Part shown: positions 1 to 43,511 of the stretch, piece after piece
Numbering within the stretch: position 1 is the stretch's first letter
How the letters are laid out: the number at the start of each line of letters is the position of its first letter
Source: Candidatus Sumerlaeota bacterium
GTDB taxonomy: Bacteria > UBP6 > UBA1177
Length of the DNA: 43,511 nucleotides
Assembly: GCA_007132725.1 (NCBI GenBank)
Contig: SLOD01000111.1
Span: 1 to 43,511, forward strand
Reading direction: 5' to 3'
The notes under the pieces: model-generated
What the model was told of the DNA's origin: nothing
What the model saw: the letters and a program-made list of their open reading frames with translations, nothing else
Databases searched by the model: none
Made by a program: the position numbers and the translations under genes

Positions 1-63
1 CCTGAGGGTAAGTCGAGAAAGCAAAAGCCATCAGCAGACAAATCAGGGGACGCGAAACAATGA
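1..63 (+). CDS. hsdM: C-terminal tail of a type I restriction-modification DNA methyltransferase subunit (HsdM), partial at window edge
   Basis: Frame 1 reads PEGKSRKQKPSADKSGDAKQ-stop (TGA 61-63) and overlaps a following HsdS-like start by ATGA, the usual hsdM/hsdS junction. Identity is inferred mainly from context. Confidence 0.5.
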   Translation, partial: PEGKSRKQKPSADKSGDAKQ

Positions 64-221
64 AAATAAAACTCTCGGAAAAACAGATAAAAGATGGGTG
101 GAAGATTGTGAAGTTCGGGGAGATTGCCAGAGAGGTGAAATCCACCACGAATAATCCTGTTGGAGATGGATTGGAGTATTATATCGGTCTTGATGGCAAG
201 AAGGTGTTTTATAAACTTTAA
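60..221 (+). pseudogene. hsdS: Truncated 5' fragment of hsdS (type I R-M specificity subunit)
   Basis: ATG at 60 reads MKIKLSEKQIKDGWKIVKFGEIAREVKSTTNNPVGDGLEYYIGLDGKKVFYKL-stop. The WKxVKFGEIA...GLEYYIGL pattern is typical of an HsdS N-terminus; similarity stops after about YIGL and the frame ends at 53 codons. Confidence 0.7.
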
Positions 222-246
222 GAAGAAGGGAGTATTAAGCGGAAAC

Positions 247-1179
247 ATGTACAGCAAAAAGATTCCATCTCCTTATTTTATAACTCTTACAAAAGATGCT
301 TGTTTGAAGGCATTTTGGAGAAAAAGTACACTGAGAACTTTCTTGCTTCAGCAAAAGGTTTCTCAAAATTATCTAAATTCATGGTCCGATGATGAATCTA
401 AAAGAATGTATATAGACCGTCTTTTTGAAGCATTGATAAAGACTCCCGCCGGAAGAGGATATAAGGTAATTTTTAATATTGCAGAGTCTATAGCTGAAAT
501 GAAATCTTTTCCTGATCTGGAGAATTGGGAAGATTCAGCAGATAAGAAATCAAAAGCACATGAAGCTGTCTCACGATTAAGAATGGAAGTGAACAAACTC
601 AAAAAATCAGAAAAAGATGAAAAAGAAGTAGAAGAAAAGAGAAAGAAGTACCATGAAGAACAGCAACAAAAAATTGCCACAGCATCTTCGATAGAAAAAC
701 TTCAGCAATCACTCACCGATCTTGTTTCTAAGCAGGGAACACAAGAAGGTGGGCATGCTTTTGAGAAATGGTTTTATGATTTGGTTGACTTTTTTGAGCT
801 GCATTATAAAAAATCATACAAAGATAGAAATGATCGGCAGATTGATGGCTCAATAACTTTGGACGGAACAACATTTCTCGTTGAAACCAAATTTACAAAA
901 GATCCAACAGGTTCGCAAGACATTGATATTTTCTTCAGCAAAATTCAAAGAAAAGCAGACAACACAATGGGAATAATGCTTTCTATGGCTGGGTTTAATG
1001 ACAATGCAATTGAGAATGCATGCAGAGACAGAACCACGCTTCTTTTGATGGACTATACTCATCTCTATAATCTGATCTTTCCACAGTTGATGACATTACA
1101 AGAAGTTATTCAAAGAATATGGAGACATGCCTCTCAAACTGGAGAATCGTATCTCGCAGTTAAGGATTTTTCGAGGTGA
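247..1179 (+). CDS. PD-(D/E)XK (restriction-endonuclease-like) domain protein with alpha-helical/coiled-coil N-terminus
   Basis: ORF track 160..1179; the ATG at 247 (MYSKKIPSPYFITLTKDACLKAFWRK...) is preferred because 160-221 overlaps the hsdS fragment. C-terminal GHAFEKWFYDLVDFF...RQIDGSITLDGTTFLVETKF fits a D-x(n)-ExK nuclease core. Confidence 0.7.
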   Translation: MYSKKIPSPYFITLTKDACLKAFWRKSTLRTFLLQQKVSQNYLNSWSDDESKRMYIDRLFEALIKTPAGRGYKVIFNIAESIAEMKSFPDLENWEDSADKKSKAHEAVSRLRMEVNKLKKSEKDEKEVEEKRKKYHEEQQQKIATASSIEKLQQSLTDLVSKQGTQEGGHAFEKWFYDLVDFFELHYKKSYKDRNDRQIDGSITLDGTTFLVETKFTKDPTGSQDIDIFFSKIQRKADNTMGIMLSMAGFNDNAIENACRDRTTLLLMDYTHLYNLIFPQLMTLQEVIQRIWRHASQTGESYLAVKDFSR

Positions 1180-1189
1180 GTAACATACA

Positions 1190-2389
1190 GTGATTAACTT
1201 TAAAACCCTTGACATAAACATGATTAATTCAAGTCCAGAGATTAGAACATGGTTGCAACAGTTTGGGACTCATGATGTTGAAACAGCTAAATCTTTGCTT
1301 GCAAATTTGAAGTTTGTATCAAGAGATGATTATGCGGAGTGGGTTGTCAATAAATTGGAATGTTTTCAAGCTGGAACAGACAGTTCTGCTATTTATACCG
1401 TCAGGAAGTTTCGTACAGGAGCACAAAATTTCTGGAGAAATGATGGTTCAGTTCAACCCAGACCTGCAACAACACAAGGAAGTGAAGATTTGGCTGCATC
1501 AATCATTTCCAATGCAAATAGAAGATATGGTGATTTTTTTAAAGATCACCCTTCTTTGCAAGTTTTAAAGAATAATCGAATAAAAAGCATAATTTTAATT
1601 GACGATTCGATTGGTAGTGGACATCGGGTTTCAGAGTTTCTTAAGTTAATGACAAACCATCCTACTTTCTTGAGTTGGTGGAATTATGGAAGAATACATA
1701 TCCATATTATTGCACTAGCAAGAACAAGAGAATCAGAAAAATTTATCTTGGAAAACATGGTTGGTTCAGATCATGGAAAAAGAGTTTATAGAAAGTCTTC
1801 TAAATTGTTTTTTCATAGCGATATTGTCTATAATTCTTTTTATTTAAATTCCCGGTGGGGCAAAAAAAGTAATGAAATATTAAATCTGTGTGGTAGAACT
1901 AAAAAGATTCCTAAAGATCGCAGAAGAGGATATGGTGATGTGATGGGAAATATTGTTTTTTACCACAGTGTACCAAATAATATTCCGGGAATGCTGTTTA
2001 GACGAGATAATGGCTGGCAACCTTTGTTTCCAGATAGAAGTTTTCCCGACTGGCTGGCAAATCTTCTTGAAAACGGTAGTAGGATAAATACTGTTGATGA
2101 CTCAGGACAACTTCAAATTAGGAAAGAAGTTCTTCAAATATTAGGAATGGTTAAAAGTGGTCTTCGTACAAAAACAAGTTTGTCAAAAAGACTTGGTTAT
2201 GATGTTAAAATTGTTGATCAAATCATGTCTTTTTGTTTGCGAATGAATTTGTTGTTCAAAGATGAGAATAATGTCTTACGGATTGGAGAAGCAGGATATG
2301 CTTATCTGAAAAGAAACATACAAAGTATTGAGAGAAAGAGAGAGTACGATTATGGACTATATGTTCCATCAACTTGGAGTGTCGACTAG
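1190..2389 (+). CDS. PRTase-CE-like (phosphoribosyltransferase-fold) protein with C-terminal winged-helix-like region
   Basis: GTG start with SD-like GAGGTGAG at 1173-1180. PRPP-loop-like IKSIILIDDSIGSGHR; VMGNIVFYHSVPNNIPGMLFRRDNGWQPLFPDR resembles conflict-associated PRTase-like proteins. C-terminal RKEVLQILGMVKSGLRTKTSLSKRLGYDVKIVDQIMSFCLRMNLL looks winged-helix. Confidence 0.7.
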   Translation: MINFKTLDINMINSSPEIRTWLQQFGTHDVETAKSLLANLKFVSRDDYAEWVVNKLECFQAGTDSSAIYTVRKFRTGAQNFWRNDGSVQPRPATTQGSEDLAASIISNANRRYGDFFKDHPSLQVLKNNRIKSIILIDDSIGSGHRVSEFLKLMTNHPTFLSWWNYGRIHIHIIALARTRESEKFILENMVGSDHGKRVYRKSSKLFFHSDIVYNSFYLNSRWGKKSNEILNLCGRTKKIPKDRRRGYGDVMGNIVFYHSVPNNIPGMLFRRDNGWQPLFPDRSFPDWLANLLENGSRINTVDDSGQLQIRKEVLQILGMVKSGLRTKTSLSKRLGYDVKIVDQIMSFCLRMNLLFKDENNVLRIGEAGYAYLKRNIQSIERKREYDYGLYVPSTWSVD

Positions 2390-2626
2390 GCGACTATTTA
2401 GCCGTCTGGTTTTTTTGATAATATATCGGGGAATCAGGCAGATTCCACACATTAATTTGTGTAGGATGGAGATAGCGGATAGTTATCTCTGGAAAGAACT
2501 GACGATATGGCGACTTCGTCGCCCATGGATGTCCTCCTCCATTATCCATCGAGGTCTCGGGAAGACGAGGACATTCACGGCCCCAATAGGGTTAAAGGAG
2601 TAAGTAAATGGAAGCCTGGTCGACAC
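2379..2626 (+). ncRNA. Candidate retron msr-msd RNA
   Basis: 13-bp outer helix GTGTCGACTAGGC (2379-2391) with GCCTGGTCGACAC (2614-2626), one G-U. Inner helices CTATT/AATAG (2394-2398/2585-2589) and GCCGT/ACGGC (2401-2405/2577-2581). TTTAGC at 2397-2402 as branching-G candidate. Hairpins at 2430-2446 (GGAATC/GATTCC), 2447-2462 (ACACA/TGTGT), 2468-2490 (GGAGATA/TATCTCT), 2507-2526 and 2527-2576. Lies directly upstream of a retron-type RT. Confidence 0.7.
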
Positions 2627-3768
2627 ATCATCTTTTTAAAAAGGCTTTAGATGAAAATCTACAAGAATCATCTGCTGATAATGCCCAAAAATATGCTGCA
2701 AAATTAAGGTCTAAGAATTTACCTGTTATATTTTCACTTAGACATCTAAGCAAAATAACTGGAACAGAATACTTGTCATTACACAGCACTGTTAACAGAA
2801 AAAAGGATTCCTGTAATTACTCAATTTTTTCAATTAAAAAACGATCTGGAGGCCGCAGATTTATTCACGCCGTGAATCACCCTCTTTTTTCTGTTCAGAA
2901 ATTCATTAACTGTGAAATTCTCCAAAATGTAAAACCGCATCACTCTTCCTTTGCATTTCATCGATCTGGTGGAATAAAAAAATGCGCAGATATGCATTGT
3001 GGGGCAAAATGGATATTGTCTTTTGATCTCAAAGACTTTTTTTATTCCATTAAAGAATCTTCTGTCTATGAGGTATTTGCTGAATTAGGATATAAAAGCC
3101 TACTTGCTTTTGAAATGGCTAGGTTGTGTACTACAAGACGCCTTCCTCAAAAGGCTGACAAATATTTGAATTATCAGGATATACCAATTTTGAGAAATTA
3201 TGAACAGTCAAAGAGCTATCCATATGAATTCAATCATTTTCAAGGGGTTCTTCCCCAAGGTGCGCCAAGCAGTCCAATGTTAAGTAATTTAGTGGCAAGA
3301 ACACTTGATGAAGCATTGTATTCATTTTCGCAAGAAAACAGTTTTATATATACTAGATATGCTGATGATCTTACTTTTTCTGCAACTAGACTTCCTGAAG
3401 GAAAATCAATAGGCAGATTGAAAATGGATATAATATCAATTATCAGGAGACATGGATTTATAGAAAATCCTAAAAAAATAAGGATTGCAGGTTCCGGATC
3501 AAAAAAGGTTGTCTTAGGATTATTGGTGGATGGTGATCGATCGAGAATATCCAAAGAAATGTATAAACGAATAGATAGACTATTGCACGCAGCAACAAAA
3601 TATGGAATAGAAGATACAGCATCTCATGAAGGATTTAAGTCAGCATATGGTTTATTTAATCATTTGAAAGGCTTGCTGCTTTTTGTTAAAGATGTTGATT
3701 TTAAAAGATGGGAATTTTTTCAGGAGAAGTTTCAAGAAATAAGTGGCCCATGGGAGAATTTAATATGA
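2608..3768 (+). CDS. Retron-type reverse transcriptase
   Basis: SD AAAGGAG (2594-2600) before the ATG. RT motifs: SGGRRFI, ILSFDLKDFFYSI, GVLPQGAPSSPMLSNL, FIYTRYADDLTFSA, NPKKIRI, VLGLLVDGDRSRIS. CADMH just before RT3 resembles retron region X (NAxxH), and VLG resembles region Y (VTG). Confidence 0.9.
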   Translation: MEAWSTHHLFKKALDENLQESSADNAQKYAAKLRSKNLPVIFSLRHLSKITGTEYLSLHSTVNRKKDSCNYSIFSIKKRSGGRRFIHAVNHPLFSVQKFINCEILQNVKPHHSSFAFHRSGGIKKCADMHCGAKWILSFDLKDFFYSIKESSVYEVFAELGYKSLLAFEMARLCTTRRLPQKADKYLNYQDIPILRNYEQSKSYPYEFNHFQGVLPQGAPSSPMLSNLVARTLDEALYSFSQENSFIYTRYADDLTFSATRLPEGKSIGRLKMDIISIIRRHGFIENPKKIRIAGSGSKKVVLGLLVDGDRSRISKEMYKRIDRLLHAATKYGIEDTASHEGFKSAYGLFNHLKGLLLFVKDVDFKRWEFFQEKFQEISGPWENLI

Positions 3769-3894
3769 CCATCAACGAACAAAATACCATCAGTGACTAA
3801 CCTAATTGGCAAAAAATTTTCCATTCAAGCAGGAACTAATAAAATTTTTATGGAAGTAAAAAGCGACACTACTCCACATCCCTTCTCAATTTTA

Positions 3895-3922
3895 TTGACA
3901 AAACCTTGTTTCTAAATAAAAA
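3895..3922 (+). promoter_or_regulatory. Putative sigma70-like promoter for the ACP gene
   Basis: TTGACA (3895-3900), 16-nt spacer, TAAAAA (3917-3922), upstream of the ACP start at 3980. The -10 is weak. Confidence 0.35.
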
Positions 3923-3979
3923 TCAAACTCAATTGTTCAGTTTTTGTGCTGAAACAGTAATTTTTGCCGGAGGCATATC

Positions 3980-4222
3980 ATGGAAAAAAAAGATATTCTT
4001 GAAAAAGTATTAACTTTAGCTTCAGAAAAACTGTCTGCAAAAAGAGAAACAATTTCGGAAAAAACAAAGTTTGATGAAGACTTGAGTGCTGACTCAATAG
4101 ATGTTACCGATTTTATCATGGAACTGGAAAGTGAGTTCGATATAGTGGTAGATGATGACGATATAATCGGGATCAGAACTATCGGCGATGCTGCTGATTA
4201 TATCCACGAAAGACTTACATAA
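3980..4222 (+). CDS. acpP: Acyl carrier protein
   Basis: 80 aa with phosphopantetheine-site motif LSADSIDVTDFIMELESEFDI; SD GGAGG upstream (tgccggaggcatatcATG). Confidence 0.85.
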   Translation: MEKKDILEKVLTLASEKLSAKRETISEKTKFDEDLSADSIDVTDFIMELESEFDIVVDDDDIIGIRTIGDAADYIHERLT

Positions 4223-4244
4223 AAAAACTAAGAGTTTTCAAAAC

Positions 4245-4264
4245 TGAAATAACCGTCTATTTCA
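4245..4264 (+). terminator. Weak hairpin downstream of the ACP gene
   Basis: TGAAATA-accgtc-TATTTCA, 7-bp stem; T-rich stretch begins several nt later. Confidence 0.25.
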
Positions 4265-4356
4265 AAAACTTTACTTTTTATTTCCGAAATGTAGATATAT
4301 TTGTGCTCTTAGACTATTATGGGCTTTGCTTGATTTTGTGACAGGAGATTTTTGGA

Positions 4357-7023
4357 ATGGAAATTGGTAAAAAGTATCAACATGAAGGAATTGAAAAAAA
4401 ATGGTATTCTTTCTGGGAGGAAAAGGGTTTTTTTAAGGCTGATCCTTCTTTAGACAAACCTCCGTTTTCAATAGTTCTTCCTCCTCCCAATGTTACCGGA
4501 GTGCTTCATATGGGGCATACGGTAATGGCTGTTATACAGGACATAATGAGCAGATATAAAAGAATGTCCGGTTTTGATGTTTTATGGCTCCCGGGTACAG
4601 ATCATGCGGGTATTGCAACTCAAATGGTGGTTGAAAGAGATTTGCAGAAACAGGGAATTTCCCGTCATGACCTTGGACGTGAGAAATTTCTTGAAAAAGT
4701 GTGGGAGTGGAAAAACACAAATGGCGGAACAATAACGAAACAACTCAGAAGTCTCGGTTCATCTCTTGACTGGTCAAGGGAGCGGTTCACGATGGATGAG
4801 ATGTTGTCGAAAGCTGTTGTTGAGGTGTTTGTTTCTCTCTATGACGAAGGGTTGATATACAGGGACAACTATATCATCAACTGGTGTCCAAGTTGCAGAA
4901 CTGCTTTAAGCGACCTTGAAGTTGATTATCAGGAAAATGAAGGAAACCTATGGCGCATTAAATATCCTGTAAAAGGTGAAAAAGGGAGATTCCTGACAGT
5001 TGCAACCACCCGTCCGGAAACAATGCTTGGAGATACTGGTGTAGCCGTTCATCCGGAAGATCCAAGATATGAAGACCTTATAGGTAAAGCTGTAACTCTT
5101 CCATTAATGAACAGGGAAATTCCGATAGTTGCAGATGAGGTGCTTGTTGATATGGAATTTGGAACAGGTGCTGTAAAGGTTACCCCTGCTCATGATTTTA
5201 ATGACTTTGATACCGGCAAAAGACACAATCTTGAAGAGATAAATGTGGTTGATGAATCTGGAAAAATTAACAGACAGGGTGGAAAATTCAATGGGATGGA
5301 TGTTCTTGATGCCAGGAAAGCTATAGTAAAAGAACTTGATTCCCTCGGCCTTCTTGAAAGCGTTGAAAAACATTCCCATTCTATTGGGAATTGTGGCAGA
5401 TGCCGCACAGTTGTCCAGCCGATACTTTCAAAACAGTGGTTTGTAAAAATAGAGTCTCTTGCAAAACCGGCTATTGAAGCTGTTAAAACGGGAAAGATAG
5501 TTTTTCAGCCTGATCATTGGAAAAAAACATACTTTGAGTGGATGTACAACATAAAAGACTGGTGTATAAGCCGTCAGCTCTGGTGGGGACACCGTATTCC
5601 TGCATGGTATTGCGGTGATTGCGGTGGAACTGTTGTTGCAAGGGAGGAGCCTGAACAATGTTGTGGATGTTCCTCAAAAAATCTTGAAAGAGATCCTGAT
5701 GTCCTTGATACATGGTTCAGCTCGGCACTTTGGCCATTTTCTACTCTAGGATGGCCTGAAAAAACAGACGATCTCAAAAAATATTATCCTACAACCCTTA
5801 TGGAAACAGGTTTTGACATCATCTTTTTCTGGGTAGCCAGAATGATAATGGCAGGGTTGAAATTTGTCGGTGACATTCCTTTTGAAAAAGTGTACTTTCA
5901 TGGAATGGTAAGAGATGAGAAAGGGCAGAAAATGTCCAAGACCAAAGGGAATGTGATAGATCCCCTTGATATAACAGAAAAGTACGGTGCAGATGCTTTA
6001 AGATTCACCTTTGCAATGATGCCTCTTTCAGCTACGGATCTTAAACTTTCAAAAGATGCGATAGAAGGATACTGGAATTTTATCAATAAAATATATAATG
6101 CTGTCAGATTTTCTCTTATGCAGTTTGATGAAGGCGAAATACTTGAGTTTGTTCCGTCAGAGTACAAAGATGACAACTTTTCTTTTGCGGATAGGTGGAT
6201 ACTTTACAGACTTGACTCAGCAACAGAACAAGTTGAAGCATCTCTTGAAGAAATGAGATTCAGTGATGCTGCAGGCACTCTTTATCACTTTTTCTGGCAT
6301 GAATTCTGTGATTGGTATATAGAGCTCGTTAAGCCCACTTTTTTCGGAGAAGATGAACAGGGAAAAACAGTTTCAAAAAAAGTGCTTGTGAAAGTTCTCG
6401 ATGCAAGTTTAAAGCTTCTCCATCCATTCATGCCCCATGTAACTGAAGAACTTTGGCAGGCACTGCCTGTAAAATATTCTTCAAAAAAAGAATCAATAAT
6501 GGTAAGCTGTTTCCCCGGGCATGGTGATTTTTGTAAATTCAGGTCGGATGCTGAAACAATGGATCAGGTACTTGAAATAATAACCTGTATCAGGACAATA
6601 AGGTCAGAGAACAACATAAAGCCTTCCTGTGAAACTGATGTGATACTCTCTTTGAAAGATGATGTCAAAAATGTTCTCAGCGGAGGGGAAGACTATCTTA
6701 AAAGACTGGCAAGGATAAAAAACATAACCTATGCAGACAAGGTTGATGAAGTTGATAGAGAAACGGCGTCCGCTGTTGTAAAAGGAGGGAAGCTCTTTGT
6801 TCCTTTAGCTGGACTTGTTGATTTTTCTGAAGAGATAAAAAGGATAAAAAAAGAGATAGGAAAGTTGCAGAAAGACTATGACCAAAGTGAAAAGAAGCTT
6901 TCAAACGAGAACTTTCTCCAAAAAGCTGATCCTGAAGCTGTGGAAAAGGAAAAGGTCAAACATTTCCGTATCAGTGAAAAATTGGATCACCTTAAAGAGA
7001 GGCTTAGGGAAATATCAAAATGA
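4357..7023 (+). CDS. valS: Valine--tRNA ligase
   Basis: 888 aa; PPPNVTGVLHMGHT (HIGH-type), LPGTDHAGIATQ, GQKMSKTKGNVIDP (KMSKS), C-terminal coiled coil. Confidence 0.97.
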   Translation: MEIGKKYQHEGIEKKWYSFWEEKGFFKADPSLDKPPFSIVLPPPNVTGVLHMGHTVMAVIQDIMSRYKRMSGFDVLWLPGTDHAGIATQMVVERDLQKQGISRHDLGREKFLEKVWEWKNTNGGTITKQLRSLGSSLDWSRERFTMDEMLSKAVVEVFVSLYDEGLIYRDNYIINWCPSCRTALSDLEVDYQENEGNLWRIKYPVKGEKGRFLTVATTRPETMLGDTGVAVHPEDPRYEDLIGKAVTLPLMNREIPIVADEVLVDMEFGTGAVKVTPAHDFNDFDTGKRHNLEEINVVDESGKINRQGGKFNGMDVLDARKAIVKELDSLGLLESVEKHSHSIGNCGRCRTVVQPILSKQWFVKIESLAKPAIEAVKTGKIVFQPDHWKKTYFEWMYNIKDWCISRQLWWGHRIPAWYCGDCGGTVVAREEPEQCCGCSSKNLERDPDVLDTWFSSALWPFSTLGWPEKTDDLKKYYPTTLMETGFDIIFFWVARMIMAGLKFVGDIPFEKVYFHGMVRDEKGQKMSKTKGNVIDPLDITEKYGADALRFTFAMMPLSATDLKLSKDAIEGYWNFINKIYNAVRFSLMQFDEGEILEFVPSEYKDDNFSFADRWILYRLDSATEQVEASLEEMRFSDAAGTLYHFFWHEFCDWYIELVKPTFFGEDEQGKTVSKKVLVKVLDASLKLLHPFMPHVTEELWQALPVKYSSKKESIMVSCFPGHGDFCKFRSDAETMDQVLEIITCIRTIRSENNIKPSCETDVILSLKDDVKNVLSGGEDYLKRLARIKNITYADKVDEVDRETASAVVKGGKLFVPLAGLVDFSEEIKRIKKEIGKLQKDYDQSEKKLSNENFLQKADPEAVEKEKVKHFRISEKLDHLKERLREISK

Positions 7024-7865
7024 AGATGCCTGAATATGTTACAAAAGAATTTTTAAAATACTGTATCAAAGAGGATATAGGGAAAGGAGATATAACAACA
7101 AAACTGATCTATGATAAAAAAAATATTCAAACAGGTATAATAACAGCAAAAGAGCCTATGGTCGTTTGCGGAACAGATCTTGTCCCTGCAGTTTACAGCT
7201 TGATAGATGAAACCCTTGAGTTTGAAATAATGGTTGCGGATGGGAAATCGGTCAAAAAAGGGGATGTTATTGTAATGATAACCGGCAACTCTGCATCCAT
7301 TCTTGCCGGAGAACGAACTGTGCTTAATTTCATTCAGAGGTTAAGTGGAATAGCATCGCTTACGGCACAGTTTGTGAATGCTCTTGCAAAAGGAAGCGGA
7401 ACAAAAGTAACAGATACCAGAAAAACTACTCCCGGTTGGAGAACTCTTGAAAAATATGCTGTCAGAACAGGCGGGGGCACAAACCATCGTTTTGGCCTTG
7501 ACGATGGTATTATGATAAAAGACAACCATATTGAAACTGCCGGATCTATATCAAAAGCGGTTGAAAGAGTGCGTCAAGGTACGCATCATCTGCTTAAAGT
7601 GGAAGTGGAGGTGACAAATATTGAGCAAGTGAAAGAAGCTCTTGACTGTAAAGCTGATGTTATAATGCTTGATAATATGTCAAAAGAAAAAATGATTGAA
7701 GCCATCAGGTTGATAAATGGGAAGGCGATCGTTGAAATATCGGGCGGAGTTACAATTGAAAAAATTGCAGAACTTTCAAAACTGGGAGCCGATTTCATAT
7801 CAGTAGGAGCACTCACACACTCTGCCGTAGCCAAAGATATTAACTTGACAATAAAAAAGAAATGA
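7020..7865 (+). CDS. nadC: Nicotinate-nucleotide pyrophosphorylase (carboxylating)
   Basis: TDTRKTTPGWRTLEKYAVRTGGGTNHRFGLDDGIMIKDNH; VEVEVTNIEQVKEAL; IEISGGVTIEKIAEL-type region. Overlaps valS by 4 bp. Confidence 0.96.
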   Translation: MKMPEYVTKEFLKYCIKEDIGKGDITTKLIYDKKNIQTGIITAKEPMVVCGTDLVPAVYSLIDETLEFEIMVADGKSVKKGDVIVMITGNSASILAGERTVLNFIQRLSGIASLTAQFVNALAKGSGTKVTDTRKTTPGWRTLEKYAVRTGGGTNHRFGLDDGIMIKDNHIETAGSISKAVERVRQGTHHLLKVEVEVTNIEQVKEALDCKADVIMLDNMSKEKMIEAIRLINGKAIVEISGGVTIEKIAELSKLGADFISVGALTHSAVAKDINLTIKKK

Positions 7866-8761
7866 AAAAAGAACTTATCGAAAGAACATTTGCCTGGATA
7901 TTTATTGTTTCAATACCCGTAACAGCGGTTTTCTGGCTTTTTCTAAGTGACACAAGAGGTGTTGATGAGGACACTGAACGGAGCTTCGCCGAAATAGTCA
8001 ACAGATACCACAATGAAGGGGATGTGGTTTTTCCTGAAGTTGACTGGGATCTCGGCTTTTTGAAACATCTTGACCACGGCATAACGAATGTTCTTTTAAC
8101 ATTAAAAGAAAGTGGTCCGGACGACATCAGGCTTTTCAGAGACGATGGTGCAAAAATATTTTTTCTGCTTAAAAATAGAAAAAGCTGGGGAAAGCTGAAG
8201 GAAAGGTTGTCAATAGATGAGTATGAAAAGCGGGAAGCAGGAAAAGGAGTGGTTGTTATAGTTCCGCCTAAAGAAGATTCGCTACACAAAAAACTGATCT
8301 TTTCAAGAGATGTTCATAAAGCTTCCGAAGTTTTTTTCAGTAAAGGAGAAGATAAAAAACCATGCAGTTTGGTCAGCAGAAGATGGAGATGCAGCAAGCA
8401 CAGGTGGAACCATGTAGGATATACAAGAGCTGTCGTAAACAAAAGACCTCAGCAGGTTGTGTGGGCACATCCAAGAACGGGGGAGAATCTCCACATTATT
8501 TTTGATATTCCGGAAAATTCTTCCACAATTAACCTTAATACAGCGATGCTGGAAAGAGCTGTCAGATCAAGAAACAGATCTCCTGTTAAAGTTACAGTGA
8601 TAATTGACGAAAACAAAGTGCTTGAATATACTAACAGAAGCGTGAGGGATGTCTATCAAAATAAAATAGATGTTCCTGAAGGGGCGGAAAGATTGGAGCT
8701 TAGGTTTAAAACAAGAGATGACGGACAGCGTCACTTTATTTTTAACGGGTACATAGAATAA
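7862..8761 (+). CDS. Conserved hypothetical protein with N-terminal TM segment
   Basis: 299 aa ORF overlapping nadC by ATGA; N-terminal hydrophobic segment TFAWIFIVSIPVTAVFWLFL. Confidence 0.75.
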   Translation: MKKELIERTFAWIFIVSIPVTAVFWLFLSDTRGVDEDTERSFAEIVNRYHNEGDVVFPEVDWDLGFLKHLDHGITNVLLTLKESGPDDIRLFRDDGAKIFFLLKNRKSWGKLKERLSIDEYEKREAGKGVVVIVPPKEDSLHKKLIFSRDVHKASEVFFSKGEDKKPCSLVSRRWRCSKHRWNHVGYTRAVVNKRPQQVVWAHPRTGENLHIIFDIPENSSTINLNTAMLERAVRSRNRSPVKVTVIIDENKVLEYTNRSVRDVYQNKIDVPEGAERLELRFKTRDDGQRHFIFNGYIE

Positions 8762-10425
8762 TGCTGAAACTTAATAAGTTTGAAAAACTGGATTTTATTT
8801 TAGCCGGGTTGATCGGGCTTGTCATTTTGCTTTTCATATTTAATACCTCCCATCTGATCGGATTTGTTAGAGATGAAGGTTTTTATATGAGAGCCGCCTC
8901 GTTGAAAGCTGACTGGTTTGAATCAATAGAAGAGAGTTTTCTTAAAGGAAACTTTATAGAACCTTTCAGAAAAGAAAACATTGATAAATATTTCAGGTAC
9001 AACAGAGAACATCCTACTTTGATGAAAAATCTTTTCGGATTTTCTCAATATCTTTTGTATCGTAAGCTTGGATGGCTTTCTTTTGCAGGCTCCGCCAGAT
9101 TTGTTGCAGCTCTTTTTGCCATGCTCACAGCTATGATGATCTATCTGTTTGGATTAATGTTTTTTAATAGATTTACTGCGGTTACATCATCGCTGATGTT
9201 TTTTATGATGCCTCACATATTTTTTCATTCTCATCTGGTTTGTTTTGATGTTCCGATACTGTTTTTCTGGACAGGAACTTTTGTGCTTTATGCTCTTTAT
9301 CTGAACAACAGGAGTTTGAAACTGGCTGTTGCCACAGCAGTTTTTTTCGGGCTAGGAATGGCTGTAAAGCATAATGTTTTTTTTATACCGGTCACTATCG
9401 CTCCGCTCTGGTTTGTCATGCACATCATTAAATATAGAAAAGATCCTGAATCTGCAGGGATAAAGGGTTTTTTTAAGTCAATTCCGATCGTATTCTGGCT
9501 CTTTATCTTTGTTTCAATTCCGGTCTATTTTTTACAGTGGCCATGGATATGGTATGATACTGTTGACCGGTTTATGTGGTATTTTAACTTTCATGCAAGA
9601 CATGTGAACTATACAAATTACTATTTTGGGCAGGAATTGGCAACAGCTCCTTTTCCTATATCTTTCCCCTGGGGAATGACACTTTTCACTACGCCGGTCA
9701 TTCACTTGATATTTTTCATTGCGGGAATTTACTTTTTTGTGGAAAGAACAGTAAAAGAAAAAAACTGGCACTCAAAAGAAATCTACATCTCTCTGATTAT
9801 CGGATCTCTGTTCCCCATAGCTTTGATTTCTCATCCATCTGTTGTTATCTTCGGAGGAATAAAACACTGGTTTACAGGATATCCTCTGATGATGACCGCT
9901 GGGGTGTTTGTCGTCTACAGAGGGCTGTCCATACTGTTTGACAGGTTCGGCAGAAAAAAAGTTTTGATAATAAATTCAGCTTTTTTTATTGTTGCGGCAA
10001 TGGCACTTGTTCCCCTTAATGTTAAGTTTTCAATGCGGGGAGCGGCTTTCTTTAACAAGCTCATAGGAGGAGCACAAGGGGCCGCTGAACTGAGAATGCA
10101 AAGAAACTTCTGGGGCTATGATATTCTTGACCTTGTGCCCGAGTTGAACCGTGTCGCTCCGAGAGGTTCTGTTGTATATGTCATGGGAGGATATGAAGGT
10201 TTAAACTGGAATTCCTTTCAATATTTAAAAAGAGAAGGTATAATACGCGAAGACATAAGAGGGACAAACAGCTTGGAGAACGCTGATTTTGCTTTTTTCT
10301 TTTATGAAAAACAGAATGAACACATATTAAATGAGATAGGGATGGAATTTAAAACCCTCAGACCGCTTGCTGTTACAGAGACAGACTCAGTTTTTTATTC
10401 AGCACTTTTCAGGAGGGAGAAATGA
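8761..10425 (+). CDS. Multi-pass membrane glycosyltransferase, GT39/PMT (ArnT)-like
   Basis: 554 aa, many TM segments; DEGFYMRAA near the N-terminus and a REHPTLMKNLFG segment fit the GT-C/PMT architecture. Confidence 0.7.
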   Translation: MLKLNKFEKLDFILAGLIGLVILLFIFNTSHLIGFVRDEGFYMRAASLKADWFESIEESFLKGNFIEPFRKENIDKYFRYNREHPTLMKNLFGFSQYLLYRKLGWLSFAGSARFVAALFAMLTAMMIYLFGLMFFNRFTAVTSSLMFFMMPHIFFHSHLVCFDVPILFFWTGTFVLYALYLNNRSLKLAVATAVFFGLGMAVKHNVFFIPVTIAPLWFVMHIIKYRKDPESAGIKGFFKSIPIVFWLFIFVSIPVYFLQWPWIWYDTVDRFMWYFNFHARHVNYTNYYFGQELATAPFPISFPWGMTLFTTPVIHLIFFIAGIYFFVERTVKEKNWHSKEIYISLIIGSLFPIALISHPSVVIFGGIKHWFTGYPLMMTAGVFVVYRGLSILFDRFGRKKVLIINSAFFIVAAMALVPLNVKFSMRGAAFFNKLIGGAQGAAELRMQRNFWGYDILDLVPELNRVAPRGSVVYVMGGYEGLNWNSFQYLKREGIIREDIRGTNSLENADFAFFFYEKQNEHILNEIGMEFKTLRPLAVTETDSVFYSALFRREK

Positions 10426-11519
10426 CATATCTTTTTTCCAACCCTCAAATTAAAAAATGGAAAACCATGTTTTTTCTTTCTTTCCTTTTCAACATCATTC
10501 TCATAACAACGTTTGTGTTAAGGGAGTGTGAAGTTGAAAGAGAGCAGAAGTATGTTGAGGGGGTTGAGAATGGGGCTGATATTGCAGGAGAAAAAAAGAG
10601 CGGTGATGAAAAACCCCTCTCTGTGGTACATATGGACGATGTTTCAGGCGAAAGAGCTTTAAAAGTTGGAGATATAATAGTTCAGTCCATAACAGTTGTA
10701 GATAATTTTTACAGTGCTTTTAATCGAAGTGAAGATGTTGAAAAAGTTGCTGAAAAACTTGAAATACCATCTCTGGCCGATCTGTTGGGGGCACATTTGG
10801 CACGACTTCTTGTGTGGGATTTAAAACTAAGGAACGATGTTAGAAAAGGAGACACATGTGTCTATGCTTTCAGAGTTATCCCTGAAGATGAAAGAAGGGA
10901 AAGAGATGACCTGCCCGATCTTATAGAGATCGTAGCTTTGAACTACCATTCTAAAAAGCTCGGAAAAGACATAAAAATATTCAACTTTACCCCAAATTCA
11001 TCCCGTTTTTCAGCATTTTACTATGAAACAGGTGTGATGGTGGAAAAAAAGATCTATCCTATAGCTCCCATAAAAGGATATATACAGGTTACAAGTAAGA
11101 TAGCAGATAGAGCCCCGCGTCATGATGGCATTGACTTTAAGGCACCTGTTGGCACACCGGTTTTTTCAACTGTTGACGGAACCGTTTCCAGAACGAACTG
11201 GATGACCCGTTACAACGGCTACTGTATAGAGATAAAAGAGAAAGACAAACCGTTTACTTACAAGTATCTTCACCTGAGCGATGTTCTGGTAAAGCCAGGT
11301 CAAAAAGTGAGAGCCGGAGATCACATTGCCAACTCAGGGAACACCGGCAAAACTACAGCTCCTCACCTCCACTATCAAATAAACATAGGGCAAAGAGGCG
11401 ATGTAATAAACCCTTTTGAGCATCATCAGGTGAAAAGTGTAAAGCTTGAAGGGGAAGATATGGGTAGTTTCAGAGAGAAAATTGCTGAAATTGAATCAAT
11501 GATTGCGTCTAAAAGATGA
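10422..11519 (+). CDS. M23-family peptidoglycan endopeptidase
   Basis: APRHDGIDFKAPVGTPVFSTVDGTVSR...GYCIEIK...YLHLSD...ANSGNTGKTTAPHLHYQI (HxxxD and HxH motifs); N-terminal TM anchor. Confidence 0.92.
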   Translation: MTYLFSNPQIKKWKTMFFLSFLFNIILITTFVLRECEVEREQKYVEGVENGADIAGEKKSGDEKPLSVVHMDDVSGERALKVGDIIVQSITVVDNFYSAFNRSEDVEKVAEKLEIPSLADLLGAHLARLLVWDLKLRNDVRKGDTCVYAFRVIPEDERRERDDLPDLIEIVALNYHSKKLGKDIKIFNFTPNSSRFSAFYYETGVMVEKKIYPIAPIKGYIQVTSKIADRAPRHDGIDFKAPVGTPVFSTVDGTVSRTNWMTRYNGYCIEIKEKDKPFTYKYLHLSDVLVKPGQKVRAGDHIANSGNTGKTTAPHLHYQINIGQRGDVINPFEHHQVKSVKLEGEDMGSFREKIAEIESMIASKR

Positions 11520-11577
11520 AATAGTCGGAGTTTTATGGTGATTAGCTGTGATACTACCAAATATATGTGATAAAAAT

Positions 11578-11606
11578 TTGACAAAATGTGTTATGCTTTA
11601 TATCCT
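11578..11606 (+). promoter_or_regulatory. Putative sigma70-like promoter upstream of the giant coiled-coil gene
   Basis: TTGACA (11578-11583), 17-nt spacer, TATCCT (11601-11606). Confidence 0.4.
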
Positions 11607-11686
11607 AACCAAGCGTAACATGTTCAAGGCGTTGTTTGTTAGGTATGTATAGAAAATTTAATATAGTCTTCTGACAGGAGGGTCCA

Positions 11687-14600
11687 GTGAGAAGGATCAG
11701 TAGCTTTTTCGTAGTATTATCAATTTTTCTGTTTTGTTTTTCTGTTTTAGCGGAAAGCAGAGTCGTAGTAATGCCGGTAATTGGACGGACAAATCCTGAA
11801 CAAAGGCTTGCGGAAGATGTCAGTAGAAACATTGCTCTGTTATTTAACACAATAAGAGGAGCTGACATTGTCGGGGAAAGAGATATTCTGTCCGGAGCGG
11901 AACTTAGAAGACTGGCAAACTGCGGGCATGATACGAGGTGTGTTCTCGGGTTGGCAACAGGAAAAGATGTTGACTACATTATTATTTCCGCCATCAGGAT
12001 TGACAGGGGGGAAATGCGGATGGCGGTCACCCTTTTTGATGGCAGAGGAGGCCAGGTTGACAGAAGGATGATCACCGCCCCATCCGGCAGTGACTCAGAA
12101 GACCTTGCTGCAGACAAAATAGGTGTTGTAAGAGCACTGGTTTCTAACCTTCCTTCAGGCAGAGGCCCTTCTCGAGCTGCCGCTCCATCAAGAGCCAGAC
12201 TTTTCTCATATACTGATGTTAAAAATGAGATTACCAAAGGTTTCGAAGCTTACAATAGAGGTAACTATGCCGAAGCTGCGGAAATTTTCAACAGGGCCGG
12301 CAATGAGATGAACTGCAACTGCTCTCAAAATGATGTCGGCAAAGCATTGTTTGCAGATGTAGACCGTATAACTAAAGGGCTGCAAAGAGCTGATGAACAA
12401 GTTTCCTCAGGAGATTTCAGGAATGCTTTGAGGACTCTTGAAGCTGTAAGAAAACTTGATGAAAATGTCAGGGAACAGGGTTTCAGGAACATGGTCTATA
12501 AAAAAGACAGAATTGTGCGTCACAGATACCTTATGCCTAATCCTGAAGATGCCCGTACTGTTGAAAACATTAACAAGCAGTTTCAAACAAGAATAGATGA
12601 AGTCAGAAAATGGAGGGCCAAGCAGTTCGCAGAGATAGATCAACAGGTGAATAACAGCATCAGAGAAAGAGACAATAAGATCGCAGAACTTAAAAAAGAT
12701 GAAAAAGCTCTCCAAAAAGAATTAAGAGATGCCGAGGTTGCTGTCAAAAAGCAAGTTCAGGAACTTAGATATAAATGGGATAAAGAAGATGAAGTTCTGG
12801 AGCAGGAGATAGTTCAACTGGAAAGCCAGATAACCATGATCGATCAGAGAGAGAGAGGTGTTATTAAAGTTTCTACCCAAAAAAGAGATGAGGCAAGAAA
12901 AAAAGAACTGTCAGAAAACGACAGAGAGTACGAAGAGTGGAGAAAGGCACATCAGAAAGAAAAGGATGATTACTATGCCGCACAGAAGAAAGCTGAAAAA
13001 GATGGGGCGGAAGCTACAGCAAAAACAATTAAAGAGCTTCAGCAAAGGAAAAGTGAGATTGAAAAGAAAAACAGGGAGCTCGATTCACAGCTCCAGAAAA
13101 TGATAGAAGCTTTTGATAGAGCCGAAAGAAAAATGGAATCCGAAGCGGTTGCTTTAAGAATGAAAGGAGAGGATGAAGATAGACGATATAGTGTCCAGGT
13201 TGAAAAAGAATATCAGAAAAAGTTTGATGAGCTTAATAAAAGACTTGCTGAATATGACGAAAAAGAGTCGAAAATGTTGAGAGAGCTTGAAAAGTTCGAT
13301 CGGGACATTGAAGAGTTTATGATGAAAAAAGCAAATGAAATGGGAAAAATTCAGGAGTCTTTGGAAAATACCCGCACGAAAATAGAAGCCAAGTACGCCA
13401 AAACAAAAGAACATGGTCAGATAAAAGTTGAAAAAGATTATGAAAGCATTTTAAACAAGCTGGTTGGTCAGAAAAATAAACTTGAAGAAGCTGTAAGCAG
13501 ACATCAGGACCAGACTGAAATTCTCAGAGCAAAAAAAGAGGAAGAGCTTATAAAAGCTCATGAGGCGGAACTTCGGGCCATTGATAAAAAGTTGTTCCAG
13601 ATAGAAGATTCGCTCGCTAAGCTGGAACAGGGATATGAACAGAAGCTTGCAAGAATTCAGGATGCGATGGCAAGAACTGTGGATGATGAAGAAAATCAAA
13701 AGATCAAAAGAGAGAATGAGATCAGAGCAAGAGGAGAAAAGCTTCAAAATCAAATAATTGCTATTGAAGAGAAGATTGCAAATGATCAGATAAGATTTGA
13801 AGAAGTCAAGGTTAAGATCGAGCTCGATCATGCCAGGAAAGTTGCTCAGGTTGAAGATAGAATATTGAGAGAGGAAAACAAAAAACTTGAAGCAAGCGAA
13901 AACTTCAGAATGAACTGGGGCGATTATGTGGGCAAAGAGATAGATAAACTTGTTGCCGAAGAAAATAAAGTGAGGTCACAGATAGAAAGTTTGAGTTCTA
14001 AAATGTTGGAGGTTGAAGGTGCTTTTGAACGGAAAAAAATAGAAGAACTCAATAAACTTGATGTTAAACTTGCAGGAATTGAAGGTGAGTACGACAAAAA
14101 ACTTCTTGAAGTTGAAAGTGATGTTAAGAAAGAGGCTGCAAAAGCCAGAACCGAAGCAATGAAAAAACTTGAGGCTTTTGCTGCTGAAGATGCAAAAATT
14201 GAAGAGAAGTTCGCCAAAAGACTTAATGAACTTGAGAAAGAGGAACAGAAGATAATAGCTTCTTTCGATAAAAGAATTGCAAAGATTCAAAAGCAGATCG
14301 ATGCTGTAGACAGAGAATATGATAAAAAGATGGCACCGTTCAGTCTTGATTCTATCATGGATAAAATGAATCAGGAAGTAGCTGAGCTGGAAAATGCCAA
14401 GATCGAAGAAATAAACAAAATGCAGGAACTTCTTCATGCTATTGCTCAGGCAAAAGCATCTGCTGTTCAGGAGTTTGAAGATAAGAAAGAAAAGCATAAG
14501 GACAACAAAGCGGAACTTGCTAAACTTGAAAGAGAGCATAATGCCGCTATCAGAAAGATGGAAATAGATGAACAGTCCGCCCAAAGAAAAATAAAATTTA

Positions 14601-16837
14601 CAGAAAGTTCTTATGATAGGAAAATAAAGTTTGAAAAAAGCAAGTACGAAAGAGAAATTTCTAAGAATAAAGAACAGCTTGCAAGGCTTGAAAGGGAAAA
14701 AGATGTAGAGCTTATAAATGTCAATAGAGAACTTGCTAAGGTAAACAAAGAGAAAGATGCCGCTGTTTCTGCACATCAGAAAAAGATGCAGGGTGAGATA
14801 GCTGCCCATAAAAAAACAATGGCAGCAAGAGCATCTGAAGCTAAGAAAATAGCAACAGCCGGAGATAACAATCAGAAAGCTATCCTTGCAAGTGTAGGAA
14901 AGAGAAAATCTGCTGTTGAAGCAGAAAAAGCCAAAGAGATCAAGTCTCTCAACGCACAGAAAAAAGCGGTTGAGGCAAAATATAAAACAGAGGCTGACAG
15001 AGAAAAGGGGAAAATAAACACTCAAATTGCCGGATTGAACAAAAGACTTAAAGAAATAGCATCCTCCATAAAAGCTTGGGAAAAAAGAATGGATGTAGTT
15101 GATGAAGTCAAGCTTAAAGAGGCTCTCGCAGCTTTTGAAAAAGGCATTGCAAAACTTAATGCGGAGAAAGCGGCTCTTGAAAAAGGGAGAAAAGTGAAAA
15201 TTGCTGAAATAACAGCTAAAAACAAACAGGTCATAGCTAAACTTGAGGCGGAGAAGACTCAGTTAGAAAAGCAGGTGGCTGGAATAGATGCCGAGGTCGC
15301 TGCCGAACATAAAAAGATTTCAGCAAAGTTTAACGAAATAAGGAATAAAATGAGAGCTGATATTGCCGCTTTAGAAAAAGAGAAAGTTGCCAATGAAAAT
15401 GAATTGAAGAAAAACATGACGGCTCTTACCAGAGAAAGGGCAATGAAAGAAAACGGTTTCCAGAAAGTTCTTACAGCGGAACTTGCAAAGATATCAAAAG
15501 AAAGAGAAGCTGAATTGAAAAAGCTTCAGGGTGAGTTGAGTAAAGTTTCCAAGGAACTTGATGTCCATGAGAAATCTCATGAAAAATTTGTCCAGTCGGC
15601 AATTCAAAAAATTGATGAAGATTTTGAAAAGCAGCTTAATGATCTTGATATGAAGCTTGTTGCTGAAAATCAGAGAATACAGGAAGAAATTAAAAATTTC
15701 ACTGCAACCAAAAATAAAGAAAAAGCCGCTTTCCAGAAACAACTGAAGGCTTTTCAAATTGAAAAGGCAAAGTTCAGAGCTAGAATTGATAAAGATATTG
15801 AGGCCGCTCAGAGAGAACGGGATAAAAAAATGCAGGAGAGAAGAGCTCAAAGAGACAAGGAAGCTCAGAATGTTGAAATTCAAAGAAAGCAGAGACTGGC
15901 CGCTTTTGAAAAACAGACACAGGGATTGAAAAATCAGCTTGCTGCAAATATGAAACAAATTGAAAATATAGAAAATCAGATAGAAAAAACCAATAGTGCA
16001 TGGTCGGCGAGACTTGAAAAAATGCAGGCAAACCACCATACAGACTCAAGAAAAAGGGAAGCTCTCTGGCAAAAGCAGGCTGAAGCAAGAGCTGCGGCAC
16101 ATGAAAAAGCAAGGCAGGCTATTATTGATAGGTATGATAATATGGTTGTTAAAGAAAGAGAAGCCAGGGAAAAACAGAGAGCTCAAATGGAAAGTCAAAG
16201 AGATAAACTGCTTGCTGAAAGAGAAAAAAGAAAAGAGTCCAGACAGAACATCCTTGAGAAAGAAAGGGTTAAATGGATGAAACAGAGAGAAGCTTTCGAA
16301 ATAAAGATACTTAAAATAAGGGAAGCTTACCAGCAAATGGAAGTGCAAAGAACTCCTCTTGCAGAAAAAGACAGGGAAACTGCAAAAATTAGAAGAGCTG
16401 AAGTTGAAAAGAAATATAAAGAAAGAATTGAAAACATTAATGAAGCAATGTTCAAGCAGATACAGTCAAGGTTTAAAAAAGACTTTAACGAGGAAGCTTC
16501 AAGAGACAATCAGTTGACCGAGACTACCAACAAGATAGATTCCATGATCGCTGAATGTTACGCAAGACTTGGAATGGATGCTTTAAATAAAAACGATCTT
16601 GCTGCCGCGAGGAAATTCTTTGTAGATGCACTTTATCATGACAAAGAAAGCTCTCTGGCAAAAACAGGGATCAGGTCTATAAGTGAAAAAGCCGCTGCAA
16701 TGTATTGGGAGGCTTATGGGGCTAAAGATTCAAATAAACAGCAGTCCATTAGAATTCTTCAGACACTTATTCGCAGCTTGCTTCCTATGGATGAATATTT
16801 CTTAAAAGCAGGTCAGCTTCTGGACGAATTAAGATAG
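11687..16837 (+). CDS. 1716-aa secreted giant coiled-coil protein with N-terminal CsgG/TolB-like domain and split TPR-like elements
   Basis: GTG start with AGGAGG SD; signal peptide ISSFFVVLSIFLFCFSVLAES; VVVMPVIGR...ADIVGERDI...CVLGLATGKDVDYIIISAIR; ~1300 aa of K/E/A-rich heptad-like sequence; LGMDALNKNDLAAARKFFVDALYHD near the C-terminus. Confidence 0.85.
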   Translation: MRRISSFFVVLSIFLFCFSVLAESRVVVMPVIGRTNPEQRLAEDVSRNIALLFNTIRGADIVGERDILSGAELRRLANCGHDTRCVLGLATGKDVDYIIISAIRIDRGEMRMAVTLFDGRGGQVDRRMITAPSGSDSEDLAADKIGVVRALVSNLPSGRGPSRAAAPSRARLFSYTDVKNEITKGFEAYNRGNYAEAAEIFNRAGNEMNCNCSQNDVGKALFADVDRITKGLQRADEQVSSGDFRNALRTLEAVRKLDENVREQGFRNMVYKKDRIVRHRYLMPNPEDARTVENINKQFQTRIDEVRKWRAKQFAEIDQQVNNSIRERDNKIAELKKDEKALQKELRDAEVAVKKQVQELRYKWDKEDEVLEQEIVQLESQITMIDQRERGVIKVSTQKRDEARKKELSENDREYEEWRKAHQKEKDDYYAAQKKAEKDGAEATAKTIKELQQRKSEIEKKNRELDSQLQKMIEAFDRAERKMESEAVALRMKGEDEDRRYSVQVEKEYQKKFDELNKRLAEYDEKESKMLRELEKFDRDIEEFMMKKANEMGKIQESLENTRTKIEAKYAKTKEHGQIKVEKDYESILNKLVGQKNKLEEAVSRHQDQTEILRAKKEEELIKAHEAELRAIDKKLFQIEDSLAKLEQGYEQKLARIQDAMARTVDDEENQKIKRENEIRARGEKLQNQIIAIEEKIANDQIRFEEVKVKIELDHARKVAQVEDRILREENKKLEASENFRMNWGDYVGKEIDKLVAEENKVRSQIESLSSKMLEVEGAFERKKIEELNKLDVKLAGIEGEYDKKLLEVESDVKKEAAKARTEAMKKLEAFAAEDAKIEEKFAKRLNELEKEEQKIIASFDKRIAKIQKQIDAVDREYDKKMAPFSLDSIMDKMNQEVAELENAKIEEINKMQELLHAIAQAKASAVQEFEDKKEKHKDNKAELAKLEREHNAAIRKMEIDEQSAQRKIKFTESSYDRKIKFEKSKYEREISKNKEQLARLEREKDVELINVNRELAKVNKEKDAAVSAHQKKMQGEIAAHKKTMAARASEAKKIATAGDNNQKAILASVGKRKSAVEAEKAKEIKSLNAQKKAVEAKYKTEADREKGKINTQIAGLNKRLKEIASSIKAWEKRMDVVDEVKLKEALAAFEKGIAKLNAEKAALEKGRKVKIAEITAKNKQVIAKLEAEKTQLEKQVAGIDAEVAAEHKKISAKFNEIRNKMRADIAALEKEKVANENELKKNMTALTRERAMKENGFQKVLTAELAKISKEREAELKKLQGELSKVSKELDVHEKSHEKFVQSAIQKIDEDFEKQLNDLDMKLVAENQRIQEEIKNFTATKNKEKAAFQKQLKAFQIEKAKFRARIDKDIEAAQRERDKKMQERRAQRDKEAQNVEIQRKQRLAAFEKQTQGLKNQLAANMKQIENIENQIEKTNSAWSARLEKMQANHHTDSRKREALWQKQAEARAAAHEKARQAIIDRYDNMVVKEREAREKQRAQMESQRDKLLAEREKRKESRQNILEKERVKWMKQREAFEIKILKIREAYQQMEVQRTPLAEKDRETAKIRRAEVEKKYKERIENINEAMFKQIQSRFKKDFNEEASRDNQLTETTNKIDSMIAECYARLGMDALNKNDLAAARKFFVDALYHDKESSLAKTGIRSISEKAAAMYWEAYGAKDSNKQQSIRILQTLIRSLLPMDEYFLKAGQLLDELR

Positions 16838-16844
16838 ACATAGA

Positions 16845-17699
16845 ATGATCTATAAAGTTTTGTCAAGGGGAGTTGTCGTACTCCCCTTATTTTTTATGAC
16901 TACGGTTTTTAACTTGTCAGCAAGTACAGATTTGGAAAAATACTATGAAATATTTTACTCTGAGCCGGGTGAATATGACAATTGGCTGAGATCAGATAAA
17001 AATGACAGTTTCAAAGATATTTTTATCGCATCATACCGTTTGCCTGAAAAGGGTGTGAGAAAATTTTCCTATGATATGCAGCTAAGAAAGATCAAAAGTT
17101 ACTCAACTGACAAGGAGTATGCTTATGCCTACATAGAGGTAAAAAGGAGAACTTCTTTTGAAATGTTGATATCAGGTATAAAAAAAGGAAAAATAACTAT
17201 AAATGGAGCAGAGAGGGGACAAATTTCAATTGATCAGGAATCGGGGTACACAATAGTTAAAGGTGTTTTTGAGCAGGGAGTTTATTTCTTTTCTATTAAG
17301 ATCAATGAGAGATTTTATGGAATTCCGGTCATCGCTTTATCTAACAGAGAATTGCCATGGTCTGAAAGGAGAGGTTTTAACAGGGCTGCATCAGCAAATG
17401 TCAGTATCGTAAATGTTAATGGAAAGGCATCCGGTTCAGATTATGCGGGACTTTATAAAAGTTTTTGTTTTCCACATATGAATGACAAGGCTGAGAAAAG
17501 AGAAGTCTTTTTCAAGATGGTTAACAGGAAAAAGTTTGACAGGGAGGGAAAAAATTTTCTTATAACAGTCCTTTCAAAATTGCTGTATGATGAAGCAGCT
17601 GAAAACCAACTGAAAAAGATCGGATTTGCTGAAGAACAGATAGTTTGGTGGAGAGAGAATTTTTTAAAAGGAGAGGTTTGTAAATATGATACAGAGTAA
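16845..17699 (+). CDS. Hypothetical secreted protein
   Basis: 284 aa ORF with signal peptide (VLSRGVVVLPLFFMTTVFNLSAS), directly after the coiled-coil gene. Confidence 0.7.
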   Translation: MIYKVLSRGVVVLPLFFMTTVFNLSASTDLEKYYEIFYSEPGEYDNWLRSDKNDSFKDIFIASYRLPEKGVRKFSYDMQLRKIKSYSTDKEYAYAYIEVKRRTSFEMLISGIKKGKITINGAERGQISIDQESGYTIVKGVFEQGVYFFSIKINERFYGIPVIALSNRELPWSERRGFNRAASANVSIVNVNGKASGSDYAGLYKSFCFPHMNDKAEKREVFFKMVNRKKFDREGKNFLITVLSKLLYDEAAENQLKKIGFAEEQIVWWRENFLKGEVCKYDTE

Positions 17700-18348
17700 C
17701 GGGAAGACAAAAATAATTTTAACTGTATTGTTCATTGTGCTTTTTATAAATCTTAAATTTACCTTCTCAAACCGCAATGATTTGAAAAGGATGGAAGAAA
17801 GGACGATTTATGTTGCACAGGAACTTGATAAATTGAAACTTGACATATCTGCTATTGAATCCCGGACGAGTGTTGTCAAAAAAGGGCAACCCGTTCCCCA
17901 TATAGACAGTTCGGTTTTGGTTAACATGCAAAATCGGCTTTCTGAGATGAAGAAGGAAATAGAAACTATTAGAAAAAGGGATGGAGAAAGCCCTGCACTT
18001 GAAGAATACAGAAAAAAAGAGGAGGAGCTTTGGCTGAGCCACTCTGAAAATGTAAAAAAAGCTTGGAGTGTAAGTTTAAATCAAAATTTAATGTCTGCAG
18101 GTTTTGATGAAGTGGAAAGGGAAATGGTGATATCTGACTATGAAGTGGCTCTTGATAGAATAAGAGATGAGCAACTAAGGTGGTACAGAGGAGATATCAC
18201 AGTTGATGACTTGAATTACTCTACAAAGGTGCTGTCACAGGAGTTTTACCATAACATGTCTTATTCTGTCGGAGAAGAGAAAGCTTTAACTGTAATGAAA
18301 ATACTTTTTCCTGATCCGGCAATTAGAAAAAATCTCATTGATGAGTAG
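17686..18348 (+). CDS. Hypothetical membrane-anchored coiled-coil protein
   Basis: 220 aa; N-terminal TM ([18 protein letters not shown]) then heptad-like region; overlaps the previous ORF by 14 nt. Confidence 0.7.
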
Positions 18349-18991
18349 ACAATTCATCTTCGTTAGGAGCTTCATCACTTTTCATACTTTCTCTTAAAAC
18401 AGCCATTTCATCATTTATTAATGTGATTTTTTCAAGGATTGATTTAATATGTTGAAGCATTTCCCTGCTGTCCTTCACAAGGTTTTTAATGTTTGAAGCC
18501 ACTACGGCAAAACCTTTCCCGGCTTCTCCGGCTCTTGCTGCCTCTATGGAGGCATTTATGGCGAGGATATCAATATTTTTTGTTATCAGACTGAAGTCAG
18601 ATATTGCTTTTCTTATCTCCCTGGTATTGAACTGAAGTTTTTCTTCAATTCCTTTATAGCGGGTAACAAACAGAAGGTTGAATGTATCAAATATAAACAT
18701 GAATTGCTCTCTGTTGAAAACAACTTGTGAAGGAGATGCCATTGCGAGCACATGATTATATACGTCGCTGACGGGAGCAAGAACGGCTATGATGTCGATG
18801 TAAGAATATTTTAAGACATCCAGTGGAGAAAAAGAAGCGGGAATTTCTTTGTCAAGAGCATATTTCAGTCCCGGAGCATCTTTTTTTTCATCGGCTATCA
18901 TTGCTATCTCAAGTCCTTCTATCTGGTAGATCATGTTGATGATCTCCAACTCTTTTTCACCGGCTCCAATAAATGCAATTTTTTTTGTCAT
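18335..18991 (-). CDS. Soluble Rossmann-fold plus MCP signalling-domain fusion
   Basis: Start at ATG 18991 ([12 protein letters not shown]..., SD GGGAG). N-term [18 protein letters not shown]...[12 protein letters not shown]-term [34 protein letters not shown] is the MCP hairpin-tip signature. Confidence 0.85.
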
Positions 18992-19116
18992 AGTAAATCT
19001 CCCAAAATGTTCCTGGAATGTTACCATATTTTTTAATAAGTTCAAACTTTATTAACATGCCTTTTTTCTTGATAATATGACATTTTCTGGTATTTTCTTG
19101 AGCTGGAGGAGAGAGA

Positions 19117-19464
19117 ATGAAGATATTTCTTATATTTACTTCGGTAATGTTCGGTGTAATTGGACAGGTTTTTTTTAAGAAAGCTGTGACAGGTCTTGGA
19201 ACTGTTTCTGTCGTTGAAGCAGCCGTAGTTTCAATTAAATCTCTGTCTTTCTGGATCGGAGGAGGATTGTATGCGGCATCTCTTCTTCTGTGGATGAAAA
19301 TTCTTGCAGATACCGATCTTTCTTATGCCCGTCCTTTTTCTGCTTTGGGATATGTTGTGGTAGCTTTTATTTCATTCATATATCTTGGAGAATCGATATC
19401 ATTGTTGAGGTGGATAGGGATCTTTCTCATTGCTGCAGGAGTATTTCTTGTGGCAAGAACATGA
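19117..19464 (+). CDS. SMR/DMT-superfamily small membrane transporter
   Basis: 115 aa, four TM segments, Y-A-R-P-F-SALGYVVVAFISFIYLGESISLLRWIGIFLIAAGVFLV pattern; GGAGG SD. Confidence 0.75.
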   Translation: MKIFLIFTSVMFGVIGQVFFKKAVTGLGTVSVVEAAVVSIKSLSFWIGGGLYAASLLLWMKILADTDLSYARPFSALGYVVVAFISFIYLGESISLLRWIGIFLIAAGVFLVART

Positions 19465-19490
19465 TTTATAAATTGGGAAAGGAGCAATAA

Positions 19491-20507
19491 ATGAAAGAAA
19501 AACTCGAACAGTTGAAAAAAGAGTTTGATAAGGCTATCGGTAACTCTGTAAAAAAAGAGGATATAGAACAGATCAGGGTTGCTTTTCTAGGGAAAAAAGG
19601 AGCTTTAACATCTATTATGAAGGAGATGAGAGATTTTTCTCTTGAGAAGAAAAAAGAAGTTGGACAGATGGTAAATGCAATGAAAAGTTACATTGAAGAG
19701 TCTGTTTTTGAATATCACAAAAATATAGATGAGAAAGAAATAGCCACCAGACTAAATAAAGAATGGGTAGATATCTCATGGCCGGCATATCCGGCGCAAG
19801 GAACAGTTCATCCGGTTTCTACTGTGAGGAAGGAATTGGAAGATCTTTTTACATCAATGGGTTTTGAAATTCTGGATGGTCCTGAAATGGAAAATGAATA
19901 CAATAATTTTATGGCACTCAACATTCCGGAAGACCATCCGGCAAGGGATACACAGGATACTTTCTGGCTGAAGAACGGAATGCTTCTTAGAACACATACT
20001 TCGCCTGTTCAAATAAGAGGGATGGAAAAAAGAAAGCCCCCGTTTAAATTTATTGCACCGGGGAAAACATACAGGAACGAGGCGACAGATGCCAGCCACG
20101 AACATACTTTTCATCAAATAGAGGGCATGGTCGTTGACAGAGATATAAGTGTTGCCAACCTGATATATACACTGAAAGCTATAATATCCAATATTTTCGG
20201 TCGCGAAGTTGAAGTAAGGCTCCGTCCCTCATATTTTCCTTTTGTTGAGCCCGGTTTTGAGCTGGATTTCCGTTGTCAGATATGTTCCGGGAAAGGATGC
20301 AGCGTATGCAAGCAAAGCGGGTGGATAGAGTATCTCGGTTGCGGCATGATCCATCCTAATGTGCTAAAAAATGGAGGAATTGATACAGATGAATTTCAAG
20401 GTTTTGCTTTTGGTGGCGGAATTGAAAGATTAGTAATGATGAAATACGGTATTGATGACATACGCCATTTTCACAGTGGAGACTTGAGGTTTCTCAAACA
20501 GTTTTAA
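19491..20507 (+). CDS. pheS: Phenylalanine--tRNA ligase alpha subunit
   Basis: HPVSTVRKELEDLFTSMGFEILDGPEMENEYNNF, LLRTHTSPVQIR, FHQIEGMVVD, GGGIERLVMMKYGIDDIR. Confidence 0.97.
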   Translation: MKEKLEQLKKEFDKAIGNSVKKEDIEQIRVAFLGKKGALTSIMKEMRDFSLEKKKEVGQMVNAMKSYIEESVFEYHKNIDEKEIATRLNKEWVDISWPAYPAQGTVHPVSTVRKELEDLFTSMGFEILDGPEMENEYNNFMALNIPEDHPARDTQDTFWLKNGMLLRTHTSPVQIRGMEKRKPPFKFIAPGKTYRNEATDASHEHTFHQIEGMVVDRDISVANLIYTLKAIISNIFGREVEVRLRPSYFPFVEPGFELDFRCQICSGKGCSVCKQSGWIEYLGCGMIHPNVLKNGGIDTDEFQGFAFGGGIERLVMMKYGIDDIRHFHSGDLRFLKQF

Positions 20508-20519
20508 CAGGAGTTTAAT

Positions 20520-22904
20520 ATGAAAATCTCGTATAATTGGCTTAATGACTACATAGATCTCAGTGATGTATCTCCTCAAGAGGTCGGGAGGATGCTCACG
20601 ATGAAATCTGCTGAAGTGGAAAAAGGGGAGTGGGTTGATGCACATTTTGAAAAAGTTGTTACAGCAAAAGTTGAAAAGGTGGAGCCGCATCCTGACTCAG
20701 ACAAACTCAAATTGGCTACGGTCTTTGATGGCAAAATATCCTTAAGAGTTGTCTGTGGTGCCCCCAATGTTGCTGAAGGTCAGGTAGTTGCTTTTGCACC
20801 TGTGGGAACAGTTCTTCCCGGTAATTTTGAAATAAAGCCGCTTAAAATAAGAGGAGTAGAAAGCTGCGGAATGATCTGTGCTGAAGATGAACTCGGTCTT
20901 GGTGATGAACATGATGGAATAATGGTACTTGACAGCTCTCTTGATATAGGTGTTCCTGTTTCAGAAATATTTGGAAATAAAGACTATGTTATTGAGATTG
21001 AAAACAAAACGATCAACCACCGTCCTGATCTGTGGGGACATTTGGGAATAGCAAGAGAATTGAAAGCAATATTTTCAAAATCCTGGAAAAATGAGCTGAA
21101 ATATAGAGGCGTAAAATGTGATAAAGAAGAAGAAGTTTTTGAGGTGGAGATCAAAACAGAAAGATGTCTTCACTATCTGGGTTTGAAAATTGGCAATCTA
21201 AAGGTGGAAGAATCTCCCCGTTGGCTTAAAACAAGATTGAAGAATATAGGCCTGAGACCGATAAATAATATAGTTGATATTTCAAATTTTGTAATGTTTG
21301 AAACCGGCCATCCTCTTCACGCTTTTGACAGATCAAATATTGCCGGAAATAAAATAGTGATCAGAGATGCTTTTGAAAATGAAAAGTTTGTCACTCTTGA
21401 TGAAATAGAAAGATTTCTTGATTCTGAGGATGCTGTAATTGCAGACAAAGAAAAGTCTCTTGCGATAGCTGGAGTCATGGGGGGGCTTAATAGCGAAGTT
21501 CAGTTCGGCACTAAAGAGATTTTTATCGAATCTGCTCTTTTTGACCCTGCAAGTATAAGAAGAACAGCGAACAGACATGACCTGAGAACCGATTCGTCAA
21601 GTCGTTTTGAAAAAGCTTTGTGGGTTGAAAACTCTTACCTTGCTGTTGAGAGGTTTGTTGAATTGCTAAAAGAAATAGTTCCCGGAGCAAAAGTTGTTTC
21701 GACTTTAGCTGTGGCTGACAATAGTGAAGGTTATGGTTTTAAAGGTTCGATCGAAGTTACAACAAAAAAAATAAGGTGTCTGCTTGGGGTGGGACAGGAA
21801 GATTTGAGTGATGAGAGGATAGTTAGTATTTTACGGAGCCTTGACTTCAGTGTTTCTGCAGAAGGAGAGCACCTTTCAATTGAGGTTCCGGAACATCGAA
21901 GAAGTAAAGATGTCTCTTTAGATGCTGACATTGTTGAAGAAATAGGTAGAATATATGGATACAACAACATCTGCCCTGTCAGTCCTCTTTTTACAATGGA
22001 TCGTGCTCCGGTGAATAAAAATGTTGTAAAAACTGATTTGATATGTTCGTTGATGACAAAGTCTTTTGGAGCAAATGAAGTAATGAATTATGCTTTTATA
22101 AAAAAAGAGCATGTTGAGATGATCCCGTTCCCGGAAGATAGAATAATCGAAACTGTTGATGAGAGAGAGTCTCCTTTTTTAAGGTATTCAATGGTTGTGG
22201 GACTGCTTGACAATCTTTTTGAAAACCTTAAAAATTTCAAGGAATTTATTCTTTTTGAGTTTGGAAGGGTATATTTTGATGATGGAGAAAAAAATAGACT
22301 TGCTGTTATTGTCACAGGAAAGGATGCCGGTTTTCTTAAAATGAAAGAAATAGCTGTCTCTATAGCTAAAGAAATTAAAGCCCCTCCATTTAGATTCAAC
22401 AGAATAGAAAAAGATTTTATGCTTGGAGAAAAGATCCTTCATCCGGGCCGGTCTGCCTCTGTCAGTTCTGTTAAATCCTGCTTCGGTATTTTAGGCGAGA
22501 TGCATCCGCAACTGCTTAAAAAATGGGGAATAGATGTTCCGGCGGCATATTTGGAATTTGATCTGGAAGAGCTTTATTCCTTGCCGGAAAAAGGGGTTAA
22601 ATTCTCTCATCTTTTTAAGTTTCCATCAACTTTTTTTGATGTTTCTGTAATTGTTCCTGAGAAAACGGAGACAGACCAGTTGTTTAAAATAATTAAGAAA
22701 TCTGTTGAAAGTAAAATATTTGTGGAAACAAAGATCGTCAACTGCTTTAAAGGTTCTCCTGTCCCTGAAGGGTTTTTAAGTATTTCATTCAGAGTTGTGC
22801 TTAATGGAAGAGAAAGAACTCTGACGGCTGACGAAATGAGGTCTGCCCAACAGAAACTTTTTGACGATTTTAGAAGAGCGGGTTATAAAATAAGTGGAGA
22901 TTAA
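20520..22904 (+). CDS. pheT: Phenylalanine--tRNA ligase beta subunit
   Basis: MKISYNWLNDYIDL; VEPHPDSDKLKLATV...VVCGAPNV; HRPDLWGHLGIARE; C-terminal FDX-ACB-like domain. Confidence 0.97.
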   Translation: MKISYNWLNDYIDLSDVSPQEVGRMLTMKSAEVEKGEWVDAHFEKVVTAKVEKVEPHPDSDKLKLATVFDGKISLRVVCGAPNVAEGQVVAFAPVGTVLPGNFEIKPLKIRGVESCGMICAEDELGLGDEHDGIMVLDSSLDIGVPVSEIFGNKDYVIEIENKTINHRPDLWGHLGIARELKAIFSKSWKNELKYRGVKCDKEEEVFEVEIKTERCLHYLGLKIGNLKVEESPRWLKTRLKNIGLRPINNIVDISNFVMFETGHPLHAFDRSNIAGNKIVIRDAFENEKFVTLDEIERFLDSEDAVIADKEKSLAIAGVMGGLNSEVQFGTKEIFIESALFDPASIRRTANRHDLRTDSSSRFEKALWVENSYLAVERFVELLKEIVPGAKVVSTLAVADNSEGYGFKGSIEVTTKKIRCLLGVGQEDLSDERIVSILRSLDFSVSAEGEHLSIEVPEHRRSKDVSLDADIVEEIGRIYGYNNICPVSPLFTMDRAPVNKNVVKTDLICSLMTKSFGANEVMNYAFIKKEHVEMIPFPEDRIIETVDERESPFLRYSMVVGLLDNLFENLKNFKEFILFEFGRVYFDDGEKNRLAVIVTGKDAGFLKMKEIAVSIAKEIKAPPFRFNRIEKDFMLGEKILHPGRSASVSSVKSCFGILGEMHPQLLKKWGIDVPAAYLEFDLEELYSLPEKGVKFSHLFKFPSTFFDVSVIVPEKTETDQLFKIIKKSVESKIFVETKIVNCFKGSPVPEGFLSISFRVVLNGRERTLTADEMRSAQQKLFDDFRRAGYKISGD

Positions 22905-22906
22905 AA

Positions 22907-23662
22907 TTGCAGGGAATAATTATTAAAAATAGAGAGCAGATAGAAAAAATAAAAAAGGCGGGACATATTATTGCAAAACTTTACTCTGAATTGAAAAAAT
23001 ATGTAAAGCCGGGAATATCAACTCTTCAAATAGATTCTTATGCGGACAGGTTTATTAAAAAAAGAGGCGGGATCCCGACATTTAAATCGGTTGCCGGATA
23101 CAGTCATGCAACATGTATAGCTGTAAACAATGAAGTTGTCCACGGAATTCCTAAAAAAGAGAAGATCATTAAACGAGGAGACATCGTTTCTGTTGATTGC
23201 GGTGTAACTTTAGATGGGTATATAGGGGACAGCACAGTAACTTTCATAATGCCTGGAGCACAAGAAGAGGCTGAAAAACTGGTGAAAGTTACAAAAGAAG
23301 CTCTTGCTCTTGGCATTGCCGAGTGTTTCCCCGGTAAAAGGCTGGGTGATATTGGTGCCGCTATACAGCAACATGCCGAGTCCAACGGTTTTTCTGTTGT
23401 TACAGAATATGTGGGACATGGAACAGGGATTTTCCTTCATGAAGAGCCGGCCATTCCTCATTACGGAATAAAAGGCGAAGGAATAGAGCTTAAAGAAGGG
23501 ATGGTTCTTGCAATAGAGCCGATGATAAACCAAGGCGTTGCTAAAACAAGAACAATGAACGATGGCTGGACGGTGGTTACTATGGATGGTAAGTTGAGTT
23601 GTCAGTTTGAACATACAGTTGCTATAACGGCGAACGGTCCTGAAATATTAACAAAGCTTTAA
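22907..23662 (+). CDS. map: Methionine aminopeptidase, type I
   Basis: IKNREQIEKIKKAGHIIA; VNNEVVHGIP; VSVDCGVTLDGYIGDSTVTF; VGHGTGIFLHEEPAIPHYG; AIEPMI. Start probably TTG. Confidence 0.96.
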   Translation: MQGIIIKNREQIEKIKKAGHIIAKLYSELKKYVKPGISTLQIDSYADRFIKKRGGIPTFKSVAGYSHATCIAVNNEVVHGIPKKEKIIKRGDIVSVDCGVTLDGYIGDSTVTFIMPGAQEEAEKLVKVTKEALALGIAECFPGKRLGDIGAAIQQHAESNGFSVVTEYVGHGTGIFLHEEPAIPHYGIKGEGIELKEGMVLAIEPMINQGVAKTRTMNDGWTVVTMDGKLSCQFEHTVAITANGPEILTKL

Positions 23663-23672
23663 GGAGGGAGGG

Positions 23673-23978
23673 ATGGTCAAAAAGGTTATATATATATTTA
23701 TCGTACTTTTCCTGCTTGCAAATTTTTCATGGAGTGGAAAACCACTTTGGAGACACCTGCTCCCATCATCTTCAACAGTAACTGAACCTGCAAAAGAAGG
23801 TGTTGAAAAGGGAAAAATATTTATTGAAAAAGCAGGAGAAACAGTAAAAGAAGGGACAGAAAAAGTAAAAGGAACCCTTAAAAAAGCTCCTACAGCAGAT
23901 ATTCCTAAAGAAGACCGAGAAAAACTCGAAGAATTCATCAGAGAAAGTTCTGAAAAGAAAAAGAAGGAAGAGAAATAA
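23673..23978 (+). CDS. Small hypothetical secreted protein
   Basis: 101 aa with signal peptide (VIYIFIVLFLLANFSWSG) and K/E-rich helical tail; SD AAGGAGGGAGG. Confidence 0.6.
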   Translation: MVKKVIYIFIVLFLLANFSWSGKPLWRHLLPSSSTVTEPAKEGVEKGKIFIEKAGETVKEGTEKVKGTLKKAPTADIPKEDREKLEEFIRESSEKKKKEEK

Positions 23979-23994
23979 AATACCTCTGTCAGGC

Positions 23995-25314
23995 TCAAAT
24001 AGTTTCAGCTATGAAATCGACTCCGTCTCTTGATACGATACGGCATTTTATGTAGGTTCCCGGTTTTTGACGGGTAATGTCGGCAATTATTGTTATTCCG
24101 TCAATTTCGGGTGCCTGATGCCACCCTCTTCCTGTCGGAACTTGCAGTTGCGGATCTATTCCTTCATAGAGAATTTCCATTTCCATTCCGATAAAGCGGT
24201 CAAGACTCTTTTCCGTGGTTGTATAAGCAACTTTTTCAATTTCGCTAAACCGTCTTTCAATGGTTTTTGAAGGGAGCGATCTCATTTTGAAAGACTCGGT
24301 ACGCTCTTCTTTTGAATATTTAAAAACTCCGGCATAATCAAAATAACCTTTCTTTATGAAATCTATAAGTTTTTCATGATCTTTCTGAGTCTCTTTCGGA
24401 AAAGATGAGATAAAGGTGGTTCGAAGTGTGCAGTTTTTCCCACAGATCTTTCTGACAAGATCGATGGTCTGTGCTACATTTTTCCCTGAGTAATGTCTGT
24501 TCATTTGTTTAAGAACAGTATCTGAAATGTGCTGAACAGGGATTTCAAAATAAGGGACAACTTTTTTAAGATCATTTATCGTATGAACGAGCTTACTGGT
24601 TATGCCCGAAGGATAGAGATACATTACTCTGATCTTGAAATTGCCGTTAACGGCGTTAAGTTCATTTAAAAGTTCTGTCAGAGAAGAACCGTTGACCGAT
24701 CCGTATTTTGTTGTGTCCTGAGATATAAGTATGATCTCTTTTACACCGTTTGAAACAAGCGTTTCAACTTCATTTACAATGTCTTCCACACTCCTTTCCC
24801 TGTATCTGCCCCTGATGAAAGGAATCGAACAGTAAGAGCAGAAATTATCACAACCGTCAGCAATTTTTACATAGGCGGTAAACGGTGAAAGTGTTAAAAC
24901 TCTTGGATCAGCGGAAGAATAGATATATGACGGTTCCGATATGTCAGGGGTATATTTAGTTTTATAGTTATCTTCTATGATCTGGGCGAAATTTCCAAGA
25001 GAATCGATTCCTGTTATGAAATCGGCCTCGGGGATCATATCTTTTATATCGGGATGAAGCTGAACAAGACATCCCGTAAGTGCAATCTTTGCTCCGCTTT
25101 TTTTTCCTTCATTCAGCTTAAAAAATCTTTCAATGGCTTCAACTCTTGCATCTTCTGTGAAGCTGCAACTGTTTATCACAATAAGGTCGGCTTCAGCAGG
25201 AATATCAGTTGCGCCCCAACCTTTTTCAATTAGAGATGCTGTTAATATTTCAGAGTCAACCCGGTTTTTAGGACAGCCAAGTGTTTCAACAAAAAATTTT
25301 CTGCTGTTTTTCAT
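23995..25314 (-). CDS. rimO: Ribosomal protein S12 methylthiotransferase
   Basis: KFFVETLGCPKNRVDSE; radical-SAM CDNFCSYCSIPFIRGRYRER; C-terminal TRAM-like region. Start placed at MKNSRKFF (25314). Confidence 0.93.
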   Translation of the reverse strand: MKNSRKFFVETLGCPKNRVDSEILTASLIEKGWGATDIPAEADLIVINSCSFTEDARVEAIERFFKLNEGKKSGAKIALTGCLVQLHPDIKDMIPEADFITGIDSLGNFAQIIEDNYKTKYTPDISEPSYIYSSADPRVLTLSPFTAYVKIADGCDNFCSYCSIPFIRGRYRERSVEDIVNEVETLVSNGVKEIILISQDTTKYGSVNGSSLTELLNELNAVNGNFKIRVMYLYPSGITSKLVHTINDLKKVVPYFEIPVQHISDTVLKQMNRHYSGKNVAQTIDLVRKICGKNCTLRTTFISSFPKETQKDHEKLIDFIKKGYFDYAGVFKYSKEERTESFKMRSLPSKTIERRFSEIEKVAYTTTEKSLDRFIGMEMEILYEGIDPQLQVPTGRGWHQAPEIDGITIIADITRQKPGTYIKCRIVSRDGVDFIAETI

Positions 25315-25315
25315 T

Positions 25316-26035
25316 TTACAGCTTAATGATATTAAAATTTGAGATAGTAAAAATTCTGGATGAATCAACTTGCTCAGGAATAAAAGAGAAAGTAGAACCT
25401 TCTTTCAAAAGAAGCAAAGGTGCAAATTTTTTATTTTGAGGGTTGTCCTGATCTATGGTTCCGTCTTTCATTTCAAAAGCTACTTTAATTCTTTGCCTTC
25501 CGAAATATCTGCGGAATGGACCTTTGGAGGCTCTGCCGGTGATGGTAATATCAATGAACATTTTTCCACTATCTTCATTAAAAGAAATTGATTCTACCCG
25601 GCTTTCAATAACGTTGTCGCCTGAAAGAGCTTTAGGAGTTTTAGTATCAAGAATTATATTTCCACCGTTACGAGCAGCTTTTTCATCAGTTTGAAGGGAT
25701 ATTCCTATGTCAACACCGCCAATAATAGAAAAAAGCGACTCTACACTGACAGTAGGGAAAAACAGATTCCTGCCTATGATTTCAATACTCATGCCGGGAA
25801 AAGCCTCAAGAAGCTTCGTTCTTAAAGTTTGAGGGTCGATGTTTTTTGCGGGACTCAACATGACACCATTGTTTTTTTCACTCCAGGATGATGCCAAAAC
25901 CGGCAGCCATGTGCCGTCGACACCTTTTATAACTACAGGATCAGCATATATTTGAATAGAAACAATAAAGATAAACAAACTGAAAAATGTTTTAAAAAAG
26001 AACTTTAAAATTTTACGGTGGCTATTCTTTTTCAT
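25316..26035 (-). CDS. Hypothetical secreted protein
   Basis: Start MKKNSHRKILKFFFKTFFSLFIFIVSIQIYADP with AGAGGG SD; signal peptide. Confidence 0.65.
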   Translation of the reverse strand: MKKNSHRKILKFFFKTFFSLFIFIVSIQIYADPVVIKGVDGTWLPVLASSWSEKNNGVMLSPAKNIDPQTLRTKLLEAFPGMSIEIIGRNLFFPTVSVESLFSIIGGVDIGISLQTDEKAARNGGNIILDTKTPKALSGDNVIESRVESISFNEDSGKMFIDITITGRASKGPFRRYFGRQRIKVAFEMKDGTIDQDNPQNKKFAPLLLLKEGSTFSFIPEQVDSSRIFTISNFNIIKL

Positions 26036-26909
26036 TTTTTTCCCTCTTTTCAGGTAACGGTTCGTTTTTAAACGCATGATAAAAGGCATATATTCCAAAT
26101 AAAACAAATGGGACACTCAACATTTGCCCCATTTTAATACCTTCCTGAAAGACCTGATGTTCCTTTATAAACTCTATAAAAAACCTGAAAGTAAAATAGC
26201 TGGTAAGAAAAATACCGACATATATCCCCGGTCTTTTCAATTTAGGGAAAAGGTATGAAACTGTCAGCATTACGGCAAGTATTATAAATCCTCCTGCGGC
26301 TTCATATAGTTGGGAAGGATATCTTACAGGCCAATATTGTATAAGGCAGTTCATATCGAGAATATCGCACTTTCCCATAGCCATATTTTTTGCCAGTAAC
26401 TCATCCGGAGCATGTCTAAGGAATTTAAATCCCCATGACGAGGTTGTTTGTGCCCCGACGATCTCACTGTTCATGAAATTGCCGAGTCTTACAAGCGTGG
26501 CCCCTACAGCGGCGGCAAAAACAATGCCGTCAGACAATTCAAAAAACCTTATATCATTCTTTTTTATAAATAGAAAAACAGCTGTTATAAGACCTATGGT
26601 AGCTCCGTGGCTGGCAACTCCTCCTTTGTGTATCTTCAGTATTTCAAGAGGATTGTTCAAGTAGAATTGAGGCTCATAAAAAAAACAATGTACCAATCTT
26701 GCTCCTATTATTACACCAAGTACACCCCATACAAGAAAATCGTCTGCCACTTTATCTTTAAAACCGTATTGCCTTAAAATCCTCCTGAAAAGAAAAAAGC
26801 CGATAAGAATAGTTAAAGCAAAAAAAAGTCCATAGTATCTCAACTCAAAGTTACCTATAGTTAAAAGTACCGGACTTGGATCCCAAATTACATAGCCGTC
26901 CATATTCAT
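26022..26909 (-). CDS. lgt: Prolipoprotein diacylglyceryl transferase
   Basis: ELRYYGLFFALTILIGFFLFRR; GARLVHCFFYEP; GGVASHGATIGL; VRLGNFMNSEIVG; YPSQLYEA. Confidence 0.95.
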   Translation of the reverse strand: MNMDGYVIWDPSPVLLTIGNFELRYYGLFFALTILIGFFLFRRILRQYGFKDKVADDFLVWGVLGVIIGARLVHCFFYEPQFYLNNPLEILKIHKGGVASHGATIGLITAVFLFIKKNDIRFFELSDGIVFAAAVGATLVRLGNFMNSEIVGAQTTSSWGFKFLRHAPDELLAKNMAMGKCDILDMNCLIQYWPVRYPSQLYEAAGGFIILAVMLTVSYLFPKLKRPGIYVGIFLTSYFTFRFFIEFIKEHQVFQEGIKMGQMLSVPFVLFGIYAFYHAFKNEPLPEKREKNEKE

Positions 26910-26930
26910 TATTTTCTCCTTTTCAAAACC

Positions 26931-28106
26931 TTAACTCAAAGGTTCCACAGTAAACAACAGTTTTGCTTTGATATCCATCAAAAGTTCTCCATCAGGTCTT
27001 CCCGCCTGCGGAAAAAAGATATAGTAGCTTTTTGCACCTATTTGAAAATCAAGACTTTTTATAGATTTTTGAAGAATATTCTTTCCGTGATAAGAATAAA
27101 GAAGCTCTATAGAGTCTCCTACTTCAAAAGAGTCTGCTCCAAAATACCCGATAAGATACTTTTCTTTTATTTCCGGATCATCGGAAAAGTAGTTTTCCAC
27201 TTCTCCATCCTCGTTAACCCCCATTTTAATACAGTTTTCATCATTTGTTTCAGGACATTCTGAACCATCAGGAAGAAAATACATTACCGGCTGACTGAAA
27301 AGTTCGGCTTCAAGTATGAAAGCAGAAGCTCTCTGATCATTTTTAAAATCGGGAGATTTGATAACTGAAAAGGTTAGGTCATTTAAAGTGGCTGAATATA
27401 TTTTGTCAAGGTATCCGGAATATTTTTGGAGGTCTTTTACTTCTGATAAAGCTATCCTTACCGGCTCATTTTCATGGCTAACTTTCAGATATACACAGTC
27501 TCTTTTCAAATCTTCCACTGTTCTTTTTTCATCAAGACAAAATTTAAAAGTATTTTCTCTTTCCAAGTCCTCTTTTTTACAAAAATCATTTATGTTGATA
27601 ATATCCATCCTAATCCTGTCATCTGAAAAAATATTTTTTTCATCAAAATCACAAATACTGAAAGTAAGCTCTTTTTCATAGTTTCTTGTGACATCGGGAA
27701 TACCTGCCTGTTGGATAGTAGATTCGATGGCCACTGTTTTTATAACATTTTTTCCTGAAATAAGATCAATAAAATCATCTGTTTTAAACAAAGGATTTTT
27801 AATGTCAAAAACTATCTCAGTGTTTTCCCCGAATTCATTTTTAATATCATTTTCTATTTCAGAGACAGCGGTTCCAGAAATTTTTTCTGTTACATCTTTT
27901 GTCTGTTTTGAAAGTGTGGAATCAAGCAATCCCAGACCGTCATTGATGTCGATCTTATACTCCGAAGGGCTGGCATCGGGGTTGTTTTTATCGAAAGGAT
28001 AGCTTACAGTTATTGAGATAAGTAATATTTCAGAACATCCGACGATAGATAGTATGAGAAATATCATTGCAACAATAGATTTGATCAGAATTTTTTTACT
28101 TTTCAT
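26931..28106 (-). CDS. Hypothetical lipoprotein
   Basis: Lipobox-like LSIVGC after a TM-like segment; 391 aa from M at 28106. Confidence 0.7.
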   Translation of the reverse strand: MKSKKILIKSIVAMIFLILSIVGCSEILLISITVSYPFDKNNPDASPSEYKIDINDGLGLLDSTLSKQTKDVTEKISGTAVSEIENDIKNEFGENTEIVFDIKNPLFKTDDFIDLISGKNVIKTVAIESTIQQAGIPDVTRNYEKELTFSICDFDEKNIFSDDRIRMDIININDFCKKEDLERENTFKFCLDEKRTVEDLKRDCVYLKVSHENEPVRIALSEVKDLQKYSGYLDKIYSATLNDLTFSVIKSPDFKNDQRASAFILEAELFSQPVMYFLPDGSECPETNDENCIKMGVNEDGEVENYFSDDPEIKEKYLIGYFGADSFEVGDSIELLYSYHGKNILQKSIKSLDFQIGAKSYYIFFPQAGRPDGELLMDIKAKLLFTVEPLS

Positions 28107-29220
28107 TTTCTTCACCATATTTAAGTAGGTAATTTTCCATTATTTCATCAAGCAACTCTTCTCCGTTAAGGACAGCTTCGGCATTTCCTGTTTCAAAATC
28201 TGTGCGATGATCTTTTACCATTTTATAAGGGTGGAGAACATAGCTTCTTATTTGTGATCCGAAATCAATACCCATTTTCTGTTTTTCATGTTCAGCAGAT
28301 TCTTCCATTTTTTTCTTCATTTCCATTTCATAAAGTTTTGAGCGAAGTATTTTCATTGCAGTCGCTTTGTTTTTGTGCTGGCTCCTTTCATTCTGGCATT
28401 GTGCTACCATGCCTGTAGGTATATGCGTTATTCTGATAGCTGAGTCAGTTGTATTTACATGCTGCCCTCCGGCACCTCCAGCCCTGAAAGTATCTATTTT
28501 AAGGTCTTTTTCATCAATATCAACTTCGATTGAATCATCTATTTCAGGAGTAACAAAGACACTTGCAAATGATGTGTGCCGTCTTTTGTTTGAATCAAAA
28601 GGAGATATTCTTACAAGGCGGTGGACGCCGATTTCGGCTTTTGCGTATCCGTATGCATAATCTCCGTCAAATATAATGGTCATACTCTTTAATCCTGAAG
28701 CATCGTCTCCGGTAACTCTGTCAATGATCTCCGTTTTAAATCCTTTTCTTTCTCCCCATCGTAAATACATCCTTGAAAGCATAACAGCCCAGTCCTGGGA
28801 CTCTCTGCCCCCTGCACCTGCATTAATGTTTAAGATAGCATTTAAAGGATCGGTTTCTCCTCCGAGCATTTTCCGGAATTCAATTTTAGAAAGTATTTTT
28901 TCTGTTTCAGACAGAACTTTGATTGCTTCAAACTCCATAGAGGAATCTTCTTCAAGCAGCTCCCTGGCAATAAGAAGTTCTTCAGATTTTGTTTCAAAGT
29001 TATTAAAAAGAGATATTTCTGTTTCTAAAATTCTTTTTTCTTTGTTAAGCCCGGCTATTTTTACATTATCTGTCCATATCTCTGGAGAGTTCAGAGATTC
29101 TTTTATCTTTTCTAAGCGAACTCTTTTTTTGCTGATATCAAGTGATTTAAATAAAATATCAGATTTTTCAGTGATCTCGTTTATCCGTTGTTCAAGTTCT
29201 TTAAGTGTTATCCCGGTCAT
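28096..29220 (-). CDS. prfB: Peptide chain release factor 2
   Basis: FRAGGAGGQHVNTTDSAIRITH (GGQ), RISPFDSNKRRHTSFASV (SPF). Continuous ORF without the usual programmed frameshift. Confidence 0.95.
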   Translation of the reverse strand: MTGITLKELEQRINEITEKSDILFKSLDISKKRVRLEKIKESLNSPEIWTDNVKIAGLNKEKRILETEISLFNNFETKSEELLIARELLEEDSSMEFEAIKVLSETEKILSKIEFRKMLGGETDPLNAILNINAGAGGRESQDWAVMLSRMYLRWGERKGFKTEIIDRVTGDDASGLKSMTIIFDGDYAYGYAKAEIGVHRLVRISPFDSNKRRHTSFASVFVTPEIDDSIEVDIDEKDLKIDTFRAGGAGGQHVNTTDSAIRITHIPTGMVAQCQNERSQHKNKATAMKILRSKLYEMEMKKKMEESAEHEKQKMGIDFGSQIRSYVLHPYKMVKDHRTDFETGNAEAVLNGEELLDEIMENYLLKYGEENEK

Positions 29221-29223
29221 AAA

Positions 29224-30063
29224 CTACTCCCAATTCAGGTTGTCAATATTTATTTTGACCCCGTATTCACGAATCATCATATCTCTATATTTGTCCCATT
29301 TTTCAGTGCTTTGAGAGTTTACAAGTTTTTCCACTATTATAGGGTATGCTCTGTTAAAGCTGAGATGTCTTCTGTAGGCGTAACCTGCTATTTCTATTAT
29401 AGTGTAGTAGTTTTCACTATCAAGGTATGGCCCGAGAATTTCTCCAGGAAGCGATGCCAAAACATCTTTTTTCCATAACTCATCCATAACGTCGTTGCTG
29501 AAAAGGCCCCAGTCCCCATTATTTCTTGATAGATTTTCGTCAGTTGAGAAACGGGCGGAAAGGAGCCTGATACTTCCTCCTTTTCTGAGTTTTTCAGCAA
29601 TATCTTCAGCAATTTTTTTGTTGTTTACTCTTACGGCATAAAGTCTATGAAGCTTATCTCTTAAAAAAAGCTCTTTGTTTTCAAGATAATAACTCCTTAC
29701 CATTTCATCATCAATGGAATATATTTCTTTTAAAGTTCTTTTTTTCATATGTTCGACGATGGTTTTTCTTTTAAAGTCATCTATTTTATTTTTAACCTCA
29801 GGAATGTACTCGACACCTTCTTTTATGCCTGTTTCATACAAAAGTTTGTTTGAAAGCTGACTGTAAAGAAAGTTTTTTCTCATGTCAACTGAATCTGAAA
29901 GCCCGTTTTTTCTAAGCCATATTTGATACTTGCTTTGGAATTCAGACAAAGATATCACATCGCCTTTAAAAACATAAATAATATTATCGTCACTCAATCT
30001 GTTACAGCATAAAAACTGAATCGCCAAAAAAGCAATTAATATACAGTAAACACAAACTTTCAT
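29224..30063 (-). CDS. PpiC/SurA-type peptidylprolyl isomerase, probable lipoprotein
   Basis: Signal segment ending FLCCN; RLLSARFSTDENLSRNNGDWGLFSNDVMDELWKKDVLASLPGEILGPYLDSENYYTIIEI matches parvulin-type PPIase. Confidence 0.8.
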   Translation of the reverse strand: MKVCVYCILIAFLAIQFLCCNRLSDDNIIYVFKGDVISLSEFQSKYQIWLRKNGLSDSVDMRKNFLYSQLSNKLLYETGIKEGVEYIPEVKNKIDDFKRKTIVEHMKKRTLKEIYSIDDEMVRSYYLENKELFLRDKLHRLYAVRVNNKKIAEDIAEKLRKGGSIRLLSARFSTDENLSRNNGDWGLFSNDVMDELWKKDVLASLPGEILGPYLDSENYYTIIEIAGYAYRRHLSFNRAYPIIVEKLVNSQSTEKWDKYRDMMIREYGVKINIDNLNWE

Positions 30064-30130
30064 ACGACCCCCTAAATGCGGGTGTTATTTTACAACAATA
30101 ATTAAAATATTACAAGGATGTTCAACTGAT

Positions 30131-31744
30131 TTAAAAAAACAGCATAGTGCATCCTCTTTTTGTGCTTGTATCATATCTTTTAAGGGGGTCCGATTCATCT
30201 TCTATACATTTCCCCGATTCTTTATCACATATGAAATGGATCGGACAGTCGTTTTTTGTGCATCCCGTATATTGTTCACCGCAAGATCCTTCAATTGCCA
30301 TTTTAACTGCTTTTTCTGTATCAACTACTCCAAATCCGAAACATTTAGAATGTTCTTTGCCTGGAGGATCAGAAGGGATATTGAGAGAGTCTCTTTGAGA
30401 TTCTTCCAAAGAACAGTTTTGTTCCGGGATCATAGATGCAGCCTTCATACATTTTATAACTTCTTCTGATGTCAGGGCAGGGTTGGCACTTATTATAAGC
30501 CCCGCAATTCCTGATGCTACAGCAGCCGAGGAACTGGTTCCGGTAAAAGATGTTGTATATTCCAGATCTATGTTGTCGGAAAAAACTGAATTGTTAAAGC
30601 CGTATTCCCCCGGCAGATCGGTTGTTACAGAGGCATCAGGCAAGGCAATATCTATCCTGTTCCCGTAGTTAGAGTACTCTGCCATTTTGCCATATTCGTC
30701 AACAGCATTTACAAGTAAAATAGAAGGGTGTTCATAGTTCATATTCAAAGCGGTATCACATCGTGAATTTCCTGCAGCCCAGACAACAATGGAGCCTAAG
30801 CCGTTTCTACCATATTTTGCAGCATATTGAACAGCTTCGTTTCTGAAGTTGTCCGGCTGTATTTCAAGGCATTTTCCATTTTCATCAATATCGATCTCCC
30901 CCCAACTGTTGTTGATTACAGCAGCACCATTGTCAACAAGCCATTTAAAAGCATTTAATGTTCTTGACACTTCGATGTACTCTTCATGGTAATCAAAAAA
31001 CTTGGCAGGTGTTATTGAGCAGTTCCCGCAAATACCTGCAACCCCGATCCTGTTGTCTGTAACAGCACCTATTATTCCGGCAACGGCTGTTCCATGAGCG
31101 GCGATCATGTTGTAATAAGGACCTTTGGCATCGTCAAGAGGGACAACTCCGGTAGAAGGGTTTTTTGCAAAGCTTTTTCCCCGTATGATGTTGTCTCTAA
31201 GATCCGGATGATAGATCGATATCCCTGAATCAAGAACAGCAATTATTGAGTAAGGTTCCCCATATGTGTGTTCCCATGCTTTAGGGGCATTTATCATTGG
31301 AAGATGCCACTGGAGGTCAGCAAAAGGATCGTTAGATATTGAAAGTAATTTGACTTTGATCTTCCAGTCAGGCTGAACCCATTCAACTAACCGGGACTTT
31401 CTGATAATGTCTGATATAGCAAAAGGGTCAGATCCCCGGGGGGATTTGATCTCGATGTAGCATGTATCCTGCCTGCAGTTTGTCCGTATGATTCCGGCAT
31501 CCATTTTTTCTACAAGATGTTCAAACAGTTCTATATTTTTTCCACCTTTTACTTTTGCTGTTATTTTACCGTTAAGATAAAGCGGTCTGTTCCCTGACAA
31601 TACGACGGGCCATCCTTTTTCAGTTTTTTGTTCAAGCTTTGTAAAAGAAACCTTTTTTCCGTTTTCCAGAAAATAAAAAACTTCCAGAGAGTAAATGTTA
31701 AATAAAAAAAATAATGTAACAAAAAAAAGATTTCTTTTAATCAA
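30131..31744 (-). CDS. Subtilisin-like (S8) serine protease with C-terminal Cys-rich segment
   Basis: AVLDSGISIYHPDL (Asp), AHGTAVAGIIGA (His), GTSSSAAVASGIAGLI (Ser); signal peptide; CTKNDCPIHFICDKESGKC. Confidence 0.92.
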   Translation of the reverse strand: MIKRNLFFVTLFFLFNIYSLEVFYFLENGKKVSFTKLEQKTEKGWPVVLSGNRPLYLNGKITAKVKGGKNIELFEHLVEKMDAGIIRTNCRQDTCYIEIKSPRGSDPFAISDIIRKSRLVEWVQPDWKIKVKLLSISNDPFADLQWHLPMINAPKAWEHTYGEPYSIIAVLDSGISIYHPDLRDNIIRGKSFAKNPSTGVVPLDDAKGPYYNMIAAHGTAVAGIIGAVTDNRIGVAGICGNCSITPAKFFDYHEEYIEVSRTLNAFKWLVDNGAAVINNSWGEIDIDENGKCLEIQPDNFRNEAVQYAAKYGRNGLGSIVVWAAGNSRCDTALNMNYEHPSILLVNAVDEYGKMAEYSNYGNRIDIALPDASVTTDLPGEYGFNNSVFSDNIDLEYTTSFTGTSSSAAVASGIAGLIISANPALTSEEVIKCMKAASMIPEQNCSLEESQRDSLNIPSDPPGKEHSKCFGFGVVDTEKAVKMAIEGSCGEQYTGCTKNDCPIHFICDKESGKCIEDESDPLKRYDTSTKRGCTMLFF

Positions 31745-32928
31745 CTTTTCCTCAAAATTGCACCAAAGAAAATATCCCGTTTTTCTCCCGGAGCTGTTTT
31801 AAAATAGCTCTCTTTAACTACTTTGCCGAGATTTTCACTGAAATTCAAATTTTCCTTCAGTCTTTTTTCAGCAGACACCATGTAAAACTCAGGATTGTTT
31901 TTAAGGAAGTTCTCAACTACTGATTCATTTTCTTCTTCAAAAAAACTGCATGTTACATATATCAGTTCCCCATTTTTATCTACAAGTCTGCTTTGTTCCT
32001 GAAGAAGCCGGGCTTGAATCTTTGTAAAATTTTTGATGTAGTCTCTGTCAATAACCCATCTGTCGCAAGGGTTTCTTCTTAGAACTCCTGATCCGCTACA
32101 AGGAGCATCAATGAAAACTGTATCGAAATGGGATCCGGTATGTTTATCCCCGGTCGTTTTAATAATTGTTCCAGCTCTTTCGGCCCGGGCTTTAATTTTC
32201 TTAAGTAAGTGTCTTCTTATATCCGAGGCTGTAATATCTATATGAGGAAACAGTGCTTTAATAGCCAAAGATTTACCTCCGCTTCCGCCACAGCAGTCAA
32301 AAAGAGATTTTGAAGAAGGGTTTACAAGATATGATGCCAGTTGACTGGATTCATCTTGAAATTCAAAAGATCCCTGTTTGAAAAGAGGTGTGTTTTTAAG
32401 AGCGGAGCTGTTGTTCTCAACAATAAGTCCAGTCCGGGACAACTTTGTAAAAATAGTTTTATACCCGGCTGTTTCAAGCTGTTTTGCCAGAGTTTCACGA
32501 TTTGTCTTTAATAAATTAGTTCTTAAGGTTGTTTCTCCTGTTGAATTGAACCACTTAATATAGTTCTTGCCATATGAATCCAAAATTTTTGACAGGAGAA
32601 ATGGAGGAAAAGAAAAATCAAATAATAGGAGATAATCTCCATTTTTTTTCATTTCATCTATAATATTTTTCAGATCCTTATCAGGTTCATTATCATAAAG
32701 CATGGCGATAACTGCAGACAGATCTTTTCTAAGACTCAATATCCTGTCAAATAAAAACCGATGCCTCATATAATAAAAAAATCTGTCCCGAATCCATGTT
32801 CTGTCTCTTTTCCCCAGATTAGTATTTTTAAAAAATTTTTTTAAAAATATGTCAGCTTTGTCATTACTTTTAACAAAAAGATCGATTGTCTGTCTAAGAT
32901 GCATATCAAGAAAACGATTATATCTCAT
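31741..32928 (-). CDS. RsmB/NOL1/Sun-family RNA (cytosine-5) methyltransferase
   Basis: FDCCGGSGGKSLAIKALFP; FIDAPCSGSGVLRRNPCDRW; VTCSFFEEENE. Confidence 0.87.
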   Translation of the reverse strand: MRYNRFLDMHLRQTIDLFVKSNDKADIFLKKFFKNTNLGKRDRTWIRDRFFYYMRHRFLFDRILSLRKDLSAVIAMLYDNEPDKDLKNIIDEMKKNGDYLLLFDFSFPPFLLSKILDSYGKNYIKWFNSTGETTLRTNLLKTNRETLAKQLETAGYKTIFTKLSRTGLIVENNSSALKNTPLFKQGSFEFQDESSQLASYLVNPSSKSLFDCCGGSGGKSLAIKALFPHIDITASDIRRHLLKKIKARAERAGTIIKTTGDKHTGSHFDTVFIDAPCSGSGVLRRNPCDRWVIDRDYIKNFTKIQARLLQEQSRLVDKNGELIYVTCSFFEEENESVVENFLKNNPEFYMVSAEKRLKENLNFSENLGKVVKESYFKTAPGEKRDIFFGAILRKS

Positions 32929-33704
32929 TCTTTATGTCTACCTGCTAAATAACTGAGTAAAAATGTGTTTGAGTGTGCTTTTGCGTGAAGAGATGTGAGC
33001 TTTATATATGTTTCAAAGGGGATTTTTTTGTCCATCCATTTTTCAAAAGACAAAGCCCCTTGACATGCAAGCATCCCTTTTGCACTTTCAGGAACATCCC
33101 CTTGTTCGTAGCTGATATCTAGGATGTTCTTTCCTCTTATAGGAAAAGGGAGAGTATTTACAGTTGGGATATCGGGAGAATATTTTTCAAGAGATACGAA
33201 TTTTCCAAAGTTTTCTTCCCATCCTTTAAATTTTCTTCCGCATATTATCACTTTAATTTTATTTTTGAAAAAAGTATATGCTATAGCCCTGGCACTTCCT
33301 CCATTTCCGATGATCTGTATGACAGAGTCAAGCTTTGATCTCATTTCCATCCATTTAAACAATCCTTCTCCATCAGTATTATCTCCCACCAGCTTCCCGG
33401 AACTTTTAAAAATGGTGTTCACAGATCCTGAACAAAGAGCCGCTTCAGTAAGCTGGTCACACATTGAAAGAGCCTCAACTTTAAAAGGCATTGTTATGTT
33501 GGCCCCGGCACAATTCTTTTTTGATAAAATTTTTTTAAAAGAGTGGCCACTTCCCCTGAAAGGAGAATAGATCAGTCTGTAACCATTGAGAGAGGCAACA
33601 TGTTCTTGAAAAAAAATAGAGAGCGAATAGGTTAAAGGATCTCCCCAGATGTGTATTTTAAAATTTTTTTTAAAGGTCCCAGTAGTAGGAAAAGACTTGT
33701 TCAC
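32925..33704 (-). CDS. aroE: Shikimate dehydrogenase-like protein
   Basis: IWGDPLTYSLSIFFQEHVAS; GANITMPFKVEAL; GSVNTIFKSSGKLVGDNTDGEG; QIIGNGGSARAIAY. Confidence 0.88.
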   Translation of the reverse strand: MNKSFPTTGTFKKNFKIHIWGDPLTYSLSIFFQEHVASLNGYRLIYSPFRGSGHSFKKILSKKNCAGANITMPFKVEALSMCDQLTEAALCSGSVNTIFKSSGKLVGDNTDGEGLFKWMEMRSKLDSVIQIIGNGGSARAIAYTFFKNKIKVIICGRKFKGWEENFGKFVSLEKYSPDIPTVNTLPFPIRGKNILDISYEQGDVPESAKGMLACQGALSFEKWMDKKIPFETYIKLTSLHAKAHSNTFLLSYLAGRHKE

Positions 33705-34491
33705 GACTTCTAAACATTTTAAAGGGTTTTGATTTAATAGCGGTTATCAGACAGTCTCCAAAAAGAGAGCCGACATATTTTTCATCTGTCAGAATTACAT
33801 CCCGGACTATACCGTCTCCACTTAACCGTATCTGCATATTTAAAGTTCCTTTTAAAGATCTGTCCCCGGCTTTGATCCTTTTATTGAAACACTTTTCAAC
33901 ATCAGGCAAAAGAGAGTCCATATGATCTTTTATGGTTTCAAAATCTAAAGAATCGGGTATTTCTTTCTGCCCTGACTTCTTCCACACATTCTCCAATTCT
34001 TTTTGTGACGGCATTTTAGAAGTAAAGCTCTTGTCTGATTCAGTTAACTCTCTTTTTTCAAGTTCCGGCTCAGATGCTTTTTGTTCAAGTTCCGCTTTTT
34101 TTTCTTCCGCCATTTGTATTCTGATCTTTTCCTGTTCTTTTTCTTCTGTAAGCCTTTTGCTGTAAAGATAAAAAGTGATCAATGCTGCAACAAGAGAGGA
34201 TAGAAGTATGATCATAAAAGGCAGCCTTGTCGATTTTTTCTTGACATCGAAGTCATCAATTTCTTCGGTTTGAGAAAATTCTTTTTGATCTCTTTCGGAT
34301 GCTTTTTTTTCAAAAAGGTCTGAATATTTGACAGCAAAGACTTCCCATTCCATTAAGTCTTTCTGTCCTCCAGTGGAAAAATAATAATTTTTGACAGTTT
34401 CTTTATTACTGAGACAGAAATCTACGATAGTCCGGTCATTGAATGTGGCAATAAGCTGTTTTGATCTTTTATGATAAACCTTGAAATACAT
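33670..34491 (-). CDS. TM protein with AgmX/PglI-like C-terminal domain
   Basis: Central TM FMIILLSSLVAALITFYLY; C-term MDSLLPDVEKCFNKRIKAGDRSLKGTLNMQIRLSGDGIVRDVILTDEKYVGSLFGDCLITAIKSKPF. Confidence 0.65.
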   Translation of the reverse strand: MYFKVYHKRSKQLIATFNDRTIVDFCLSNKETVKNYYFSTGGQKDLMEWEVFAVKYSDLFEKKASERDQKEFSQTEEIDDFDVKKKSTRLPFMIILLSSLVAALITFYLYSKRLTEEKEQEKIRIQMAEEKKAELEQKASEPELEKRELTESDKSFTSKMPSQKELENVWKKSGQKEIPDSLDFETIKDHMDSLLPDVEKCFNKRIKAGDRSLKGTLNMQIRLSGDGIVRDVILTDEKYVGSLFGDCLITAIKSKPFKMFRSREQVFSYYWDL

Positions 34492-34498
34492 TTATCCC

Positions 34499-35692
34499 TC
34501 ATATATCAACAAGGTCATCAGGCACAGAATCTATCTCCGGTTCTTCGTTATTGTCTCCGGCAAGTATTCCCATGTCAACATATTTAAGAATTTCTGAAAG
34601 AAGTATAAAGTCGTCATTGTCGGGGAACATGTCAAGATAAGGCATAACTTCCTGGGTATTTATCATAAATTGGAGTGAGTCAAGTTCAGGCTTTGATATT
34701 TCAGACAGTTTTCCTGTCATTGGAATCATAAAGCGGAGAGAGTCATTACTCACAATTTTTCTGTATTTTTGTAATATTCCTTTTTGATTGGATATTTCCA
34801 TAAAAACATCTTCAAGCATCTCGTTTACGGTTTCTCTTTTTGGTGCCGGATCAACTTTGAATTCATAGTTCCCGTCATGGGCCAGAAGAAATCTCGAAAG
34901 AACTTTTTCCTGTGCAAATTTTTTATTTGACGGTGCTTCACAGGAAACTATTCCGTCACTACCGATGGCGATCTCAACTTTTTCTTTAAATGGATGATTT
35001 ATTTCTACAACAAGATAGCCTGTTGATGTTGATTGGGACAAATGTTTTAACAAGTCAACAGGGTCAATAGCTGATAAGCTCCCTTTGGTGGAAGCTAAAG
35101 AAGAATCCGGGACAGTTTTTGCAGTGGTGGCGGGGCCTCCTTTTTTTAAAGATACTTTGGCTACACTGACTTTTGACGAATTGCCGTTGCTATTTATCAT
35201 AGGGGCGTCAAGAGTGAGTGGTTCCTCATCGTAGTCATCATCTGCGAAAGGGGGTGCTGAAACTTCCTGTGTCGGTTTACTATGGCTGCTCGGTCTGGAA
35301 CCGGCACTGTTTTCTATCCCGTCTGTTACTTTGTTTTTGGTTTCACCCATGACAATGATCGAGTCACCGACAGATACTTCCATTCCGTCATCAAGTTCAA
35401 AAGGTGAGGCGGGTGTTATTTTTTCTCCGTTCACATATGTACCGTTCGTGCTGTTATTATCTTCAATAAATATTTTTCCGCCTTTACTGAAAATAACAGC
35501 ATGATGTCTACTCACTTTTGAATCAACTATTGCAACATCGGATGAAATATCTCTTCCTATCGTCAATTTCTGTCCATCTCTAATAGAAAATTCACCACCT
35601 GAATACTTTCCTTTTACAAAAGTAAATTTTATTTTACTTGTTCCAGAAGAAGAACTTTTAGCTAGGCTGCTGTATCTCCCCATGTAGTTCAC
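34499..35692 (-). CDS. FHA-domain protein with DUF4388-like central region
   Basis: LTIGRDISSDVAIVDSKVSRHHAVIFSKGGKIFIEDNNSTNGTYVNGEKI (FHA); IDPVDLLKHLSQSTSTGYLVVEI...GIVSCEAP. Confidence 0.88.
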   Translation of the reverse strand: MNYMGRYSSLAKSSSSGTSKIKFTFVKGKYSGGEFSIRDGQKLTIGRDISSDVAIVDSKVSRHHAVIFSKGGKIFIEDNNSTNGTYVNGEKITPASPFELDDGMEVSVGDSIIVMGETKNKVTDGIENSAGSRPSSHSKPTQEVSAPPFADDDYDEEPLTLDAPMINSNGNSSKVSVAKVSLKKGGPATTAKTVPDSSLASTKGSLSAIDPVDLLKHLSQSTSTGYLVVEINHPFKEKVEIAIGSDGIVSCEAPSNKKFAQEKVLSRFLLAHDGNYEFKVDPAPKRETVNEMLEDVFMEISNQKGILQKYRKIVSNDSLRFMIPMTGKLSEISKPELDSLQFMINTQEVMPYLDMFPDNDDFILLSEILKYVDMGILAGDNNEEPEIDSVPDDLVDI

Positions 35693-35949
35693 CTCTAATG
35701 CATTCTACGATACAGCGATAATGCTAAACAAAAATGACTGATTTTTCAAGAAAAAATATTAAAAACCTTGAAATAAAGCAGTGAAATCCATTCAAATCCG
35801 GAATACATAATCCACGGAAGAATTTCAAAACTTTCAAAAACTGCACATTTTCAGATAGAATTCTTTAATGATACGATCAATGCAAGGAGGGGGAAAACAT
35901 GCAAAAGAGGATACTTTGCCTTTGTTGACACAATCAGAAAACAAAAAGA

Positions 35950-35977
35950 TTGAATGAATGAAAGTTTTTGTTATAAT
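35950..35977 (+). promoter_or_regulatory. Putative sigma70-like promoter upstream of the 35998 ORF
   Basis: TTGAAT (35950-35955), 16-nt spacer, TATAAT (35972-35977). Confidence 0.45.
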
Positions 35978-35997
35978 ACTCAACTGTAACGCTTTTT

Positions 35998-36675
35998 ATG
36001 GAGTGTACGATGAAAGTTAGGAGTTTTTTTGTCCTGTTTATATTCTTTGTTTTGATGATGTCGTGTGTACAGGAATCAGGAGATAAATACTACAATCCAA
36101 GCTTTTTAACAGATTCTGAATCATACTATCAGAGTTATCCTGACGATGTTGAGATAAGTGAAGAGGATGCCGCTGAATATGCGTGGGATGTGAGATTTAA
36201 TTTTTACGGTGTTATAAATGACAGCAACACCCCGATGGAAAATATGCAGTTTGGGAGTGGAACCCTCATTTACCTAAATGAACTGGGAGAAAGTATCTCT
36301 GTGAACAGTAGGGTGTGGGCGGTTAGAAAGCATATGAAAATAGCTTCCGGCCATGAGGTTCCTTTAATACAGGTCCTTTTTGGAGAAGATGATGTTTCTG
36401 AAGAAGGCACTAACTTGTACTATGTCCTTCAACTGGAAGGTTCTTCGATCAGTAGAACGGAAACATACTATCTCAATAACGATAAAATATACCGTGCTCA
36501 GGTTCTTCTTCAGGACGATGAGATCGTGGAAATATGCTATGATCAGGAACCTTATACTCACAGAGGCAGAGTTATTATCTACACAAATAATATCCGTGTG
36601 GGAGAAGATCTCAGGATAGAAGGTTATGCCATGATGAGAGATATGGAAACTGTCGAATGCAGAATTCTCAGATAA
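35998..36675 (+). CDS. Hypothetical lipoprotein
   Basis: Signal segment SFFVLFIFFVLMMSC (lipobox-like) followed by acidic sequence; 225 aa; actual start may be the ATG at 36010 (MKVRSFF). Confidence 0.7.
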   Translation: MECTMKVRSFFVLFIFFVLMMSCVQESGDKYYNPSFLTDSESYYQSYPDDVEISEEDAAEYAWDVRFNFYGVINDSNTPMENMQFGSGTLIYLNELGESISVNSRVWAVRKHMKIASGHEVPLIQVLFGEDDVSEEGTNLYYVLQLEGSSISRTETYYLNNDKIYRAQVLLQDDEIVEICYDQEPYTHRGRVIIYTNNIRVGEDLRIEGYAMMRDMETVECRILR

Positions 36676-36697
36676 ACTTTTCAAAAAAGGTGATCAG

Positions 36698-37780
36698 TTG
36701 ACAGATTTAAAGCCGATAAAAAAATTTGATAGGAAGTTTTTTGAAAAACTGCCTAAAACAGACCTTCATGTTCACCTTGACGGTTCTCTCAGACTTGAGA
36801 CAATTCTTGATCTTGCACAGAAAGATAAGATAGACCTTGGAGCTGACAATGTTGAAAGTCTTGAGAAACTCATTAGTCCGGGGAGAACCCATAAGTCACT
36901 TGACAGCTATCTTAAAGGATTTGAAACTACTTTGAAAGTTCTGCAGACAAAAGAATCCCTTTACAGAGCGGCATATGAATTGGCGGAAGATTGTGCCTTG
37001 GAAAATGTAGGTTATATCGAGGTTCGTTACTCTCCCATTCTTCACACTCATAGAAAACTATCTTTAACAGCCATCGTTGAATCTGTTGTAGAAGGTTTAA
37101 AGGATGCTCAAAAAGACTTTAATATTAATAGCGGTGTAATTATTTGCGGAATAAGAAATATTTCTCCTGAAGTGAGCCGCAGGATGGCTGAACTGGCGGT
37201 TGCATATAAAAATAGAGGTGTTGTGGCTTTTGATCTTGCAGGGGCGGAATATAATTATCCGGCAAAAGATCACATTGATTCCTTTAACCTTATACTATCA
37301 AATAATGTAAATGTAACAATACATGCCGGAGAGGCATATGGTCCCGACAGTATTCATCAGGCACTTCACTATTGCGGAGCACACAGGATAGGTCATGGGG
37401 TAAGGTTAAGGGAAGACGGCGATCTGCTTAATTATGTTAATGACCACAGAATTCCTCTTGAACTCTGTCCTTCAAGCAATGTACAGACAGGTGCTGTAAA
37501 GTCAATAGAGGAGCATCCTTTGAAGTTTTATCTTGATTTGGGAATAAGAGTTACAATAAATACCGATAACCGGTTGATAACAGATACCACTATGACCGAT
37601 GAATACGCTCTGATATATGATACTTTTGACCTTTCACCTCAAAACATTCTGGATTTGGTAATTAACGGAGTCAAAAGTTCTTTTATTCCATTTGAGTACA
37701 AAAAATGGTATTTGAGAGATATTAAGAGAAAAACGATCGCTCTGATAGAAGAGCATACTGGTCAAAGCTTGTTTGACTGA
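36698..37780 (+). CDS. add: Adenosine deaminase
   Basis: KTDLHVHLDGSLRLETIL; VTIHAGEAYGPDSIHQAL; HRIGHGVRL; LELCPSSNVQTGAV; VTINTDNR. TTG start. Confidence 0.93.
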   Translation: MTDLKPIKKFDRKFFEKLPKTDLHVHLDGSLRLETILDLAQKDKIDLGADNVESLEKLISPGRTHKSLDSYLKGFETTLKVLQTKESLYRAAYELAEDCALENVGYIEVRYSPILHTHRKLSLTAIVESVVEGLKDAQKDFNINSGVIICGIRNISPEVSRRMAELAVAYKNRGVVAFDLAGAEYNYPAKDHIDSFNLILSNNVNVTIHAGEAYGPDSIHQALHYCGAHRIGHGVRLREDGDLLNYVNDHRIPLELCPSSNVQTGAVKSIEEHPLKFYLDLGIRVTINTDNRLITDTTMTDEYALIYDTFDLSPQNILDLVINGVKSSFIPFEYKKWYLRDIKRKTIALIEEHTGQSLFD

Positions 37781-37786
37781 GGTGTA

Positions 37787-38350
37787 ATGGTTTCTTTTGA
37801 AGAAAAACTTCTTGTTAAAAAAGCTGTCTTGGGTGATGTAGAAGCATTTGAAAAACTTGTTTCTGTTGAAGAAAGAAAATTTTTTTCATTTGCTCTTTCC
37901 ATAAGCGGTGGAAACCGTTCTGTAGCTGAGGATATATACCAGGAAGCTATTACCAAGGCATTTTTGAATATCAAAAAATTTTCTGCAAAGTCGTCTTTTT
38001 CAACTTGGCTTTGGAAAATAATAAGGAATGCTTATTTTGACTACCTGAAAGCCGAAAAAAAATGGAGCGGTATTCATGTAGATGATGTAGAGGGTTTTGA
38101 GCAGTCAAATGATGACGATGCTGATATGGAGCTGATAAAAGAAGATAGAGCCGCAATGATTAGAAAACTTATATCTGAATTGCCGGTTCTTTATGTGGAG
38201 GCTATAACCCTTGTGGACCTACAGGAAATGGATCACGATGATGCTGCAAAGTTAGTGGGAGTTGATAAGAATCTGCTTAAAGTAAGATTGCACAGGGCAA
38301 GAATAAAGTTGCATAAACTCATAGAGGAGAACAAAAAATATTTTGACTGA
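37787..38350 (+). CDS. ECF-type RNA polymerase sigma factor
   Basis: SVAEDIYQEAITKAFLNIKKFSAKSSFSTWLWKIIRNAYFDYLKAEKK (sigma region 2) and region 4 HTH LQEMDHDDAAKLVGVDKNLLKVRLHRARIKL. Confidence 0.9.
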   Translation: MVSFEEKLLVKKAVLGDVEAFEKLVSVEERKFFSFALSISGGNRSVAEDIYQEAITKAFLNIKKFSAKSSFSTWLWKIIRNAYFDYLKAEKKWSGIHVDDVEGFEQSNDDDADMELIKEDRAAMIRKLISELPVLYVEAITLVDLQEMDHDDAAKLVGVDKNLLKVRLHRARIKLHKLIEENKKYFD

Positions 38351-38387
38351 TGATGTAACCGTAAAACAGCGAAGAGCGTCTTATTAA

Positions 38388-39011
38388 ATGGATGGAGCGG
38401 GAAAGAAAATGTCTGAGAAGAGAGCTCAACATATTTACAATGATTTTTTAAAGGGATACGACCCGCAATCTGAAAGTGTCCCTGATCGTTTAAAAATGGA
38501 GTTGCATGATAAACTCCTTCGTGCCGCCGAGTTGAAAAAACGGAAACACAAAGTAAATACGTTTTTAAAATATTTGTCCGCCATTGCTGCGACCATACTG
38601 ATAATTCTTGTTTATGGACTACGGATAGATACACTTGACGATTCTGTTGAAAGAAGGCTTGTCCACCAATCATCAGTGCCTCGCGGAAAACCTGTCACGG
38701 TAACACTTATGTATGATGCTGTAGATGATTTTGATGATGTTTACTTCAATATTAAGCTTGACCCCGGTATTTATTTTTATTCTGATATAGAGGATGTGAA
38801 AAGTGCAAGGGAACACAGTTGGAAAGGTTCTCTTGAAAAAGGTGCCAATAAAATCCCTTTTGTTGTCGATCAAACGGAACTCGGTAAAAGAAAAATTTTA
38901 GTTTCAGCAACTTATGGTAATTTTGTCCATTTTCAGGAAATAGTGCTTGATGCATCTGAAGAAGCGATAGTCCTTTCTTTATACCAGTATCAGCCTGTGT
39001 TTGTGCCATGA
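38388..39011 (+). CDS. Hypothetical single-TM protein, possible anti-sigma factor
   Basis: 207 aa, TM (YLSAIAATILIILVYGL) with cytoplasmic N-terminus, immediately after the ECF sigma gene. Confidence 0.6.
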   Translation: MDGAGKKMSEKRAQHIYNDFLKGYDPQSESVPDRLKMELHDKLLRAAELKKRKHKVNTFLKYLSAIAATILIILVYGLRIDTLDDSVERRLVHQSSVPRGKPVTVTLMYDAVDDFDDVYFNIKLDPGIYFYSDIEDVKSAREHSWKGSLEKGANKIPFVVDQTELGKRKILVSATYGNFVHFQEIVLDASEEAIVLSLYQYQPVFVP

Positions 39012-39973
39012 TAAAATTTAATCGTATTTTTTTTCATACTGTTGTTATTTTGCCGGTATTTTTTTTGATGACAACCCGTCTGTTATCAGCCAGTGCCGAC
39101 TCCAAAGACCCTTTTTCCGTGCTTGTTATGGTTGAAACCGGAGAAAATGTCGTAGATTGGGAAAAAAAGATTTTCACCCATTTAGAAAGGAAAGCGTCCT
39201 TGGAAGATCAGGAAGAACAAGAAGAAGATATTCAGAGAGAAAAAGAGACAGCAGTAACTGAAAAAACATCAGATGAAAATTTAAAGGAGGATATTGAAGC
39301 GACTGTCACAGAAATGGATATCGAATCTTTAGAGCATACAGATGTAATATCAGAAGAGACAAAGGCTCTGTCATTGAAAGATGAGGTAAAAATAGAGATG
39401 GATGAAAGTGGTTCTGATGAAAGAAATGCTAAGTGGGGAGAGTATTACGGTCCTACACTCCGGCATGAAAGATTGGAAGAAAATATAGAAACAGTGAGGC
39501 CGGCTGTTGATGATCATGAGGAACAGATAGTCTATAAAGATGAAGGTTCAATGTTTCCCCTTGATATTATAGTTTACGGTCAAGGTGGCAGCAACTATAC
39601 TCCGATGATAAATACCGGAATAAAAGTGAGTTACTGGAATTTGTTCTCTTCTGTATCTGTAGGCACAGACTTCAGCTCATCTCTTAACAGGCCGATAGGA
39701 GTGAATATGTTTGTAGGAGGTTTCTACAGGCTTTGGGATATTTCTGTTAATGCGGCTTTGGGATATGAGAAGATATGGGATTTTTCTGATGAGGGGACGC
39801 TTGACAACTATTCTCTCGGATTTAAAACCGGACTTAACTACCATATGCTTTCGTGGATGTCTATTTCTGCCGGAGCGGGTTTAAATTACTGCATAATGAA
39901 AGATAGCGGTTTTGCAGATGGGAAGTTTGTCCCAATGATTTTTGGTGGTTTTGAGTTTAATTTAATAAAATGA
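39008..39973 (+). CDS. Hypothetical secreted protein with acidic linker and outer-membrane-beta-barrel-like C-terminus
   Basis: Signal peptide, E/D-rich stretch, then alternating aromatic/glycine strands (SVSVGTDFSSS...VGGFYRLWDISVNAALGYEKIW...LGFKTGLNYHML...SAGAGLNYCIM). Confidence 0.65.
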   Translation: MIKFNRIFFHTVVILPVFFLMTTRLLSASADSKDPFSVLVMVETGENVVDWEKKIFTHLERKASLEDQEEQEEDIQREKETAVTEKTSDENLKEDIEATVTEMDIESLEHTDVISEETKALSLKDEVKIEMDESGSDERNAKWGEYYGPTLRHERLEENIETVRPAVDDHEEQIVYKDEGSMFPLDIIVYGQGGSNYTPMINTGIKVSYWNLFSSVSVGTDFSSSLNRPIGVNMFVGGFYRLWDISVNAALGYEKIWDFSDEGTLDNYSLGFKTGLNYHMLSWMSISAGAGLNYCIMKDSGFADGKFVPMIFGGFEFNLIK

Positions 39974-40093
39974 TCATACCGTTGTAACTTTTAATGGAAT
40001 TTTGATGTCAAAACTATAGTTCTTTTGAAGAGAAGAGACGCCTTGAAATATAGCAATATTTTCAGGTGCCTCATATCTGACGGGATTGTAAAT

Positions 40094-40131
40094 GCCGGCT
40101 GAAGGTGGGTCAGTCGGCTTTTTGTTTTTTT
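40094..40131 (+). terminator. Rho-independent terminator
   Basis: GCCGGCTGA-aggtggg-TCAGTCGGC (9 bp, one G-U) followed by TTTTTGTTTTTTT. Confidence 0.85.
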
Positions 40132-40166
40132 AAGGGGTGTCTTTGTTGATACAGTTCAAAAAAACA

Positions 40167-40194
40167 TTGACAATCAGGCTTTGATAGATATATT
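40167..40194 (+). promoter_or_regulatory. Putative promoter of the tRNA cluster
   Basis: TTGACA (40167-40172), 16-nt spacer, TATATT (40189-40194), directly before the first tRNA. Confidence 0.5.
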
Positions 40195-40207
40195 TTTTTT
40201 TTGCTGA

Positions 40208-40283
<76 letters not shown>

Positions 40284-40323
40284 TTTTTTGTGGTCTTTAT
40301 ACTTCAAATGCAGTTTGTATGTT

Positions 40324-40397
40324 GGCGCCTTGGCCAAGTGGTAAGGCAGAGGTCTGCAAAATCTCCATCTCCGGTTCGAATCCGGAAGGCGCCTCCA
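40324..40397 (+). tRNA. tRNA-Cys(GCA)
   Basis: GGCGCCT/AGGCGCC acceptor stem, anticodon loop TCTGCAAAA, GGTTCGAATCC T arm, encoded CCA. Confidence 0.95.
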
Positions 40398-40417
40398 TTG
40401 TTTTTCTTCGGTTTTGT

Positions 40418-40505
40418 GCCGGAGTGGCGGAATAGGTAGACGCAAGGGACTTAAAATCCCTCGGGATTATATCCTGTACCGGTTCAAGTCCGGTCTCCGG
40501 TACCA
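40418..40505 (+). tRNA. tRNA-Leu(TAA)
   Basis: GCCGGAG/CTCCGGT acceptor stem, GGGACTTAAAATCCC anticodon arm, long variable arm, GGTTCAAGTCC T arm, encoded CCA. Confidence 0.96.
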
Positions 40506-40517
40506 TCTCATGATATA

Positions 40518-41429
40518 TCAGACAGCTGTTTTTGCAAAAAGTGCTGTAAATAAGAAGATAGAGAAATATATAGGGATAATAAAAGGTTTTAACTTTTTGG
40601 TTTTGATTGACAGGTAGATAGAGCTGCTTAAAAGAAAAATTGGAGGTGTACAGATGGCGACATCTGCTATCGAAGGTATTTCCCCTTTGGATATTAACAC
40701 AGTATGAAAACCCATGATCAAAACAAAAACCGGAATAAAAACAAAAAAATTGTGGGCGGGTTTTATGTTATTTTCTGACATAAACTTTAAAATGTCCTTT
40801 TTAAATGTGAGTATTATTATAACGGAGCACATTGCTATCATTTGAAGCGAGTAGAATTTTTGAGGATCAAAAAAAGTTGATTTCAGAAAAAAAGCGGAAG
40901 GGTGGTTTTCTGCTACCGATATCCATGAAAATCCAAATAAAACAAAAGAACCGTATACGGAAAGAATTGTAGCGGCAAGAGAAGTTTTAAAGTTTTTAGT
41001 AAGATATATTCCAGCCATGTATGTGAATATTAAAAGCAGTACAAGTTCCGGGAACATGGGCCAGTTCTTCGGATGAAATGCAAGGAGAGTCGCCATCTCT
41101 TTAACAACTTGAAAAAAAGATTCGGGAGCAACATAGTTCAGCCTCCATTCTTCACCCATTAAAGTTGCATAGATAAGGGGAATAAAAGTAAGCAGCGACC
41201 CTGCTGAAAAAAACCACAGACGATTTTCTTCAACTTTTAAGACCTGTTTGAATATAAGTACGAACCACAATAGAACTCCGGTAAACCAGAATAGTTGATG
41301 AATAAATATATGTGCGGTCAGGTACTTCATTTCAATAAATATCCTCGTTGAAATGATCACCTGATACACTATTAGAGATAGCGTCAACCGGTGTTCTGAT
41401 GCAAAACGGAAAGTCTGTTTCATTTGCAA
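40518..41429 (-). CDS. Hypothetical multi-pass membrane protein
   Basis: 303 aa ORF with about eight hydrophobic segments; overlaps the start-side neighbour by 10 nt. Confidence 0.65.
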   Translation of the reverse strand: MQMKQTFRFASEHRLTLSLIVYQVIISTRIFIEMKYLTAHIFIHQLFWFTGVLLWFVLIFKQVLKVEENRLWFFSAGSLLTFIPLIYATLMGEEWRLNYVAPESFFQVVKEMATLLAFHPKNWPMFPELVLLLIFTYMAGIYLTKNFKTSLAATILSVYGSFVLFGFSWISVAENHPSAFFLKSTFFDPQKFYSLQMIAMCSVIIILTFKKDILKFMSENNIKPAHNFFVFIPVFVLIMGFHTVLISKGEIPSIADVAICTPPIFLLSSSIYLSIKTKKLKPFIIPIYFSIFLFTALFAKTAV

Positions 41430-43222
41430 TCCTTCAGTTTAAAAAGATGCTTGCTGTCTATAGTTGTTATTTTATCAAGACATTTTGATAACTCCAGTTT
41501 TCTTAAGTTAAGGTGATCCCGCTTTATGGTCATGTCATCATGCCACACAATGAAGTCAACATCCCATGATTTCAGTTTAGCAAAAGACCGGGGGTCCGGG
41601 AGTTTGTTAATGTGATACTGGTACATCATTCTCGGTGAGGGAAAGTATCCATTTACTCCGTTTACAGAGTTGAGTTTATGAGAGGTTTGCCAGTTTGTAT
41701 ATATAATTTCACGATTATACTCGAAAAGGTCGTCCCATGAATAAACGAACATTCCAAGATTTTCTATTCTAAGTTCAGGTTTGTCCGGTTTTTTCTTTAT
41801 GAAACTGTGCGGGTCATTGTATATATCATCACTCCACTGTATAAATGCAATCTCCATAAAGCTCGGAAGGTCAAGAACAACCGCATCAGGTTTGATCTGT
41901 TTTATTTCATCGTATATTACAGGAACAGATAGAGTATATGAGCTGTCAAAAGATATCATTGGGAAAGGGGTGTTTTCAACAAAGTGGAACATGAAAACAG
42001 CCGGGATGAGATACAGTGCTTTTTTAGGGACAAGAAAGATAAGTCTTTCGAGTGAGACTCCTGCTGAAACAGCTATGGCAAAAAGAAATATAAAGTGTGC
42101 TCTGCAGGTCACTCTCAGAAATTCGAGGATAGGGATAACCTTATAGAAAATATAAAGCGGAGAATAAAAAACATCCTGAAAGTTGAACTGAAACACTGGT
42201 CCCATCGCCATGAAAACTCCGACAAAAGCAGTGGTTATAAACAAAAGTCTGTGTTTGTTCCATTTTCCCATGGAATATATAAACAGTGACATGGAAAGGA
42301 GTCCGGTGAAACAGTAGTGTCTGATAAATCCCCAGTTTTTAGGTATTCCGAGTATTTCACCGATATCCGGATACAAAAGGTTGTCAGGAAGAACCAGTAA
42401 CATTGAAACCGGGTTTAAGCTCGCTTTTTTTGCAGTATAAAGATATCCGAAAGGATTTACAAAGTTGAGATCTTTCAAAGTGTGAAGGTAAAAAAGAACC
42501 ATGGGGAGAGAAATCGCTAAAACTATAGCGGAAAAAACAGAAAGAGGCTTTATCAGTTCTTTAACAGAATTTTTGTTCTTAAAGGAGAGTATAATTATGA
42601 ATATTCCTGCCATTACAGAAAGATATAGAAAGTTATAAAACGAGAAATAGACCTGAACTCCATTTAAAACGGCTGCCGTTATAAGATGCTGATTTTTTCT
42701 TTCTTTGAACCACTTATATAAACAATGGAGAGAAAGTGCCACAATAAAAAAGAAAACAATAATGGAGTCATCAATATGGGCAAAGGTCATATTGTTGCAA
42801 GTAAAAACAAATCCGGCAAACAGCCTGCCGTAAAAGGAAGATACAAAGTTGCCAGCAAAAACAAATATTGCAGAAGCTGTCAGAATAAATACGAGAGAAA
42901 TGTAAAAGTAATTTGTCCAGTGGTCGGCAAATCCGAACATCTTGAAAAAAATTATCATCATTTGAGCGCCGGGTGCTGACTCTCCGTAGGCAAGAGGATT
43001 TTCAACAGGGTACATGGCTGTCCCCATATACTCCCCGGTAAAAAACGACTTTATTGACTCAAGTGTGTATGTTGAATAGGTCAACGCAAGCCATGTGTCG
43101 CAATTGCCGGATATAGTTATGTTCAACGGGAACTGCAAAAAAAGGAGGAGAAAAAAGAGACTGTAAAAAATTACAGCAGTTTTAAGCGGATTTTCATTTA
43201 TCAGTGACGTCGTCTTTTTCAC
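41420..43222 (-). CDS. Multi-pass membrane protein, GT-C/YfhO-like
   Basis: 600 aa, many TM segments plus a soluble C-terminal domain (VDFIVWHDDMTIKRDHLNLRKLELSKCL). Confidence 0.65.
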   Translation of the reverse strand: MKKTTSLINENPLKTAVIFYSLFFLLLFLQFPLNITISGNCDTWLALTYSTYTLESIKSFFTGEYMGTAMYPVENPLAYGESAPGAQMMIIFFKMFGFADHWTNYFYISLVFILTASAIFVFAGNFVSSFYGRLFAGFVFTCNNMTFAHIDDSIIVFFFIVALSLHCLYKWFKERKNQHLITAAVLNGVQVYFSFYNFLYLSVMAGIFIIILSFKNKNSVKELIKPLSVFSAIVLAISLPMVLFYLHTLKDLNFVNPFGYLYTAKKASLNPVSMLLVLPDNLLYPDIGEILGIPKNWGFIRHYCFTGLLSMSLFIYSMGKWNKHRLLFITTAFVGVFMAMGPVFQFNFQDVFYSPLYIFYKVIPILEFLRVTCRAHFIFLFAIAVSAGVSLERLIFLVPKKALYLIPAVFMFHFVENTPFPMISFDSSYTLSVPVIYDEIKQIKPDAVVLDLPSFMEIAFIQWSDDIYNDPHSFIKKKPDKPELRIENLGMFVYSWDDLFEYNREIIYTNWQTSHKLNSVNGVNGYFPSPRMMYQYHINKLPDPRSFAKLKSWDVDFIVWHDDMTIKRDHLNLRKLELSKCLDKITTIDSKHLFKLKDCK

Positions 43223-43355
43223 TCAAGCCTCTAAAGCCATCCTTATACAGCATCAATTTAATTTTTATCCAATCATTTGTCAATGTTTAAAAGTACTTTG
43301 CTTTATACTTGCAGGTTGGTGATAACTGTAGATGAAAGCGGTTGCGGTTGCAGTA

Positions 43356-43511
43356 TTATTTAATTTCGAGAAAATATTTTTTCAAATGATATTCTCCGGT
43401 CTGTTCAACGGCAAGATAGAGATTATCTCCGTCAAAAAAAGCCATTTCAGTTGTATGTCCCGGAACATCGATAATGTCGTAGTCTATCAATATATCTTCA
43501 ACTCTTTCATA
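43356..43511 (-). CDS. C-terminal part of an unidentified ORF, truncated by window edge
   Basis: Minus-strand open frame YERVEDILIDYDIIDVPGHTTEMAFFDGDNLYLAVEQTGEYHLKKYFLEIK-stop. Confidence 0.5.
   Translation of the reverse strand, partial: YERVEDILIDYDIIDVPGHTTEMAFFDGDNLYLAVEQTGEYHLKKYFLEIK

Follow-up and report, generated by a model that had tools for sequence, protein, structure and literature searches.

A predicted type III-A retron with a probably separate Mrr-like nuclease gene stacked in front of it in a Candidatus Sumerlaeota genome

In retrons, the complex of a reverse transcriptase (RT) and its msDNA restrains an effector, which is released on a phage trigger. The closest described relatives of the locus analyzed here belong to type III-A, a class for which defence in general is not well demonstrated. 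Retron-Bpu1, a member of this type, makes RT-DNA and gave no defence against the phages tried, while Retron-Ppe1 could not be introduced into E. coli (PMC12548924). Next to the III-A-like RT of Retron-Sda1 lies a HipA/DUF3037 system that defends without this RT and its RT-DNA (PMC12548924). Type III-A is already named, and the present locus adds one case in which the retron is preceded by a nuclease gene.

The window, i.e., the whole stretch of DNA under analysis, comprises 43,511 nucleotides at the beginning of a contig (SLOD01000111.1) of a metagenome-assembled genome (MAG) of a Candidatus Sumerlaeota bacterium. Three intact, co-directional open reading frames (ORFs) are located near its start, with a structured RNA between the last two and a gene fragment upstream:

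61–222, plus strand: apparent truncated type I restriction-modification (R-M) specificity gene (putative hsdS stub, 53 codons), read by eye
247–1179, plus strand: Mrr-like PD-(D/E)XK nuclease, 310 aa (Mrr_cat match, catalytic residues, AlphaFold model)
1190–2389, plus strand: PRTase-CE and winged-helix protein, presumed type III-A effector (PADLOC, Pfam, alignment)
approximately 2390–2607, plus strand: retron ncRNA, msr-msd candidate (folding z-score, III-A architecture, compensatory changes)
2608–3768, plus strand: retron RT, type III-A, YADD intact (PADLOC, alignment, PDB relatives)

The nuclease frame extends from ATG 247 to TGA 1179, and that of the PRTase/winged-helix (wHTH) protein from GTG 1190 to 2389, with an alternative in-frame start at ATG 1223. 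The tight spacing of the three ORFs given in the preliminary description was confirmed, with a gap of 10 nt between the first two; the SD-like sequence AGGTGAG overlaps the stop codon of the nuclease gene, so that co-translation of nuclease and PRTase in the window genome appears plausible. Promoter and terminator scans gave scores no better than those of shuffled sequences. No clear insertion footprint was detected, the repeats around the cassette being short and imperfect, and the base composition is similar, with no sign of a separate recent arrival.

Positions 1–121 of the window are identical to positions 3308–3428, the end, of another contig of the same genome (C51), the final gene of which encodes a RhuM protein. 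An exact 121-nt overlap between the ends of two contigs is the pattern expected of an assembly-graph junction, and beyond it the sequence may differ in other strains of the sample. The 53-aa hsdS-like fragment had no match in a Pfam search, and no Methylase_S domain was found elsewhere in the searched contigs of the window’s genome. The RhuM gene and the hsdS stub upstream of the nuclease resemble a type I R-M/RhuM locus in decay.

The PRTase protein matches the PADLOC profile PRTase_III-A (E=5.7e-86) and, above the Pfam cut-offs, the PRTase-CE (PF24390, E=2e-24) and wHTH-PRTase_assc (PF24409, E=1e-6) families. In an alignment of 19 sequences it contains the PRPP-loop-like motif DDSIGSG and is diverged, with only 20–27% identity to most relatives. 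Its structural model (pLDDT 76) weakly resembles DtxR/MarR-type winged helices and, more weakly still, OPRT/HPRT, and a PDB sequence search yielded no convincing PRTase relative. The RT scored 517 bits (E=1.8e-155) against PADLOC RT_III-A and 234 bits against the best non-III-A model, the clade assignment being made by profile score. It also matches RVT_1 (PF00078, E=5.5e-18) in Pfam, retains the YADD motif and the conserved blocks in the alignment, and has retron RTs, e.g., Ec86, as its PDB relatives. Neither the RT nor the nuclease was found outside the window’s genome in a search of 28 genomes of its phylum, and scanning viral contigs with only the RT as query gave no match. Considering the profile matches of RT and PRTase and the RNA shared with III-A loci, positions 1190–3768 were assigned, at the level of sequence, as a complete type III-A retron. 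The earlier suggestion that PRTase/winged-helix proteins are tied to one retron type is thereby made specific, as PADLOC identifies this type as III-A.

The region between the PRTase gene and the RT folds at -76.9 kcal/mol (z=-3.07), a value reached by one of 200 dinucleotide shuffles; the 5′ end of the RNA may lie inside the PRTase gene. Within a series of hairpins, an msd-like stem at approximately 2525–2578 comprises 13 pairs and a loop containing GAGGTCTCGG (best-stem score matched by 2 of 200 shuffles), and is followed by a short 3′ hairpin and an AAAG tail that runs up to the RT start. The regions upstream of III-A RTs have short sequence blocks in common, together with the AAAG tail immediately upstream of the RT start codon. 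Most of the 21 other III-A regions carry a long, sequence-divergent stem, which usually encloses a GTCTYG-like loop motif and often precedes a short hairpin; the long stem was not recovered by a simple stem search in three loci (L006, L011, and L012). A family-wide MAFFT alignment of the RNAs misaligned the msd stems, and the stems were therefore compared individually. The RNA of the closest complete relative, L133, forms the same hairpin series (z=-3.72), and a simple alignment of the two folds gives 16 common column pairs, four of them changed on both sides, three on one side, and nine unchanged. The architecture common to III-A loci and the compensatory changes support the gap RNA as a real msr-msd candidate. 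An Rfam search returned tRNAs only. The preliminary description had read this gap as a strongly structured RNA and the locus as a retron, and both proposals are borne out by the fold, the msr-msd-like RNA, and the placement of the RT in a retron clade.

The upstream nuclease matches Mrr_cat (PF04471, E=3.4e-7, 30.8 bits against a cut-off of 21) in Pfam, so that Pfam matches uphold all three domain calls made earlier (nuclease, PRTase-CE/wHTH, and RT). Its catalytic residues are D200, E213, and K215 (D/ExK); D200 and E213 are invariant in nine nuclease relatives, and K215 is present in most. The AlphaFold model (pLDDT 87) displays an N-terminal helical part, a long coiled-coil helix at residues 97–145, and a restriction-endonuclease fold, the structural matches of which are weak (one at E<0.001) and consistent: Cdn1/Can2, AF1548, MspJI, and AspBHI. 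For the N-terminal helical domain and the coiled coil, no match to a named family exceeded the cut-off, and a PDB sequence search found no convincing relative of the nuclease. Its C-terminal half matches PADLOC PDC-S02 at E=1.9e-4 (18.8 bits), too weak a match to assign it to that family. In PADLOC, the retron part of the operon proposed earlier was thus recovered as RT and PRTase of type III-A, and the nuclease drew nothing beyond this weak match. Relatives of the nuclease with 42–45% full-length identity come from both viral contigs and genomes. Judging from fold and family, the most probable activity of the nuclease is autonomous cleavage of foreign or modified DNA. We infer that it is an independent, self-sufficient restriction-type defence gene, separate from the retron; its independence is supported by the precedent of Retron-Sda1, the neighbour of which defends without the RT.

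That the nuclease serves the retron as an additional or alternative effector, as the preliminary description had proposed, is not borne out by the linkage in other loci. PRTase and RT are linked in 44 other loci (42 distinct loci and two more), and the nuclease family is present in none of them, within flanks of typically 2–6 kb, some contigs ending sooner. Likewise, no PRTase or RT was found in the flanks of about ten nuclease relatives; one of these adjoins an integrase-like gene (L093), one lies 14 nt behind the candidate-defence helicase PDC-S28 (L095), and two are surrounded by unrelated genes (L101 and L103). In one sample of 399 genomes, the nuclease was present in 4 and PRTase_III-A in 12, with no genome containing both. 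The nuclease was also considered as a member of a conserved operon and rejected, with no second case found, and its adjacency to a III-A retron is unique to the window genome among the sequences searched. Of the gene linkage expected earlier, that of the PRTase to the RT therefore held, and that of the nuclease did not.

The two loci with the nearest RTs, L133 and L011, are the most informative. In L133 (IMG/VR contig, 2462–9357), whose RT and PRTase are 56% and 43% identical to those of the window, a terminase-like and a portal-like gene flank the III-A retron within a phage contig, and approximately 480 nt with no nuclease separate the terminase-like gene from the PRTase. The PRTase reading frame of L133 stays open across the RNA region as far as the RT start. 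L011 (Proteobacteria MAG, 5700–7134; RT 54% identical) consists of RNA and RT without PRTase or nuclease, and no other recognizable effector was found beside its RT. The absence of the nuclease from both loci indicates that the PRTase–RNA–RT unit travels without it. The window locus is probably composed of two stacked defence systems, not a new four-part machine.

Elsewhere, III-A cassettes are packed against other defence genes. They lie 2 nt behind PD-Lambda-2_C (L007), 16 nt behind HsdS (L015), and, as measured, 18 nt behind GajB (L004, in which the PRTase frame is broken into two pieces), with spacings to PRTase resting on estimated start codons. One strand of L015 (Verrucomicrobiales MAG, 3–10718) has the order hsdR–hsdS–III-A retron–DUF5131–another gene–hsdM. 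L041 (Bacteroidales MAG, 1–8659) contains hsdR, two small genes (one PIN-like), hsdS, PRTase, RT, and hsdM, with 11-nt overlaps at both the hsdS/PRTase and the RT/hsdM junctions; by its gene order, this cassette reads as enclosed in a type I R-M operon. In L037 (Brumimicrobium, 3–8341), hsdR–hsdM–hsdS precede the III-A retron, and a PDDEXK_4 nuclease follows it. The latter belongs to a family other than that of the window’s nuclease. In L027 (Prevotella MAG, 1295–10664), an OLD-type ATPase and a UvrD-type helicase, which are Gabija-like, begin 12 nt after the RT. An AAA-ATPase/unknown gene pair flanks this III-A-like retron on the other side, and the gene ends either overlap or are separated by 12 nt. 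The window conforms to this arrangement, with its III-A cassette behind another defence gene. No description of such cassettes inside other defence operons was found in the literature searched, the main classification lying outside that search. As other III-A cassettes lie equally close (overlap to 18 nt) behind unrelated partners, tight spacing is no proof of coupling.

We hold with good confidence that the locus is a III-A retron at 1190–3768 with a separate nuclease stacked in front of it. The position of the nuclease on the same strand, 10 nt away and with an SD-like site over its stop, would also suit a four-component retron, in which an RT–msDNA–PRTase complex would hold the nuclease, as an added or alternative effector, until infection releases it. 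Unrelated defence systems are known to gain nucleases, e.g., in nuclease–protease pairs (PMC12799240), and Retron-Eco8 has a DNA-cutting effector (PMC12887533). The divergence of the wHTH-PRTase may reflect a specific adaptation to the nuclease, the similar base composition gives no sign that the nuclease arrived separately, and some comparison loci have short flanks. However, with the nuclease missing from all 44 other PRTase+RT loci, including the closest complete relative, with its relatives living without a retron, and with equally close spacing seen for unrelated partners, we regard a four-component retron as improbable, and functional coupling of the nuclease to the retron as possible but unlikely.

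PrrC guards a type I R-M enzyme and fires when a phage disables this enzyme. III-A retrons within other defence operons might similarly fire when a phage disables the system around them; in the window, the system backed up by the retron would have been the R-M locus or the nuclease. The cassettes lying between hsdS and hsdM, in L041 with gene ends that overlap and in L015 with two more genes, would fit such a role, as would those beside R-M genes in L037, L014, and L049 and beside Gabija-like genes in L027 and L004. HsdM-like genes occur near 5 of the 23 III-A loci and near 3 of the 56 loci with other RTs (p=0.04), but this count is post hoc, with seed proteins drawn from the III-A loci themselves, and the excess is only a lead. 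The partners differ, defence islands cluster anyway, and L133 and many other III-A loci stand alone, which makes a guarding role very improbable. That the retron is a non-functional remnant of an eroding defence island might be suggested by the apparently truncated hsdS-like gene and by L011, an RT relative without PRTase; three full-length ORFs, intact catalytic motifs, and a preserved RNA structure leave this reading barely credible. Overall, it seems unlikely either that the nuclease was recruited as a second msDNA-gated III-A effector or that other defence operons (type I R-M, Gabija, solo nucleases) have repeatedly taken up III-A retrons as back-ups triggered when the host system is disabled.

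For the preferred reading of a III-A retron with a separate nuclease, we hypothesize that the RT makes msDNA from the RNA at approximately 2390–2607, as in other retrons. The RT–msDNA particle would bind the PRTase-wHTH protein and keep it inactive, a restraint for which type III retron biology provides the basis (PMC12548924). If a phage function then altered the msDNA or the complex, the PRTase-CE protein would be released, poisoning the cell and aborting the infection; the likeliest guess for the target of this protein is nucleotide or PRPP metabolism. The nuclease and the retron perhaps share one transcript and would act independently.

The locus contributes a complete III-A retron, as predicted, together with an RNA model, and illustrates how sequence-based inference of defence systems goes astray if it relies on close gene spacing alone. 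A more interesting lead than the adjacency in the window is that III-A cassettes sit inside other defence operons; their repeated occurrence inside or behind such operons, e.g., in L041, raises the idea that these retrons may act as guards of other defences or be no more than passengers beside them. Compared with known systems, the window shares with type III-A (PADLOC RT_III-A/PRTase_III-A; Retron-Bpu1 and Retron-Ppe1, PMC12548924) the gene order PRTase-CE with winged helix, ncRNA, and RT, as well as an msd-like stem with the common loop motif and the AAAG tail; its RT and PRTase both score well above PADLOC models for other types. Its sequence falls, together with L133 and L011, in a diverged sub-branch, and the nuclease gene that precedes it was not seen with other III-A retrons. 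This nuclease has the C-terminal PD-(D/E)XK fold and residues of Mrr-type restriction endonucleases (PF04471), whereas its N-terminal helical domain and coiled coil set it apart. As in Retron-Sda1 (PMC12548924), a III-A-like RT stands beside a defence system different from its usual effector; in Retron-Sda1, however, the PRTase is missing and replaced, whereas in the window the PRTase is present and the nuclease is an addition.
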